NCBI GenBank assembly: GCA_947625775.1 | Contig: CANQPM010000018.1 | Span: forward strand, 1-62,385 | Length of the DNA stretch: 62,385 nt | Direction: 5' to 3' | Source of the DNA: an uncultured Lachnospiraceae bacterium | GTDB lineage: Bacteria > Bacillota > Clostridia > Lachnospirales > Lachnospiraceae | Shown: piece after piece, positions 1 to 62,385 of the stretch | Layout: every line of letters begins with the position of its first letter | Numbering within the stretch: the first letter of the stretch is position 1 | The notes under the pieces: generated by a model | What the model saw: the letters and a program-made list of their open reading frames with translations, nothing else | Told to the model about the DNA's origin: nothing | Database searches by the model: none | Translations under genes and position numbers: made by a program

Positions 1-339
1 GAACAGGAAGAAATCAAAAAAATACGGGACAAATATGCAGCGCCAACGAAAGAGGAAATTTCTATGGAACAGCTTCGTCGATTGGATGCCAGCACAACGA
101 GAGCTGCAACGGTGGTATCGTTGATTATCGGAATTGTCAGCACCCTGTTGTTTGGCGTAGGGATGTGCTGCACGATGATTTCGGAATGGGAAACATATTT
201 CATTTTCGGCATTATCATCGGTGTCATCGGTATCATCGGTGTGGCGGCTGCTTACCCGATTTATACTTATATGGTGAAACGCAAGAGGGCGAAGCTTGCG
301 CCGAAAATTATGCGGTTGTCAGAAGAATTGTTGAAATAA
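1..339 (+). CDS. C-terminal part of a small two-TM membrane protein (5' end outside window)
   Basis: The reading frame is open from the first base, so the ATG at 64 is probably internal. The 21 codons before it encode a charged stretch (starts EQEEIKKIRDKY) that continues smoothly into MEQLRRLDAST. The visible part has a charged N-terminal region, two hydrophobic segments (about residues 40-60 and 67-90 of the visible part) and a basic tail with KRKRAK, suggesting a hairpin membrane protein with cytoplasmic ends. I associate this pattern with a small uncharacterised Clostridia family sometimes misannotated as dihydropteridine reductase; no catalytic motif supports that name. Function unknown. 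Confidence 0.65.
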   Translation, partial: EQEEIKKIRDKYAAPTKEEISMEQLRRLDASTTRAATVVSLIIGIVSTLLFGVGMCCTMISEWETYFIFGIIIGVIGIIGVAAAYPIYTYMVKRKRAKLAPKIMRLSEELLK

Positions 340-498
340 AAAGGATATTCATTTTCTCCTTGCGAATTTAAATGTAATTTGTATTATTTAATTGAACTAT
401 TTAAAAATTTGGCTTTGCTTATTTTTACTAATAAACAAAATTTTAATGCACCTATAAATATAAAATAAGAAACTTAAAATTACACATTTCACAATTAC

Positions 499-1125
499 TT
501 ATATGTTATGATTAGGCAAATTTATAAGCTTTATCAAAATTTCCACCCCTGTTATCATTTTTTCGGGAGTGATTATAAGCAGCCTATGCTTTAAAAAAGG
601 ATTTAAGCTTTCTATTGCCTTATCCCTGACCGAACTTTCAATAAGCTTATCAGGCTTATCGGTAAACAGCAGGAGGCATCTGCATCTTGCGTGGTAAAGC
701 TTTAGGTATGCGCATAAATCATCAAAACCGTTGCTGTAGCCTTGCGCGTTAAGCGCAGCTTGCATCGTTTCATCTTCGTTAAGGCTTATTGGCTGTTCAC
801 CTTTTTCTTCTTCGGATTTTACTACATTTAAATTCTCCGTCGCCTTTCCAATCTGAATAAATGACATTGGCGTCACTTTTGTCTCTATCCTGCCTGCTCC
901 CCAATAGACTATATTGCTGCGTATATTCTGGAAAATTTTATCATGCGCCTTTAACGCCGCCGCTGAATCCTTTAGCGTATCACTAATATATTCCATATCC
1001 GAGCTCAAGTCAAGCACAAACGCCATCTCTGGCTGCTGCCCCTTTATAGTCACATTCACAGGGGCGTTCAATATTTTATCCACCCTCTTATTCAGTTCAA
1101 GCTTTTGAAGCTGTGTCAGCGCCAT
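499..1125 (-). CDS. Hypothetical protein, von Willebrand A-like fold suspected
   Basis: 208 aa, no signal peptide or membrane segment, so probably cytoplasmic. Near residue 35 the hydrophobic strand and acidic turn FVLDLSSDM resemble the first strand and metal site (DxSxS) of vWA domains, but the second serine position is Asp, so metal binding is uncertain. A later FDDLCAYL and a hydrophobic strand ending LLLFTDKPD fit the alternating alpha/beta pattern of that fold. It follows the MATE gene on the same strand after 88 bp and could be co-transcribed. A G-rich stretch about 9 nt upstream of the ATG could serve as ribosome-binding site. The vWA assignment is inference. Confidence 0.6.
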   Translation of the reverse strand: MALTQLQKLELNKRVDKILNAPVNVTIKGQQPEMAFVLDLSSDMEYISDTLKDSAAALKAHDKIFQNIRSNIVYWGAGRIETKVTPMSFIQIGKATENLNVVKSEEEKGEQPISLNEDETMQAALNAQGYSNGFDDLCAYLKLYHARCRCLLLFTDKPDKLIESSVRDKAIESLNPFLKHRLLIITPEKMITGVEILIKLINLPNHNI

Positions 1126-1213
1126 ATCCAGCCGCCCCCAAAATCTCCGTTAATTAAAATTTTTGTTAATTATAATCCCTGTCAATTATAATCCCTGCCC
1201 GTTCAAACCGCCG

Positions 1214-2551
1214 TCAGTCAAATTTCTTCCTCAAAAACGCCACTATAAACGGAATACTGACAATCCCTGTCATTATGTCAGCCGCAGGCTGCGAAACCTG
1301 TATGCCCGTAAGCCCGAAAAGCTTCGTCGTAATCAAAAGCGTCGGTATAAACATCAGTCCCGAGCGCAGAAGCGACAAAAACGACGACAGCCCTGCCTTT
1401 CTGATGCTCTGATACAGCATATTTACAGGCACGGACAGCGTGAGGAACACCGTGCCCACACATGCGCACCTGAGCGCGGGCGTGCCTATATCTATTACCT
1501 CCTGATGCTTTTGGAAAAGATAAACTATCTTATCCGCAAAGATAAAGCCTGGCACGGCAAGGCACGATATGAAAATAAAGCCTATCCCCATAGTGACAAT
1601 CAGACCTTTTTTCACGCGCTGGTACTCCTTTGCCTGATAGTTGAAGGACGCGACGGGCTGATACCCCTGTCCTATGCCAAGACCTACGCACATTACAAAC
1701 GCGCTGAACCTATTTACCACGCTCATCGCAGCTATCGCGGCATCTCCGTATGGTCTTGTGAGGTTGTTCAGCAGACCGTTTGAGATTGAGCTTAATCCCT
1801 GCCTTATCAGCGCGGGAAATCCAACCCTGCATATCGTGAGATATACGCCCGCCTTCCTGCTGACAAACGAAAGCCTTATGCTGCTCTGCGCCATTTTTTC
1901 AAAGAAATAAAGCAATATAAAAAAGCTGATAATCTGCGAAACTGCCGTGGATATGCCCGCCCCCAGCACGCCGAGATCAAATACCACTATCAGCACATAA
2001 TCGCCGAATATATTTAAAATGCCGCCCGTGACAAGCCCTATCATGGCATAGAAGGATTTGCCCTCATAGCGGAGATTGTTGTTAAGCACAAACGAGCCTA
2101 TCGCCGCGGGACAGCTCAAAAGCACGCATGCGCCGTACTGCTCTGCATACGGAAGGATTGTCTGCGTGCTTCCGAGCAGCACCATAAAAGGCGCCAAAAA
2201 TATAAGACCTAATACCATAAGCACAAGCCCAAAGCTAAGACCTGTAAAAAAGCCCGTGGAAACGTACTGCGACGCTTCCTTGTCATTCCTGTCGGCAAGC
2301 GATTTTGACACCATTGTGCCTGAGCCCTGCCCGAGCATAAAGGCGAGCGCCTGTATGATTGCCTGCAGGGTAAACAAAATGCCCGTGGCAGCCTGTGGGC
2401 TTTCTCCAAGCGTGCCTACAAAATATGTATCTACCATGTTGTAGATGTTTGTCACCAGCATAGATATTGTCGTAGGTATGCCGAGCGATACAATCAGCCT
2501 TACCAGCGGCGTCTGCGTCATTTTGTCATAGTATGCCTTTGATTTGTCCAT
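1214..2551 (-). CDS. MATE family efflux transporter
   Basis: 445 aa with about 12 predicted membrane segments, the normal MATE length. The N-terminal pattern PLVRLIVSLGIPTTISML followed by NIYNMVDTYFVGTLG is typical of the MepA-like branch of Na+- or H+-coupled multidrug/toxin exporters. The second half repeats the fold (GFPALIRQGLSS, then NRFSAFVMCVGLGIGQGYQPV), as expected for the internal pseudo-symmetry of the family. Substrate cannot be read from sequence. It is the first gene of a possible two-gene unit with the vWA-like gene downstream. The start is an ATG with a weak GGGGC-type ribosome-binding site. Confidence 0.93.
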   Translation of the reverse strand: MDKSKAYYDKMTQTPLVRLIVSLGIPTTISMLVTNIYNMVDTYFVGTLGESPQAATGILFTLQAIIQALAFMLGQGSGTMVSKSLADRNDKEASQYVSTGFFTGLSFGLVLMVLGLIFLAPFMVLLGSTQTILPYAEQYGACVLLSCPAAIGSFVLNNNLRYEGKSFYAMIGLVTGGILNIFGDYVLIVVFDLGVLGAGISTAVSQIISFFILLYFFEKMAQSSIRLSFVSRKAGVYLTICRVGFPALIRQGLSSISNGLLNNLTRPYGDAAIAAMSVVNRFSAFVMCVGLGIGQGYQPVASFNYQAKEYQRVKKGLIVTMGIGFIFISCLAVPGFIFADKIVYLFQKHQEVIDIGTPALRCACVGTVFLTLSVPVNMLYQSIRKAGLSSFLSLLRSGLMFIPTLLITTKLFGLTGIQVSQPAADIMTGIVSIPFIVAFLRKKFD

Positions 2552-2619
2552 TTTTTATGCCCCATTTCTGTGTTTATATTGATTTATATTGTCAGCCTGC
2601 CGCGTTTTAAGGATTAGCC

Positions 2620-2832
2620 TTATTTTTTGGAGCTTTTCCTTTCCTTTTCGGCAAGGTACTGATTAACCGTTTTTTCAATAGACTCACGAGAAATAGGATA
2701 ATTAAATTCCTTAATTATCCTATCAACCGTATAACCATGGTCTACGAGGTGGCGTATCGCGCCCCCGTAGGCAAAGTCCTTTGTGAAATTTGAGAGCGCC
2801 TGCTCAAAATACCCGTGTGACTGTTCTTCCAT
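2620..2832 (-). CDS. Small conserved hypothetical protein
   Basis: 70 aa, soluble and charged, with a lysine-rich C-terminus. The pattern HGYFEQALSNFTKDFAYGGAIRHLVDHGYTV resembles short Clostridia proteins of unknown function that I recall only as conserved hypotheticals. The middle (GGAIRHLVDHGYTVDRIIKEF) could form a helix-turn-helix-like pair of helices, but that is not strong enough for a function. AGGGAT lies upstream of the ATG. It stands between the YhaN-like ATPase gene and the MATE gene on the same strand. Confidence 0.72.
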   Translation of the reverse strand: MEEQSHGYFEQALSNFTKDFAYGGAIRHLVDHGYTVDRIIKEFNYPISRESIEKTVNQYLAEKERKSSKK

Positions 2833-2911
2833 TATGCATATCCCTTATTTTCCATAATATTCAAAACCTGCCTGCAAAAATCCTTTCGAAATTTAATTGC
2901 CGCGCAGGGCA

Positions 2912-5542
2912 CTATTTTCTTGAATTGCTGCAGGTAAAATAGATAATCTGGTATTTCCTGGCAAGTTCGTTTATAAAATCCATTCCCGCCTTGACTTTTC
3001 TGTCGTCTAAGTTCGTAAACGGATCGTCCATTATAAGGGGAGGTGTCTCCTCCTGATACATAGCGTCAACAAGCGCTGTCCTAAGGCAGATTCCTATCAA
3101 ATCCTTATATCCTAGGCTGAGCGTATTTATCTCCCGCTGCTTGCCCTGTTCGTCTACAGTAACCTTCGTATTTGCGTCAATATGGAAATTAGTTGCCGCG
3201 GCATTTGTAATCATCTCATAATATTGGCTAAAGCTCTGCAATATCGGAGCTGAATATTTAGCGGTTATTGCCTCCTTTGCCAGCTCCAGTTTTTTCTTTG
3301 CCATGTTGACATATTTATACTTTTTCTTCTCAACCGACTGCAGGGAATTTAACTCCTCCAGCCTTGCGCGTTTTTCCTCCCACTCATCATATTCCTCTTG
3401 AAGGTTCTCAAGCATTTTATTATAGTCAGTTATATTTTTATGTGTTTTTTCCCTGTCCTCGGCATACTGTTTAAGCGCACGGTTCAAATCATCAAGCGCA
3501 GGCAGCGACTCATCTTCCTGTATTTCCTCCAGCTCGGAAATATCATTTGCCGCCTCAAACTGCTCCAGCTCCTTCGATGCCTCCTCCAGCGCCCTTAATG
3601 AGCTCTGGTATGTAAGAAGCCCGTCACGGATATCACTAAGCTGCTGGGAAATGTTATCAGATGCCTGATAGTTATATTTTTCCAAAAATAATGTCATTTC
3701 ATTTCTGAGCGTCTGATATTCATTCTCCGCCTTTTCCATGTCCGCCTGTTTTCTGCTCAATGCGCTATAGCTCTCCGCCTTATTTTTGAGCATATACAAA
3801 TCATTGGTGAATTTCCCGTCTGCGGACACTGCCCCGTATGCGCCGAGAAACGCATCAAGCTTCTGACGTATATTTTCCAAGTCAGCTGCCTTTGTGCTCT
3901 CCATGGAATTCTGCATTTTTTTCTTTAATGAGGAATACTCGACCGCCTCCGCGGTAATTTCCTGCAAAATGGAGGATACCCTATATTCATTAAAGCTTTT
4001 GCCGTGCGCGCTCAGATAAGCAGCCACTTCCTCGTCTGCCCTGGCGATAAATTTCTCATCGTCTTCAATGTCACGCTGTAAATTTTCATATTCTGGAGTG
4101 GCTGTTTGCTGTACGGGAGGCTCCGCCTTCCTGCCGAAAAATATGCCGACAATAATAACAATTCCGACAGCCACAAATGCTATGCCTAGAAGTAACAAAG
4201 AATTATTTGCCATAACGGCAAACATGCCAACCGCCACTAATAATATGCCTATAATTATCAATATCGGCGTCTTTCCTGTCTGCTTTGACTGCTGCGGCTG
4301 TGCGCCCATAGATGCCCTTAATGCCGTAAGCGCCGCCCTTTTTGACGGCAGGGCATTTTTTTTAGTATTTCTGCTGTTCCATTTTTCTGTAACGACGGCT
4401 ATATTTTCTGTCTCATGTTCAAAATACGGCTCCAGTCTGCCAAGTCTTTCTTTTTCGCTGGGAGTCATCTGCTCTGATGCAAGCTCTCTGCTTAAATCCT
4501 CAAGCTGTTTGGCATCATTGAGCATTTCCGTAAAGTCCGCGGCTGCGGGCGTACCCTCGGCAAAGGTATTTCCTAATGCGGCAAGCTCGTCTTTTTCGCT
4601 CTGCGTAACGCGGTGCATTTCTATTCTGTCACGGGCTCTTTCCATATCGCTGCATTCCGATACCCTTTTCTTTACCTCCTCCAAGTCGGGAAGCTCCCCT
4701 GGGAAGGTCTGCCTGCATTCCTCATTTTCCTTCTTTTTCCTGTCGGCAGCTCCCTTTAGCCTTTCCCACTCAGATTTCCTTGCTGTCAGCGCCTGCTGTC
4801 TGGAAGCTTTTTCCTGTAATCTGCCTGTTTCATCTATTTCCATTTTCAGCTTATCATAGGCATCCTCCTCGTCATGGAGTTTCTCCTGATACTGCCTGAT
4901 GCTGTCAGAAATACTCTCTCCGTTTTTCACATACATATTATATTCGGCAATTTTATCATTTCTTTTTGATATGGAGCCCGTGGCGCGGTTCGGATTCAGC
5001 TCATTTATAATGCTTGTGAGCCTTGCAGCGGCGGCCTCAAAATTATTCAAATCATTTGAATTATCCGCAAGCTGCCCAATCTTTGCGTTAATGTCGTCAG
5101 TGGGCGCAGTCTCACACTGGCTTTGCGCAATAAAAACTGTTCTCGCAAAGGATTCCTTGTTTATCTTGAAAATTTCCTCTCCGATTTTGTCGCTATATTC
5201 TTTTGACGGCAGATTAGTCGACGCATCCCTAAGCTCAAATTCGTCATTTGACTTTTTGTCCTTAAATACTCTCGAAATAAGATACCTTTTTTCCCCGATT
5301 TCAAATACAAGCTCTCCGCCAAAAGCGCCGCCCTGCCAGGGCTTATATTTTTTCCGCTCGTTTCCCTCAATGCTTCTCTTGTTATCTCCCTCAAAGCCGT
5401 AAAACATCGCCTGAATAAATGCGGCAATGGTGCTTTTGCCCCAGCCGTTTTCTTCACACATTTTATTTACTCCGTCATTAAAATCTATGGAATAATCATG
5501 GATTTTACCGAAATTTTCTATGTGGCATGATATAAGCTTCAA
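2912..5542 (-). CDS. YhaN/SbcC-like SMC-type ATPase with central membrane hairpin
   Basis: About 876 aa. I start it at the TTG at 5542, one base after the stop of the nuclease gene and just behind GAGGAGG; the upstream ATG would place 13 poorly conserved residues before the conserved MKLISCHIENFGK. Residues 30-38 hold a Walker A-like CEENGWGKS, in which the usual first Gly is Glu. Long charged coiled-coil stretches follow, interrupted at about 427-471 by two hydrophobic segments. Near the C-terminus are a signature-like LSLGYKDL and Walker B LIMDDPF (about 836-842). Length and membrane hairpin fit YhaN-type proteins better than SbcC (about 1000 aa). It probably works with the adjacent metallophosphoesterase in DNA end processing or repair. 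Confidence 0.85.
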   Translation of the reverse strand: MKLISCHIENFGKIHDYSIDFNDGVNKMCEENGWGKSTIAAFIQAMFYGFEGDNKRSIEGNERKKYKPWQGGAFGGELVFEIGEKRYLISRVFKDKKSNDEFELRDASTNLPSKEYSDKIGEEIFKINKESFARTVFIAQSQCETAPTDDINAKIGQLADNSNDLNNFEAAAARLTSIINELNPNRATGSISKRNDKIAEYNMYVKNGESISDSIRQYQEKLHDEEDAYDKLKMEIDETGRLQEKASRQQALTARKSEWERLKGAADRKKKENEECRQTFPGELPDLEEVKKRVSECSDMERARDRIEMHRVTQSEKDELAALGNTFAEGTPAAADFTEMLNDAKQLEDLSRELASEQMTPSEKERLGRLEPYFEHETENIAVVTEKWNSRNTKKNALPSKRAALTALRASMGAQPQQSKQTGKTPILIIIGILLVAVGMFAVMANNSLLLLGIAFVAVGIVIIVGIFFGRKAEPPVQQTATPEYENLQRDIEDDEKFIARADEEVAAYLSAHGKSFNEYRVSSILQEITAEAVEYSSLKKKMQNSMESTKAADLENIRQKLDAFLGAYGAVSADGKFTNDLYMLKNKAESYSALSRKQADMEKAENEYQTLRNEMTLFLEKYNYQASDNISQQLSDIRDGLLTYQSSLRALEEASKELEQFEAANDISELEEIQEDESLPALDDLNRALKQYAEDREKTHKNITDYNKMLENLQEEYDEWEEKRARLEELNSLQSVEKKKYKYVNMAKKKLELAKEAITAKYSAPILQSFSQYYEMITNAAATNFHIDANTKVTVDEQGKQREINTLSLGYKDLIGICLRTALVDAMYQEETPPLIMDDPFTNLDDRKVKAGMDFINELARKYQIIYFTCSNSRK

Positions 5543-5543
5543 A

Positions 5544-6644
5544 CTACTGCACCTCCTCTCCCGCGATTGCCTGCAGTCCATAACGGATTATAATCTTTTT
5601 ATCCTCATCGGAAATCGCCTCATCGTTCATTACCTGACGCACATATTCTCCCTTCAGCGATTGATCAAGCATATAGTCATCGACGTCTATTTTAAGGCTT
5701 GTTTCGTCATATACTTTTATGAAATAAAACTGGCTTCCGAATTGGGCTTTAAGATATGTGACATCCTTCTCACACTCAACATCAAGCTCGCCCTTTAGCA
5801 CGATTTTGACTAGCGCGTCACTGCCGCAGCCTGCATTTTTTAATTCCTGTCTGGCTCTTGACGCCATCTCCGCAGTAGTCTGGCAGCCTGTCACGTCAAC
5901 ATCAACGGTATATAGTCTTCTTTTTGCAAACGGAATAAATTGATATGTATATGTCCCTGAGTTTTCATCTATGTCAAGCAGCATAAATCCGCGCTCGCCA
6001 CATTCGTCAAAGCCCCTTCCCTCAAGGCAGCCCGCATAACAGTAAGTTCCTCTCGCATCAAGCTTCTCCACCTTATTCATATGTACATGCCCCAGCGCAA
6101 GGTAATCTATCCCTTTGTTCCTCAATGCCTTCAGATTGATTATTTCCGCCTTATCCTTTGCCGCGCTTTGGGACTCCTGCCCATGGAGCATCACTATATT
6201 GAATTTATCAGGTTCAAGTAAAAGTGACGTATAAATTGAGCCCGTATTTTTGTCCGACAGCTCAATCCCCCAGATGGAAACCTTTCCCCCAGCCTCGCTG
6301 TATGAGGTCCACTCGGAATTAAACATTTTCAAATTCTCAGGCATATTTTCAAGCCCTGAGAGGAAATTGTCGCTGTCATGATTTCCCCTTAAATAATAGA
6401 AGGTTATCCCCGAATGTTCAATAATACTGTGAAGAACCGTATTTCTGGCTGTCGCTGAAATATTTTTTACGTCAAACATATCCCCTGCGATTAAAATAGC
6501 TGATACGCCATTCGCGGCGGCATATGCAACCATTCGCTCAAAGGTGTCCAATATTTCCCTTTTTCTTTCCTTAGCCTTCTCTTTTTCCAGATTGGTATCC
6601 ATTTTGGAATCCAGATGTAAATCCGCGCAGTGTATTAATTTCAT
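5544..6644 (-). CDS. YhaO/SbcD-like metallophosphoesterase (DNA exonuclease subunit)
   Basis: 366 aa, soluble. The calcineurin-like phosphoesterase motifs are all present in order: DLH (8-10), GDMFD (54-58), GNHD (87-90), LHGQ (153-156) and GHVH (185-188), which bind the two Mn ions in SbcD/Mre11 enzymes. A C-terminal region of about 130 aa follows, as in SbcD/YhaO capping domains. The stop codon is separated by a single base from the TTG start of the partner ATPase, which implies translational coupling. By family knowledge the complex trims or opens DNA ends and hairpins. Confidence 0.92.
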   Translation of the reverse strand: MKLIHCADLHLDSKMDTNLEKEKAKERKREILDTFERMVAYAAANGVSAILIAGDMFDVKNISATARNTVLHSIIEHSGITFYYLRGNHDSDNFLSGLENMPENLKMFNSEWTSYSEAGGKVSIWGIELSDKNTGSIYTSLLLEPDKFNIVMLHGQESQSAAKDKAEIINLKALRNKGIDYLALGHVHMNKVEKLDARGTYCYAGCLEGRGFDECGERGFMLLDIDENSGTYTYQFIPFAKRRLYTVDVDVTGCQTTAEMASRARQELKNAGCGSDALVKIVLKGELDVECEKDVTYLKAQFGSQFYFIKVYDETSLKIDVDDYMLDQSLKGEYVRQVMNDEAISDEDKKIIIRYGLQAIAGEEVQ

Positions 6645-6790
6645 CGGTCTTCACCTTCTCTTTATTTTATGGGCGACCATTTTTTGACAGCCGACAATTA
6701 TATTGTAGCATTGTTTTCTGTGGATTTCTATGCTTTAATGCATTTATTTTCAACTTTAGGAAGTCTAAATGTCTTAGTATTTTTGTTTTT

Positions 6791-7471
6791 CTATACCTCA
6801 GTAACTGACAGCACCCCTTTCATATCCTGTATCAACCTAAGATATTCCTCCTTGTTGATGTGTCTTGGCATTTTGAAGGTCGTCACTACCTGAAATTTCT
6901 GCCCTTTTGCCTTTGGCTTATCCACGTCGAAGGTGTCTATCACGCACTTGTCGTCTTTCAGCCTTCTTGACACGGCGGTGATTGCCTTGCCGTCTTCAAG
7001 CTCTATATAGAGCGTCATATATTTTGAGTGTTTATAAAGCTTATCCTCTATAAACGGCACAATATGCACGCCCAAAAGCCAGCACAGCGTCAAAACCGCC
7101 GCGCCGTCGATAAAGCCTATGCCTATCGCAAGCCCTACGCACGCGCATGTCCATATGCTGGCGGCGGAGGTAAGCCCCTTGATTTGGTGTCCCGACACAA
7201 GTATTGATCCTGCGCCGAGAAAGCCTACGCCGCTTACTACCTGGGCAGCTATTCTCGTCACGTTTACATTGCCGCCGTATATGCGCTCGAGGTACTGCTC
7301 GATAAGCATAACCATCGCCGCGCCAAGGCATACGGTGATTGTAGTGCGCGCGCCGCCTCCGCGCCGCTTGGCGCCTCTGTCTATACCGATAACAGCGCCG
7401 ATTATCAGCGCGGCGAGTATTCTTATTAATATATTCTGCCATGTCCATTCCGTGAAATAGTCTGTAAACAT
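6791..7471 (-). CDS. MgtC/SapB family membrane protein
   Basis: 226 aa. Four or five N-terminal membrane helices contain typical MgtC signatures: LIIGAVIGIDRG, then GARTTITVCLGAAMVM and VVSGVGFLGAGSIL, then GLTSAASIW. A soluble domain of about 85 aa follows (from about 140), resembling the ACT-like tail of longer MgtC proteins. MgtC proteins are associated with Mg2+ limitation, membrane-potential or ATP-synthase control; the role here is not shown by the sequence. The ribosome-binding site GGGAGG lies 5 nt from the ATG. A small membrane protein gene lies 26 bp upstream on the same strand. Confidence 0.93.
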   Translation of the reverse strand: MFTDYFTEWTWQNILIRILAALIIGAVIGIDRGAKRRGGGARTTITVCLGAAMVMLIEQYLERIYGGNVNVTRIAAQVVSGVGFLGAGSILVSGHQIKGLTSAASIWTCACVGLAIGIGFIDGAAVLTLCWLLGVHIVPFIEDKLYKHSKYMTLYIELEDGKAITAVSRRLKDDKCVIDTFDVDKPKAKGQKFQVVTTFKMPRHINKEEYLRLIQDMKGVLSVTEV

Positions 7472-7497
7472 TTTTACCTCCCAAATGATGTTGCTGG

Positions 7498-7878
7498 CTA
7501 TTCAAGGTTATATATATACAATGAGCCAATAATAGCAATAATAACAACATTGGATAATAAAGCTACTATTTTTAACGCTATATTCTTTTTCCAAAGAAAA
7601 TGATAAATCATAAGCTGCAATAACATATTAATTGTAAAATAAAGTATCCATTTTCCAAAAAATCGTATGATAAATATGAGCGCTTCATAAAAAGATTCCA
7701 GAAATACAACACTCACAATAAATATCCATGAAAAAACAAAGAAGACAAAAAATTCATAGCCGACAAACACAACTATTTTTTCCTTGACACCAGCTTTTTT
7801 TGCGCCGAAAGCAATTATTACAGACAATATGCATAATAAAAGTGTTCTATAAAAATCCGAAAAAATTATTTCTGCCAT
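7498..7878 (-). CDS. Hypothetical membrane protein
   Basis: 126 aa, almost entirely hydrophobic, with about four predicted membrane helices (residues 8-25, 33-60, 64-92, 100-123) and a short charged loop (KKAGVKEK) near residue 30. No family recognised. GAGGGGG lies about 10 nt upstream of the ATG. It sits just upstream of the MgtC-like gene, 26 bp away, so the two may share a transcript. Proteins of this type are often envelope-associated, but the function is unknown. Confidence 0.65.
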   Translation of the reverse strand: MAEIIFSDFYRTLLLCILSVIIAFGAKKAGVKEKIVVFVGYEFFVFFVFSWIFIVSVVFLESFYEALIFIIRFFGKWILYFTINMLLQLMIYHFLWKKNIALKIVALLSNVVIIAIIGSLYIYNLE

Positions 7879-7975
7879 AACATTTGCATCCCCCTCAGTT
7901 GCTATCTTATTATTATAATCATACCACAGACAGCAGAAAACAGAAAGACAAGGCTTTTATATCTGTTTTGCAGTC

Positions 7976-9136
7976 TTAATCTTTCTTCTGCCTTGCGCGC
8001 ATCTGCTTTGGCGTAACCCCGTACATCTGCCTGAACATATGGTAAAAGTGGGTGCGGTTTGTAAATCCAAGCCTTGCTATAATATCCCCTATACTGTCGC
8101 CTGTATCCGCAAAATCCTTCGCCGCCCTTTTTAGGCAGAATGTCATTGCATAGTCATAAAGACACATGCCTGAATACTTATTGACAATATGATTTATATG
8201 ATGCCCGCTGTAGTTCAGGCGCTTTTCAAGCTCCGCCCTCGTAATCCTGCCGTTGCACTCCTCCAGAAGCCGCCCGATGCGCATAAACAGGAGAAAATCT
8301 CCGCCATAATCAAGCGTCACTCTTGTATGGTGATAATTGGAGGGGCTGCTTAAGGCTCCAAGAAACCCGCACATTAAGCTGTCCATTTTAAGCGCTGCCC
8401 CAAAGCTGGGAAAAAGCAGGGTTAAAATCATATCTTCGGCAATGTCGCGCATCTTAACCCCTATCTTTTCCTGCTCCTGCACTGTGGGAATAAAATCAAG
8501 GTATTCTTTTTTGAACGCGCCCTTGTCATTGTCAATGTCCGCCATAACAAAGCTGTACAATTCACTGTCCAAAAAAGCTTTCTCCTCATTAAACGCGGCA
8601 TTTTGGAAGTACATAAAAAGCTTTTTCACATAGTCTACGGACAAACCGATGAAAATTACCCTCGACTCCGTAAGAAAATTTTCATAATGGCGCAGATTCC
8701 TGTTAAGCAGGCAGCAGTCGCCCGCGGTATATAGGTAGCTTTTATTTTCTATCCGCTGCACTACTGTCCCGCTCAAAATCATCATAATCTCAAAATAATT
8801 ATGGAAATGCGGCGCCGCCTCGTGGAAATGGTGATTATGCAAATCATATGTTTCCTGACAGAAAAAAGTATCTTTAGCCGACAGCGATATGGAGTTTAAG
8901 TAGTCATCGCTTGAAGTGCCGCTGCAATATTCATACGTGACCTGATACGGCGAATTAATATTGAACAATGCCCCAAACTCACTTTTGGCATTGTCAATTT
9001 TCAGCGGAGATTTTGATGTGTCCGTCTCATAATAATCCAGCGAACCTGATACGCCGCGCAGGGACTTTTTATTTTCCATAATCACGTACCCCGTTTCTTC
9101 AAGATTTGACCATGCAAGGCCTTTTATTTTGTCCAA
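7976..9136 (-). CDS. AraC-family transcriptional regulator
   Basis: 386 aa from a TTG start at 9136; an ATG at 9079 (MENKKSLRG) is an equally possible start. A cupin-like sensor region sits in the N-terminal half (HEAAPHFHNYFEIMMILSG is typical of AraC cupins). The last ~100 residues carry two helix-turn-helix motifs, ending in DIIARLGFTNRTHFYHMFRQ and YGVTPKQMR, the hallmark of AraC/XylS DNA-binding domains. It is divergent from the GH53 galactanase/ABC locus and probably activates it in response to a sugar. A good promoter for it lies at 9226-9254. Confidence 0.92.
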   Translation of the reverse strand: MDKIKGLAWSNLEETGYVIMENKKSLRGVSGSLDYYETDTSKSPLKIDNAKSEFGALFNINSPYQVTYEYCSGTSSDDYLNSISLSAKDTFFCQETYDLHNHHFHEAAPHFHNYFEIMMILSGTVVQRIENKSYLYTAGDCCLLNRNLRHYENFLTESRVIFIGLSVDYVKKLFMYFQNAAFNEEKAFLDSELYSFVMADIDNDKGAFKKEYLDFIPTVQEQEKIGVKMRDIAEDMILTLLFPSFGAALKMDSLMCGFLGALSSPSNYHHTRVTLDYGGDFLLFMRIGRLLEECNGRITRAELEKRLNYSGHHINHIVNKYSGMCLYDYAMTFCLKRAAKDFADTGDSIGDIIARLGFTNRTHFYHMFRQMYGVTPKQMRARQKKD

Positions 9137-9175
9137 ATATGTTACAAATTTCTCACATGCTAACCGTTTATGACA

Positions 9176-9205
9176 TTGCGCCTAATTGTTGAAATTGCCT
9201 ATAAT
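9176..9205 (+). promoter_or_regulatory. Possible promoter of the GH53/sugar ABC operon
   Basis: A consensus -10 TATAAT (9200-9205) is preceded at 18 bp by a poor -35 TTGCGC (9176-9181). A weak -35 is what an activator-dependent promoter would show, consistent with control by the divergent AraC protein. The leader to the GH53 ATG would be about 80 nt. Confidence 0.5.
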
Positions 9206-9225
9206 TTATTAAAGACTTACAAAAT

Positions 9226-9254
9226 ATTATACACATTCGCACAAAAAAAGTAAA
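9226..9254 (-). promoter_or_regulatory. Probable sigma-A promoter of the AraC-type regulator
   Basis: On the minus strand TTTACT (9254-9249) is followed after 17 bp by a consensus TATAAT (9231-9226). Transcription would start near 9219, about 80 nt before the TTG start. The 153-bp gap to the divergent galactanase gene must hold the regulator's operators as well. Confidence 0.7.
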
Positions 9255-9289
9255 TTATTTTAAAAATTTATAATGATAGGAGGGAATTT

Positions 9290-10315
9290 ATGGAAAATGA
9301 AATTGCGCTTGGCGTAGATCTTGGCTGGGTAAGCCAGCTTGAAGCGCGCGGGGTGCGGTGGGTTGACGACAGCAATAATCCGATAGATCCGATACTCGCG
9401 GCAAAGGAAAAAGGGGCAAATACGGTCAGGCTCCGCGTCTTTGTAAATCCGCCAGACAGCGCTCTCTGGACAAAAAAAGACGGTACTGTCTGCATGCTCG
9501 GCTTTGCCGATGCCCAAAGCGTGCTGCAAATGTCGCTTAGGGCAAAAAACGCGGGAATGAAGCTTATGATAGACTTCCACTACAGCGACCATTTTGCAGA
9601 TCCGCAGTATCAGGACATTCCCGAAGGCTGGAAGAATGACGACATAAACGGATTATGCGAAAAGGTCAGGCAGCATACGAAAGACGTGCTCGGACTGCTC
9701 GCAAATAGCGGTATATACCCCGAATGGGTACAGGTGGGAAATGAAATCAACCCTGGTATTCTGCTGCCTGTCGGAGATATCAAAAATTTACCCGAAAATC
9801 TGGCGCTTTTGCTTAACGCAGGGTACGATGCCGTAAAAGAATGCTGCCCTGACACAAAGGTAGTGACACATATCGCGTGCGTACATTCAAAAAAATGGTG
9901 CGATCCGTTTTTCACCACGTTTTTTGAAAAAGGCGGAAAAACTGACATTTTAGGCTTTTCTTATTATCCGTACTGGTATCGCATGTTTTCAAACGCAAAT
10001 GACTGTGACCTGTTTTACAATCCGCTGATATATTATTCGCAAAAATACAACAAGCCCGTCATGGTATGCGAAGTGGGAGGACCTCAGACAGAAGCAGAAG
10101 AAACCTACAATCTGCTCTTAAATACCATAGAGGCTGTAAAGCAAGTGCCGAATCATCAAGGCGTGGGCGTATTTTACTGGGAGCCTGAAGTCGGGGCGGA
10201 GCTGCTGCCCGACAGGTATCCTCTTGGCGCGGCGCTTCCCGTACCTGAAATATCAGAAAATACCCTGCGCTACACAAAAGCGCTCTCTGCGTACCGCGAC
10301 GCATTCATAAAATAA
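9290..10315 (+). CDS. GH53 endo-beta-1,4-galactanase (arabinogalactan endo-galactosidase), cytoplasmic
   Basis: 341 aa with GH53 signatures throughout: GVDLGWVSQLE at the N-terminus, NTVRLRVFVNPP, MIDFHYSDHFADPQ, then the acid/base Glu in VGNEIN (E152) and the nucleophile in VCEVGG (E261). The enzyme class cleaves beta-1,4-galactan side chains of pectin. There is no signal peptide: the mature fold begins within the first ten residues. It therefore should act inside the cell on imported galacto-oligosaccharides, fitting the ABC importer genes directly downstream. The ribosome-binding site TAGGAGGG is strong. First gene of a four-gene unit opposite an AraC-type regulator. Confidence 0.92.
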   Translation: MENEIALGVDLGWVSQLEARGVRWVDDSNNPIDPILAAKEKGANTVRLRVFVNPPDSALWTKKDGTVCMLGFADAQSVLQMSLRAKNAGMKLMIDFHYSDHFADPQYQDIPEGWKNDDINGLCEKVRQHTKDVLGLLANSGIYPEWVQVGNEINPGILLPVGDIKNLPENLALLLNAGYDAVKECCPDTKVVTHIACVHSKKWCDPFFTTFFEKGGKTDILGFSYYPYWYRMFSNANDCDLFYNPLIYYSQKYNKPVMVCEVGGPQTEAEETYNLLLNTIEAVKQVPNHQGVGVFYWEPEVGAELLPDRYPLGAALPVPEISENTLRYTKALSAYRDAFIK

Positions 10316-10355
10316 TGTAAAAATATTGTCATAAATAATGGAAAGAGGGGTAAAA

Positions 10356-11300
10356 ATGGCAAACAAGACCACAAACAAACCACCGAAAACGCCGTTTCTC
10401 AAAACGGCGCGCAAACATTGGATGCTGCTTTTGATGCTTGCTCCAGCGGTCATATATGTACTGGTATTTTCATACATACCGATGACAGGCATTGTGCTTG
10501 CTTTTAAAAATTATCAATATTCTGGCGGCATCTACGGCTCTCCCTGGAACGGGCTTAGCAATTTCAAGGCGCTTCTTACGGCAGGAAAGCTCTGGCAGGT
10601 AACGCGAAACACATTTCTCTATAATGTGGCATTTATCTTCCTCGGCGTAATCTTTGAGATGGGCAGCGCCATTCTCCTAAACGAACTGCTGAGTAAAATC
10701 TTTAAAAAAATAACGCAGTCGCTTATGTTTCTCCCTTACTTTATAAGCTGGGTTGTAGCAGGCGCGATTATGTACAACATCTTCAATTATGAGCGCGGCG
10801 TTTTCAACCATATATTAAATGCTTTCGGCGCAGGCTCATTTGACCTTTACAATACGCCAGACGCATGGCCATTTGTAATTATTTTCCTAAAGCTTTGGAA
10901 ACAGACAGGATACGGCTCCATAGTATATCTAGCGGCTATCACAGGGCTTGACCAGGAAATGTTTGAGGCGGCATCCATTGATGGAGCATCAGCATGGCAG
11001 AAAATACGCTACCTCACAATCCCCTCGCTTGTCCCGACAATGATGATTTTAGTTTTAATGGCGATTGGAAATATTTTCAGGGGCGATTTCGGGCTTTTCT
11101 ACCAGACAGTAAGAAGCAGCGCGCTGCTGGAGCCTTCGACGAACGTAATCGACACGTATGTATTCAGGCTGCTGATAGACAACGGCAATATCGGGGTTTC
11201 CGCCGCGGCAGGACTTTATCAGTCGGTACTGTGCTTTATAACGATTAATATCTGCAATACGCTTGTCAAAAGGGCAAATCCTGATTACGCGCTTTATTAA
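10356..11300 (+). CDS. Sugar ABC transporter permease, LplB type
   Basis: 314 aa from the ATG at 10356, which has GAGGGG in front; the ATG at 10338 lies within that ribosome-binding region and is less likely. Six membrane helices, with the binding-protein-dependent permease loop EAASIDGASAWQKIRYLTIP (about 220-240) that contacts the ATPase. The N-terminal AFKNYQYSGGIYGSPWNGLSNF pattern is typical of LplB/YteP-like permeases for oligosaccharides. Second gene of the galactan unit; no ATPase is encoded here, so a shared MsmK-type ATPase elsewhere is expected. Confidence 0.93.
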   Translation: MANKTTNKPPKTPFLKTARKHWMLLLMLAPAVIYVLVFSYIPMTGIVLAFKNYQYSGGIYGSPWNGLSNFKALLTAGKLWQVTRNTFLYNVAFIFLGVIFEMGSAILLNELLSKIFKKITQSLMFLPYFISWVVAGAIMYNIFNYERGVFNHILNAFGAGSFDLYNTPDAWPFVIIFLKLWKQTGYGSIVYLAAITGLDQEMFEAASIDGASAWQKIRYLTIPSLVPTMMILVLMAIGNIFRGDFGLFYQTVRSSALLEPSTNVIDTYVFRLLIDNGNIGVSAAAGLYQSVLCFITINICNTLVKRANPDYALY

Positions 11301-11320
11301 AGGCAGAATGGAGGTTTATT

Positions 11321-12214
11321 ATGCCAGTTAAAAGAAAAATAGGAAAAGACGTGCTTTCCGTAAATATTGTGGGCGGCATCTTAATCGGTCTGTTCGCGCT
11401 TGTCTGCCTCATGCCGTTTTACCTTATAATCATTGCGTCTTTCACAGAAGAAACTTCACTTATAAGAAACGGATATCCGCTTATACCAACTGACTTCAGC
11501 ATACAAAGCTATCTGTTATGCCTTAAAAACCCTATAGCCATAGTCCGCGCATATGGCACGACAATAAGCGTTACCCTGATTGGCACGTCGCTTTCAGTCT
11601 TTCTCGCAACCATGACAGGCTATGTACTCTCGCGCAAGGACTTTCCGTGGAGAAACCAGTTTTCGTTCTTCTTTTTCTTCACTACGCTTTTCAGCGGAGG
11701 GCTTGTTCCCTGGTATATGCTCTGCGTGCGTTACCTTCACTTTAAAAATTCGTACATTGGGCTTATCCTGCCGCTTATGTTTTCCGTATGGAATATGATT
11801 ATCGCCAAATCCTTTATGGCAGGAATACCTGCGGAAATAAGCGAATCCGCCAAAATAGACGGCGCAAATGACATTACAATTTTTATAAAGCTCATTCTCC
11901 CCTTAAGCAAGCCTCTTTTGGCTACTCTCGGGCTTTTCGCGGCGCTCGCGTACTGGAATGACTGGTACAACTGTATGCTCTATGTCACAGATGAAAATAT
12001 GTTTACGCTGCAGTATTACCTGCAGCGCGTACTCGGCAGCGCCGAAGCCATGCGCATTGTGGCGGAAAAATCGGGAATGGCTTTGCCAAGCGTACCCCTT
12101 GAAAGCATGAAAATGGCAATGACCGTAATTGCCACAGGTCCTATCGTATTGCTGTACCCGTTTGTACAAAGATATTTTGTAAAGGGCCTTACAATCGGCG
12201 CCGTAAAGGGCTGA
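11321..12214 (+). CDS. Sugar ABC transporter permease, YtcP type
   Basis: 297 aa, six membrane helices. The EAA-like loop is EISESAKIDGANDITIFIKL (about 170-190), and the C-terminus PFVQRYFVKGLTIGAVKG is the standard ending of MalG/YtcP-like permeases. It pairs with the preceding LplB-type permease; the spacing is 20 bp with a GGAGG site. Substrate is inferred from the neighbouring GH53 enzyme: galactan-derived oligosaccharides. Confidence 0.93.
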   Translation: MPVKRKIGKDVLSVNIVGGILIGLFALVCLMPFYLIIIASFTEETSLIRNGYPLIPTDFSIQSYLLCLKNPIAIVRAYGTTISVTLIGTSLSVFLATMTGYVLSRKDFPWRNQFSFFFFFTTLFSGGLVPWYMLCVRYLHFKNSYIGLILPLMFSVWNMIIAKSFMAGIPAEISESAKIDGANDITIFIKLILPLSKPLLATLGLFAALAYWNDWYNCMLYVTDENMFTLQYYLQRVLGSAEAMRIVAEKSGMALPSVPLESMKMAMTVIATGPIVLLYPFVQRYFVKGLTIGAVKG

Positions 12215-12288
12215 ACAGTTCATAAGCATTTGTATGCTTACGATAAACTTTTGGTTTGTATTATTTCTTAAAACAAGGAGGAAACAAA

Positions 12289-13950
12289 ATGAAAAAGAAA
12301 AAACTCACCTCATTAATCTTAGCCGCCTGCTTGACCTTAACCGCCCTTACAGGCTGCGGCAGTTCTTCAAATGACGCGCCCGCCGCAGACACCGCAGCGA
12401 ATACGTCAGCGGCAAATTCGTCGGATTCAGCAGATTCTACGGCATCGGCTGATATTTCTGCGGCTCTTGACGCCCTGCCTGCCGCAGTCGGGGAAGGCAC
12501 AATCACGGCTACCCCTGAAATGTATGCAAACACGGATTTAAGCAATCCATACACGGTAAATATGTACCTTATCGGCGACACGCCAAATGACTGGGACAGA
12601 GTGCTTGAACTTACGAACAAATATCTTGAACCGTTTAACACACAGCTTGCCGTTACTTTTATGAGCTGGAGCGACTACCAGACAATGTATTCGCTTGTCC
12701 TGGCGGGAGGAGAGCAGGTTGACTTAATATTCACGGCGCCGTGGTGCTATATGTACAGCGAAGCTCCAAAAGGCTCCTTTTATGTATTGACCGATGATTT
12801 TATCGCCGACCATATGCCGCTTGCAAACAAGTATCAGGATAAGGAAAGCTGGGACGAGACAACAATTTCGGGACAGACTGTGGCCGTTCCCGCAAACCAG
12901 GCGCAGGCAATGGGCAAGATTGTCGCAATCCGCCAGGATATTGCCGAAAAATACGGCATCAATGAACTGAAAAACTGGGAAGACTATATGAATTATATGC
13001 AGACAGTCGCAAAGAATGAAACGCCTGAAAGCGGCATCTATGCTGAGGCGGCGTCTGGTGACAACAATGAGCTTTGGGACGTTTACCGCCAGCAGTATGA
13101 CACATTTTTGGCGCTTGACAGCGATTATCTTGACATGATATATGAATATAATGGTTCCATTCCTTCTCAGGACGATATAAAGATTGCCTATGATACCGAT
13201 TATTTCCGCAGCTATGCGCATGACATGAAAACTTTGGCTGACGCAGGCTGCTGGAGCAGGAGCGCGCTCAACGAAACAGTAACTGATGATGATGCTTTCG
13301 GGGCTTTGCAGGGCGCTTCAATCGCTTGGAACGGCTCTGTATTTACATATATGGAACAGGCTGAGCAGACAGAAGGCGTAAAGTGCATGGCATATGATTT
13401 GACTACAGACCATTTTGTAGGATGCGAAGCGTTTTCAAACAATGATATGGCAATCGCGGCAGGCTCTAAAAATCCCGAACGCGCGGCAATGGTGCTTGAC
13501 CTTATTAAGTTTGATACGTATTTAAACAGGCTCTTGATCCTCGGTATTGAGGGAGAGCATTACAGCCTTGATGATGAAGGATATTATACGGAGCTCGAAA
13601 AATCAGCGGATTATGCGGCATTTGCAATCTCAGCATCATGGGCAATAAAGAACGGGGACTTAAACGAAGCAGGCGTAAGCGAACGCGAAAAGAAAATTAC
13701 GGATGCATGGGCAGAGCGCGTGGAAAATAATCCTACGATTACATTCGTATTTGATGACACAAGTGTCAGTTCTTATACGGCATCAGTAAAGATGGTGCTT
13801 GACAACTATGTGCCGATGCTTGAGCTTGGGCTTGTCGATGATGTCGATGCAACGCTTGATGAAATGATGCAGAAATGTTATGACGCGGGTTTGCAGGAGG
13901 TTTATGACGAATTTTTCCGCCAGTATAATGAATGGGCGGCGACGAGATAA
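12289..13950 (+). CDS. Sugar ABC transporter substrate-binding lipoprotein (DUF3502-like/LplA type)
   Basis: 553 aa from the ATG at 12289 behind AAGGAGG; an upstream TTG would add 11 unlikely residues. A lysine-rich signal peptide ends in the lipobox LTGC (Cys at about 22), followed by a Ser/Ala/Asp-rich linker to about 60, so it is a membrane-anchored lipoprotein. The body shows family-1 solute-binding features: NPYTVNMYLIGDTPNDWDRV, a long middle region and NDMAIAAGSKNPERAAMVLDLI. It is the receptor of the galactan oligosaccharide importer whose two permeases lie upstream. A strong terminator follows. Confidence 0.92.
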   Translation: MKKKKLTSLILAACLTLTALTGCGSSSNDAPAADTAANTSAANSSDSADSTASADISAALDALPAAVGEGTITATPEMYANTDLSNPYTVNMYLIGDTPNDWDRVLELTNKYLEPFNTQLAVTFMSWSDYQTMYSLVLAGGEQVDLIFTAPWCYMYSEAPKGSFYVLTDDFIADHMPLANKYQDKESWDETTISGQTVAVPANQAQAMGKIVAIRQDIAEKYGINELKNWEDYMNYMQTVAKNETPESGIYAEAASGDNNELWDVYRQQYDTFLALDSDYLDMIYEYNGSIPSQDDIKIAYDTDYFRSYAHDMKTLADAGCWSRSALNETVTDDDAFGALQGASIAWNGSVFTYMEQAEQTEGVKCMAYDLTTDHFVGCEAFSNNDMAIAAGSKNPERAAMVLDLIKFDTYLNRLLILGIEGEHYSLDDEGYYTELEKSADYAAFAISASWAIKNGDLNEAGVSEREKKITDAWAERVENNPTITFVFDDTSVSSYTASVKMVLDNYVPMLELGLVDDVDATLDEMMQKCYDAGLQEVYDEFFRQYNEWAATR

Positions 13951-13961
13951 TGGGTTAATTA

Positions 13962-14007
13962 AAAAGGGGGCTGTTACACTGAATGTATCAATGCAACAGC
14001 CCCTTTT
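13962..14007. terminator. Bidirectional intrinsic terminator
   Basis: GGGGCTGTT (13967-13975) pairs with AACAGCCCC (13995-14003). The stem is flanked by A and T runs so that both strands show a U-run after the hairpin. It separates the convergent galactan operon and the lipoprotein gene at 14033. Confidence 0.88.
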
Positions 14008-14032
14008 CATTTTCCCACCTGCTTACAACTGT

Positions 14033-14689
14033 TTAAAAATTTGCGTTCTCTGTATCAAAGAGTAACATTTCCAAATTTTCAATATCCTGTGAGTTCGGTG
14101 TCCATACGTTGTCGACCAGCTCAATCCTTATAGTCGTCGTATCAGGCTCGGCATACTCCGCGTTAGCTATGCTGTCCTTCATACAGTCCTTCAAAGCTGT
14201 CAGCAGAGCATCTGTCATTTCCTCCTCGCTGGGAATCTGTGTCTCGTCCGTAGCGCTCGACCACTCTGTATATAAATCCGTAACAGCCGTCTCATAACTT
14301 GCAACCGTAGCATCAAAAATCATCATCTTCTCATATGTCACAGTCACTACCCATGCGTCGTCCTGCTTTTCAGCGCTGTCCACCGTGTACTTGACATTGC
14401 CGTACATATCCTGTACTACCTGACGAAACTCCGCTTTAAGCTCATCTGAAACCGTAACGCCTGTCAAAAGATTTGTCATCGCTGTATCAATGCCCGATTC
14501 ATAAACCTGAGCCGCCTCCTCAGCCGTGCCAATCTTTAAATCCATAAATGCTGCCGTATCATTTTTGTAGCTAAGGTCAAGCATAGCCTGGAGATATGCC
14601 TTGGCGTCAAACTTATTGCCGCAGCCTCCAAGAACACCCACTACCAGTACGCACACTAATAAAAGTGCGACTTTTTTTACTTTTTTCAT
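14033..14689 (-). CDS. Hypothetical lipoprotein
   Basis: 218 aa. The signal peptide (MKKVKKVALLLVCVLVVG) ends in the lipobox LGGC at about residue 23, so it is predicted to be lipid-anchored. The mature part is acidic and helical, with a short N-terminal motif FDAKAYLQAMLDLSYKND that I have seen in uncharacterised Clostridia lipoproteins. No enzyme motif is present. GGGAG precedes the ATG. Genes of this kind often lie near transporters, but no partner is evident here. Confidence 0.82.
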   Translation of the reverse strand: MKKVKKVALLLVCVLVVGVLGGCGNKFDAKAYLQAMLDLSYKNDTAAFMDLKIGTAEEAAQVYESGIDTAMTNLLTGVTVSDELKAEFRQVVQDMYGNVKYTVDSAEKQDDAWVVTVTYEKMMIFDATVASYETAVTDLYTEWSSATDETQIPSEEEMTDALLTALKDCMKDSIANAEYAEPDTTTIRIELVDNVWTPNSQDIENLEMLLFDTENANF

Positions 14690-14810
14690 TTTTTTTCTCC
14701 CTTTTCATAAAAAAATTAGATGTCATCGCATCCAGTTAATAACTTTATCACCTGTACATTTATAAGTCAATAACAAATATTTTGAAAACTTTAATTTCGT
14801 GCGTTTTTTT

Positions 14811-14850
14811 GCATTTTCTTGCATTTTCTTACATTCTCCTGCATATTTTT
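14811..14850. repeat. Four tandem decanucleotide repeats
   Basis: GCATTTTCTT occurs twice in immediate tandem (14811-14830), followed by two degenerate copies ending at 14850. It lies in the gap between the AEC transporter gene and the lipoprotein gene, in the region upstream of the latter. It may be simple slippage. Confidence 0.6.
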
Positions 14851-14868
14851 CTGCAGAATTTTCAAAAT

Positions 14869-15816
14869 TTATATCAAGCCATAAAGCTTTAACAGGTACA
14901 GCCACAGCGTAATAAATACTGAGCTCAAAAAGGTTGTTGATACGACGCAGCTTGACGAAAGCACGCCTTCATGCCCCATATTCCTTGACATAATATAGCA
15001 ACTTACCGTAGTCGGTGCGCCAAGCATTATCAAAATCGCCACCATTTTTTCATTCGTAAAGCCAAGCTTTGCCGCCATAGGCAGAAAAATCGCGGGCATC
15101 AGAAACAGCTTTATAATCGTGCTTATAACCGTCGGCTTTATCTTGGCAAGCGCTTTCCTGCCCTCAAAGCCTGCGCCAAGCCCTATCAGCGCAAGCGGCG
15201 TCGCGAGCACCGAAAAATTATGTAACGTCTTGCTTATGATTACAGGCATATTTATCCTTGCGACCGATATTATCATTCCAAGCAGTATTCCGAGGATAAT
15301 CGGGTTTGTCGCTATGCCTTTCAGCGACTTTTTAAGCCCCGCCATGTCAAAGCCGCTGCTGTCTGGCGCGGTAAACGACAGTATTATGACCGCCGCCACG
15401 TTGTAAAGCGGCACAGTGGCAAGTATCATAAGAGGCGCTATGGAGCTTGAGCCGTATATGTTCTGGATAAACGCCACGCCCAGCACGGCGGCGCTGCCCC
15501 TGTAGGATGCCTGTATGAACTCTCCCCTTATCTCCTTTTCCTTCACAAATAAAACGGTGAAAAGCGATATAACCAGTATGCACAAGAGCGTCACGCCAAA
15601 GCAGAACGCCACAAATTTAAAATCCCACACGGCATAAAAATCCGCCTCCGAAATATCAACCACCAACAGTATCGGAAGCGTCACCTTATAATTAAAAGAA
15701 TTGAGAGTCGCCACAAAACCATCGTCTACCATATTAATCTGCCTGAGCACATAGCCCGCCACCATCACAAGAAATATCGGAATCGTGGCATTAAGGCTGA
15801 AAATTAAATTTTCCAT
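14869..15816 (-). CDS. AEC-family (auxin efflux carrier-like) transporter
   Basis: 315 aa from the ATG at 15816; a GTG lies immediately before it. About ten membrane segments in two halves, with the AEC-type pattern IPIFLVMVAGYVLRQINMVDD at the N-terminus, NPIILGILLGM in the middle and LPMAAKLGF plus a C-terminal MLGAPTTVSCYIMSRNMG. Bacterial AEC members move malate and related organic acids; the substrate here is unknown. The start codon lies only about 30 nt past the terminator hairpin of the opp operon, so it is either expressed by read-through or from a promoter inside the end of the binding-protein gene. Confidence 0.92.
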   Translation of the reverse strand: MENLIFSLNATIPIFLVMVAGYVLRQINMVDDGFVATLNSFNYKVTLPILLVVDISEADFYAVWDFKFVAFCFGVTLLCILVISLFTVLFVKEKEIRGEFIQASYRGSAAVLGVAFIQNIYGSSSIAPLMILATVPLYNVAAVIILSFTAPDSSGFDMAGLKKSLKGIATNPIILGILLGMIISVARINMPVIISKTLHNFSVLATPLALIGLGAGFEGRKALAKIKPTVISTIIKLFLMPAIFLPMAAKLGFTNEKMVAILIMLGAPTTVSCYIMSRNMGHEGVLSSSCVVSTTFLSSVFITLWLYLLKLYGLI

Positions 15817-15844
15817 CACAAAATCTGCCTTTCACACATATTTT

Positions 15845-15885
15845 AAAAAGCTTTATGCCTCCCACTGGAAGCATAAAGCTTTTTT
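15845..15885 (-). terminator. Intrinsic terminator of the opp operon
   Basis: A perfect 14-bp stem, AAAAAGCTTTATGC (15845-15858) against GCATAAAGCTTTTT (15871-15884), with a 12-nt loop and U-run on both strands. It lies just downstream of the binding-protein gene. Confidence 0.88.
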
Positions 15886-15918
15886 ATCCAAACGGTCTGA
15901 AAAAACTTTTAATAATTA

Positions 15919-17715
15919 TTATCTGCCAAACTGAGCGTCATTGTTGCCGCTGTCTGTTGTCCACATCTCAAGCATGTTGATAGGATCGTTGAAGTCTGCA
16001 AGCCAGCCGTTACGCGCTATATCGTAGTTGCCTGACTTTCTCTCCTCGAGGAATACGTTCCAGTCAACAGTCTTGATTGTCATGTTGATGCCGATTGCAG
16101 CAAAATCCTGCTGAAGTGACTCAGCGATTGCTACGTGGCCTGTACCCTCGTTTGTAAGGTACTCAAACGTGATAGGCGTAGAGTCTGAAAGCATATTGTC
16201 GTCTGTAAACTCATAGCCTGCGCTCTTTAAGAGCTCAACGGCCTGCTCTAAGTTCTCGTCAAGCGCATAGGGATCAAAGTAACCCTCTGTATCAGCGTTA
16301 GGATATGTGTAAGCATCATCATTTGCCTTGAATACGCCGCCGTTGCCGTCAGCCATACCTGCAGGAATAAATGTGTTTGCGGGCTGCTGGCCTGTCTGAC
16401 CGATATTTTCAACGATGTAGTCACGGTCTACAAGGAGCGCAAATGCACGGCGCATAGCGTTTGCCTGCGCGGGTGTCTTGCCCTCAAAAAGCGGGCTCTT
16501 TACGTTGAAGCTTACATAGTATGTGCCAAGGTTGTCAACAATGTGGAACTCAGGGTTGTCAAGCAGCGCCTGAATTTCATCTGTAGGAACAGTATCAGCA
16601 AAATCAAGGTCGCCTGCGTTGTATGCAGCATAGATAGCCGTATCGTCAGCGCTCAGCATGAAGTGGATTGTCTCTACCTTGACATCATCTGCCCTGTGGT
16701 AGTTAGGGTTCTTTACATAAGTCATTGACTCGTCATGTACCCACTCAGAAAGAGTGTATGCGCCGTTGCTTACGAAACCAGCCTCCTGGCACCAAGCGCC
16801 AGGATTTGTCTGCCAGTCTGCAGCGCCCTCAACCTCTGACTGCTTTACAGGATAGTAAGCAGGGAATGCCAAAAGGTCAAGGAAGTAAGCGCAGGGAGCG
16901 TTAAGCACGATTGTAAGCGACTGTCCGTCCTCGCTTGCAGTAACATTAAGAGTGCCATCATCGTTTGTCGCGATTGCGTCAAACATATATGCATAGTCTG
17001 CAGCCGTCTCGGGAGCTACCGCACGGTTCCATGAATATACGAAATCGTTTGCATTAAGCTCTGAGCCGTCAGACCATTTAAGGTCGGGAAGCAAGTTTAC
17101 GGTATATGTCAAGCCGTCATCACTTACCGTGTAATCAGCAGCCAAATCAGGCTGTAATGTAGCGTTTGAATCATAAGTATAAAGACCTGCGAAGCTGTTT
17201 ACCGCAAGGCACGCGCCGTCAACTGAGCTGTTGAGCGCGGGATCAAGGTAATCAGGCTCAGACGCAAGATTGATTCTCAAAGTATCTGAGTCAGTCTCAG
17301 CGAACTGGAAATACTTAAATCCGTATAAGTTAGAGTAAATGTTTGAAACATTCGGTTTCTGTAAATAAATGTCATTGTAGTAATAGAGGGGCAGGAGCGC
17401 GCCTGTCTCCATAAGGATATCCTCCGCGTCATGCATAAGCGCCTCACGAGCCGCATAATCCGTGGTAGTCTTAATCTCCTTAATCAAGTCGTTGTAGCTC
17501 TCCCAATCAGAAGGGTCAACCGCCTCTGCGCTCTCGTCAGCGCCCGCTTCTGTTGAAGCCTCAGTAGATGCCTCTGTTGAAGCTGTGTCTGCTGTGCTTG
17601 TTTCTGCAGCGCTATCTGTTGTAGACGTGTCCGCTGGCGCATTTGAGCCGCCGCATGCAGACAGTGTAGTTACAGCCAAAGTAAGCGCTAAAAACATTGC
17701 TGTCTTTCTTTTCAT
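15919..17715 (-). CDS. oppA: Oligopeptide ABC transporter binding lipoprotein, apparently circularly permuted
   Basis: 598 aa. The signal peptide ends in lipobox LSAC (Cys21), followed by a Ser/Thr/Glu/Ala linker with STEA repeats to about 65. Residues about 70-139 (WESYNDLIKEIKTTTDYAAR, then ALLPLYYYNDIYLQKPNV, then NLYGFKYFQF) are the segment that normally forms the extreme C-terminus of OppA/DppA proteins. The usual N-terminus of the mature fold (TLRINLASEPDYLDPAL) begins only at about 145. The protein then ends abruptly at NNDAQFGR, exactly where the relocated segment would follow in ordinary family members. Nothing resembling the missing tail is found after the stop. It belongs to the opp operon and delivers peptides to OppBC. 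The ribosome-binding site is GGAGG. Confidence 0.9.
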   Translation of the reverse strand: MKRKTAMFLALTLAVTTLSACGGSNAPADTSTTDSAAETSTADTASTEASTEASTEAGADESAEAVDPSDWESYNDLIKEIKTTTDYAAREALMHDAEDILMETGALLPLYYYNDIYLQKPNVSNIYSNLYGFKYFQFAETDSDTLRINLASEPDYLDPALNSSVDGACLAVNSFAGLYTYDSNATLQPDLAADYTVSDDGLTYTVNLLPDLKWSDGSELNANDFVYSWNRAVAPETAADYAYMFDAIATNDDGTLNVTASEDGQSLTIVLNAPCAYFLDLLAFPAYYPVKQSEVEGAADWQTNPGAWCQEAGFVSNGAYTLSEWVHDESMTYVKNPNYHRADDVKVETIHFMLSADDTAIYAAYNAGDLDFADTVPTDEIQALLDNPEFHIVDNLGTYYVSFNVKSPLFEGKTPAQANAMRRAFALLVDRDYIVENIGQTGQQPANTFIPAGMADGNGGVFKANDDAYTYPNADTEGYFDPYALDENLEQAVELLKSAGYEFTDDNMLSDSTPITFEYLTNEGTGHVAIAESLQQDFAAIGINMTIKTVDWNVFLEERKSGNYDIARNGWLADFNDPINMLEMWTTDSGNNDAQFGR

Positions 17716-17764
17716 AATATTTCCTCCTTTTAAAACTTCCGTTTGGAATACAATGTATTTTTAG

Positions 17765-17782
17765 CAGATGTTTTCGCATCTG
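17765..17782 (-). other. Small hairpin between oppF and oppA
   Basis: CAGATG and CATCTG, six base pairs with a six-base loop, lie in the 111-bp gap. There is no U-run, so it is more likely an mRNA processing or stabiliser element that lets the binding protein be made in excess than a terminator. Confidence 0.4.
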
Positions 17783-17826
17783 TCAATACCAAATTTAAAA
17801 ATTTATTGTGTAAAAATTTGTAATGC

Positions 17827-18789
17827 CTATCTGTTGTGGCACGCCACCATATGCCCGCCGCCCTTGTCAGTAAGCGCAGGACAAGACTCCGCGCACTTGT
17901 CTGTCGCATAGCGGCATCTCGTGCGGAAAGCGCAGCCCGTAGGCATATTCATAGGGCTTGGCACATCGCCCGAAAGCACTATTCGCTGGCTTTTCTTGGC
18001 TGTAATCGGATCGGGTATGGGCACCGCGCTCAAAAGCGACTCCGTATATGGGTGAATAGGGTGGTCATAAACCTCGTCGGCATCTCCAATCTCAACCACC
18101 TTGCCAAGATACATGACCGCAATCCTATTTGAAATATGCCTTACCACAAGCAGGTCGTGCGCGATAAAAAGATACGCCACACCAAGCTTTTCCTGCAAAT
18201 CCTCAAACATATTTATAACCTGCGCCTGAATGGAAACGTCAAGCGCGCTAACAGCCTCGTCGCACACAATAAATTTAGGGTTCACCGCAAGCGCCCTCGC
18301 GATGCCGATACGCTGTCTTTGTCCGCCCGAAAACTCATGCGCATAACGCGTCGCATGCTCGGCGTTAAGCCCGACAAGCTCCATCAGCCCCAAAATCTTT
18401 TCGCGGCGCTCCTTCTTGTCGGCGTAAAGCTTATGTACGTCAAGCGGCTCGCCAATGATGTCCTCCACCGTCATTCGCGGATTAAGCGACGAATACGGAT
18501 CTTGGAAAACCATCTGCATATTCTTCCTGTGCTCAGCCATATTTTTGTCCGTTATAACCTCGCCATTGTACTTTACAGTGCCCGCCGTCGGCTCATAAAG
18601 CCTTAAAATAGAACGCCCTACCGTCGTCTTGCCGCAGCCCGACTCGCCTACAAGCCCTAAAGTCTCGCCCTCCTTTATGTTGAAGGTAACTCCGTCTACG
18701 GCTTTAAGCGGCGTAGTCTTGAAAAAGCCTGTCTTTATCGGAAAATACTGTTTTAAATCCTCAACCTCTATCAAATATTCACTGCTCAT
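17827..18789 (-). CDS. oppF: Oligopeptide ABC transporter ATP-binding protein OppF
   Basis: 320 aa. Walker [10 protein letters not shown] (about 48-56), signature LSGGQ-type [16 protein letters not shown] and Walker [13 protein letters not shown] are present. The N-terminal [20 protein letters not shown] is typical of OppF/DppF. The C-terminal oligopeptide domain has the Cys-rich motif ([15 protein letters not shown]) found in Opp ATPases, which may hold an Fe-S cluster in some members. Its ATG overlaps the stop of oppD by four bases, implying coupling. Energises peptide import with OppD. Confidence 0.96.
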
Positions 18790-19793
18790 CTGGCGCTTTC
18801 TCCCTTCTGTGCCTCATAAAGCTGCTTGTAAGCAAGCCAGCAGCACGAATAATGTCCGTCAGGCATCTGCACCTGCGGCGGAACCTCGGTCAGACAGATT
18901 TTCATTGCCTCGTCGCACCTTGCGCAGAACGCACAGCCCTTTGGCATGTTCAAAAGATTTATCGGCGTACCCGCAATCGGCACGAGACGCTCCTTGCTGC
19001 CGTCAGCCTTTGGTATGGAGCGAAGCAGACCTTTTGTATATTCATGGGCAGGTCTGTAAAAAATATCCTCCGCCGTGCCTCTCTCGCACACGCGCCCGCC
19101 ATACATAACAATAATCTCATCACACATATCCGCTATAACGCCCAAGTCATGCGTAACCATAATAATCGCCATTCCAAGCTTTTTCTGCAGCTCCTGCATA
19201 AGCTCCAGAATCTGCGCCTGTATCGTCACATCAAGCGCCGTAGTCGGCTCATCGGCTATAAGTATATCAGGCTCGCACGCAAGCGCCATCGCTATCATGA
19301 CACGCTGCCGCATACCGCCCGAAAGCTCATGAGGATATTGCTTGATACGCTTCTGCGGCTCGTTTACGCCTACAAGCTCGAGCATCTCGATCGCCCTGTC
19401 CTTTGCCTGTTTTTTGTCCTTGTCGGTGTGGAGCAGAATCGCCTCCATAAGCTGATTGCCTATCGTAAACACAGGATTAAGGCTCGTCATGGGATCCTGA
19501 AAAATAATGCTGCAGCACTTTCCCCTAAAGCCCTTCATCTGCTTCTTGTCAAACTTTGTGATGTCCTGTCCCTTGTAAAGCACCTCGCCGCTCACGATGC
19601 GCCCTGTCGATGCCAGAATCTGCATAATCGAATACGCCGTGACGCTCTTGCCAGAGCCCGACTCGCCTACAATGCCAAGTATCTTGCCAGGAGCCAGATT
19701 AAACGTCACTCCGTTTACAGCCTTCACCTCGCCCGAATCCGTAAAAAACGATGTATGTAAATCCTTTACCTGTAAAATATATTCTTCGCCCAT
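18786..19793 (-). CDS. oppD: Oligopeptide ABC transporter ATP-binding protein OppD
   Basis: 335 aa. Walker [10 protein letters not shown], signature [15 protein letters not shown], Walker [13 protein letters not shown] and the switch His in MVTHDLGV are all intact. The C-terminal Cys motif ([15 protein letters not shown]) marks it as the D-type Opp ATPase. It overlaps oppF by four bases and follows oppC after 18 bp, so all lie in one operon. Confidence 0.96.
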
Positions 19794-19811
19794 ATCTATC
19801 TTCCCTCCATT

Positions 19812-20882
19812 TTACTTTTTCAGCTTAGGATCAAACGCGTCCCTAAGCCCGTCGCCAAGCAGATTAAACGAAAGCACTATCAGACAGATAACTATTGAAG
19901 GGATTATCAGCTTGTACGGATAGCTCTGTAAGCCCTCGCGCGCGCTGTTTGCAAGGCTTCCGAGCGACGGCATCGGCGACTGTACGCCAAGTCCGATAAA
20001 GCTTAAGTAACTCTCCGTAAATATAGCCGACGGTATCTGCAGCGCGGTCGAAATAAAGATAACGCTTACGCAGTTGGGAATAATATGCTTTAATATAATC
20101 CTGCCGCTCTTTGCGCCAGTGGTCTTTGCCGCGAGGATATATTCGTTGTTTTTGATAGTAAGAATCTGTCCACGCACCAGACGCGCCATGCTTACCCAGT
20201 AAAGAAGTCCGTAAACTATGAAAAGCGAAATCATATTTACGCCAAGCTTCTGGAACACCGTGCCTTCAAGCAGCGGCTTTAATGTCTCGTCGAGCACTAC
20301 CGAAAGCAGGATTATGACAAGCATGTCAGGTAATGAATAGATTATATCGACAATCCTCATCATTATCAAATCGACCTTGCCGCCCATATATCCCGATATG
20401 CTGCCGTACAAAAGTCCTATCACCAAAACTATGATACTCGCAAACAGCCCTACCGCAAGCGACACACGCGTACCGTAAACCACACGTATGAAATAGTCGC
20501 GGCACATAGCGTCAGTGCCCATTATGTGAGGGAATACCTCGCCGCCCTGTTCTATGTATTTAAGCTCGTTTTCGGAATACTCAAAGGGCTTTAGGTTTTT
20601 CGCCGTTTTGTCACGCTTTCCGTTTACTGAAACAATCTCGGAATAGCTGTATGGCACTACATGGGGCGCTATGACAATTACGCCGACAATGAGCACCAGC
20701 ACTATGATACTCATAACCGCAAGCGGATTTTTCATAAGCTTTCTCATACCGTCCTTAAAAAAGGTGGTGGACTCGCTCATAACGTCCTGCTGCCGTTTTT
20801 CCTCCTCTGTAGCCTTTTCAAATTTTGAAAGGTCTATCTGTGCGCTGAAAATATTTTTAGAAACTGTTTTCTGCTCTGCCAC
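19812..20882 (-). CDS. oppC: Oligopeptide ABC transporter permease OppC
   Basis: 356 aa. A cytoplasmic N-terminal tail of about 55 residues precedes the first membrane helix, then an external loop with HIMGTDAMCRDYFIRVVYG, the conserved GTD motif before helix 2 of OppC proteins. The permease loop near AAKTTGAKSGRIILKHIIPN contacts the ATPases. The C-terminus LLGDGLRDAFDPKLKK is the standard OppC ending. Twelve base pairs follow oppB. Confidence 0.95.
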   Translation of the reverse strand: MAEQKTVSKNIFSAQIDLSKFEKATEEEKRQQDVMSESTTFFKDGMRKLMKNPLAVMSIIVLVLIVGVIVIAPHVVPYSYSEIVSVNGKRDKTAKNLKPFEYSENELKYIEQGGEVFPHIMGTDAMCRDYFIRVVYGTRVSLAVGLFASIIVLVIGLLYGSISGYMGGKVDLIMMRIVDIIYSLPDMLVIILLSVVLDETLKPLLEGTVFQKLGVNMISLFIVYGLLYWVSMARLVRGQILTIKNNEYILAAKTTGAKSGRIILKHIIPNCVSVIFISTALQIPSAIFTESYLSFIGLGVQSPMPSLGSLANSAREGLQSYPYKLIIPSIVICLIVLSFNLLGDGLRDAFDPKLKK

Positions 20883-20894
20883 GGTTCTTCCTCC

Positions 20895-21809
20895 TTAATC
20901 GTCAAGCTTAATTCTGGGATCGACTATACTGTAGACGATATCAGTTATAAGGTTCATAGTGACCATCAGAATAGCAAGGAACATTGTAGTCCCCATAATC
21001 ATAGTGTAGTCGCGGTTGTTTATGCTTGATATGAATTTAGAGCCAAGACCGCCGATTGTGAAAATATTCTCCACCACAAGGCTTCCCGTAATGATATAGG
21101 CAAGCATCGGTCCGATATATGTGATAACAGGGATAACCGCGTTTCTGAGCGCGTGCTTAAAGATAACCTTCCAGCCCGCCACGCCCTTCGCGTTTGCAGT
21201 CCTGATGTAGTCCTGTCCGAGCGCGTCAAGCATGCTCGTCTTTGTAAGACGCGTGATGTACGCCATAGGATAAAGCGAAAGCGCTATTACAGGGAGAGTA
21301 TAGTTTGTGTTCTCCACGCTCCACACGGGAATCCATTTGAGGGCAAGGCAGAACACATACAGCAGCACCGTAGCGAGCACGAAACTCGGCACAGCCGTAA
21401 ACAATGTCGTGAAAAATACGATAATTCGGTCAATCACAGTATTGCGCTTTAATGCGGCAAGGCTGCCAAGCACCACTCCGATAACGGCGGCAACGAGCGC
21501 CGCAAGCCCTCCAAGCTTTGCCGATATAGGGAAAGACTCGCCTATAATCGTGGAAATGCTTCTGCCGTTCTTTAAAGATACGCCTAAATCGCCTTTAAGA
21601 AAGTTCTTTAAATAGATAACAAACTGCTCTGGCACAGGCTTGTCAAGGTTATATCTTGCCTCAAGCACAAGCTGCACCTCCTTACTCGGCGCCTTCTCCG
21701 ACGCAAACGGCCCGCCCGGGATAGCGTTCATCGTAAAGAAAGTGATTGCCGCGATTATAAAAACTGTTACGATGGCGAGGATGATCCTCTTAATGATGTA
21801 TCTGTACAT
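20895..21809 (-). CDS. oppB: Oligopeptide ABC transporter permease OppB
   Basis: 304 aa, six membrane helices. The N-terminal RYIIKRIILAIVTVFIIAAITFF and NAIPGGPF are the classical OppB/DppB signatures; the C-terminus ends IVYSIVDPRIKLDD. The permease loop is RTANAKGVAGWKVIFKHALRN. First structural gene of the operon oppB-C-D-F-A on the minus strand, about 90 nt downstream of a leader hairpin. Confidence 0.95.
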   Translation of the reverse strand: MYRYIIKRIILAIVTVFIIAAITFFTMNAIPGGPFASEKAPSKEVQLVLEARYNLDKPVPEQFVIYLKNFLKGDLGVSLKNGRSISTIIGESFPISAKLGGLAALVAAVIGVVLGSLAALKRNTVIDRIIVFFTTLFTAVPSFVLATVLLYVFCLALKWIPVWSVENTNYTLPVIALSLYPMAYITRLTKTSMLDALGQDYIRTANAKGVAGWKVIFKHALRNAVIPVITYIGPMLAYIITGSLVVENIFTIGGLGSKFISSINNRDYTMIMGTTMFLAILMVTMNLITDIVYSIVDPRIKLDD

Positions 21810-21897
21810 CTTCTCAACTCCTTATGTCTCATATTTTGCGCAGCGCCGCGAATCTCCGCAATATCGGCTAAACTGTGCGTTTTCAAAAAGGATTTGC

Positions 21898-21937
21898 AAA
21901 AAAAGACGATGATGCCCTACTGCCGTTCATCATCGTC
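21898..21937 (-). terminator. Intrinsic terminator hairpin in the opp leader
   Basis: On the minus strand GACGATGATG pairs perfectly with CATCATCGTC (10 bp, 13-nt loop), and seven Us follow. It sits about 90 nt upstream of the oppB ATG and only about 10 nt after the predicted transcription start, so it is either an attenuator or ends an upstream minus-strand transcript. Confidence 0.72.
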
Positions 21938-21952
21938 CGACTTTCTTATAAT

Positions 21953-21981
21953 AAGATAATATATTTTTCGCGCATTGTCAA
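21953..21981 (-). promoter_or_regulatory. Probable promoter of the opp operon
   Basis: Consensus TTGACA (21981-21976), a 17-bp spacer and TATCTT (21958-21953, 4 of 6). Start near 21946. It is back to back with the promoter of the ABC pair on the plus strand. Confidence 0.6.
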
Positions 21982-22030
21982 CTTTTTTGGTGATATTTGC
22001 GCGTGGAAATTTTTTGTTTTTTGAAATTTA

Positions 22031-22059
22031 TTGACATATTGCCTATGTTTAATTATTGT
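22031..22059 (+). promoter_or_regulatory. Probable promoter of the YtrB-like ABC operon
   Basis: TTGACA (22031-22036), 17 bp, TATTGT (22054-22059, 4 of 6). The predicted leader of about 110 nt contains the imperfect hairpin at 22070-22121. Confidence 0.55.
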
Positions 22060-22069
22060 AATAATATAA

Positions 22070-22121
22070 CCAGTCAACCATTGCTTATGATAAAAGGGAA
22101 CTTGCTTTTTCCCTTGACTGG
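22070..22121 (+). other. Structured leader hairpin or operator
   Basis: CCAGTCAA (22070-22077) pairs with TTGACTGG (22114-22121), enclosing a second stem of AAAGGGAA (22093-22100) with TTTTCCCT. The 5' side carries an extra unpaired stretch of about 15 nt. There is no U-run. It does not match a riboswitch class I can recognise, and could equally be a protein-binding palindrome. Confidence 0.45.
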
Positions 22122-22176
22122 CACTGTGTCCTTATCTATGAAAAGCCGCTATGTCGGCAGAAACGGGAGGAAATTT

Positions 22177-22914
22177 ATGGAGGAACAGTTACAATTTAAT
22201 GAGAGCTTTGCGCCGCTTCTGCAGGTAGACGACCTGTGCAAGAAGTACCCGGGCAGCGGAAACTATATGGCAGTCTACCATATGAGCTTTGCCATTCCGC
22301 GCGGACGCATTATCGGATTGCTGGGACCGAACGGCTGCGGCAAATCCACATTGATAAAAATGATTAACGGTCTGCTTGCGCCGTCAAGCGGGCGCATATT
22401 CGTGAACGGCTTTATGCCAGGGGCTGAGACAAAGCGGATAATCTCTTATCTGCCCGAGCGCACGTATTTTGACAACAATATGAGGGTGAGCAGCGCGGTA
22501 AATTATTTCGCGGATTTTTATGCCGACTTTTCAGCCGAGCGCGCCTACGATATGCTGGGCAGGCTTGGCGTAAACGTAAACGCACGCTTTAAGATGCTTT
22601 CAAAGGGAACTAAGGAAAAGGTGCAGCTTATACTCGTAATGAGCCGCGACGCGGATTTATATATCCTTGACGAGCCGATTGCGGGTGTGGATCCCGCGGC
22701 GAGGGATTATATTTTGAACACGATTATATCAAACTACAACAAACGCGCGTCAATCCTGCTCTCCACGCACTTAATCACTGATGTTGAAAATATACTTGAC
22801 GATGTTATTTTTATGAAAAACGGCTCGCTTATGCTCTATATGCCGGCGGAGCAGATACGCAGCCAGACGGGAAAGACAATTGACGCGTATTTCAGGGAGG
22901 TGTACATATGCTAG
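22177..22914 (+). CDS. ABC transporter ATP-binding protein, YtrB/EcsA-like
   Basis: 245 aa from the ATG at 22177 with GGGAGG in front. Walker A is LLGPNGCGKSTLI (about 50-62), Walker B YILDEPIAGVDPAARD and the switch His in LLSTHLI. The signature is LSKGTKEKVQLIL, with KG in place of GG, a variant seen in the YtrB branch. It overlaps the next gene, a six-helix membrane protein, by seven bases. Such pairs are export or envelope-stress systems often controlled by a GntR (YtrA) regulator; no such regulator is present here. Confidence 0.93.
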   Translation: MEEQLQFNESFAPLLQVDDLCKKYPGSGNYMAVYHMSFAIPRGRIIGLLGPNGCGKSTLIKMINGLLAPSSGRIFVNGFMPGAETKRIISYLPERTYFDNNMRVSSAVNYFADFYADFSAERAYDMLGRLGVNVNARFKMLSKGTKEKVQLILVMSRDADLYILDEPIAGVDPAARDYILNTIISNYNKRASILLSTHLITDVENILDDVIFMKNGSLMLYMPAEQIRSQTGKTIDAYFREVYIC

Positions 22915-23777
22915 GAAAGCTTATGAAGCACGAATGGAAAGGCATGCTCGCGCCGCTTGTCATTATGGCGTGCCTGATTTCGGTAATTACGGTTTTTACA
23001 TACACTGTAATAATGAATATAAATACTGAATTAGACGAAATCATAGAAAATTTTTCCGCCACTGTCAGCGCAATGACTTTTCTGCTTTACTATGCGGGCA
23101 TTGTCGGATGCGTAATCGGCATAACCTTAGTCATAGCGGTAAGGTTTTACAGAACCTGCTACACCGATCAGGGGTATCTGACACACACGCTGCCTGTCAG
23201 CGCAAAGCAGCTTCTCATAGCCAAAACTGTAACGGCGGTTTTGAGTTACCTTATAATTATTTTACTGGTATATGTATCGGTTTATGTGACCTTGTCCGCT
23301 TTTTTCATGCGGACGTTTGATGAGGATTGGAATTTTCTGATTGATGCGTTTGTGTCGCTGCTGCGCGACAGTCTGGGACTCCATGCATACCCGCTTTATA
23401 TTATTTACTGGGGCTGCTGCTGTATTATTTCGCTTATCTGCTCCGTGATAGGACTTATGGGCGCGATAAGCCTCGGCCAGCTCTATACAAAGCACCGCAT
23501 AGCCGGCGCTGTAATAGCGTATCTTGTCATCAGATTCGTAAAGCGTTTCTTTACGCAGATTATAATTCTTGGAGGTTATCAGATATTTTACCTCTCCTCG
23601 GGCACGCGGAATTTTACTGGCAGACATGGCTCCGAAACATGGAATGATGTAATGTTTTCCGCCAATTTTTCGATTCAGGTAACGCTTTTTATAGCCATGT
23701 TAATAAGTATCGCGATTGCCGTGGGACTGATTTTTGCAAGCTACCATATGATGACTAAGCGGCTTAACCTTGAATAG
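22908..23777 (+). CDS. ABC transporter membrane subunit (ABC-2 type)
   Basis: 289 aa with six hydrophobic segments. The N-terminal MLGKLMKHEWKG and the central FYRTCYTDQGYLTHTLPVSAKQLLIAK are typical of ABC-2-like permeases in Clostridia, in which the YLTHTLPVS loop is conserved. Its ATG lies within the end of the ATPase gene, so the two form one transporter. The C-terminal helix ends in SYHMMTKRLNLE, a common ending in this family. Substrate unknown. Confidence 0.88.
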   Translation: MLGKLMKHEWKGMLAPLVIMACLISVITVFTYTVIMNINTELDEIIENFSATVSAMTFLLYYAGIVGCVIGITLVIAVRFYRTCYTDQGYLTHTLPVSAKQLLIAKTVTAVLSYLIIILLVYVSVYVTLSAFFMRTFDEDWNFLIDAFVSLLRDSLGLHAYPLYIIYWGCCCIISLICSVIGLMGAISLGQLYTKHRIAGAVIAYLVIRFVKRFFTQIIILGGYQIFYLSSGTRNFTGRHGSETWNDVMFSANFSIQVTLFIAMLISIAIAVGLIFASYHMMTKRLNLE

Positions 23778-23805
23778 ATTAACTGAAAGGTATGTATTTG
23801 GAAAA

Positions 23806-25710
23806 ATGAAAAGCAAACGATGTCCTTTATGCAGTAAAAAAATGGTGCGCGTCAACGGGGTACTGAGCTGTACCGATTGCGGATATAATGAGTCCTTTGC
23901 GCAGTCTGGCTTTAACCCAAGCGTTTATACAAATAAAAATGACGCATACGGCAGGCAAAAAAAGCCTCGAAATAAGCGGCTTACCATAATTTTCATTGTA
24001 CTTGGCATATGGTTCGCCCTGAATTTTGTCATTCCCATAATAGTGGGACTTGCAGGCTTGTTAGTAAGCAGCATTGGCACACGCACGCCTGAATCACGCT
24101 CTCCTGAATATAAAAGCAGTTCGTCTGATACCAAAAGGGCAAGGGGCGACAGTTCTGAAAGCGCATTATATGAAAGCCTTCCCAGCAATACGGCGCAGAA
24201 GCTGCTGCCTGAGTCTCCCGCTGTAAGGGAAGCCGTTTCAGAAATTTTGGGCAGGGACATATCGGCTCTGAGCGGAAGTGATTTGAACTCGTTTACAGAA
24301 CTTAGAATATATGAGATTGATTATGACTACATAGCAGTGGACTACACGCTTTCCGACGGCTCGTCAGGCACAGTCTATCCTGTAAGCCAGGATTTTGACG
24401 CATCTGACATCGTCTGCTTTAAGGAGCTTGAACGGCTTGATATCAGCGATGTTTCGGATTATGGGCTTGATTTGACAGGGCTAGACAGGCTTACCGCGCT
24501 TTACACAGATGATGTGCCAAACGGCATAGGAAACATGATTGATATTTCACAGATAACCGAGCTTGGCATTTACGGGCTCTACGGCTCAGATGACAAGCTT
24601 GCTTCATTCGAGAATGTTGAAACACTGTATCTGGATTGCGGCTTTATGGAAAATCTGGATATACTTGAAGAATTTCCCAAGCTGAAAAACGCCTCGCTCG
24701 AATCGCTTAATTATGTCGGTGACATATCGGCGCTTTACAGGCTCAAGGGGCTTGAAGGGCTTTATCTCGACTCGCCCGATATGGACAGCGTGGAATTTAT
24801 CGCGGAAAATATGCCCGATATAAAAGAGCTTACAATCACGGAAAGCAATGTTGCTGACTTTTCCCCGCTCGCCGCCTGCACAAAGCTTGAAAAGCTTAAT
24901 CTGATTTACAATGAAGACGCGGCAGACTACGGCTTTGCGTCGAAGCTTAGCGCCCTCACTGAGCTTAATATTTACGGCTCTTACAACTCGGAAAACCTGC
25001 CTGACCTTTCGGCGCTTGAAGGGCTTAAAAAGCTGGGGATAGGCGGATATAATGATTTAAGCGTGTTATCCGTGCCTGACGGCATCGAGGAGCTTACGAT
25101 TTACTATCCCAGCTACTACTGTTTTGGGGAAAACGGTGAAAATATTTTCTTGAAATTCCCTAACCTGCGCAGGCTGAACATTGAAAGCGGCACTATTTCT
25201 GATGAAATTATCGCGCAGATTGCCGCGCTGCCGAATATTGAAACGCTGGATTTTGAATATACATATTTTACTGGAAGCGTTGAGCCTCTGCTAAAGGCGG
25301 AAAACATAAGGGAAATATATGCCAAAAACACTTCATTTTTCATAAATATGACAAGTCTGTCAGATTATGGGCATATAGAGTGCCTTAACTTGAGCAATGC
25401 GGATATTTATGATTTGTCAAAAGAGGGAAATTCAAATAATGACAATCAGGTTACAGATGAAATTGAGCGGTTTTTGGAGTGCTTCTCAGGCTTGAAAAAG
25501 CTTTATGCCGAAGATGACAAAATCGACAGTTTAGCCTTTGTCGGCGCAATGCCAGAGCTTGAGCTGCTTGATATACAGGAAAATTCAATCACAAGCCTAA
25601 GTGAGCTTAAAGGCGCGGAATGTCTGAAGCTTGTCATATGCACAAAAAATCCTATTGAGGATATGGCAGGGCTGGAGGATATTGTTGTTTTTGAGGAAAG
25701 CTATTATTAA
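23806..25710 (+). CDS. Membrane protein with zinc ribbon and leucine-rich repeats
   Basis: 634 aa if started at the ATG at 23806; a TTG at 23770 overlapping the previous stop is the alternative. Residues 5-27 hold CPLC and CTDC, a zinc ribbon; one hydrophobic helix follows at about 60-80. The large remainder is a degenerate leucine-rich-repeat array (LERLDIS, LTALYTD, LKNASLE, LEGLYLD, LEKLNL, LTELNI, LKKLGI) ending in LKLVICTKNPIEDM. It resembles internalin-type LRRs with the repeats outside the membrane and the zinc ribbon inside. It follows the ABC pair by only 28 bp and is probably co-transcribed. Function unknown; binding of a peptide or surface partner is inference. Confidence 0.8.
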   Translation: MKSKRCPLCSKKMVRVNGVLSCTDCGYNESFAQSGFNPSVYTNKNDAYGRQKKPRNKRLTIIFIVLGIWFALNFVIPIIVGLAGLLVSSIGTRTPESRSPEYKSSSSDTKRARGDSSESALYESLPSNTAQKLLPESPAVREAVSEILGRDISALSGSDLNSFTELRIYEIDYDYIAVDYTLSDGSSGTVYPVSQDFDASDIVCFKELERLDISDVSDYGLDLTGLDRLTALYTDDVPNGIGNMIDISQITELGIYGLYGSDDKLASFENVETLYLDCGFMENLDILEEFPKLKNASLESLNYVGDISALYRLKGLEGLYLDSPDMDSVEFIAENMPDIKELTITESNVADFSPLAACTKLEKLNLIYNEDAADYGFASKLSALTELNIYGSYNSENLPDLSALEGLKKLGIGGYNDLSVLSVPDGIEELTIYYPSYYCFGENGENIFLKFPNLRRLNIESGTISDEIIAQIAALPNIETLDFEYTYFTGSVEPLLKAENIREIYAKNTSFFINMTSLSDYGHIECLNLSNADIYDLSKEGNSNNDNQVTDEIERFLECFSGLKKLYAEDDKIDSLAFVGAMPELELLDIQENSITSLSELKGAECLKLVICTKNPIEDMAGLEDIVVFEESYY

Positions 25711-25737
25711 GTTTCCGCTTTCAGCCAGTCTATTTCA

Positions 25738-26532
25738 TTAGGAAATTTCATGCATACGCTCAAGCCTTTCATGAAGCCTGCGCATATATTCAAGCTCCGC
25801 CTGCGCGGTGAGCTCTCTGCCCGAGCGAAAATATCTGACGCTTGGGCTTTCAGTTCTTTTTTCGCTTTCAAGCTCACCGCGCGCGCAAAGCACTTCCTTT
25901 AAATGTCTGATTGTGCCGTCGCTGCCGTCTATCAGCGCCACATCGGCGGGCAGAAGCTTTCTGAACGTATCCTTGAAAAAGTTAAAATGCGTGCAGCCAA
26001 GCACAAGCTCGCCGTAGTTTTCCAAATTATAGCCCGAAAGCTCCTTCTGCAAATATTCCCCTGCCTCGCCAGTGTCAAAATCTCCACGCTCTGCAAGCTC
26101 GACAAGGCGTGGCAGCGCGACTAAGTCCACCAGATGGCTGTAGTCAACGCGCTCGACCAGTTTCTGGAGCTTTTTCTCCCTGACTGTAAGAGGCGTCGCG
26201 GCTACAAGCACGCGCCTGCCGTGGCTTGCCGCAACGGCAGGCTTTACCGCGGGCTCTATGCCGATTATTGGGATATCATATTTTCGGCGCATCTCCTCCG
26301 CCGCTACGGCTGTCGCCGTGTTGCAGGCTATCACCACCGCCTTACAGTCGTGCGCTGTCATAAAACGCATAACCTCGTCAACAAAGCCGATTACCTGTTC
26401 TTTGCTTTTAGTGCCATACGGGACATGGTCTGTGTCCGCGTAGAATATATAGTTTTCAAGCGGAAGCGCTGCCATAGCCTGATGCAGCAGCGTCATTCCG
26501 CCTATCCCAGAATCAAAAATCCCGATATTCAT
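25738..26532 (-). CDS. murI: Glutamate racemase
   Basis: 264 aa, the normal length. IGIFDSGIGGMTLL and ADTDHVPYG form the N-terminal active-site motifs. The two catalytic cysteines are Cys70 in VIACNTATA and Cys180 in VLGCTHF. It converts L- to D-glutamate for peptidoglycan. GGAGGG lies 10 nt upstream of the ATG. It is convergent with the LRR gene and follows a tRNA gene on the same strand, separated by a terminator hairpin. Confidence 0.96.
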   Translation of the reverse strand: MNIGIFDSGIGGMTLLHQAMAALPLENYIFYADTDHVPYGTKSKEQVIGFVDEVMRFMTAHDCKAVVIACNTATAVAAEEMRRKYDIPIIGIEPAVKPAVAASHGRRVLVAATPLTVREKKLQKLVERVDYSHLVDLVALPRLVELAERGDFDTGEAGEYLQKELSGYNLENYGELVLGCTHFNFFKDTFRKLLPADVALIDGSDGTIRHLKEVLCARGELESEKRTESPSVRYFRSGRELTAQAELEYMRRLHERLERMHEIS

Positions 26533-26555
26533 TTTGGGTGCGCCCTCCGTAGACT

Positions 26556-26598
26556 AAAGCAAACCCGCAAACCTAAGCCAGTTTAGATTTGCGGGCAT
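26556..26598 (-). terminator. Hairpin terminator between tRNA-Gly and murI
   Basis: CCCGCAAACCTAA (26564-26576) pairs with TTAGATTTGCGGG (26583-26595) with one weak pair, followed on the minus strand by a T-rich stretch. It ends the tRNA transcript; murI probably has its own start. Confidence 0.65.
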
Positions 26599-26604
26599 TA
26601 AAAA

Positions 26605-26677
26605 AGCGATAGACGGGGCTCGAACCCGCGGTCTCGACCTTGGCAAGGTCGCGCGTTACCAACTACGCCACTATCGC
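26605..26677 (-). tRNA. tRNA-Gly (GCC anticodon)
   Basis: 73 nt. The acceptor stem GCGATAG pairs with CTATCGC, the D-arm contains AGTTGGTA, the anticodon stem CGACC/GGTCG encloses loop TTGCCAA with anticodon GCC, and the T-arm is GCGGG-TTCGAGC-CCCGT. The 3' CCA is not encoded. Confidence 0.96.
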
Positions 26678-26942
26678 ATATTCTTATCTGTGTATCCGTA
26701 TCAGACTTAATTAGTTTACATTATTGAAAGCGATTTGTCAACTGTTTTTTCAAAAATTCTTTGTAAAATTCATTGTAGTTTTTTATTCAATTTTTTTATT
26801 CTGCTTTTTGTCAAGGCATTGAATAATTTGGGTTATGTGTTATAATTGTAGTTGCATTTTGTTCAAACAGCCGCAATTTTGCCGCCGTTTGACAGCCAAA
26901 TATAAAAATCAATATAAGAATTAAGAAAGGGAGTGCGTATTT

Positions 26943-27770
26943 ATGACAGAAAAAATAAGAAAATATCCAATCTTAGTCGCGATTATCGGATTAGTAATCG
27001 GTTGGTGCGGAATCCAGTATATTCCTTACGGAGCCGACCCTATATCGATGATGCTGGTGCGTGTTTTTTTGAGCGTCATTTTGGTTGGAATTATGGTTTT
27101 AATGGGAGCGGGGCAAACGCTCTTGAAATTCAAGGAGGACTTCGGATATTCATTGCTCAACGGCTTGTTTTTTTTGATTGTCTCGATAATCATCGGCATT
27201 GTTGTAGTTATTCCTTCTATTGCCTCGGATGGAGCGCCCGAGGGTCTTCTGAAGGCGGAAATTTCTTATTTTCTGCTGAGCATTTCGGTAGGAATTTTTG
27301 AGGAAAGTCTGTTCAGAGGGGTATTTCTGCAGGGAATACTGAGAAAAACGGGAAAGACTCGCGGCGGAATGTGGTGCGCCATACTTGTTTCCTCCCTTGT
27401 CTTTGGGTTTTTTCACGTTGTCGGCTATATTATCGGCGGCAGCTATGATTTGGCAGGTATTGTGCAGACAATAGGCAAAATTCTGCAGACAGGAATAATT
27501 GGCGTATTGTTATCTGTTACATATTTAAAAACCAGAAATTTCTGGGCAATCGCCTTTTTGCATGCTCTAAACGACTTTTTCCCGTTCCAGACCAGTATTT
27601 TTACATCGAAACCAATTGTCGGCGATTATGTAAAGGGCGGACTTGAAGGTCTTATTATGTCGGTAGGCTATGCGCTGATATTTGTTTTGTACCTGCCGGC
27701 GCTGTTTAGGGCTATAAAGGTTTCAAAGGGAATAAAAATGCCGGAATATGGGATTTTTAAGGAGAAATAA
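26943..27770 (+). CDS. CPBP-family intramembrane metalloprotease
   Basis: 275 aa, about eight hydrophobic segments. The three ABI/CPBP motifs are present: EESLFRG (120-126), FGFFHV (about 155-160) and HALND (about 204-208), which supply Glu and His zinc ligands in Rce1-like proteases. In Firmicutes these act in bacteriocin immunity or surface-protein maturation; which applies here is unknown. A clear AAAGGGAG site stands upstream. The gene stands alone between murI (divergent) and the secreted protein (convergent). Confidence 0.93.
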   Translation: MTEKIRKYPILVAIIGLVIGWCGIQYIPYGADPISMMLVRVFLSVILVGIMVLMGAGQTLLKFKEDFGYSLLNGLFFLIVSIIIGIVVVIPSIASDGAPEGLLKAEISYFLLSISVGIFEESLFRGVFLQGILRKTGKTRGGMWCAILVSSLVFGFFHVVGYIIGGSYDLAGIVQTIGKILQTGIIGVLLSVTYLKTRNFWAIAFLHALNDFFPFQTSIFTSKPIVGDYVKGGLEGLIMSVGYALIFVLYLPALFRAIKVSKGIKMPEYGIFKEK

Positions 27771-27831
27771 TTTGTATCAAATTTCTTAAAACAAAATATT
27801 AGCCTTTCCACTTCCTTCCGTTAATAGCAAC

Positions 27832-27866
27832 AGCCTCCGATAATGCCCAACGGCTTATCAGAGGCT
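27832..27866. terminator. Hairpin between convergent genes
   Basis: AGCCTC..GATAA (from 27832) pairs with TTATC..GAGGCT (to 27866): eleven pairs and one mismatch. There is no strong U-run on either strand, but the position at the convergence of two genes makes a terminator likely. Confidence 0.6.
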
Positions 27867-27889
27867 GCCCTGTTCTCATCATTTATTAC

Positions 27890-29092
27890 TTACTGGTTTA
27901 ATGCCTTGTCCTTGTATATAAGTGCAAATGCATAATAAGTATCTGTTTCAAATGTAATGGTATTCGTGTCTGAATCTATGTCCGCCAGTTCGACAGGCTG
28001 ACCGTTCTCGGTAACGCATATCATCTTATAATCCCTGTCTGCTGCCTGTAATGTCTTAGGTATTGTCAGCGTAATGACTGCCTTGCTGTCCATATGATAT
28101 GTATATTTCCCCGACGGCAGAATGTTATAAGTCCTGCCTATAGTGTAATCTCCAAGCACTGCGTTAAAAGCGTCAAAACATTTCGGTCCCTGTATTGAAT
28201 TTTTTATCTCAACAGAATATGCACTGTTTGACGTATATTTAACACTTTCATTTCCTGCCACTGAATAGCGTGCCATATCCTCTGGCGTGATGTCCTTTTG
28301 GCTGGCATTGTTATTATTATTGTTGTTGCTGCTGTTTTTTGCATCAAGAATTTTAACCCAGTCAGAGTACGCGCTCTCGCTGTATTTTCCGAGGTCGCTG
28401 CTCATAGCCCTTACACGCACATAATAGTCATATTTTGAATCCACGGATACATTACCATACGGCGTATGTATGCAGTCCATTGTTTCGGAATTTGAGTTCT
28501 GGGCAACATCATGGGAACCGCCCCATTCCTTTACTGTTTCTTTATTACTTCCCTTTGCCACCTGATAGCTAAAATGCAGCAGCGGCATTTCATCAGGGAG
28601 CTCACAATAAACGACACCGTCAGCCGCTTTCTGCACAGTCGGCACTAAAAGTCCCGGCTGTTTGGCATAATTCCAGACATTGCTCTTGCCGGATGTAACA
28701 GCTTCACCCTGCTTATTTATCAATGTCACAGTAAACTGATAGCTTCCATTCTCTTTTATCATATTAAACAAGTCTATCTGCCCTGTCTCCCCCGCATTTA
28801 CTCCCCAGCTATAATAGTCATTCTTACTATTGTAATAGCCGTAATTGCCGTATGCCTTGCCATCTTTGTAAAGCGTTGCACACCAGCCGCACTGAAAGCT
28901 GTTGGGATTTATGAATGTGCCTGTCCCTGTCGTCGTGTCCCACGCAATCTCAATCGCGCCTGCCATTTTTTCTGCTGTTTCCGCCTTGACACCGCTCTCC
29001 TCTGCCATCACGGTAAATGCGCCGTTTGAGCAGGCAAGCACCGCTGCCGCGCCAATAACTGCCACAGCCTTTTTCATTTTTGAATAATTCAT
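27890..29092 (-). CDS. Secreted protein with fibronectin-III-like repeats
   Basis: 400 aa. An N-terminal signal peptide (KMKKAVAVIGAAAVLACSNGAF) with AMAEE-like cleavage site (VMAEE) gives a secreted or wall-associated protein without a recognisable anchor. Residues about 45-245 contain two Fn3-like segments: CGWCATLYKDGKAYGNYGYYN with NGSYQFTVTLI, and a second ending YDYYVRVRAMSSDLGKYSESAYSDWVKI. An Asn-rich linker (NNNNNNN, about 255) separates a C-terminal region of about 140 aa with no clear homology. A 42-bp element at 29164-29205 upstream is shared with the SGNH gene. The kinase ectodomain at 32033-33523 has the same domain type. It may be a ligand or scaffold at the cell surface; that is inference. 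Confidence 0.82.
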   Translation of the reverse strand: MNYSKMKKAVAVIGAAAVLACSNGAFTVMAEESGVKAETAEKMAGAIEIAWDTTTGTGTFINPNSFQCGWCATLYKDGKAYGNYGYYNSKNDYYSWGVNAGETGQIDLFNMIKENGSYQFTVTLINKQGEAVTSGKSNVWNYAKQPGLLVPTVQKAADGVVYCELPDEMPLLHFSYQVAKGSNKETVKEWGGSHDVAQNSNSETMDCIHTPYGNVSVDSKYDYYVRVRAMSSDLGKYSESAYSDWVKILDAKNSSNNNNNNNASQKDITPEDMARYSVAGNESVKYTSNSAYSVEIKNSIQGPKCFDAFNAVLGDYTIGRTYNILPSGKYTYHMDSKAVITLTIPKTLQAADRDYKMICVTENGQPVELADIDSDTNTITFETDTYYAFALIYKDKALNQ

Positions 29093-29163
29093 TATATTTT
29101 CTCTCCTCTGCTTAAAATTAACAGCACCTTAGCTGCCGTTAAACATTCTAGCATATTCCATTC

Positions 29164-29205
29164 AAAAATTGGTAAACTCCCAGCAGACTTTTGCAACTTT
29201 TTTCA
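29164..29205 (-). promoter_or_regulatory. Copy A of a conserved upstream element
   Basis: The 28 bp at 29164-29191 are identical to 31933-31960, and the next 14 bp differ only at the first few bases. On the minus strand it contains GTCTGCTGGGAGTTTACCAA. It ends about 70 bp before the secreted-protein ATG and lies outside any gene, so a binding site for a common regulator or an alternative promoter is likely. Confidence 0.7.
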
Positions 29206-29235
29206 GAACAATGCAATTTTCTGTCATTTTCTCCA

Positions 29236-30729
29236 TTAGAACTGAAAGTAAATAAACGTAGACGCATCATATTCAGGACCGTAAACGCCGAAAATCACCA
29301 CGGCAAAAATCAACCCGTAATACACCAGCCAGCGGAACCAAATATTCTGCCTGTCAAGCGCGCCCTTTATATCCCTTTTTTGCTTTTTCCAATAATCCAC
29401 AAGCATAAGCGCAATCAGACTCACAAGCAGAACAAAAAAGTCCTTCTGCGGCAGCGCCATAGTATTTATGCCGAATATATTATTTGGATCAAAAAACGTA
29501 AGCAGCCCTATATTTGTCACGCTCTGCCAAATCATTCTGCACGCCGCCGTCATATTGTCCGCGCGGAAAAACAGCCACGCAATATCTACAAACGCAAACG
29601 TAATCAATCCCTGCAGCAGATGGTAGCTGCCACATTCCGTGCGTATATGCAGCGCTTTCTTTAGCCTGCCGCGAAGCTGCTTTGTCATATCGCCCACTAC
29701 CTGATAAAGACCGTTCAGCAGCCCCCACGCCACATAATTCCAGCCAGCGCCATGCCAAAGTCCGCTCAGTGAAAAGGTCAGCAGAATATTGCGGTACTTT
29801 TTCAATCTGCCGCATCGATTGCCGCCCAGCGGAATATAAATATAGTCACGAAACCACGTCGTCAGGGAAATATGCCAGCTGCGCCAAAACTCACTCACTG
29901 ACGTGGCATAATAAGGGCTTTTGAAATTTTTTGTCAAATTAAAGCCCAAAACCCTTGCCGCGCCCACGGCAATATCGGAATACCCGCCAAAATCGCAATA
30001 AATCTGAAACGCAAAAAGCACAGTCGCAAGGCAAATCTGCAGCCCCGAATAGCTTGGATAATTGTCATAAACCTCCGTAACCAAAATGGCAATCCTGTCC
30101 GCAATCACCAGCTTTTGAAAAAAGCCCCACCCCATCAGCAGCAGGCCACTTTTAATCCGCTCCAAATCAAAATTATGCTCTTCTTTCAGCTGGTGCATCA
30201 AGTTTTTGCTGCGCTCAATCGGTCCCGCCACAAGCTGCGGAAAAAAGGAAATAAACAGCGCATAGCGCAGAAAATTCTTTTCAGCGGGTATATCCCTGCG
30301 GTAGACATCAATCACATAGCCCAGCGCCTGAAAGGTATAGAACGAAATGCCTACAGGAAGCACCACGTCATAAACAGGCATCGTCACGGAAACGCCAAAC
30401 AGCGCCATACCTTCTGTAAAAGCATTGATTATAAAAGCAATATATTTAAAGAAAAATAAAACGCCCAAATTCCAAATCACGCATACAGCCAAATACCATT
30501 TCCTGCTATGTGTTTTACCACTCCTGTTATCCTTATCTATCAACAGCCCTCCCGCCCACGACACGGCGGTGGTGGCAAAAATCAGCAGAAGATAGGCAGG
30601 ATTCCAGCTTGCGTAAAAGTAATAGCTCGCCGCCAGAAGCCAAAGATACCTATATTTGCGAGGTATCAGAAAATAGCACAATACCACTATCGGGAAAAAA
30701 ATCAAAAAGCCTGTCGAATTAAAAAGCAC
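29236..30729 (-). CDS. MBOAT family O-acyltransferase (AlgI/DltB-like)
   Basis: 497 aa from a GTG start at 30729, well placed behind GAGGGGGG. About ten membrane helices. MBOAT signatures are YFLIPRKYRYLWLLAASYYFY at the start, LPVGISFYTFQALGYVIDVYR, then FWRSWHISLTTWFRDYIYIPLGGNR, and LSGLWHGAGWNYVAWG with the catalytic His. These proteins carry acyl groups across the membrane to polysaccharide or teichoic acid. The SGNH-type protein upstream (30813-31805) is the expected extracytoplasmic partner, so the two probably acetylate a surface polymer. The gap between them is 83 bp. Confidence 0.95.
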   Translation of the reverse strand: MLFNSTGFLIFFPIVVLCYFLIPRKYRYLWLLAASYYFYASWNPAYLLLIFATTAVSWAGGLLIDKDNRSGKTHSRKWYLAVCVIWNLGVLFFFKYIAFIINAFTEGMALFGVSVTMPVYDVVLPVGISFYTFQALGYVIDVYRRDIPAEKNFLRYALFISFFPQLVAGPIERSKNLMHQLKEEHNFDLERIKSGLLLMGWGFFQKLVIADRIAILVTEVYDNYPSYSGLQICLATVLFAFQIYCDFGGYSDIAVGAARVLGFNLTKNFKSPYYATSVSEFWRSWHISLTTWFRDYIYIPLGGNRCGRLKKYRNILLTFSLSGLWHGAGWNYVAWGLLNGLYQVVGDMTKQLRGRLKKALHIRTECGSYHLLQGLITFAFVDIAWLFFRADNMTAACRMIWQSVTNIGLLTFFDPNNIFGINTMALPQKDFFVLLVSLIALMLVDYWKKQKRDIKGALDRQNIWFRWLVYYGLIFAVVIFGVYGPEYDASTFIYFQF

Positions 30730-30812
30730 AAATATCCCCCCTCAAAGCCTGATTATTATAATCGCAACACACCCTCCAAACAGTCTTGGTTTGCGAGAAT
30801 GGATTTTTGCAA

Positions 30813-31805
30813 TTATCTGTCATTGCCATAGAGCTCCCCGAATACAAACCGCGTCACCTTATCCGCGCCGTCTTTATTCAGGTGATGATATCCCGTGTAC
30901 AAATCCTCAAAGTCCTGCGCCGTCAAGCCGATTTCATCATAATGCCTGTTACAGTCCAGATAAATCAAATTCTCGCTTTTTGCCAATTCCGCTATTTTGT
31001 CCGCATAACCGTCATAATTAATCGACCGTATATACCCGTCGTACATTGGCGCCATCACTAAATACAGCGTGATATTTTCCTCGCGGCAGAGCTGGGCGAG
31101 CTTGTGGAAATGTTCAACGTTTGTTTCCGAGATTGCCTTTGCGACAGGGTTATACTCCGCGCTGTCATACTGGGCTTTTATTTCATCTGACATTTTTGTC
31201 TCGCTTGGGTGAAAAGAGGAATACTGTCTGTTGCCTTCCGACATAAAAAACAGGTTTGCAAGGATTGTCTCCACGCTTGCCCAGTTGCCGTGGCAGCGTG
31301 CAATCGGCAGGAGCGCATATGCCCAGTTCTGCGGAAGGTACTGCTCCCTTACCGCTTCAAGCTTGCATATGCCAAAGCGCATGCCGTCGATATTTGACTC
31401 CTTTTTCCAGTCCTTGTCAAAGGTTTCGCCATAGCGCCAGTTGTTGTTGTCGTCCAGCGCAAACGCTTCTAAGATGATTGTATCTGGGTGCTGATAATGC
31501 AGCGCCTCTTTTACATTAAAGTATGTCTGGACTGTATTCTGGGTATTTGTAGCTAAAATATAGCTGCTTTTGCCTGTCATTTCTGAAATGATATCAGGAT
31601 CAAAGGATGCATAGGCGTGGCTGTTGCCTACTATCAACAACTCAGTCTCCCCGCGCTCCAGCGTATAAAAATGCTGCCATGTATGTGTAATGTCGTTTGA
31701 AGGATAAAGCAGCCGAACTGCCGTTTGCAGCAGGAAAATAAAAAGCAGCGCAAAAATAATTATTCCCAGCCAGCTTTTTTTGCGCTGTGTCCATATTTTT
31801 TTCAT
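30813..31805 (-). CDS. Membrane-anchored SGNH-hydrolase-like acyltransferase partner (AlgX/DltD-like)
   Basis: 330 aa. One N-terminal membrane helix (about 12-32) anchors the protein; the remainder should be outside. GNSHAYASFDP (about 58-68) is the GDSL/SGNH motif with catalytic Ser, and DLYTGYHHLNKDG (about 300-312) supplies the His block. Together with the MBOAT protein downstream it forms a two-protein O-acetylation or D-alanylation-like system for a cell-envelope polymer; the polymer is unknown. GGAGCG precedes the ATG. The shared 42-bp element lies about 130 bp upstream. Confidence 0.85.
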   Translation of the reverse strand: MKKIWTQRKKSWLGIIIFALLFIFLLQTAVRLLYPSNDITHTWQHFYTLERGETELLIVGNSHAYASFDPDIISEMTGKSSYILATNTQNTVQTYFNVKEALHYQHPDTIILEAFALDDNNNWRYGETFDKDWKKESNIDGMRFGICKLEAVREQYLPQNWAYALLPIARCHGNWASVETILANLFFMSEGNRQYSSFHPSETKMSDEIKAQYDSAEYNPVAKAISETNVEHFHKLAQLCREENITLYLVMAPMYDGYIRSINYDGYADKIAELAKSENLIYLDCNRHYDEIGLTAQDFEDLYTGYHHLNKDGADKVTRFVFGELYGNDR

Positions 31806-31932
31806 GGAGTGGCACGCTCCTTTTTGTATACTTTGTCGGATAATCGCAAGACGCTAAAAGTATTATATTAAGTAAATTATTTTTTGGCAAGGGATTATTA
31901 TTCTTTTAGCTTTGATTTTGCAAGTTTAATTT

Positions 31933-31974
31933 AAAAATTGGTAAACTCCCAGCAGACTTTCAGGACTTTTTTCA
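31933..31974 (-). promoter_or_regulatory. Copy B of the conserved upstream element
   Basis: 28 bp identical to 29164-29191 and 10 further matching bases (ACTTTTTTCA) after a 4-bp variable gap. It lies about 130 bp upstream of the SGNH gene, between that gene and the terminator of the kinase gene. Confidence 0.7.
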
Positions 31975-31982
31975 AAAAATTT

Positions 31983-32031
31983 ACAAAAAAATATCCCCGC
32001 GCCTTTTCCTGCCAAAAAGACGCGGGGATTT
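31983..32031 (-). terminator. Terminator of the Ser/Thr kinase gene
   Basis: On the minus strand ATCCCCGCG and CGCGGGGAT form a perfect 9-bp GC-rich stem (31993-32001 with 32021-32029) followed by a run of seven Us. Confidence 0.88.
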
Positions 32032-32032
32032 T

Positions 32033-33523
32033 TCACTCCTCCAGCTTTATCCAAGGGCTGTATGCCTCCTCGGGTACTGTGCCAGTCAGAATATGCGAAC
32101 TGTACTCATTCGGGCGCGATGTATATACTTCAATCGCAAAGCGGTACGTGCCTCCTGAGGGCGCATACCTTTCGTTATCGAACCATATTCCGCTGTTGCC
32201 CATCATATTAATTTCATTCTTGCTCCATTCGTTTTTTGCTATCATATTGCCCGACTCATCATAGAACCTTACACTGAACGTATCTTCGTCTTCATAGTCA
32301 GCCAAATTGGTAAAAGCCGCATAATACGACTTACCGCCATTACTGCCCAAACCAACGTTCCAGTACAGTCCTTCGGGGGCGGACATCGGGGGAGCATCCT
32401 CGCCCGTATATTCAAAGACATCCGACACGGTGTATGGGCTGTCCGCATATTCAATGCCGTCGCCCATTGCCCGAACAGCAAAATAATAATATCCGTTCTG
32501 CTCCAGATTTTGGACAAGACTGACCGAAAACATCGATATTTCATCATCAGTATAGGAATTGCCGCTCATGCCGCTCTGCATATAGCAGGTATCATGCTCA
32601 GGATCGGGCTCCCTGTTTTCGTCCATTCTAAACATCATATACGCATAAGTTTCTTCCCCATTGCTCCCCGATTCAGGCACGCACCCCCACTCGCCTATGC
32701 CGCTTTCACCCTTCCAATGCGGATTGGCGGGAGCGGGGAGCACTATCAGCTTCGGCTTTTGAGCCTGCGCCCAAAGGTACGCCGACAGCCCTGCCAGACA
32801 AAGCAGGAGAACTGCGGCAGCGCCGCGCAGGATATTTCTTTTGGCGCAGAACAGCTCCTTTTTTACCTGCTTTGCGGAGGCATAGCGTTTGTCGGGATTA
32901 AGATTCGTGCATTTTCGTATCACTTTTTTATAGCGCGGCTTATCCGCCTCGCTCCCCAGCAGATTCTGCAGCGTCATGCCAAGCGCGTAAATGTCCGCGC
33001 GCCTGTCGGTCTGCGCAAAGCCGTACTGCTCAGGCGGCGCATAGCCTCTCGTGCCAAGCAGGCTGGTGTCCTGCTCCAGCTCGTCCTTTGGCATACGCGC
33101 GGCATCAAAATCTATAAGCCTGATATGCCCATCATCTGCCATTAGGATATTTGACGGCTTAATGTCCCTGTGTATGATATTTTTTCCATGCAGAAATTCC
33201 AGCACATCGCACAGCTCACCGACAGCCTGCAGCAGACGCTCCCTTGGCAGGTCTAAGCTCCCTATCGGCTCTCCTTCTATGTACTCCTCTATCACAGTGA
33301 CGCAGCCGTCCGCCTCATTGACCTCATAAAGCTTTGGCAGATACGGGTGCGGGTTGTCAAGGAGCAGGGCGTAAACCGAATGTTTTCCCTGCAGTGTTTT
33401 GCGTACATATAAATCCTCATTTTTCACCCGCCCATTGTCCTGACCGCTCTCATCAATTTTACGCACAATGTCTATTTTGCTTTTGCTGCTTTCCTTTATA
33501 CGCCTGACAAGTTCATAATTCAT
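32033..33523 (-). CDS. Eukaryotic-type Ser/Thr protein kinase with TM and Fn3-like ectodomain
   Basis: 496 aa. The kinase catalytic loop HRDIKPSN (118-125), the metal motif DFD (138-140, in place of DFG) and GTRGYAPPEQYG are intact. The N-lobe is short and lacks a clear GxGxxG loop; Lys42 in YVRKTL may be the ATP-anchoring lysine. One membrane helix at about 233-252 separates it from an outside region of about 240 aa with Fn3-like segments (NGYYYFAVRAMGDGIEYADSP; GTYRFAIEVYTS; SPWIKLEE), not the PASTA repeats of PrkC. It probably senses a surface signal and phosphorylates cytoplasmic proteins. A 5-bp GC hairpin overlaps the region just upstream of its AGAGGT site. An XRE regulator is divergent. 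Confidence 0.9.
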   Translation of the reverse strand: MNYELVRRIKESSKSKIDIVRKIDESGQDNGRVKNEDLYVRKTLQGKHSVYALLLDNPHPYLPKLYEVNEADGCVTVIEEYIEGEPIGSLDLPRERLLQAVGELCDVLEFLHGKNIIHRDIKPSNILMADDGHIRLIDFDAARMPKDELEQDTSLLGTRGYAPPEQYGFAQTDRRADIYALGMTLQNLLGSEADKPRYKKVIRKCTNLNPDKRYASAKQVKKELFCAKRNILRGAAAVLLLCLAGLSAYLWAQAQKPKLIVLPAPANPHWKGESGIGEWGCVPESGSNGEETYAYMMFRMDENREPDPEHDTCYMQSGMSGNSYTDDEISMFSVSLVQNLEQNGYYYFAVRAMGDGIEYADSPYTVSDVFEYTGEDAPPMSAPEGLYWNVGLGSNGGKSYYAAFTNLADYEDEDTFSVRFYDESGNMIAKNEWSKNEINMMGNSGIWFDNERYAPSGGTYRFAIEVYTSRPNEYSSHILTGTVPEEAYSPWIKLEE

Positions 33524-33787
33524 CTTTTATACCTCTTGTCCGTCTGGGCGGACTTTTCTTATCAGTAATTTCCCTCGGATTTGTGAAAAAATATGATATA
33601 TTTCATAATTTTTATTATACACTAAAAATAATGCAAAACAATGTAGAAAAATGCAAAAAAAGCGAAAAAATTTTAAAATAACAGTTTGGCATATCCTGTC
33701 GGATTATGGTATGCTATAATTAATTACATAGCAATCGGCAGAAATACTGCAGCCGCACTGACAGCATGCGCGGGAACGGAGGAAATA

Positions 33788-34258
33788 ATGTGTACGCAAT
33801 TACAGCCAGAAAAATCAAAGACACCGTCAGATAAGCCAGAATGTAAAACCACTGACGAATTAACCCATGAGATATACGCCGCCACGGATATTGAGGATTA
33901 TCTTTCAGACAATAAGAGCAGCTTTTTGTCAGAAGCTCTGCCAGAGCATTTAAAAAAACTGCTTTCGCAGAAAAATCTCACCAGAGCCGAGGTCGCGCGC
34001 AGGGCGCAGCTTGAAAAAGCCTATGTATATCAGATATTTTCGGGGGAGAGAATGCCCTCGCGTGACAAGCTGATTACGCTGGCATTCGGGCTTGGGCTGT
34101 CCGCCGACGAAACACAGACTATGCTGAAGATTTCAGGCCATAAAGAGCTGTACGCCCGAAGCAAGCGCGACTCAGTCATGCTTTTTGCCCTGAACCAGAA
34201 TAATACGCTGTTTGAAGTAAATGAGATGCTTTATAAGCATGGACTTGCGCTGCTGTGA
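33788..34258 (+). CDS. XRE-family helix-turn-helix regulator paired with the kinase
   Basis: 156 aa from the ATG at 33788 behind GGAGG; earlier starts lack a ribosome site. A polar, Thr/Ser-rich N-terminal 50 residues is followed by a Cro/C1-type HTH (about 55-110: NLTRAEVARRAQLEKAYVYQIFSGERMPSRDKL). The C-terminal part (YARSKRDSVMLFALNQNNTLFEVNEMLY) is a pattern I associate with HTH proteins beside Ser/Thr kinase genes in Clostridia. Divergent from the kinase with a 264-bp shared gap. It may be a substrate of the kinase; that is inference. Confidence 0.82.
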   Translation: MCTQLQPEKSKTPSDKPECKTTDELTHEIYAATDIEDYLSDNKSSFLSEALPEHLKKLLSQKNLTRAEVARRAQLEKAYVYQIFSGERMPSRDKLITLAFGLGLSADETQTMLKISGHKELYARSKRDSVMLFALNQNNTLFEVNEMLYKHGLALL

Positions 34259-34286
34259 AAAAGTGTTTTGGCTTACTATAATTTAA

Positions 34287-34325
34287 ACGCCTGACGTTTG
34301 GAGTGACAATCCAAAAATCAGGCGT
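34287..34325. terminator. Bidirectional terminator-like hairpin
   Basis: ACGCCTGA (34287-34294) pairs with TCAGGCGT (34318-34325), with an inner TTTGGA/TCCAAA stem. It separates the XRE gene and the convergent PIN-domain pair. Confidence 0.75.
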
Positions 34326-34335
34326 ATTGTTTTGA

Positions 34336-34554
34336 TTACAGCGGATTCGCCTTCCCATATGCTACAGCAGCATTGTGAAACTTATCAGAGCTTACGTCTG
34401 CGAAATACCTCTGTCTCCACTTAGTATAATCAGATTTTTCACGCAGGAGTACAGAAATAAATCGTTCTGTTTCTATTGTACCAAGCTTTTCAATCAGGCA
34501 GCTAATGCCAATATCCATGATTTCAGCCGTACTTGCATTATTCATCGATTTCAT
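34336..34554 (-). CDS. Small partner of the PIN protein (possible antitoxin)
   Basis: 72 aa, soluble. The pattern STAEIMDIGISCLIEKLGTIETERFISVLLREKSDYTKWRQ with conserved DYTKWRQ resembles short proteins found next to PIN-domain genes in Firmicutes and cyanobacteria. Its ATG lies 17 bases inside the end of the PIN gene, so it is translated from the same message. No DNA-binding motif typical of VapB is evident. Antitoxin role is inferred from context. Confidence 0.72.
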   Translation of the reverse strand: MKSMNNASTAEIMDIGISCLIEKLGTIETERFISVLLREKSDYTKWRQRYFADVSSDKFHNAAVAYGKANPL

Positions 34555-34996
34555 TTTTAAGCACCTCCCATTCCCTTATAAATTCTGTCGGATCAGCAAT
34601 GCGGATTTTGTCTGTCTTATATTTTAACAGTCTGTCATCTGTAGTCAGAAAATAATCACATTCTGCCAATATGGCGCATGCCACATGATGGGCATCTGCT
34701 GTTTTTACTCCTGTAGCAATAATCTTATCCGCAAGCTCCTTTACCTCATCAGCGCGGTCAACATCAACATGCACAGCAACATTTTCACTAATGAAGCCAC
34801 GAATGGCTTTTTGCCTTGATTCATGCGGATTCCTGCTGTTTTCATATAACAATACATATGATGTCGCCAATTCTATCTCACCAGCCCGAATCATACTTTG
34901 TATCTGCAGCTTCGCCTGTGTTTCCAATGATATACGAAGCTGCGACTGATCATCATAAGGGCGATTATAGCAGCAATTGTCAAGGTATATTTTCAA
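34538..34996 (-). CDS. PIN-domain protein (VapC-like toxin candidate)
   Basis: 152 aa. PIN fold markers: MKIYLDNCCYNRP with the first acidic residue Asp6, an acidic helix after residue 50, VKTADAHHVACAILAECDYFLTTDDRLLKY with the later acidic cluster. PIN toxins are Mg2+-dependent ribonucleases. The first gene of a two-gene unit with the small partner overlapping downstream, i.e. toxin-first order, unlike most vapBC pairs. Confidence 0.85.
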   Translation of the reverse strand: MKIYLDNCCYNRPYDDQSQLRISLETQAKLQIQSMIRAGEIELATSYVLLYENSRNPHESRQKAIRGFISENVAVHVDVDRADEVKELADKIIATGVKTADAHHVACAILAECDYFLTTDDRLLKYKTDKIRIADPTEFIREWEVLKNEIDE

Positions 34997-35145
34997 TGGC
35001 TATTCTCTCCTTTTATATCATGCTCACATCTAAGCTATAAATAATGTTTTAACTCTTAATTTAATTATATCACAAATATTAAGCAAATACTATGAAAAGC
35101 TCCCACTTTTATTCAAATCAGAGTACAAAAACGTGACTCTTTAAC

Positions 35146-36966
35146 TCACATCTGCAGCTCCTTCAGCTCATAAAACCGCCCTTTTTTTGCCATAAGCTCA
35201 TCATATGTACCAAGCTCCTCCAGTCCGCCTTTGCCAATCACGGCTATCCTGTCCGCATCCTTTATGGTGGAGAGCCTGTGGGCTACTATGAGCGTGGTCC
35301 TGTCCTTGACTAGATTGTTTACGGCAGTCTGTATCTGCTTTTCGGAAATGCTGTCAAGCGCGGAGGTCGCCTCGTCAAGAATCAGTATCTTGGGATTGCG
35401 CACAAACGCCCTCGCGATTGAGATTCGCTGGCGCTGCCCGCCGCTCAGGTTACTGCCATGCTCCGTGATATGCGAATCCAGCCCGTCGGGGAGGGTGTCG
35501 ATAAACTCCTTTAAATTCGCCGCTTCAATCACGCGCTCCAAAAACTCATCTGATATGTCCTCGCTGCCGTATGTAATATTGTCGCGTATCGTGCCTGTAA
35601 AGAGGATTGATGTCTGCGGCACTACCGCCAGATGACGTCTGAAGCTTTTCAGGTTTATGTCCTTCATATCCTGCCCGTCTATCAAAATCCTGCCGCTGTC
35701 CGCGAGTATAAATCCAATCACGAGGTTTAAAAGCGTGGTCTTGCCCGCGCCTGAACCGCCTACGAAGGCTATTGTCTCGCCTGCCTTTATGTCGAGATTA
35801 AAATTTTTCAGCACTGGCTCGTCGCTGTCGGGATATTTAAAGGAGACATTTTCAAAGGTAATGTTTCCGTTTACGTTTTTGATGTCTGGTTTTTCGTCAT
35901 TTTCCTCTATGTCATAGCATAGCAGAATGTCACCTACTGAATTTACCGATTCAAGTCCTTTGGAAATTGTGGGGAGAAGCGTTATGACGCTTGACACCTG
36001 CGACACTATGCTTGAAAAGTATGTCTGGTACATCACTACTTCTCCGACGCTTATTTTGCCCTTCGCTGCGAGATACCCTGTAAAGCCAAGGCAGAGCACT
36101 TGAAATACCTGGAATGCCACCCAGCTTATTGATGAGAAATATGACTGGATTATGTCGAGTTTTAGTCCGCTTTTTGCCACATTGTCAAGCTGGTACTGCA
36201 TGCGGGTGGTTTCTGTGGTTTCAAGAGCGTGGGCGCGGGTGACGGGGATTAGCTCTACCATTTCCATGACGCGCGCTGAGGTTTCTTCCATGTCTTTTCT
36301 GAACTGGCGGTTGTGTGCCTTTATTTTATCCTTAAATACTGCCATGATTATGACGGCTACTGGTATTGTGATTACGAAAAAGAAGAAGACTGTGAGGCTT
36401 TTGCTGACTACTATTCCCAGCGCTACGACGATGTTCAGGACTATGCTCAGGACTGATATGAACACTTGTCTTGAGAGGGTTTCTATCTGTTCTACGTCGC
36501 GCATTATTTTTGACTGCAGGCGGCCTGACTGCGTTGAGTTATGGTAGGATATTGAGAGCTGCTGGAGTTTGCGCACGAGCGCGCCGCGCAGCTTACATTC
36601 CATGTTGCGGATGGTTTTTGAGTAGAGATATACGTGGACATAGTTTGAAAATACGTTTTGTATAATCATTATGCTCATAAATACTACGTTTATGATTATG
36701 GCGATGGCGAAGTTATCGTCGGGGCTGGTCGCTATGTTAATTATGTTTGATGTTACGAGCGGCAGAATCCATACTGGTGAGTGCTTTATAAAGAAGAACA
36801 GGAGTGAGAAAAACAGTGAGATGTAATGTCCGTCATACAGTCCGACAAGTGTTTTTATGCTGCTGTTTTTGTTTTTTTTGAAATTATCAATAAACTCCTG
36901 TTCTTCTTTTTCCCAGTCGCGTTTTTCGTCGAGTTTGAAATTAAAGCTTTCTTTTTTGGTTTTCAT
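35146..36966 (-). CDS. ABC transporter with fused permease and ATPase (exporter type)
   Basis: 606 aa. A polar N-terminal 45 residues, six membrane helices (about 50-330) with the exporter signature SISYHNSTQSGRLQSKIMRDVEQIE, then an ATPase domain: Walker A VGGSGAGKTTLLNLV, signature [14 protein letters not shown], Walker B ILILDEATSALD, and H-loop VAHRLST. Such half-transporters dimerise to export lipids, peptides or drugs. AGGAG precedes the ATG. Two long palindromic repeats lie in the gap upstream. Confidence 0.95.
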   Translation of the reverse strand: MKTKKESFNFKLDEKRDWEKEEQEFIDNFKKNKNSSIKTLVGLYDGHYISLFFSLLFFFIKHSPVWILPLVTSNIINIATSPDDNFAIAIIINVVFMSIMIIQNVFSNYVHVYLYSKTIRNMECKLRGALVRKLQQLSISYHNSTQSGRLQSKIMRDVEQIETLSRQVFISVLSIVLNIVVALGIVVSKSLTVFFFFVITIPVAVIIMAVFKDKIKAHNRQFRKDMEETSARVMEMVELIPVTRAHALETTETTRMQYQLDNVAKSGLKLDIIQSYFSSISWVAFQVFQVLCLGFTGYLAAKGKISVGEVVMYQTYFSSIVSQVSSVITLLPTISKGLESVNSVGDILLCYDIEENDEKPDIKNVNGNITFENVSFKYPDSDEPVLKNFNLDIKAGETIAFVGGSGAGKTTLLNLVIGFILADSGRILIDGQDMKDINLKSFRRHLAVVPQTSILFTGTIRDNITYGSEDISDEFLERVIEAANLKEFIDTLPDGLDSHITEHGSNLSGGQRQRISIARAFVRNPKILILDEATSALDSISEKQIQTAVNNLVKDRTTLIVAHRLSTIKDADRIAVIGKGGLEELGTYDELMAKKGRFYELKELQM

Positions 36967-37023
36967 GGTGGTTTTCTCCTGTTATGTGTGATTAGTTTTT
37001 AGGTTATGCATGGGTGTTTTCAA

Positions 37024-37113
37024 CCGTCCGAATTTAGACAAAATATATAAAACCGCGACTTGGTGCGCGATGCGAAGCGTCGCGAGTTTTATATATTTTG
37101 TCTAAATTCTACG
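37024..37113. repeat. Long palindromic repeat, copy 1
   Basis: Arms of 24 bp (37030-37053 and 37086-37109) are perfectly complementary, and an inner CGCGAC/GTCGCG extends the stem. The element begins CCGTCCGAATTT and ends AAATTCTACG, the same borders as copy 2. It can form a cruciform or very stable RNA hairpin; it could also terminate glpK transcription. Confidence 0.85.
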
Positions 37114-37170
37114 TTATCTCTTAGACTTTTGCAATGCCTAATGTGTTTTATTTGCGGAAGGTATTTTAAG

Positions 37171-37260
37171 CCGTCCGAATTTGTGCGAAATATACAAAAA
37201 CGCGGTGCGGTGCTTCGCAATGCACCGCTTATTTTGTATATTTCACCCAAATTCTACGTT
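37171..37260. repeat. Long palindromic repeat, copy 2
   Basis: Same borders as copy 1 but the internal sequence has diverged on both arms in a compensating way: AAATATACAAAA faces TTTTGTATATTT and GCGGTGC faces GCACCGC. Start-to-start distance to copy 1 is 147 bp. The conservation of pairing rather than of sequence suggests selection for structure. Confidence 0.8.
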
Positions 37261-37285
37261 TTTGAATGAGGTTTTGTAATTATTA

Positions 37286-38794
37286 TTAGTTATCCTGCCA
37301 TGAGAGGGCGCATTTTACGGCTTTTTCCCAGCCTTTTAGACATTCTGTGCGTTTTTGGTGGTCCATTGTTGGCTTAAACTTTTTGGAGAGCTGCCAGTTG
37401 TCGCGGATTTCGGTTTTGTCCTGCCAGTAGCCTACGGCTAGTCCTGCGAGGTATGCTGCGCCCAGTGCTGTGGTTTCTATGCAACTTGGTCTTATGACTT
37501 CGCTGTTTAGGATGTCTGACTGGAACTGCATGAGGAAGTCGTTTGCGCTGGCGCCGCCGTCAACGCGGAGTTGACGGATTGTGACACCTGTGTCATTTTG
37601 CATTGCGTCTAGTACGCTGTAGGTCTGGTATGCCAGTGACTCTAAGGTTGCCCTTATGAAGTGTTCTTTGCTGCAGCCGCGCGTGATTCCTACTATCATG
37701 CCTCTGCTGTACTGATTCCAGAATGGGGCGCCGAGTCCTGTGAAGGCGGGGACTACGTAGACGCCGTTTGTGTCGGGTACGCTTTGGGCGTATTCTTGTG
37801 ACTGGGCGGCTGTGCGTATCATGCGCATTTCGTCGCGCAGCCATTGTATTGCCGCTCCTGCTACGAATACGCTGCCTTCTAGGGCGTATTCGGGGGTATC
37901 GCTGTCGCTTGCAGCGATTGTGGTGAGAAGTCCGTGCTTTGAGGATACTGCTCGGTTTCCTGTGTGCATGAGCATAAAACAGCCTGTGCCGTAGGTGTTT
38001 TTGACGTCTCCTTCGTTAAAGCAGCATTGTCCAAAAAGCGCTGCCTGCTGGTCACCTGCCGCGCCTGATATGGTGATTTCGCCGCCTAGGATTTCTGCGT
38101 CTGTTTTGCCGTAGATGCAGCTTGACGGTTTTACCTCGGCAAGCATTGTGTGTGGTATGTTGAATTTTTTAAGCAGCTCATTGTCCCAGCGTCTTTCGTG
38201 GATATTGAAAAGCATGGTGCGCGATGCGTTTGTGTAGTCGGTCACAAAGATGCGCCCGCCTGTGAGCTTCCATATAAGCCATGTGTCTACTGTGCCGAAT
38301 AGGAGGCTGCCGCTCTCGGCGCGTGCTCTTGCGCCGTCAACATTGTCAAGTATCCATGCTATTTTTGTCGCGCTGAAATATGCGTCGGGGATTAAGCCTG
38401 TCTTTTCGCGGATTATTTTGTCGTAGCCTTCTGACTTTAGGCCTTCTATCATGTCCGCTGTCCTGTGGCATTGCCAGCAGATGGCGTTGTAGACTGGTTC
38501 GCCTGTGTTTTTGTCCCACACGATTGCGGTTTCGCGCTGGTTTGTGATACCGAGCGTTGCTATTGACGATGCGCCTGCGCCAACTTTTGCCATAGCCTCC
38601 GCCGCTACTGCAAGCTGGCTTGACCATATTTCCATGGGATTGTGCTCTACCCAGCCTATCTTTGGGTATATCTGTGTAAATTCCTTCTGCGCCATGCTCA
38701 CGATATTGCCCGCCTTGTCAAATATGATACAGCGGGAGCTTGTCGTACCTTGGTCAAGCGCCATGATGTATTTTCCTGTTTTTGTGGTTTTCAT
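37286..38794 (-). CDS. glpK: Glycerol kinase
   Basis: 502 aa, the usual length. [18 protein letters not shown] is the N-terminal phosphate-1 motif. [45 protein letters not shown] and the C-terminal [16 protein letters not shown] all match FGGY-family glycerol kinases. It phosphorylates glycerol to glycerol-3-phosphate. GAGGT precedes the ATG. No glpF or glpD neighbour is present. The long palindromes lie just after the stop codon. Confidence 0.96.
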
Positions 38795-38992
38795 AATTTA
38801 CCTCATTTCTGCACCATATTTTGTGGCTTAAATAATTATAGCAATTAAAAAACTTTGTTATTACTTAAATATATCATTATCGCCGTCGGATTGCAAGGAA
38901 ACGGGAGCTTATCACATTTTTTTCAAAAATTTTCAACACTTTTTTTATTTGATACGTTTTATAATTGAAAGGGGCGGAAAGGGGCGTGGAAA

Positions 38993-39487
38993 ATGATAGA
39001 GGAGCTTTATACAAAATATCACACAGAGCTTGTAAAGTGGTGTCTGAGAATGACGGAGAATCAGCGGACTGCGGAGGATATAGTGCATGAGGCATTTTTC
39101 CGCGCGATACAAAATGAGGCGCTGCCTGCTTCTCTTAGCGACAGGCAGCAGCGGGCATGGCTTTACCGCACGGCAAAAAACGTGTATATTGACCGCGTGC
39201 GGCACACCTCGCACGAAACAGCCTTCAATGAGCTGCCCAAAAAGCGGTGCTTATGCGAGGAGTTCTGTGCCCTTGAATGGAGGGAGCTGCTTGCCTCGCT
39301 GCCTGATATGGAGGACATCATATTTTCCATGCACTATCTCGAGGAGCCAAGCTCCAGCCGAATAGGTGACAAAGTTGACAGGAGTGCCGATATGGAAGTC
39401 TTGCTGCCGCAGATACAAAGGCTGATTGTTAAAGGGACTGTTTCGTTAATGACTAATCAGGAAGGAGGAGGCTTTTTACAGGCTTAA
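38993..39487 (+). CDS. ECF-like sigma factor, region 4 degenerate
   Basis: 164 aa. Sigma region 2 is clear (ELVKWCLRMTENQRTAEDIVHEAFFRAI, then AWLYRTAKNVYIDRVR). The linker and start of region 4 are recognisable (LPDMEDIIFSMHYLEEPSSSRIGDKVDRS), but what should be the promoter -35 recognition helix (TVRSRLSRARKLL type) reads ADMEVLLPQIQRLIVKG. The last 20 residues look non-homologous, so DNA-binding function may be lost. AAAGGGG precedes the ATG. A possible ECF-like promoter (CAAC, 17 bp, CGTTTT) lies at 38934-38960. Normally an anti-sigma gene follows; here there is only the interrupted ORF at 39489. Confidence 0.75.
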   Translation: MIEELYTKYHTELVKWCLRMTENQRTAEDIVHEAFFRAIQNEALPASLSDRQQRAWLYRTAKNVYIDRVRHTSHETAFNELPKKRCLCEEFCALEWRELLASLPDMEDIIFSMHYLEEPSSSRIGDKVDRSADMEVLLPQIQRLIVKGTVSLMTNQEGGGFLQA

Positions 39488-39488
39488 T

Positions 39489-39839
39489 GTGGAATTTGAC
39501 GAGCTTAAAATCATCAAGGACTGCCGCCGTTTTAACGATGTCGTAAGGGTGTACCTTAACAGGACGATTTTTAACAATTCGCCAAACGGCATTGAAGTGT
39601 GCAATGCGGCTGATATCGTAATTACCGAGGATGTCACACCTGAAATGATACTTGAAAAACTGTCTGTTGCTAACTGTGCGAGGGTTAAATGCGGCAGTGA
39701 GTAAGAAAGCTCTGTTGCCGCAATCACCGTAAATGTTGCACGCATAGGCAACTTAGCAGATAATGCTGACGGCGTAGTAGAGGCTTTAAAGGATTTGGCA
39801 CATACAAAAGTTATAAATGCTGACAGTTATATAACGTAA
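39489..39839 (+). pseudogene. Hypothetical gene interrupted by an in-frame stop
   Basis: Starting with GTG at 39489 the frame encodes 71 residues (VEFDELKIIKDCRRFNDVV..., then ARVKCGSE) up to a TAA at 39702-39704. The same frame then continues without another stop for 44 codons (ESSVAAITVNVARIGNLADNADG..., then VINADSYIT) to the TAA at 39837. Composition and helix pattern are uniform across the stop, which argues for a recent nonsense mutation rather than two genes. GGAGGAGG lies about 14 nt upstream of the GTG. Function unknown. It directly follows the sigma gene. Confidence 0.55.
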
Positions 39840-39870
39840 GATTTTCGCAGACGTAATATGTTGTGAAGTG

Positions 39871-39921
39871 CAGATGTAATCATTTCTGTAAACGTCGTAT
39901 TACAACGGAAATGTGCATCTG
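39871..39921. repeat. Imperfect inverted repeat in a gene-free gap
   Basis: CAGATG..CATTTC (39871-39886) faces GAAATG..CATCTG (39908-39921). It lies in the 250-bp stretch between the interrupted gene and the end of gyrA that otherwise holds nothing I recognise. Confidence 0.45.
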
Positions 39922-40091
39922 ACTCTTGCAGCATTTGCCAAATTGGGGAACTATCGCACTAAGGGACATAAGTGCAAGATATAGTATTATTTGATTTAGA
40001 CTCAATACCATATATTGTATACATAACCCTTGATGTGACATCCCCATTTAGGATTAACTTAACTTACTTATTAAATTATTCCTAATCCCTA

Positions 40092-42683
40092 TTAAACCTC
40101 ACCGTCATTATCTTTCGTATCATCACCATTTATGCCAATTTCCTCATCAATATTTTCCTCATCAACATTCTCATCATCAGCATTCTCATCATCCGTATCT
40201 CCCTCAACCTCCTCAGTCTCAATCTCATTCGTACCATCAGACAACTTCTGCCTTACCTTGGCAATCTTAGCGACAGTCACGCCCTCGTCAAGATTAATCA
40301 GCTTTACTCCCGACGTATTCCTGCCTATTATCGAAATATCACTCACAGGAAGCTGTATAATAACTCCTTCAGTAGTTATCATCATTATCTCATGATCATC
40401 ATTTACCGCCTTTACGCCAATCAGATTACCCGTTCTCTCAGCTATCTTATAACATTTGACGCCCTTACCGCCGCGTTTCTGCAAAGTAAACTCAGAGAGC
40501 AGCGTCCTTTTTCCCATTCCCTTTTCAGACGCGACAAGCAGCGCGCTTCCCTGATTGTCAAGCTGCATGCCTACCACTTCATCACCATCAGAAAGATTCA
40601 TACCGATAACGCCCATTGCGCCCCTGCCCATTGCGCGCACATCAGTTTCCTTAAACCTTATGCACATTCCATACTTTGTGACAAGGAAAATTTCAGAGTT
40701 TTCATTAGTCGTCTTTACCTCTATAAGCTCATCATCATCTTTAAGCGTAATTGCATTAAGCCCCGTCTTTCTCATATTGGCAAACTCCATAATCGGAGTT
40801 TTCTTCGCTATGCCTTTCTTAGTAATCATAAAGAGGTTTTTGCCTTCCACATATTCCCTTATAGGAATCATAGCGGAAATTTTCTCGCCTGGATTAAGCT
40901 GCAGCAGATTAACTATCGCCGTACCCCTAGCAGTCCGCCCAGCCTCTGGTATCTCATACGCCTTAAGCCTGTACACACGCCCGTAATTCGTAAAGAACAT
41001 AAGATAATGATGCGTAGTAGTCATAAGCAAATCTTCAATATAATCATCATCAATCGTAGACATACCCTTTATGCCGCGCCCGCCCCTGCGCTGTGTCTTG
41101 AAATTATCGACAGTCATGCGCTTTATGTAGCCAAGGCTCGTCATAGCAATAATCGTATTTCCACGCGGAATCAAATCCTCGTCTTCGATTTCCACCTCAT
41201 CATACCCAAACTTAGTGCGCCTGTCATCTCCATACTTTTCAGAAATAACCATTATTTCAGTCTTTATAACGCCGAGAAGTACCTTTTTGTCGCCAAGAAT
41301 AGCCTTATACTCCTTAATCTTTTCAAGTAGCTCCAAATGCTCATTTTCAAGCTTTTCTCTTTCCAAGCCTGTGAGAGCGCGGAGACGCATATCGACAATC
41401 GCCTGTGCCTGCGCGTCACTAAGCTTAAATCTTTCAATCAGCGCGTCTTTTGCCGCCTGCGTATTCTCGCTGTTTCTGATTATCCTTATTACCTCGTCAA
41501 TATTGTCAAGCGCAATAAGCAAGCCCTGCAAAATATGGTCGCGTTCCTCAGCCTTGTTTAAATCATACTGTGTCCTTCTGGTAACAACTTCCTCCTGATG
41601 CACCAGATAATAAGTCAGTATATCCTTTAAATTCATTACCTTTGGCTGATTATTAACCAAAGCAAGCATAATCACGCCAAAGCTGTCCTGAAGCTGCGTA
41701 TGCTTGAAAAGCTGATTGAGTATCACATTCGCATTTACGTCTTTTCTAAGCTCTATGCAGATGCGCATACCTTCCCTGTCAGACTCATCTCTAAGCTCTG
41801 TAATACCCTCAATTCTTTTTTCCTTGACAAGCTCAGCTATCTTCTCGATAAGCCTTGCCTTATTAACCATAAACGGGAGCTCAGTCACTATAATCCTACT
41901 CTTTCCGTTTGGCATAGATTCAATATTTGTGACGGCGCGCACTCTTATTTTGCCGCGCCCTGTGCGGTATGCCTCCTCGACTCCGCGCGAGCCGAGTATT
42001 ATGCCGCCTGTAGGAAAATCAGGACCTTTTACGATAGGCAGAAGCTCGCTTATATCAGTGTCCCTGTCCTCATTCACGCGGTTGTCTATCATCTTTACGA
42101 CTGCATTTATCACTTCCCTTAAATTGTGCGGAGGTATGTTTGTAGCCATGCCTACCGCTATGCCCTGAGTGCCGTTTACAAGAAGGTTTGGATAACGGCT
42201 TGGAAGGACTGTAGGCTCTTTCTCAGTTTCATCAAAGTTTGGCGCAAAATCAACCGTGTCCTTATTTATATCCGCAAGAAGCTCCATGGAAATCTTGCTG
42301 AGCCTTGCCTCCGTGTATCGCATTGCCGCAGCGCCGTCGCCGTCCACTGAACCAAAATTGCCGTGACCGTCAACAAGCGGATAGCGTGTAGACCACTCCT
42401 GAGCCATATTTACAAGCGCGCCATAAATAGAGCTGTCGCCGTGAGGGTGGTATTTACCCATTGTATCACCGACAATACGCGCGCATTTTCTGTGCGGCTT
42501 GTCAGGACCGTTGTTCAGCTCAATCATTGAGTAAAGGACTCTCCTCTGTACGGGCTTCAATCCGTCGCGGACATCAGGAAGCGCGCGGGAAGCTATTACG
42601 CTCATTGCATACTCTATGTAAGAGCTTTCCATAGTCTTCTGCAAATCTACCTCCTGAATTTTGTCAAAAACTGTATCGTCCAT
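40092..42683 (-). CDS. gyrA: DNA gyrase subunit A
   Basis: 863 aa. The N-terminal domain carries the quinolone-region motif [17 protein letters not shown] with wild-type Ser and the catalytic Tyr region [12 protein letters not shown]. GyrA box [10 protein letters not shown] (typical of gyrase, not topo IV) is present in the C-terminal domain, as are six beta-pinwheel blades. The C-terminus is very acidic (about 40 residues, mostly Asp/Glu), as in several gyrases. Introduces negative supercoils with GyrB. GGAGG precedes the ATG. Confidence 0.98.
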
Positions 42684-42756
42684 CTAAATCCTCCATTTTA
42701 ATACTTCATACAATTTTAGTGGCTCAAATTAATATCTCATTTTTAGAAAAGTGTCC

Positions 42757-42981
42757 CTAATGCTTGAAACGAATAATAAGCTTTATTATAATGGACACAA
42801 TCAAAACAACAACTGTAACTATGCCATAAAGCAAAATGCTTGTGTACCACGGAGCGGACTGCATGGCATATAAACCAGGACGGGTATTAAAATCCCAAAA
42901 TATATATACTGCATTTCCAATAAAAACGCCAACAAATGTACCAATCACTGTGTTCAAAATATTATTTATTCTTTTTAACAT
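42757..42981 (-). CDS. Small membrane protein between gyrB and gyrA
   Basis: 74 aa with two hydrophobic segments (about 8-28 and 46-70). KRINNILNTVIGTFVGVFIG at the start and IIIKLIIRFKH at the end suggest cytoplasmic termini. No family name known to me; similar small membrane genes occur between gyrB and gyrA in related Clostridia as far as I recall. GGAG precedes the ATG. Function unknown. Confidence 0.75.
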   Translation of the reverse strand: MLKRINNILNTVIGTFVGVFIGNAVYIFWDFNTRPGLYAMQSAPWYTSILLYGIVTVVVLIVSIIIKLIIRFKH

Positions 42982-43076
42982 AATAAATATCTCCGCTTAA
43001 ATATCAACCTAGTAATCTCTAGACAAACCCACAATTCCAAAAAAGACGTTAATATTAAAAATTTATCCAAACCTCA

Positions 43077-45011
<1,935 letters not shown>

Positions 45012-45063
45012 TTATTCAGTCTGCAAATTCCAAGCAGCAAATTACAGGCTTAATCAAAAAACT

Positions 45064-46149
45064 TCAGTTTTCCTGTATTACTACAGCATTTGAAACCTTA
45101 AAGATTCTGTTTATCTCAAACCTGTTATTCACAAATTCTTCAAGCCCCGTGCAGGTAATTATCGTCTGAATATCGCCGATACTGTTTAAAAGATAGTTCT
45201 GCCTGCTGCTGTCAAGCTCCGACAAAACATCGTCAAGCAAAAGCAGCGGAGTGTCCTTCGTAAGCTTCTTCACAAGCTCAAGCTCCGAAAGCTTTAAGGA
45301 AAGCGCGGCAGTCCTCTGCTGTCCCTGAGAGCCAAATTTCCTTATGTCAATGCCGCCCGCCATAAAGCAAAAGTCATCTCTGTGAGGTCCCGTCGAAGTC
45401 TGCTTTAAGCGTATATCCCTCTCCTGATTATTTTTCAGGCTCTTTTCAAAATCCTCGAGCAAAACATCAGGTTCATAAATTATTTTTATTTCTTCCTTTC
45501 CCCCCGATAATTTTAAATGTATGTCATAAATTATCTCGTTTAGCTGCTCCACAAAAGCCTTACGCCGCTCGATTATCTTGCTCCCATAAGAAATAAGCTG
45601 CGAATCCCATATAAACAGCGTATCCCTAAGACTTGGATTACTGTACAGCTCCTTTAAAAGCTTATTTCTCTGGTTTACTATTTTATTATAATTGTTCAGA
45701 TTATAAAGATAAAAGCTGTCAAGCTGGCACAGCTCCATATCTACAAAACGCCGTCTGTCGGCAGGACCGTTTTTTATGATTGACAAATCCTCTGGCGAAA
45801 AAAACACGACATTCAAAAGCCCCAGCAAATCCGCCGCCTTTTTTATTTTCTGTCCGTTTATGGCTATCCCTTTTGACTTGCTTTTCCTAAGATGCATGTC
45901 GACACGGTTTTCAAGTCCGTCTTTTTCTACATAGGTGCGTATGTGCGCCTCATCAGCGCTGAAATTTATTATGTCCCTGTCCTTGCTGCCCTTATGTGAT
46001 TTTGTAGTAGCGGACAAAAATATAGCTTCCAGAATATTTGTCTTGCCTTGGGCGTTGTCGCCGTACAAAATATTTGTCCCGCTGTCAAAGCGCATGGAAA
46101 GCGTTTCATAATTTCTAAAATTTTCAAGCTCCAACGATTTAATTATCAT
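45064..46149 (-). CDS. recF: DNA replication/repair protein RecF
   Basis: 361 aa. Walker A is YGDNAQGKTNILEAI (about 30-44), with signature SQGQQRTAALSLKL (about 274) and Walker B PLLLLDDVLSELD (about 300). The SMC-like ATPase loads RecA on gaps with RecOR. It lies in the conserved dnaN-S4-recF-gyrB order. Confidence 0.97.
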   Translation of the reverse strand: MIIKSLELENFRNYETLSMRFDSGTNILYGDNAQGKTNILEAIFLSATTKSHKGSKDRDIINFSADEAHIRTYVEKDGLENRVDMHLRKSKSKGIAINGQKIKKAADLLGLLNVVFFSPEDLSIIKNGPADRRRFVDMELCQLDSFYLYNLNNYNKIVNQRNKLLKELYSNPSLRDTLFIWDSQLISYGSKIIERRKAFVEQLNEIIYDIHLKLSGGKEEIKIIYEPDVLLEDFEKSLKNNQERDIRLKQTSTGPHRDDFCFMAGGIDIRKFGSQGQQRTAALSLKLSELELVKKLTKDTPLLLLDDVLSELDSSRQNYLLNSIGDIQTIITCTGLEEFVNNRFEINRIFKVSNAVVIQEN

Positions 46150-46171
46150 ATATCTAACTCATTCCTATATT

Positions 46172-46384
46172 TTAACCGCGTCTGACTACAAAACTCTTTC
46201 CCTTATATGTAACCTTATCGTTCTCCACAAGCTTTTTACCGCGCTGAGTCTCTGTCCTTCCGTTTACATTGACAAGACCATCCTGTATCGCAAACTTTGC
46301 GTCAACTCCCGAATCCACAAATCCTGCAAGCTTCATCGCCTGCCCCAGCTTTATAAAATCATCTTTAATAAATATTTCTTCCAT
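46172..46384 (-). CDS. yaaA: S4-domain protein YaaA
   Basis: 70 aa S4 RNA-binding domain (IKLGQAMKLAGFVDSGVDAKFAIQDGLVNVNG, then RRG end). It sits between dnaN and recF as in B. subtilis, where the gene (yaaA, also called rlbA) is a suspected ribosome-assembly factor. It is 22 bp from recF. Confidence 0.93.
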   Translation of the reverse strand: MEEIFIKDDFIKLGQAMKLAGFVDSGVDAKFAIQDGLVNVNGRTETQRGKKLVENDKVTYKGKSFVVRRG

Positions 46385-46456
46385 TTTTCAATCATTCCCG
46401 CATCTTTCTTTACTGTTATGCACTGGCTCTTTTATTTCCGATAAAGAACTTAAAAA

Positions 46457-47569
46457 TTATGACACCATATTGAAGGTTACAGGCAGGATTAAATAAATAT
46501 AGCTTTCATCATCTTTTTTAATAAAGCACGGCGCCTTCGGATTTAAAAGCTTAATCTCTATCTCCTCATCATCTATTACCTTCAATGCGTCTATCAGAAA
46601 CTTAGGATCAAAGCCAATCATCAAATCCTTGCCAGTCTTTGTGATGTCAATCTCCTCATTCAGCCTTCCCTTTGACGAATTCATTTTAAGCTCCATCACG
46701 TCATCAAGGATATTTAAAATAATGGGCTTTTTGTCGCCTTCCTTCACCAGAGCGGTAGATCGGTCTATGCAGCTTTGAAATTCCCTCTTATTAATGCTTA
46801 TCTTCGTTTCATAATCAGCTGACAAAATATTGTCAATCTTTAAATACTCACCCTCAATAAGCCTTGAAACCACCGTCGTATCATCAAACTCAAAAAGTAT
46901 ATGCTTATCAGTAAAGAAAATATTGACATCCTTGTCAGTTTCACCTGTCAAAATCTTGCTGATTTCACTCAATGTCTTCCCAGGCACAATGACCTTTTTG
47001 AGCGGATATGAATTTTTGAGCTGCACCTTTCTCAATGAAATTCTAAGCCCGTCTGATGAAACTATCTTCAAGGTGTCCCCGTTTATCTCAAAAAGCTCGC
47101 CCGTAAGTATCTTGTTCGTAAAATTATCCGCAATTGAAAATATTGTCTGCCTGATTATCTCCTTTAACGTAAACTGAGAAACCGTGATGAAGTCAGACCT
47201 GTCAACCTGCGGAAGATAAGAGAAATCCTCGCCCGATTTTCCCATAATATCTTCATATTTTGCCTTTTCACATACGATAGTTGTCTTGTATGACGCATCT
47301 GTCTCTATGGTGACATCATTGTCAGGAAGCTTCCTTACCATTTCCGACAGCATCTTAGAGTCAATGGCTATAATGCCTCCGCTTATTATTTCACCGTCAA
47401 TAATTGTTTCTATGCCAAGCTCCATATCATTGGCGGTAAGCTTTATCTGCCCGCTTGATGCGTCTATCAGAATACATTCAAGTATAGACATAGTAGTCTT
47501 ACTTGGCACAGCTTTTGAGACAATGTTTATTCCATTTAAAAGGTTAGCTTTTGAACATATTATTTTCAT
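46457..47569 (-). CDS. dnaN: DNA polymerase III beta subunit (sliding clamp)
   Basis: 370 aa. The start MKIICSKANLLNGINIVSKAVPSKTTMSILECILI is the conserved clamp N-terminus; three repeated clamp domains follow, and the C-terminus ends with the characteristic YLILPVTF. GGGGG precedes the ATG. It lies 226 bp from dnaA. Confidence 0.97.
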   Translation of the reverse strand: MKIICSKANLLNGINIVSKAVPSKTTMSILECILIDASSGQIKLTANDMELGIETIIDGEIISGGIIAIDSKMLSEMVRKLPDNDVTIETDASYKTTIVCEKAKYEDIMGKSGEDFSYLPQVDRSDFITVSQFTLKEIIRQTIFSIADNFTNKILTGELFEINGDTLKIVSSDGLRISLRKVQLKNSYPLKKVIVPGKTLSEISKILTGETDKDVNIFFTDKHILFEFDDTTVVSRLIEGEYLKIDNILSADYETKISINKREFQSCIDRSTALVKEGDKKPIILNILDDVMELKMNSSKGRLNEEIDITKTGKDLMIGFDPKFLIDALKVIDDEEIEIKLLNPKAPCFIKKDDESYIYLILPVTFNMVS

Positions 47570-47795
47570 AATAATCCCCCATTTCTGATGAATTTTGCAA
47601 ATTCCAAAAAAGCGGAATTTTTTGCGCGCAAAAATATATAAATAATATATTATTTTAGTATAAGTAATAATAACAGCCGTGGAAATGTGAATAAGCCTTA
47701 AGAGCCCCGCGCTTAAAGGAAATTCTCAATTAACAGCCTGTGGATATCCTTTAAGTTTAATATGAAGTTATTCATAATTATTCACAATGCAAATG
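47570..47795. other. dnaA-dnaN intergenic part of the origin region
   Basis: 226 bp, AT-rich, with DnaA-box-like 9-mers: TGTGAATAA (47686-47694), TGTGGATAT (47739-47747), TTATTCATA (47768-47776) and TTATTCACA (47778-47786). Origins in Bacillus/Clostridia are often bipartite with boxes on both sides of dnaA, which fits. Confidence 0.7.
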
Positions 47796-49160
47796 TTAAG
47801 AGGGCGAAAGCTTTTTCTTGATGGTTTCGATTTTGTTCCTCAAATCCTCGTCTGTCTTAATCATTTCCCCAATTTTATCCACACCGTGGATAATTGTAGT
47901 GTGGTCTTTTTTTCCAAGGAGAGCTGCCACTGTCTGGAGTGATGCGTTTGTCATAGTGCGTGAAAGATACATTATTATCTGGCGCGGCAGGACATATTCT
48001 TGGCTGCGTTTTTTGGAGGTTATATCGTCCCTTGATACGTTGAAATGCTCTGAAACTACATCTATAATAGTATTCGGAGTTATCTCGCGCACCTGGTCGG
48101 GATAGATGATGTCCTTTAGGGCGTCCTCCGCGAGCGCAATAGTCAGCTCCTTATTGTTGAGGCGCGAATTTGCCATTACCTTGTTGAGCGCGCCTTCAAG
48201 TTCTCTGATGTTTGATTTTATGTTTGTGGCGATATACTGGATAATTTCGTCGTCTATTTCCCTGTCGTAGGTTTCGGCGTTATTCCTCAAAATTGCCATT
48301 CTTGTTTCGTAGTCGGGCGGCTGGATATCAGCTATAAGTCCCCATTCAAACCGTGAGCGGAAACGCTCGTCCAAGGTTTCAAGCTCCTTCGGGGGCTTAT
48401 CAGATGAAAGGATTATCTGCTTTCCAGCCGAATGAAGGACATTGAATGTGTGGAAAAACTCCTCCTGGGTCGATTCCTTTCCTATTATAAACTGTACATC
48501 GTCAATCAAAAGCACGTCTACCGTTCTGTACTTTTCGCGCAGCTTTGTCATTGCCGCTGCGTTACCGCTTCTGATGGACTCAACCACCTCATTTGTAAAC
48601 TGCTCTGATGTCACGTAAAGAACTTTTTTATTGTTGTTCTGTTCCAATACAAAATGACCTATTGAATGCATAAGATGCGTTTTGCCAAGCCCAGCTCCCC
48701 CGTATATGTAAAGGGGATTATATACTTCGCCTGGCGATTCCGCTACCGCAAGCGCCGCTGAATGAGCGAATTTATTGTTGCTGCCTACTACAAAGGTGTC
48801 GAATTTATACTTATTATTAAGATTGGCGTTTTCATAATTTATGTTACTTACGCTTTTTGACATATCCGAGGAGGCATTTTTTTTCTTTGCGTTTGTGTGT
48901 TCGTTTTCTGCCGTAAAGCTGACCTCGTATTCGTCTTCCATAAGCTCTGAGATTGTTACCTGGAATGGTATCTTGTATTGCTTTTGGATATATTTTATAA
49001 GGTGAGCCTGCTCCTGTGGGACTAAAATGGTGACTGTATTGTTTTCCGCCTCGTAAAATTTGAGCGGTTTTACCCATGTGTCATAAGAAATATTCGTCAG
49101 TTCATAATCGTGTCTGATTATTTCCTTTATTTCGTCCCATCTGTTTTTAATCTCGTTCAT
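47796..49160 (-). CDS. dnaA: Chromosomal replication initiator protein DnaA
   Basis: 454 aa. Domain I MNEIKNRWDEIKEIIRHDYELTNISYDTWVKPL; AAA+ domain with Walker A GGAGLGKTHLMHS, Walker B VDVLLIDDVQF and sensor regions; domain IV with SKKRSQEYVLPRQIIMYLSR and the box-recognition LGKKDHTTIIHGVDKI. It unwinds oriC. AGAGGT precedes the ATG. The gene points away from the DnaA-box-rich 49.2-49.7 kb gap. Confidence 0.98.
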   Translation of the reverse strand: MNEIKNRWDEIKEIIRHDYELTNISYDTWVKPLKFYEAENNTVTILVPQEQAHLIKYIQKQYKIPFQVTISELMEDEYEVSFTAENEHTNAKKKNASSDMSKSVSNINYENANLNNKYKFDTFVVGSNNKFAHSAALAVAESPGEVYNPLYIYGGAGLGKTHLMHSIGHFVLEQNNNKKVLYVTSEQFTNEVVESIRSGNAAAMTKLREKYRTVDVLLIDDVQFIIGKESTQEEFFHTFNVLHSAGKQIILSSDKPPKELETLDERFRSRFEWGLIADIQPPDYETRMAILRNNAETYDREIDDEIIQYIATNIKSNIRELEGALNKVMANSRLNNKELTIALAEDALKDIIYPDQVREITPNTIIDVVSEHFNVSRDDITSKKRSQEYVLPRQIIMYLSRTMTNASLQTVAALLGKKDHTTIIHGVDKIGEMIKTDEDLRNKIETIKKKLSPS

Positions 49161-49716
49161 TCAAATATACCTCTGTAATAAATGTAATAAAAAAAATTAA
49201 AAGCATACACTTTAATAGTAAACCAAATATGAAAAAAAATCAAATATTAATGGAAAATATCTTAAATAATTTGTAAAAGCCGTGGGATTTTTGTATGGAA
49301 TTTGTGGACAAGTTATTGTTCACATGGTGGATAACTTGATAAAATATAGCAAAAACCGCGTATAAATCCACAATATTGTGGATAACTATGTGAATAAATA
49401 TATACAATTTCCACACAAGTATTTTATGGAAATTTTTGGTGTTTGGACAAGATTTCTACATATTTTCAACCATATATCCACAAGTTACCCACATGGTTGT
49501 GGATAATGTGTATAACATTGTGTACAAAACATTAATAAAACATTAATAAATTAAAAAAATTTTTCTTGACTAATAAGGGGCATTATTATATAATTTTTTA
49601 TGATATTTTCTGATACGCTGTGTATTTGTGCATTATGAGTTTGTACATTTAATATGTTAAGCGGTTTTTGATATTTTATATGGCGGTAATGCGGTTTGAA
49701 AGGGAGGTGTTTTTAG
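49161..49716. other. Chromosomal replication origin (oriC), dnaA-rpmH gap
   Basis: 556 bp without a gene. Exact DnaA boxes TGTGGATAA at 49377-49385 and 49498-49506; one-mismatch versions at 49303-49311 (TGTGGACAA), 49326-49334 (GGTGGATAA), 49474-49482 (ATATCCACA) and 49485-49493 (TTACCCACA). An AT-rich stretch 49525-49620 next to the last box is the likely unwinding element. The rpmH promoter lies at 49566-49594. Confidence 0.9.
49566..49594 (+). promoter_or_regulatory. Promoter of the rpmH-rnpA-yidD-yidC operon
   Basis: TTGACT (49566-49571), exactly 17 bp, TATAAT (49589-49594). A near-perfect housekeeping promoter, inside the AT-rich flank of oriC, about 115 nt upstream of rpmH. Confidence 0.85.
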
Positions 49717-49851
49717 ATGAAAATGACATATCAGCCTAAAAGAAGGCAGAGATCAAAGGTTCACGGTTTCAGAGCCAGAATGAGCACTAAGGGCGGCAGA
49801 AAGGTTTTGGCAGCAAGGCGCGCGAAGGGAAGAAAAAGATTATCTGCATAG
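49717..49851 (+). CDS. rpmH: Ribosomal protein bL34
   Basis: 44 aa, highly basic ([20 protein letters not shown]..., ending GRKRLSA), the universal bL34 sequence. GGGAGG stands upstream of the ATG. A short hairpin with a T-run follows the stop. Confidence 0.98.
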
Positions 49852-49856
49852 TCAAC

Positions 49857-49882
49857 AGGTCACAATTTTGTGGCCTTTTTTT
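49857..49882 (+). terminator. Weak terminator/attenuator between rpmH and rnpA
   Basis: AGGTCACAA and TTGTGGCCT form a short stem with a tight loop followed by seven Ts. It would lower rnpA expression relative to rpmH, whose product is needed in far larger amount. Confidence 0.65.
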
Positions 49883-49909
49883 CTATGATTTTGGTTTGAG
49901 TATTATATT

Positions 49910-50272
49910 ATGAAGTTTTCGCAATCGTTGAAAAGCAACAGGGATTTTGAGAATGTTTATGGCAGGAGAAAAAGCTGCGCAAACAGGTATCTTGTAATGT
50001 ATGTATCAGAAAATGGCACGGACATAAACAGGCTTGGAATTTCGGTTAGCAAAAAGATAGGAAACAGTGTCGTAAGGCACAAAGTTAAGAGGTTAATAAA
50101 AGAAAGCTACAGGCTGCATGAAGATATATTTAATAGTGGTTTAGATATAGTGGTCGTAGCAAGGGCAGGCGCGCGCGATGCAAAGTATGCTGATATAGAG
50201 AGTGCGCTGCTCCATGTGTCGAAGCTCCACAAGAGTGTTTTAAGGTCGTCGGACTCTGATTTTAAAAAGTGA
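49910..50272 (+). CDS. rnpA: Ribonuclease P protein component
   Basis: 120 aa, basic. SLKSNRDFENVYGRRKSCANRYLVMYV at the start; the RNR-like core is VVRHKVKRLIKESYRLH. Protein subunit of RNase P for tRNA 5' processing. Usual position after rpmH. Confidence 0.96.
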   Translation: MKFSQSLKSNRDFENVYGRRKSCANRYLVMYVSENGTDINRLGISVSKKIGNSVVRHKVKRLIKESYRLHEDIFNSGLDIVVVARAGARDAKYADIESALLHVSKLHKSVLRSSDSDFKK

Positions 50273-50291
50273 TGTTTAGTGATATTTAATT

Positions 50292-50543
50292 ATGAAATTT
50301 ATTATTATAAAAATGATTTTGTTTTATAGAAAATACCTGTCTCCTCTAAAGTCAACAAAATGTCCGTATTATCCGACCTGCTCACAGTACGGCCTTGAAG
50401 CTGTACAAAAGTACGGCGCCGTAAAGGGGAGTATGCTTGCGGTATGGAGAATACTTCGATGCAATCCTTTTTCAAGCGGCGGATATGATCCAGTTCCCGT
50501 TATGAAAAAAGGAAAAAGTTTAAAAGCTTTTTACAAGCTTTAG
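50292..50543 (+). CDS. yidD: YidD membrane-protein insertion efficiency factor
   Basis: 83 aa. IKMILFYRKYLSPLKSTKCPYYPTCSQYGLEAV and WRILRCNPFSSGGYDPVP are the conserved Cys-containing YidD motifs. Basic peripheral protein that aids YidC. Usual position between rnpA and yidC. Confidence 0.97.
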   Translation: MKFIIIKMILFYRKYLSPLKSTKCPYYPTCSQYGLEAVQKYGAVKGSMLAVWRILRCNPFSSGGYDPVPVMKKGKSLKAFYKL

Positions 50544-50585
50544 TTTTATTAAAGCGCCGTTTGCAGCGGCAGAATGAGAGGAAAA

Positions 50586-51926
50586 ATGGACTTTATTCTA
50601 TTGACACAGAATTCAACTCCGATATTTAAGTATGTAGTTGCGATTCTTGGCTTTATTATGAGAATTATATTTGAGTTTCTCAATCTGATTGGGATTCCAA
50701 ATATTGGCTTATCTATTATTTTATTTACAATAGTGATATATCTGCTTTTGCTTCCGCTTACAATTAAGCAGCAGAAATTTTCAAAGCTGTCAGCCAGAAT
50801 GAATCCTGAGCTAAACGCCATACGTGATAAGTACAAGGGCAAACAGGATCAGGAATCAATGCTTGCAATGAACAATGAAACAAAGCAGGTTTATGCAAAA
50901 TACGGCGTTTCGCCTTCGGGAAGCTGCGTGCAGCTCCTTATCCAAATGCCTATTTTGTTTGCCCTTTACCGCGTAATCAATTCGATGCCCGCGTATGTTA
51001 CCAGAATAAAAGACGTGATTGGTATTCTTGCTGATAAGATTATGACCTTTTCAGACGGTGTCGAATATGTCCAAAATTCGCAGGCGGCGGCTTATTTCAG
51101 AAAAAATTTTGAGATTGCGGGCAATACGAGGAACGCCGTAATTGATACAATCAATAAGATGTCAACTACTGAGCTTTCAAATTTGTCAGATAAGTTCGGA
51201 CTTGCTGACCTTACCTACAACGGCGATGCTATTCTTACGAGTTACCTTGCAGACGGTACGCAGCGGATGGGACTTATTGATACTTACAATAATTTCCTTG
51301 GCTTGAATATGGGCAATTCCCCTATGGCTACCATTCAGATTGCTTTTGCGGCGGGCAATTACCTTCTGCTTGCGGGAGCGATAGCGATACCTGTGCTTTC
51401 CGCGATTACGCAGTGGATAAATTATAAGCTTATACCGCAGCCCGCATCGGAGGATAACAATAAAAAGAAGCAGCAGCCTTCAAGTGATATGGCGGAATCA
51501 ATGCAGCAGTCGATGAAGATGATGAATACGGTTATGCCTATTATGTCAGCGTGGTTCTGCCTTACGCTTCCCGCAGGTATGGGTTTGTACTGGGTTGTGG
51601 GCGCCGTGGTGAGAAGTATTCAGCAGGTGGTTATCAACAGGCATATTGACAAGATGGATATTGATGCTGAGATTGCCAAAAATACCGCTAAATATAATGA
51701 AAAGCTTAAAAAGCAGGGCATAGATCCCGCAAAGCTTAATGCGGCGGCGAGGACAAATACCAAGAGTATTTCAGCCAAGGCAGCGGCGAGACCTACAAAG
51801 ACAGATGAGGAAAGGGCAGAAGAAATTAGAAAATCTACAGAATATTACAATCAAAACGCCAAGCCTGGAAGCCTTGCGGCAAAGGCGAATATGGTAAGGC
51901 AGTATAATGAGAGAAATAACAAATAA
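50586..51926 (+). CDS. yidC: Membrane protein insertase YidC/SpoIIIJ
   Basis: 446 aa from the ATG at 50586 behind GAGAGG; an ATG at 50574 lies within that region. Five membrane helices: FIMRIIFEFLNLIGIPNIGLSIILFTI, the hairpin PLTIKQQKFSKLSARMNPEL, SPSGSCVQLLIQMPILFALYRVI and a C-terminal set near PAGMGLYWVVGAVV. An external segment of about 100 residues separates helices 2 and 3. The C-terminal tail is long and basic. No lipobox, unlike Bacillus YidC. Confidence 0.96.
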   Translation: MDFILLTQNSTPIFKYVVAILGFIMRIIFEFLNLIGIPNIGLSIILFTIVIYLLLLPLTIKQQKFSKLSARMNPELNAIRDKYKGKQDQESMLAMNNETKQVYAKYGVSPSGSCVQLLIQMPILFALYRVINSMPAYVTRIKDVIGILADKIMTFSDGVEYVQNSQAAAYFRKNFEIAGNTRNAVIDTINKMSTTELSNLSDKFGLADLTYNGDAILTSYLADGTQRMGLIDTYNNFLGLNMGNSPMATIQIAFAAGNYLLLAGAIAIPVLSAITQWINYKLIPQPASEDNNKKKQQPSSDMAESMQQSMKMMNTVMPIMSAWFCLTLPAGMGLYWVVGAVVRSIQQVVINRHIDKMDIDAEIAKNTAKYNEKLKKQGIDPAKLNAAARTNTKSISAKAAARPTKTDEERAEEIRKSTEYYNQNAKPGSLAAKANMVRQYNERNNK

Positions 51927-51991
51927 TTCAGTATTTTTATTTTTAGGGTTTTTATATTTAAGGTTTTCATAAAAAATGGGAGGTTATTGCA

Positions 51992-52786
51992 ATGGATTAT
52001 ATGGAATTTAAAGGTAAGACAAAAAATGATGCCATAACAGAGGCGTGCAGGCATTTTTCAGTTCCAAGTGATAAGCTTGATTATGTAGTTGTTGAGGAGG
52101 AAAAGTCGGGATTTTTAGGTATTGGCGCTAAGCCTGCCATTATAAAGGCAAGGGTTAAGGAGGATGTGCAGGAGGAGGTTATAGAGCCTGTAAAAATTCC
52201 TGAGGTTTCAAATTATCAAAATCCTAAGAGCGCTCAAAATAATTCTGACAAGCCACATTCTTATGCGTCAAACAATGCTGCTGCGCCGCGTTCGGAGAAT
52301 GTCACAAAATCCGCCCCTGTTGACAGCGCGGAGGTTGAGGCAGTATGCAGGAAATTTTTAGATGATGTTTTCGCCGCTATGAAGCTTACTGTTAAGATTG
52401 ATACAAAATATAATGAACAGCTTAGAATTCTTGATATAGAGCTCAGCGGTGATGAGATGGGAGTTTTGATTGGCAAGAGAGGTCAGACGCTTGATTCCCT
52501 TCAGTATTTAGTTTCACTGGTAATTAACAAGGGTACGACGGAATACATAAGAGTAAAGGTTGATACTGAAAATTACAGGCAGAGACGCAAGGAAACTCTT
52601 GAAAATCTTGCAAAGAATATTTCTTATAAGGTAAAGAGGACAAAACGCCCTGTAGCGCTTGAGCCTATGAATCCTTATGAGAGAAGGATTATTCATTCCG
52701 CATTGCAAAATGACAGATATGTCACAACCCACAGCGAGGGCGAGGAGCCGTACAGACGCGTGGTAGTTACTTTAAAAAGACAATAA
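51992..52786 (+). CDS. jag: RNA-binding protein Jag/KhpB
   Basis: 264 aa. Jag-N domain (MEFKGKTKNDAITEACRHFSVP... and EEEKSGFLGIGAKPA), a polar linker, KH domain (LSGDEMGVLIGKRGQTLDSLQYL) and R3H domain (LEPMNPYERRIIHSALQND..., ending VTTHSEGEEPYRRVVV). It follows yidC as in many Firmicutes and works with KhpA in RNA-based control of division and envelope genes. Confidence 0.96.
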   Translation: MDYMEFKGKTKNDAITEACRHFSVPSDKLDYVVVEEEKSGFLGIGAKPAIIKARVKEDVQEEVIEPVKIPEVSNYQNPKSAQNNSDKPHSYASNNAAAPRSENVTKSAPVDSAEVEAVCRKFLDDVFAAMKLTVKIDTKYNEQLRILDIELSGDEMGVLIGKRGQTLDSLQYLVSLVINKGTTEYIRVKVDTENYRQRRKETLENLAKNISYKVKRTKRPVALEPMNPYERRIIHSALQNDRYVTTHSEGEEPYRRVVVTLKRQ

Positions 52787-52789
52787 AAA

Positions 52790-52840
52790 AACATTAAAGA
52801 ATTCTAAGGCAGTAAAAGACGCTGCCTAAGACTTAAAAAG
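52790..52840. repeat. Intergenic hairpin repeat, copy 1
   Basis: Shares with copy 2 the order ACATTAA, TTCTAAGGC, AAA, GACGCTGCC and AAGA; inside, AGGCAG faces CTGCCT. It directly follows jag and precedes the terminator at 52836. Confidence 0.7.
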
Positions 52841-52881
52841 AGGCTGTTGCAAAACAGGGATTGTTTTGTTACAGCCTTTTT
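52836..52881 (+). terminator. Intrinsic terminator after jag
   Basis: AGGCTGTtgCAAAACA pairs with TGTTTTGtTACAGCCT, a long stem flanked by A- and T-runs. It probably ends the rpmH-jag operon before mnmE. Confidence 0.88.
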
Positions 52882-52925
52882 AGAAAATCTGTTGATTTTT
52901 TTATGGATTTATTTTTGGAGGCTTT

Positions 52926-54350
52926 ATGAGGTCAGATACAATTGCCGCCGCCGCTACGGCTATGAGCAATTCGGGCATAGGCATAATACGGATAAGCGGA
53001 GATGAGGCTGTTGAGATAGCGGACAGGATTTACTGTTCAAAAAATAATAAAAAGCGGTTGATAAATGTCAAAAGCCATACTATTCATTATGGCTTTATTT
53101 ATGATGGCGGAGTAATGCTTGATGAGGTTATGGTTTCCGTGATGAGGGCTCCTAATACTTATACGCGAGAGGATATTGTCGAGATTAACTGTCATGGCGG
53201 CGCGCTTGTGATAAATAAGATACTTGACATTCTTGTCAGAAACGGCTGCAGAATTGCGGAGGCTGGCGAGTTTACAAAACGCGCTTTTCTGAATGGGAGA
53301 ATAGATTTGTCCGAGGCGGAGGCTGTAATGGATATCATTCAGTCGAAAAACGAGTTTGCCCTCAAAAGCTCTGTAAGACAGTTAAAAGGCGCTGTTTCTG
53401 ATAAGATATCTAAGCTGCGGAGTGAAATTTTGCATGAAATAGCGTTTATTGAGTCGGCACTTGATGATCCTGAGCATATAAGCCTTGACGGATTTAGCGC
53501 TAAGCTTGGTGAAGAGACGGACAGAATTTGCGGTGATTTGGAAAAGCTTATCGGAAGCGCTGATAATGGCAGGGTTTTGAAGGAAGGTATAAATACCGTG
53601 ATAGTCGGCAAGCCGAATGTCGGAAAGTCATCTTTTTTGAATTTGATTTTAGGCGAGGACAGGGCGATTGTCACAAACGTAGCTGGAACTACGAGGGACG
53701 TTTTGGAGGAAACAGTAATATTAAACGGAATAAGCCTGAATATTGTTGATACTGCGGGAATACGCGACACTGATGATGTGATTGAAAAGATAGGCGTGGA
53801 TAAGGCGAGAAAATATGCTAATGATGCCGATTTGATTGTGTATATTGCAGATGCGTCAAAGTCTCTTGATGATGATGATGATGAGATTATTGGGATGATA
53901 TGCTGCAAAAAGATTATTGTGCTTTTAAATAAGACGGATTTAGAGCAGGCTGTATCTGAAAAGGACATAGAAGAAAAATTCTGCGGAAGGGCTGATAAAA
54001 TGACATATATGTCAGAAAATAATTTTTCTGCGGTCAGGATTATTAAGACTTCTGTTAAAGAGAAAAAAGGTATTGAAGAATTTGAAAATGCAATTAAGGA
54101 AATGTTTTTTAATGGCGATATTGATTTGAATGATGAAGTGTATATTACGAATCAAAGGCATAAGGAAGCTCTGATTGAGGCGCTTGACAGTATGAGGATG
54201 GTAAGGAAAAGCATAGATGATGATATGCCCGAGGATTTTTACTCCATTGATTTGATGAGCGCATATGCAGCGCTTGGAAGGATAATCGGGGAAGAAGTCG
54301 GTGATGATTTAGTGGAGGAGATATTTAGTAAATTTTGTATTGGAAAGTAG
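52926..54350 (+). CDS. mnmE: tRNA modification GTPase MnmE
   Basis: 474 aa. N-terminal formyl-THF domain (IAAAATAMSNSGIGIIRISG, NCHGGALVINKILD), G-domain with VIVGKPNVGKSSFLNLIL, the switch TTRDVLEE, DTAGIRDT and NKTD, and the C-terminal CIGK that carries the catalytic Cys. With MnmG it adds the cmnm5 group to wobble U34 of tRNAs. Bases 54001-54014 encode a palindromic stretch (KMTYMS) in an expanded loop after the G4 motif. GGAGG precedes the ATG. Confidence 0.97.
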   Translation: MRSDTIAAAATAMSNSGIGIIRISGDEAVEIADRIYCSKNNKKRLINVKSHTIHYGFIYDGGVMLDEVMVSVMRAPNTYTREDIVEINCHGGALVINKILDILVRNGCRIAEAGEFTKRAFLNGRIDLSEAEAVMDIIQSKNEFALKSSVRQLKGAVSDKISKLRSEILHEIAFIESALDDPEHISLDGFSAKLGEETDRICGDLEKLIGSADNGRVLKEGINTVIVGKPNVGKSSFLNLILGEDRAIVTNVAGTTRDVLEETVILNGISLNIVDTAGIRDTDDVIEKIGVDKARKYANDADLIVYIADASKSLDDDDDEIIGMICCKKIIVLLNKTDLEQAVSEKDIEEKFCGRADKMTYMSENNFSAVRIIKTSVKEKKGIEEFENAIKEMFFNGDIDLNDEVYITNQRHKEALIEALDSMRMVRKSIDDDMPEDFYSIDLMSAYAALGRIIGEEVGDDLVEEIFSKFCIGK

Positions 54351-54411
54351 GAAATATTTTTTTAGGGTATATAGAACAAATTCGTAGGTGCCTTGAGAAT
54401 GGAGGATTAGT

Positions 54412-56499
54412 GTGGAGATTAGGGAAAAGGTAGACGTGTGCGTAGTAGGCGCGGGGCATGCGGGCTGTGAGGCGGCGCTTGCGTGTGCGCGCCTTGGTTT
54501 GGAAACTGTGATTTTTACTGTGAGCGTGGACAGCATTGCACTTATGCCATGTAATCCGAATGTTGGAGGCACTTCCAAGGGGCATTTGGTAAGGGAGCTT
54601 GACGCGCTTGGCGGTGAGATGGGCAAAAATATTGATAAGACCTTTATTCAGTCAAAGATGCTTAATATTTCAAAAGGTCCCGCTGTTCATTCGCTCAGGG
54701 CGCAGGCTGACAAGGCTGAGTATTCTCGAGCTATGCGGAAGGTCTTGGAAAACCAGGAGCATTTGACTATCAAGCAGGCTGAGGTCGTCGAGCTTTTGAC
54801 TGAAAATATTGAAAATATGACAGATATGTCACATTTGATTAATGAAACAAATGCACAAAATATAGAGAACATGTCTGATGAAGAAAGTACACAAAATATG
54901 ACAATTATGTCTGATAAAGAAAGAATACAAAATATGATAGATATGTCACATTTTAAAAATGTATCTGATATACAGACTAATTCTGGAAATTTATCGAAAG
55001 GCATAGCTACAAAGAAAATAACAGGAGTTAAAACATATACAGGCGCGGTTTATGAGTCTAAGGCTGTGGTGCTTTGTACAGGCACATATTTAAATGCACG
55101 CTGTCTGTGCGGCGAGGCTATTACTTATACAGGTCCAAATGGTCTGCAGGCGGCTAATCATCTTACTGATTCATTGAAGGCGCTTGGCATTGAGATGCGT
55201 CGGTTTAAGACAGGCACGCCTGCCAGAATGGATAAACGTTCTATAGATTTTAGCAAGATGGAGGAACAGTTCGGCGACGAGAGAGTAGTGCCGTTTTCTT
55301 TTTCTACAAATCCCGATGACGTGCAGATTGAGCAGGCATCATGCTGGCTTACTTATACGAATGAAAAGACGCACGAGATAATACGCCAGAATCTTGACCG
55401 TTCACCGATTTATGCTGGAATAATAGAAGGGACAGGTCCGAGATATTGTCCTTCGATTGAGGATAAGGTCGTGAAATTTGCCGACAAGGAAAGGCATCAG
55501 GTATTTATTGAGCCAGAAGGGCTTCATACAAATGAGATGTATGTCGGCGGAATGAGTTCATCGCTTCCAGAAGATGTCCAGCTTGCTATGTATAGGACAG
55601 TCGCGGGACTTGAAAATTGTAAGATTGTCAGAAATGCTTACGCTATAGAATATGATTGCATTAATCCTGACCAGCTCTATCCTACGCTTGAATTTAAGGA
55701 TATTTCAGGGCTTTTCAGCGGAGGGCAGTTTAACGGAAGCAGCGGGTATGAGGAGGCTGCGGCGCAGGGCTTGATTGCGGGGATAAACGCGGCGCTTTTT
55801 ATACAAGGAAGGGAACAAATAGTGCTTGACCGTTCGCAGGCTTATATTGGCGTGCTTATTGACGATTTGGTGACGAAAGAGAATTTTGAACCTTACCGAA
55901 TGATGACGTCGCGCGCAGAGTACAGACTTTTGCTGAGACAGGATAATGCGGATTTGCGTCTTAGGAAGATTGGTTATGAGGTCGGGCTTGTCACAAAGGA
56001 GCAGTATGATTATGTGTGCAGGAAGGAAGAAATGATTTCTGCCGAGATAGCGCGTCTTGAAAATATAAAGGTCGGTGCAAACAGGGAAATGCAGGAATTT
56101 CTTGAAAGCAAAGGGAGTACGGGCTTGAAAACCGCGGCATCGCTTGTAGAGCTGATCAGCAGACCTGAGCTTTCGTATGAAATGCTTTCGGAGATTGATA
56201 AGGACAGAAAGCCTCTGCCTGCAGATGTTATCGAACAGGTGAATATCAATATCAAATATGACGGATATATCAAGCGCCAGCTAAAGCAAGTCGAGCAGTA
56301 TAAAAAAACTGAAAAGAAGAAAATTCCGCCTGATATTGATTATGACGATATAAAGAGTTTGCGTCTGGAAGCGCGGCAAAAGCTTAAAAAATTTAAGCCT
56401 ATTTCAGTCGGGCAGGCATCAAGGATAAGCGGAGTTTCGCCAGCTGATGTTTCTGTGCTTTTGGTGTATCTTGAACAGCGGAATAGAGATGCCAGATAA
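54412..56499 (+). CDS. mnmG: tRNA modification enzyme MnmG (GidA) with a 73-residue insertion
   Basis: 695 aa from a GTG start behind GGAGG; normal proteins have about 625-630. The FAD-binding motif [15 protein letters not shown] (10-24), [39 protein letters not shown] and the C-terminal [22 protein letters not shown] are all intact. Residues about 130-202 are extra: a Met/Ser/Asp/Asn-rich low-complexity stretch with repeated NM-[TI]-[DI]-MS units between VVELL and [12 protein letters not shown]. The site is a surface loop between strands of the FAD domain, so function may be kept. Works with MnmE. Confidence 0.96.
54799..55017 (+). repeat. In-frame palindromic-repeat insertion in mnmG
   Basis: About 219 bp, a multiple of three. 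Four units are built around near-palindromes such as TGACAGATATGTCA, each preceded by AATAT and a run coding for QN/EN. One full-palindrome relative, TGACATATATGTCA, is in mnmE. Resembles palindromic elements that insert in coding genes of Rickettsia, but a different sequence. Confidence 0.7.
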
Positions 56500-56735
56500 A
56501 GAGGCTATAAAAATGAAATTATATGTTGTATTAGCTGATGTAGGTTTTTAAGCAGTTTTGTCGGAAGAATAATTTTTTTAAATAAGAAATGCATTATAAA
56601 GATTATAAAAATAATATACGTCGGTATTAGGCTGGTATTAATATTTATAAGATTACAGGCTGTAGAAATTTTTATTTGGTATTTTTATTAAAAATTATGT
56701 GTTTGCATTTTGTTTTTAAATGTCTGGGGGATTGC

Positions 56736-57443
56736 ATGGAAATATTGGAAAGAGGTTTAAAAGAGTTTGGACTTTCACTGAATGATGAACAGAGGAAGGC
56801 TTTTCAAAAATATTATGATTTGCTGATTGAGTGGAATAGCTTTATGAATTTGACAGCGATTACCGAGCCTGATGAGGTTTGCGTAAAGCATTTTCTTGAC
56901 AGTGTATCGCTCTGTAAGGCTATAGATTGCGACAAGGAAATTGAGCTTATTGATATAGGAACGGGTGCGGGATTTCCGTCAATTCCATTGAAAATTATGT
57001 TTCCAAAGCTTAAAATTACAATGTTGGACTCACTTGGAAAGCGTGTCAGGTTTTTAGATGAAGTAATCGGCAGTTTGAATTTAAAAGGGATAACCGCGGT
57101 ACATTCCCGCGCGGAGGACTTGGCTGTGAAAAGTGAATACCGCGAGCGTTTTGACATATGCGTGTCGCGTGCCGTGGCAAATCTTTCTACGCTTTCGGAA
57201 TACTGTCTGCCATATGTAAAAATCGAAGGATTTTTTGTTTCTTATAAATCTGAAAAAGTTGCGGAGGAAGTGAAATCGGCGCAAAACGCGGTAAAAATTT
57301 TAGGCGGAGAGATTTCTAGGCAGGTTGAATTCACATTGCCGTGTTCTGATATTTACAGAAATTTATTTATGATAAAAAAGGTCAAACCCACGCCGAAGAA
57401 ATATCCGAGAAGAGCGGGAGTGCCGTCGAAGGAGCCATTATGA
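56736..57443 (+). CDS. rsmG: 16S rRNA m7G527 methyltransferase RsmG (GidB)
   Basis: 235 aa from the ATG at 56736 behind GGGGG; upstream starts would add about 20 hydrophobic residues unlike the family. AdoMet-binding motif IDIGTGAGFPSIPLKI, then SRAEDLAVKSEYRERFDICVSRAVANLSTLSEYCLP are standard. Its stop overlaps the ATG of the histidine kinase by four bases, so the two are coupled, unusual for this gene. 236 bp of AT-rich gap to mnmG hold nothing I recognise. Confidence 0.96.
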   Translation: MEILERGLKEFGLSLNDEQRKAFQKYYDLLIEWNSFMNLTAITEPDEVCVKHFLDSVSLCKAIDCDKEIELIDIGTGAGFPSIPLKIMFPKLKITMLDSLGKRVRFLDEVIGSLNLKGITAVHSRAEDLAVKSEYRERFDICVSRAVANLSTLSEYCLPYVKIEGFFVSYKSEKVAEEVKSAQNAVKILGGEISRQVEFTLPCSDIYRNLFMIKKVKPTPKKYPRRAGVPSKEPL

Positions 57444-58084
57444 AGGAATACAAAGAGAAAAAAGAGATTTTATATTTAAATGAGTATGAGCGCAGGCGGA
57501 TTGCGGAGGATTTGCACGATACTACTGTTCAGGAGCTTGTGCATTTGTCACAGCAGCTGGAGCTTGCGCTTATGTATATGGATAAGGACATTATCCAGTC
57601 GCGGCTTGAGATTTTGTCCGCGAAAAATAACGTGAAAAAGATAATCAGAGGAATACGCGAGACGATTTATGATTTGCGCCCCGTGACTTTAGATGATATA
57701 GGGTGGGAGACTTCGATAAATCGCCTTTACAATGAGCTTGTTGAAAATAACAGCGGAATACAGGTGAATTTTGATATTGATGACGTGAAGGTTGATGATA
57801 AGATAATTGAGGTTTCGCTGTACAGGATTATAAAAGAGGCGTGCCAGAATGTAGTAAAACATTCGCGCGCGAAGAATATGTGGGTGTCGCTCAGGTTTGG
57901 TGATGAGGTTATCAGGCTTATAATCAAAGATGACGGTGACGGTTTTCAGTCAAAGGAGGAGGAAAAGCATTTCGGTATTCCTTTTATGAAGGAGAGGGTT
58001 ATGCTGCTTTCGGGGAAGATTGATATTGAGTCAAATAGTGACGGTACTGTCATTTTTGTGGAAATTCCCAGAAAAAAACATTAA
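57440..58084 (+). CDS. Soluble histidine kinase (HisKA_3/NarL-type)
   Basis: 214 aa, no membrane segment and no long sensor domain. The phosphorylation motif AEDLHDTTVQELVHLSQQLE gives His26; the ATPase domain has EACQNVVKHSRAKNMWV (N-box), DDGDGF and FGIPFMKERVMLLSG. Such short soluble kinases usually sense a cytoplasmic signal or a partner. Overlaps rsmG by 4 bp and precedes a response-regulator gene at 58299. A terminator hairpin follows at 58135. Confidence 0.92.
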   Translation: MKEYKEKKEILYLNEYERRRIAEDLHDTTVQELVHLSQQLELALMYMDKDIIQSRLEILSAKNNVKKIIRGIRETIYDLRPVTLDDIGWETSINRLYNELVENNSGIQVNFDIDDVKVDDKIIEVSLYRIIKEACQNVVKHSRAKNMWVSLRFGDEVIRLIIKDDGDGFQSKEEEKHFGIPFMKERVMLLSGKIDIESNSDGTVIFVEIPRKKH

Positions 58085-58130
58085 GAAATTCTAAGGCGCC
58101 AAAGGACGCTGCCAAAGAGTTTCTAAATGT
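58074..58130. repeat. Intergenic hairpin repeat, copy 2
   Basis: Begins in the last codons of the kinase gene; ACATTAA, TTCTAAGGCGCC, GGACGCTGCC and AAAGAGTTTCTAAATG match copy 1 and copy 3 in order. Short stem GGCG/CGCxGCC possible. Confidence 0.7.
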
Positions 58131-58134
58131 TTAT

Positions 58135-58161
58135 GAAAAACGCAAGGATGGCGTTTTTCTT
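58135..58161 (+). terminator. Terminator after the histidine kinase gene
   Basis: GAAAAACGC pairs perfectly with GCGTTTTTC, seven-base loop, followed by TT. So the regulator gene at 58299 likely has its own promoter. Confidence 0.75.
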
Positions 58162-58210
58162 GAATGATTTATTTTTTTGCTTAAGCGTAGGGATGAGAGT
58201 GTTATATTGA

Positions 58211-58266
58211 AAAAATTTATGAATTTTAAGTCGTTAAAAGATATTGCTTAAGAGTTTTTAAATGAG
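58211..58266. repeat. Intergenic hairpin repeat, copy 3
   Basis: GAATTTTAAGTCG, TTAAAAGATATTGC and TTAAGAGTTTTTAAATGAG align base for base with copy 2 apart from transitions, and keep pairing (TTAAG/CTTAA). Most degenerate of the three. Confidence 0.55.
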
Positions 58267-58298
58267 TTATTTTAATTTTATTATGGAATGGTGATTGT

Positions 58299-58943
58299 AT
58301 GGTTAGGGTAATGATTGTGGATGATTATGAATTGGTGCGTGAGGGGATTAAAAGGCTGATAGAGTTTGATGATGATATTTGCGTTGCTGATGAGGCGTGT
58401 GACGGTGAGGAATGTCTTGATAAAATTCGCAGCGTCAAGCCTGATGTTGTGCTGCTTGATATAAATATGCCTGGGAAAAACGGATTTGAGATTTTGAAGG
58501 AGCTGCACAGCAGGAAAAGTTGTCCTAAGATATTGATGCTTACCGTGTATAGTGAGGTTGAGTATCTGATAAAAGCGATTGATATGGGAGTTGACGGATA
58601 TGTGTTAAAAGACGCGGATTCGAGGGAGCTTATTCGTGCGATTCATATTATAAATGAAGGAGAAAAATTTATACAGCCTTCGCTGATACCGATGCTAAAT
58701 TCGCGTCTCATCGCACGTGATATTGATAAGGAAAAAATTGATTTTTTGTCGGAGCGTGAGCTTGAAGTGCTGAAGCTTGCGTCAGTGGGGCTTTTAAATA
58801 AGGAAATCGGCGAAAAGCTTGATATTTCAGAGCGTACAGTAAAAAATCATATGGCTAATATTTTCAGAAAGCTTGACTGCAATGACAGAACGCAGGCGGC
58901 GGTTTTCTCTATACGCAATGGTCTTGTGAAGGTGAATGGGTGA
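58299..58943 (+). CDS. NarL/FixJ-type response regulator
   Basis: 214 aa. Receiver domain with Asp8/Asp9, phospho-acceptor Asp54 in VVLLDINMPGKNG, the switch Thr in MLTVYS and Lys in VLKDAD; LuxR-type HTH at about 147-205 (LSERELEVLKLASVGLLNKEIGEKL, then SERTVKNHMANIFRKL). Partner of the soluble kinase 214 bp upstream. Target genes are unknown; two-component systems beside rsmG are not typical. Confidence 0.94.
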   Translation: MVRVMIVDDYELVREGIKRLIEFDDDICVADEACDGEECLDKIRSVKPDVVLLDINMPGKNGFEILKELHSRKSCPKILMLTVYSEVEYLIKAIDMGVDGYVLKDADSRELIRAIHIINEGEKFIQPSLIPMLNSRLIARDIDKEKIDFLSERELEVLKLASVGLLNKEIGEKLDISERTVKNHMANIFRKLDCNDRTQAAVFSIRNGLVKVNG

Positions 58944-58991
58944 GAGGTTAATTAAAAATGAGCAGATTTTTATATTGAAGGAGATGATTTT

Positions 58992-59273
58992 ATGACAATG
59001 GCGAGGGTAGAATTTGATGTTCCAGAAGAAATAGTGCCATACACAATGCCAGAGGATAAAGATGCACAGTTAATAAGAAATGCAATGTTGGTATATCCAT
59101 ATATAAAAAGCGGCGCAATATCATATGGAAAAGCATCGGAAATGCTTGGACTTCATAAAATAGATTTAATTGCATTGTATGGTAAATTGGGATTGCCGTA
59201 TTTTGATGAAACAGAGGAGGAGCTTGAGGAAGATTTGTCAGTGCTGAGAGAAATAAGAGGAACGACAGTATGA
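58992..59273 (+). CDS. UPF0175 family antitoxin
   Basis: 93 aa. ARVEFDVPEEIVPYT at the start and the central YIKSGAISYGKASEMLGLHKIDLIALYGKLGLP, a putative HTH, mark UPF0175 proteins, usually encoded before a DUF3368 PIN-type toxin. Its stop overlaps the toxin ATG by four bases (ATGA). GAAGGAG precedes the ATG. Confidence 0.88.
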   Translation: MTMARVEFDVPEEIVPYTMPEDKDAQLIRNAMLVYPYIKSGAISYGKASEMLGLHKIDLIALYGKLGLPYFDETEEELEEDLSVLREIRGTTV

Positions 59274-59761
59274 TTGTTGTATCAGATACTACGCCGATAA
59301 TCGCACTTATGAAAGCAGGGCAGCTGGGGCTATTGCAGAAACTGTTTAATGTAGTTTACATTCCAATGGCAGTATATCGGGAATTAACGGAAAACAAATC
59401 ATTTCAAGAAGAAGTGAGAACAATACAAAAATGTGGGTTTATATATGTAGAAGAAGTAGGCAATAAAAAATCTGTTGATATATTGCAAAAATTTACTGGA
59501 TTAGATGCTGGGGAAAGCGAGTCAATCATTTTGGCGGATGAAAAATGTTCAGATGTATTATTGATGGATGAGCATAAGGGCAGACAAGTTGCCAAAAAGA
59601 TGGATATAAAAATAACTGGCACGCTTGGAATTTTGATACAGGCATTTGATGAAAAATTGCTGTCGCGGGAAGATATTGAGATATATATTGAAAAGCTGAA
59701 GGAAAATGGCATACGGATAAGCGACAAACTTTATCAGAAGCTTAGAAATTATGTAAAATAG
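59270..59761 (+). CDS. DUF3368 PIN-like toxin
   Basis: 163 aa. MIVVSDTTPIIALMKAGQLGLL (Asp6), GLDAGESESIILADE and LLMDEHKGRQVAKKM give the PIN acidic set. Partner of the UPF0175 protein before it. By family, an ATPase-linked or RNA-cleaving toxin is suspected; not proven. Confidence 0.88.
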   Translation: MIVVSDTTPIIALMKAGQLGLLQKLFNVVYIPMAVYRELTENKSFQEEVRTIQKCGFIYVEEVGNKKSVDILQKFTGLDAGESESIILADEKCSDVLLMDEHKGRQVAKKMDIKITGTLGILIQAFDEKLLSREDIEIYIEKLKENGIRISDKLYQKLRNYVK

Positions 59762-59870
59762 TATTAAATTAAAGTGAAAAATAAATTTTTCACACGCAGA
59801 TTTGTGCTTAAGGCACAAATTCATAAGTGCATCAAGAAGGTTATTATTATGAGAAAGTTGCAGGTACGAT

Positions 59871-60230
59871 ATGTTTTTCATTATTTTTATGGTAATAAGC
59901 TCATTGATTATGCCTGTCTTAATGATTGTTTTTGGAAATATGTTAAAGAAAAATCCGCCTAAAAAAATCAATGGATTGTATGGATATCGGTCAACACGTT
60001 CTTCTAAAAATATGGATACGTGGAAATTTGCACAGGAATATTGTGGAAAGATTTGGGTTAAATTTGGAATAGTTCTTATGCCGTTGTCGTTAGTTGTTCT
60101 GCTGTTTACGGATAGGAGCTATAATTTTATTTCTGTTATAGTAATTTTGATTTATTTTGTGCAGATAGCAGTGCTTTTTGTTTCGGTTTTTCTGACTGAA
60201 AGGGCTTTAAAGAAAAAGTTTGGGAATTAA
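59871..60230 (+). CDS. SdpI-family membrane protein
   Basis: 119 aa, three hydrophobic segments. The central NGLYGYRSTRSSKNMDTWKFAQEYCGKIW is the SdpI/YhfL signature. SdpI in B. subtilis gives immunity to the SdpC toxin; many homologues are not linked to a toxin and none is seen here. GCAGGT precedes the ATG. Not necessarily immunity: many are of unknown use. Confidence 0.88.
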   Translation: MFFIIFMVISSLIMPVLMIVFGNMLKKNPPKKINGLYGYRSTRSSKNMDTWKFAQEYCGKIWVKFGIVLMPLSLVVLLFTDRSYNFISVIVILIYFVQIAVLFVSVFLTERALKKKFGN

Positions 60231-60234
60231 ATCA

Positions 60235-60450
60235 ATGAGAAAATTTGTTCGATTTGTTATAGGTATTTTTATGCTGATATTTGCATTGCTGTTTTTGTTA
60301 TGCATGCTGTATTTTATTCACGGCTCTTTTGAGTTTAATCCATTGGAGGAGCGGCACTCGCAGATAAGGGATGTTATGGCTTTGTTTATGTTTTTACTTG
60401 GCGGTTTGGAGATTAGTTGTCTGGCTGTTTGGATTAAATTAAGGAAGTAA
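60235..60450 (+). CDS. Small hypothetical membrane protein
   Basis: 71 aa from the ATG at 60235, with two hydrophobic helices (about 7-28 and 47-66) and a charged loop between (EFNPLEERHSQIRD). No family recognised. It starts only 5 bp after the SdpI-like gene and is probably co-transcribed and co-inserted with it. Confidence 0.68.
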   Translation: MRKFVRFVIGIFMLIFALLFLLCMLYFIHGSFEFNPLEERHSQIRDVMALFMFLLGGLEISCLAVWIKLRK

Positions 60451-60482
60451 AGCGGATTATTTTTTAAAGATGAGGTACAGGT

Positions 60483-61331
60483 ATGAGGTCAGAAAATGAA
60501 ATTTACAGTTTGATTTTAGAAATAGCAAAAAATGATGCTAGAATTAAGGCTGTTTATATGAATGGTTCGAGGACGAATATAAATGCTCCGAAGGATATTT
60601 TTCAAGATTATGATATTGTTTATGTTGTGGAGAATACCCAGAGCTTTATAGATGACAGGGACTGGATTAATGTTTTTGGTAAAATTATTTATATGCAGTA
60701 CCCTGATGAGAATCCGAATTATCCGAGTGATAAGGAAAATAGTTACGGTTATCTGATGCAGTTTGCTGATGGTGTGAGGATTGACTTGACTTTGCAGACT
60801 GTAGATTATGCTTTGCACCATATTATGGAGGACAGGCTTTGTAAGATTTTGATGGACAAGGAAAATATACTTCCTGAAATCGGAGAGGCAACGGATTGTC
60901 AGCGTTGGGTTAAAAAGCCTGCGAAGGAGCAGTATTTTGCAGTCTGCAATGAATTTTGGTGGTGTACCAATAATGTAGCAAAAGGGATTTGGCGGAAGGA
61001 AATTCCGTATGTGCAGGATATGGTGAATTATTGTGTAAGACCTCAGCTTATTACTATGCTTAATTGGAAGGCAGGTATTTTGACAGATTGGAAAGTGAGT
61101 GTGGGAAAATCGTCGAAATATTTGTATAGGCATCTTTCGGAGGAAGAATGGAAGATGCTTTTATCGACTTATTTTGACGGTGATGTTGAGAATGCGTGGA
61201 AGTCTGTTTTTCGTATGTGTGAGCTGTTTGATAATACGGCGCGTTTGGTTGGGGAAAAGCTGGGCTGGGAATACAATGCGCAGGAGGGAAAAGCAGCTTG
61301 GAATTTTTTGGAATATGTGTATAGGATGTAA
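60483..61331 (+). CDS. Aminoglycoside 6-adenylyltransferase-like protein (ANT(6)/AadE family)
   Basis: 282 aa. The nucleotidyltransferase motif NGSRTNINAPKDIFQDYDIVYVV (GSR 28-30; catalytic Asp near 42-44) and GVRIDLTLQT carry the metal-binding acids; the C-terminal half has WWCTNNVAKGIWRKEIPYVQDM, typical of AadE. Full-length members inactivate streptomycin by adenylating O6. No insertion sequence, resistance cluster or integrase is nearby, so this may be a native housekeeping homologue. Confidence 0.93.
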   Translation: MRSENEIYSLILEIAKNDARIKAVYMNGSRTNINAPKDIFQDYDIVYVVENTQSFIDDRDWINVFGKIIYMQYPDENPNYPSDKENSYGYLMQFADGVRIDLTLQTVDYALHHIMEDRLCKILMDKENILPEIGEATDCQRWVKKPAKEQYFAVCNEFWWCTNNVAKGIWRKEIPYVQDMVNYCVRPQLITMLNWKAGILTDWKVSVGKSSKYLYRHLSEEEWKMLLSTYFDGDVENAWKSVFRMCELFDNTARLVGEKLGWEYNAQEGKAAWNFLEYVYRM

Positions 61332-61373
61332 TCTGTGTAGAAAGTAATGGAAAGTTTTTGCTTTGCACAAAAA

Positions 61374-61389
61374 TGTTTCACGTGAAACA
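61374..61389. other. parS: parS centromere site
   Basis: The 16-mer TGTTTCACGTGAAACA is a perfect palindrome and an exact match to the bacterial parS consensus bound by ParB/Spo0J. The palindrome extends by three bases on each side (AAA/TTT). It lies about 12 kb from dnaA, in an intergenic stretch. parA/parB themselves are not in the window. Confidence 0.95.
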
Positions 61390-61425
61390 TTTTTGTAAAA
61401 AATTATTTAGATTGGATTATAGTGA

Positions 61426-61472
61426 TTGTTTAAGTAAATGTGATTGTGGTAAAATTAATGAAACAAATCGAA
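61426..61472 (+). promoter_or_regulatory. Promoter-like repeat, copy 1
   Basis: TTGTTT (61426-61431), 18 bp, TAAAAT (61450-61455). The segment TGATTGTGGT ... TGAAACAAATCGAA (61441-61472) is repeated at 61685-61718. Confidence 0.5.
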
Positions 61473-61543
61473 ATTGTCGGCAGAGAGTATTATTGTGAGA
61501 TATGATTTAAATTTTTCAAAATAAAAAGTCCCTTTTTTGAAGT

Positions 61544-61641
61544 CCCTTTTCGGAATTGTGGGTCTGGTCGAAGCTCTGCCCATTTGGTATGCTCCCCGAT
61601 AGGTATTAGGTATGGTTGATTTTTGGATTTTCCGAAAAGGG
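61544..61641. other. Unidentified structured element between promoter copies
   Basis: A perfect 12-bp stem CCCTTTTCGGAA (61544-61555) / TTCCGAAAAGGG (61630-61641) encloses about 74 nt. AGTCCCTTTT is also tandemly repeated at 61527 and 61541. No known riboswitch or RNA class recognised; no U-run. Confidence 0.45.
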
Positions 61642-61684
61642 GTGGTGGAACAAATTTAATGAGAATGTGATATATAAATGAGCA

Positions 61685-61718
61685 TGATTGTGGTATTATG
61701 TTAGTGAAACAAATCGAA
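61685..61718 (+). promoter_or_regulatory. Promoter-like repeat, copy 2
   Basis: TGATTGTGGT (61685-61694), a TATTAT -10-like hexamer and TGAAACAAATCGAA (61705-61718), as in copy 1. It directly precedes the P-loop gene and is most likely its promoter. Confidence 0.5.
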
Positions 61719-61735
61719 GGTTGTGGAGGCGTCCT

Positions 61736-62287
61736 ATGAAATTATTATTTATAATTGGCGATGCTGCAGTCGGAAAAATGACAGTTGGCCAAGAACTGAT
61801 GAAAATAACTGAATTAAGGCTCTTTCACAATCACATTACCATCGAACCTGTGATAGAAATTTTCGGCAGATACGATGAGAAAACGATATCAGAAATGCGA
61901 GACATTATTTTCAGGAACTATGCAGCTTCTGACAATTATGGAATGATTTTTACATTGATGATGGATTTCGATTTATCTTCAGACTGGGAGTATCTGGAGC
62001 ACGTCAAGGGTATATTTGAGCCGTATGGGACAGATTTCTATTACGTTGAATTGATTGCTCCGCAAGAAATCAGGCTGAAAAGAAATGTTTCAGAGAACAG
62101 GCTGAAATATAAGGCTTCCAAAAGAAATATAGAGACTTCGAACCAGCGTTTGATCAATGATGATAAAAATCACAGGTGTGTCAGTTATGAAGGCGAGATT
62201 GTTTTTGACAACTATCTTAGAATCGATAATTCTGATAAAGAGCCTGATGAAGTTGAAAAAATGATTAAAGACACCTTTCATCTATAA
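61736..62287 (+). CDS. P-loop nucleotide kinase-like protein
   Basis: 183 aa from the ATG at 61736 behind GGAGGCG. Walker A is GDAAVGKMT (about 8-16), with Met at the position usually Ser/Thr, as is common in a shikimate-kinase-like group (pattern VGQELMKITELRLFHNHITIEP with FHNH). IAPQEIRLKRNVSENR is a lid-like Arg-rich region. Substrate unknown. The last 98 bp of the window after it hold nothing I recognise. Confidence 0.85.
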   Translation: MKLLFIIGDAAVGKMTVGQELMKITELRLFHNHITIEPVIEIFGRYDEKTISEMRDIIFRNYAASDNYGMIFTLMMDFDLSSDWEYLEHVKGIFEPYGTDFYYVELIAPQEIRLKRNVSENRLKYKASKRNIETSNQRLINDDKNHRCVSYEGEIVFDNYLRIDNSDKEPDEVEKMIKDTFHL

Positions 62288-62385
62288 ATTCCCGTTTATC
62301 TACTAACTGTCTTAACTTTCCTTGATTTTCAAGGCTTTGCGGTATGCTTAACCTTAATATATGTATCCTTTTCCCTTGTTTTTGC

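Follow-up and report, generated by a model that had tools for sequence, protein, structure and literature searches.

A circularly permuted OppA-type lipoprotein in a Lachnospiraceae opp operon, with evidence for repeated changes of chain order among its Bacillota relatives

Results

A permuted oppA gene closes an oppB-C-D-F-A operon

The window analysed here is a 62,385-nucleotide stretch of DNA from an uncultured Lachnospiraceae bacterium whose genome (G000) amounts to 3.75 Mb in 42 contigs. Genes that we take to be oppB, oppC, oppD, and oppF (the last named from sequence features) are followed by a gene for an oligopeptide-binding lipoprotein, which is the final member of an oppB-C-D-F-A set running from 21809 down to 15919 (Table 1). 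The promoter-like site in the gap before this final gene is weak, since 15 such sites occur in the region where 9.5 are expected. The gene ends in TAATAA, and a preliminary description of this DNA had placed a terminator right after the stop and no remnant tail behind it; a strong hairpin does lie there, though missing from the output of a simple consensus terminator scan, and the three coding-strand frames downstream hold no leftover tail. One other gene of this genome matches PF00496, and its segments stand in canonical order. Elsewhere in the window (7976-13950) we noted by eye what is presumably a galactan-use cluster, with a galactanase-like gene next to an AraC-type regulator, a binding protein, and two permeases of the sugar type.

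Table 1. Features of the permuted oppA gene and its operon in the window
Feature	Position	Strand	Remark
Permuted oligopeptide-binding lipoprotein (OppA-type, SBP_bac_5), 598 aa	15919..17715	-	one ORF
Signal peptide and lipobox LSAC (aa 1-21, Cys21)	17653..17715	-	by eye
STEA-rich low-complexity linker, aa 22-69	17509..17652	-	
Moved segment, aa 70-139, equivalent to the ordinary OppA/DppE C-terminal end (8ay0 451-518)	17299..17508	-	
Junction of old C-terminus and old N-terminus, ETDS (aa 140-143)	17287..17298	-	
Body, aa 144-598, canonical mature start through NNDAQFGR	15922..17286	-	
D574	15994..15996	-	no variation over 51 aligned rows (50 permuted relatives plus the window protein)
Shine-Dalgarno AGGAGG of the permuted gene	17723..17728	-	
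Promoter-like site, gap between oppF and permuted oppA	17757..17786	-	10/12 matches
Terminator-like hairpin, 18 pairs, z -4.87	15845..15884	-	3' of the stop
oppF-type ATPase gene	17827..18789	-	homologues compared
oppD-type ATPase gene	18786..19793	-	homologues compared
oppC-type permease gene	19812..20882	-	homologues compared
oppB-type permease gene	20895..21809	-	homologues compared

The protein contains every part of an OppA once, in a different order

Read from its N-terminus, the chain passes from the signal peptide and a presumed lipobox, recognised by its motif at residues 18-21, through the linker to DWESYNDLIKEI...LYGFKYFQFAE (residues 70-140), then TDS, and then DTLRINLASEPDYLDPAL... 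to NNDAQFGR. The preliminary description had read residues 70-139 as the family's C-terminus, followed by the canonical mature start, with the stop exactly where the moved segment would begin, and comparison with solved structures bore this out. Searching PDB chains with phmmer matched residues 144-592 to positions 22-444 of Bacillus subtilis DppE (8ay0; 183.9 bits) and residues 72-139 to positions 451-518, the last ~68 residues (33.6 bits, i-E 1.5e-7). The same two blocks were swapped relative to B. subtilis OppA (8are; 184.7 bits, and 17.6 bits with i-E 0.011), and against two Gram-negative OppA sequences the second block alone was non-significant (12.0 bits, i-E 0.53); the segment order differs from that of four solved sequences with canonical order. 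Aligning in normal and in doubled order, as had been suggested, revealed that a linear family HMM splits the protein into two domains, columns 438-513 (94.7 bits) and then 2-438 (656.2 bits), and that the doubled HMM covers it with one domain over columns 438-952 (769 bits), 515 columns long on a circle of 514. All segments are present once and start and end both fall at column 438, such that the body closes with NNDAQFGR in the column where the moved segment begins. The protein is a genuine circular permutation that kept its signal peptide and operon position.

Because the moved residues precede the PF00496 match (274.9 bits vs a gathering cut-off of 32.4; residues 187-592, profile positions 2-367 of 368), one might instead see a C-terminal-like segment prefixed as an extra domain to a complete OppA. 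We give this next to no credence, as the body stops at column 438 without a C-terminal segment of its own and no open frame of the loci examined has the segment at both ends. Since the canonical segment order lies outside the Pfam model, we file the protein as a permuted SBP_bac_5 subgroup and not as an ordinary OppA. It also misses the cut-off of the NCBIfam OppA equivalog NF011684 (204.1 bits vs 947), and all 11 NCBIfam matches are far under theirs.

In a predicted model, residues 138-598 align to residues 1-443 of OppA 1ola in an OppA-like fold, which suggests, at the level of prediction, a fold retained despite the permutation. The Pfam match is to family 5, and proteins of that type also make up the 50 structure matches listed. 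The model gives the moved segment a 13-residue strand and two helices, at block-mean pLDDT 88-95, and this confidence and secondary structure suggest that it would dock where the C-terminus of OppA lies. D574 aligns with the Asp in CADYNEP of E. coli OppA, which we take to be Asp419, the ligand for the peptide amino group. The preliminary description had proposed that the permutation kept fold, signal peptide, and operon position, noting that both termini of the family's mature fold lie in domain I; the proposal stood, the fold on the predicted model. The new ends, however, are placed outside domain I. The cut lies at about 1ola residue 443, in what we presume to be domain III, so that the lipid tether would sit on a different lobe.

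We also weighed whether the moved segment might have become a tether, spacer, or inhibitor that is no longer part of the fold. It directly follows a long linker that is presumably disordered (pLDDT < 50 across residues 1-63), and linkers in relatives of the same order (hereafter P1) are longer, with a median of 38 residues in the 72 of 83 whose lipobox was recognised vs 20 in 67 of 87 canonical relatives. Against this are the model confidence over the segment and its strand, the fact that a fold without it would miss a piece kept by complete canonical relatives, and purifying selection on the segment (dN/dS 0.06 against relative L004), with constraint comparable in order to that on the body; the linker itself gave 0.14 in the same comparison. 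Overall, a segment outside the fold seems very unlikely.

The same order recurs in many relatives

A search for homologues with the same order, which the preliminary description had suggested, showed that the window protein is not unique. At least 9 of 60 genomes (own included) carry P1 at 76-100% identity, all among the 36 of the window's genus, and in six other genomes of that genus there was only a canonical relative (40-42% identity). A contig search gave 75 loci (65 P1, 5 canonical, 4 cut by contig ends, and 1, L096, with the moved segment in front but in a different frame), with P1 identity reaching down to 44%. Wider samples, which overlap, had at most three candidates scored per genome, and thus provide lower bounds, contained at least 13 P1 among 114 matched of 392 genomes at order level (own included, and G384 with an internal stop) and at least 3 among 120 matched of 391 at class level (own included); at phylum level (398 genomes, 137 matched) P1 was seen, among the matches listed, in the own genome only. 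The doubled profile recognised 101 P1 frames (83 distinct) that start at columns 422-441 and end at column 438 in 94, 439 in 3, 447 in 2, and earlier (348, 413) in 2. L083, L086, L089, and L090, cut by contig ends, were excluded as unclassified.

This distribution bears on whether canonical gene fragments were simply misjoined in assembly or binning. The window genome is in 42 contigs, many relatives are metagenome assemblies, and the named ones are almost all titled as such or as uncultured bacterium. Speaking against an artefact, the ORF, signal peptide, Shine-Dalgarno sequence, and stop are all intact, relatives differ at silent sites under strong constraint, and the order is common to all 83 distinct frames down to 44% identity, including unbroken genes in the single-contig genomes G372 and G413. 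Other permutants likewise lie in single-contig genomes (P3 in G747, P4 in G461 and G983; see below). We therefore consider the chance of an artefact negligible.

Three permutants do show a frame break or stop. In L096 (5767-7604, on a 2.08-Mb contig of a Bacilli genome), the body is read in a different frame from the signal peptide and moved segment, and the two frames overlap; the gene may be broken or split, or the assembly may carry a frameshift. The other two come from single-contig genomes: the P1 gene of L140 (G384:C1:438000-442500) is interrupted by an in-frame TAG and the P4 gene of L230 (G1158:C1:898000-910000) by a TGA, and each may be either a pseudogene or an error. A P1 gene (L058) and a truncated relative (L090) come from contigs titled Chloroflexi and Victivallales; mis-binning of L058 is likely, as it falls among Bacillota sequences in the trees.

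The link to oppBCDF is seen in many relatives too, with exceptions. P1 stands in front of oppB and not behind oppF in L176 and two other locus entries, no opp gene lies directly beside it in L185, L186, and three further entries, and the partner proteins of L184 are distant. At one locus (L070:1-7587), a canonical oppA leads an oppA-B-C-D-F set with a permuted oppA behind, the two belonging to different branches. Several P1 members (e.g., L079, L108, L110) have A-P-[DE]-W at the end of the linker, a motif that in canonical L117 and L118 sits between QLGK and the segment, and P1 member L091 has kept a longer stretch, AYSIDLTDIEGY...GTWAE, which is similar to the loops of the canonical genes in L070, L151, and L130.

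Three further cut points occur in Bacillota relatives

Part-wise and doubled profiles revealed three further single-circle orders in Bacillota relatives, here P2, P3, and P4 (Table 2), whose members are each preceded by a signal peptide (by eye).

Table 2. Additional cut points on the family profile
Order	Members	Distinct	Start columns	End columns	Ends of the chain
P2	L131-L133	3	108-109	110 or 117	starts FQVKAIDDKTLEV-like, ends GYAEAVGE-like
P3	L137, L138, L168 second copy, L158, L162, L163, L209	7	254-268	257-259	
P4	L157, L159-L161, L226-L229	8	338-351	341-343	starts LPTLKLIYN-like

When the 231 frames in which 400 or more columns were covered were sorted into five start-column windows of our own choosing, 97 were canonical (87 distinct), 101 P1, 5 P2, 13 P3, and 12 P4, and three fell outside, namely the truncated L089 and two canonical frames with unusual starts, L172 and L135. 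Two members, L209 (P3) and L228 (P4), needed two domain pieces instead of one, and the second copy of L168, labelled P4 under the part-wise rule, is counted here as P3 in line with the doubled profile. That locus (L168:447-12001, G048) has two P3 genes, each with an oppB-C-D set of its own behind it. Split matches in G074, G199, G507, G448, and G777 were not permutants; each traced back to a canonical gene in which one stretch is enlarged or has diverged. Four of the eight P4 sequences (L226-L229) have a signal peptide and lack a recognised lipobox, and permutation thus seems not to be confined to lipoproteins.

Trees indicate that the order changed more than once

A quick tree of 84 proteins required at least 13 order changes for the five states: 7 for P1 (5 forced by starred branches), 3 for P3 (all 3 forced), 2 for P4 (both forced), and 1 for P2. 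An earlier 87-row tree also gave 13 (P1 7, P3 2, P4 2, P2 2), and P2 may have one origin or two, as these trees disagree. The 84 rows came from 225 thinned of near-duplicates, with L083, L086, L089, L090, L084, and L075 kept out. L096 was counted as P1 in both trees despite its frame break and is absent from the trees described next.

In a more careful 47-row OppA tree, P1 needs 6 changes (bootstrap 5-95%: 6-6), with canonical L113/L114/L118, L117, L119, and L120/L121 nested among P1 through starred branches. An independent view came from the partner proteins OppC+D+F (85 rows thinned to 51, from which L184, L192, L168, L096, L190, and L191 were then removed to leave 45), where P1 needs 5 changes and canonical L177-L182 form with P1 L079, L080, and L175 one 100/100 clade within the P1 operons. 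All nine oppA genes of this clade lie behind oppC-D-F on the same strand, and by hand count it holds at least 3 switches on the OppC+D+F tree or 4 on the 47-row tree. The canonical gene of G273 (L119/L181) is placed differently by the two trees, and recombination may therefore add or remove a switch.

The simplest history would be one ancient P1 permutation inherited vertically, with the nested canonical genes being replaced paralogues or transfers; most of one strongly supported clade is indeed P1, and horizontal transfer of whole operons remains compatible with it. Both a single origin and a single reversal of P1 were, however, rejected. Forcing together the 27 main-clade P1 proteins cost a dlnL of 243 on the OppA tree, and a single P1 clade was likewise rejected on the OppC+D+F tree (dlnL 243, p 4e-9). 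So were a single clade of the seven nested canonical proteins (206 log units, p 2.5e-5) and, for the partners, one of the six canonical operons (p 7e-54), the nested canonical group having been defined after a first tree. L091 and the broken-frame L096 also lie outside the main clade. A single ancient event thus appears improbable, and it is possible that the canonical genes inside the clade include reversals as well as survivors.

Opposite-order relatives in a shared operon position are 64-68% identical, and in three such pairs the moved segment is as similar as the body. Other pairs are uneven (body/moved identity: L113/L079 67/59%, L209/L151 73.5/65%, L158/L019 57/38%, L157/L172 54/40%). 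The tree pattern, the shared slot, and the evenly alike pairs together indicate that the order changed in place more than once.

Discussion

We propose that the window gene very probably encodes a working peptide receptor for an OppBCDF importer, permuted in place by duplication and deletion, with its tether moved to another lobe. The signal peptide, lipobox, and linker would have kept their front position, with the last ~70 residues relocated to between linker and body, the old ends bridged by a short link, and the new ends in the loop directly after QFG[R/K]. The folded receptor would still be the usual two-lobed OppA clam, tethered to the membrane through its domain-III side and not through domain I. 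Duplication and deletion is the usual explanation for natural circular permutations. Here the route could have begun with a tandem duplication of oppA in place within oppB-C-D-F-A, after which the front of copy 1 would be deleted and its tail fused to the body of copy 2, and copy 2 would finally be truncated, such that a complete receptor is kept in every intermediate. No duplication, fusion, or double-tail intermediate was found among open frames of at least 60 residues at loci L001-L239, where no frame has more than 25 columns covered twice. Separately, canonical oppA genes stand in tandem at L237, L238, and L239 (3, 3, and 4 copies, respectively), the kind of starting material that duplication-deletion would need.

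OppA, DppE, and MppA proteins (8are, 8ay0, 1ola, and E. coli MppA 3o9p) resemble the window protein in the predicted fold of residues 138-598, the conserved Asp, and the operon partners, but differ in segment order and in termini, and hence presumably in the place of the lipid tether. As an SBP_bac_5 protein, it belongs to what we take to be cluster C. Permuted binding proteins are already known in other clusters, and the OppA-family case is a real, recurrent, and well resolved one. The closest precedent is TpMglB-2 (Tp0684), described in PMC4990184 as a naturally permuted cluster B glucose binder and ABC importer lipoprotein that was solved by crystallography and still binds its ligand, which with its relatives, some in Gram-positive gut bacteria, was proposed as 'Type Ic / Cluster Bc'. 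TpMglB-2 and the window protein are alike in being lipoproteins that serve ABC importers as binding proteins; TpMglB-2 differs in having a cluster B sugar fold and one permutation type, as opposed to four cut points in an SBP_bac_5 family. Because its permuted part is only 13% identical to the canonical one, its authors allow an origin from another gene, whereas opposite-order relatives here share the identities given above. The same authors suggest tethering as a possible reason for the permutation (PMC4990184). Lipobox-like signals in canonical relatives such as L113 and L117, together with the P4 sequences without a recognised lipobox, speak against tethering as the sole cause here.

Glycine-betaine and molybdate binders are also related by circular permutation, in that case found by structure (CPSARST) between remote homologues of < 24% identity and not within one orthologous operon gene (PMC2395249). 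The same source reports natural circular permutations in beta-glucanases, swaposins, and others, which belong to the same rearrangement class as the window protein (PMC2395249). In the literature that we searched, in which subscription journals are mostly uncovered so that an earlier report is possible, we found no permutation in the OppA family and no repeated switching at one syntenic gene with four cut points in one family; the accessible parts of PMC2588589, PMC11757225, PMC10326533, and PMC2265533 contain nothing on OppA permutation.

Our observations show that linear family models split or shorten such permuted proteins. Most known natural circular permutations are one-off, ancient changes that separate distantly related proteins, which makes their route and cost hard to study. 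For the family analysed here, we favour, with some reserve, a chain order that is labile, switching, and probably reversible, with four cut points in Bacillota and with selection tuning the tether while the fold stays unchanged. Its opposite-order relatives and four cut points provide a natural experiment on permutation via working intermediates, and the same experiment asks whether the position of the tether on a binding protein matters for its importer.
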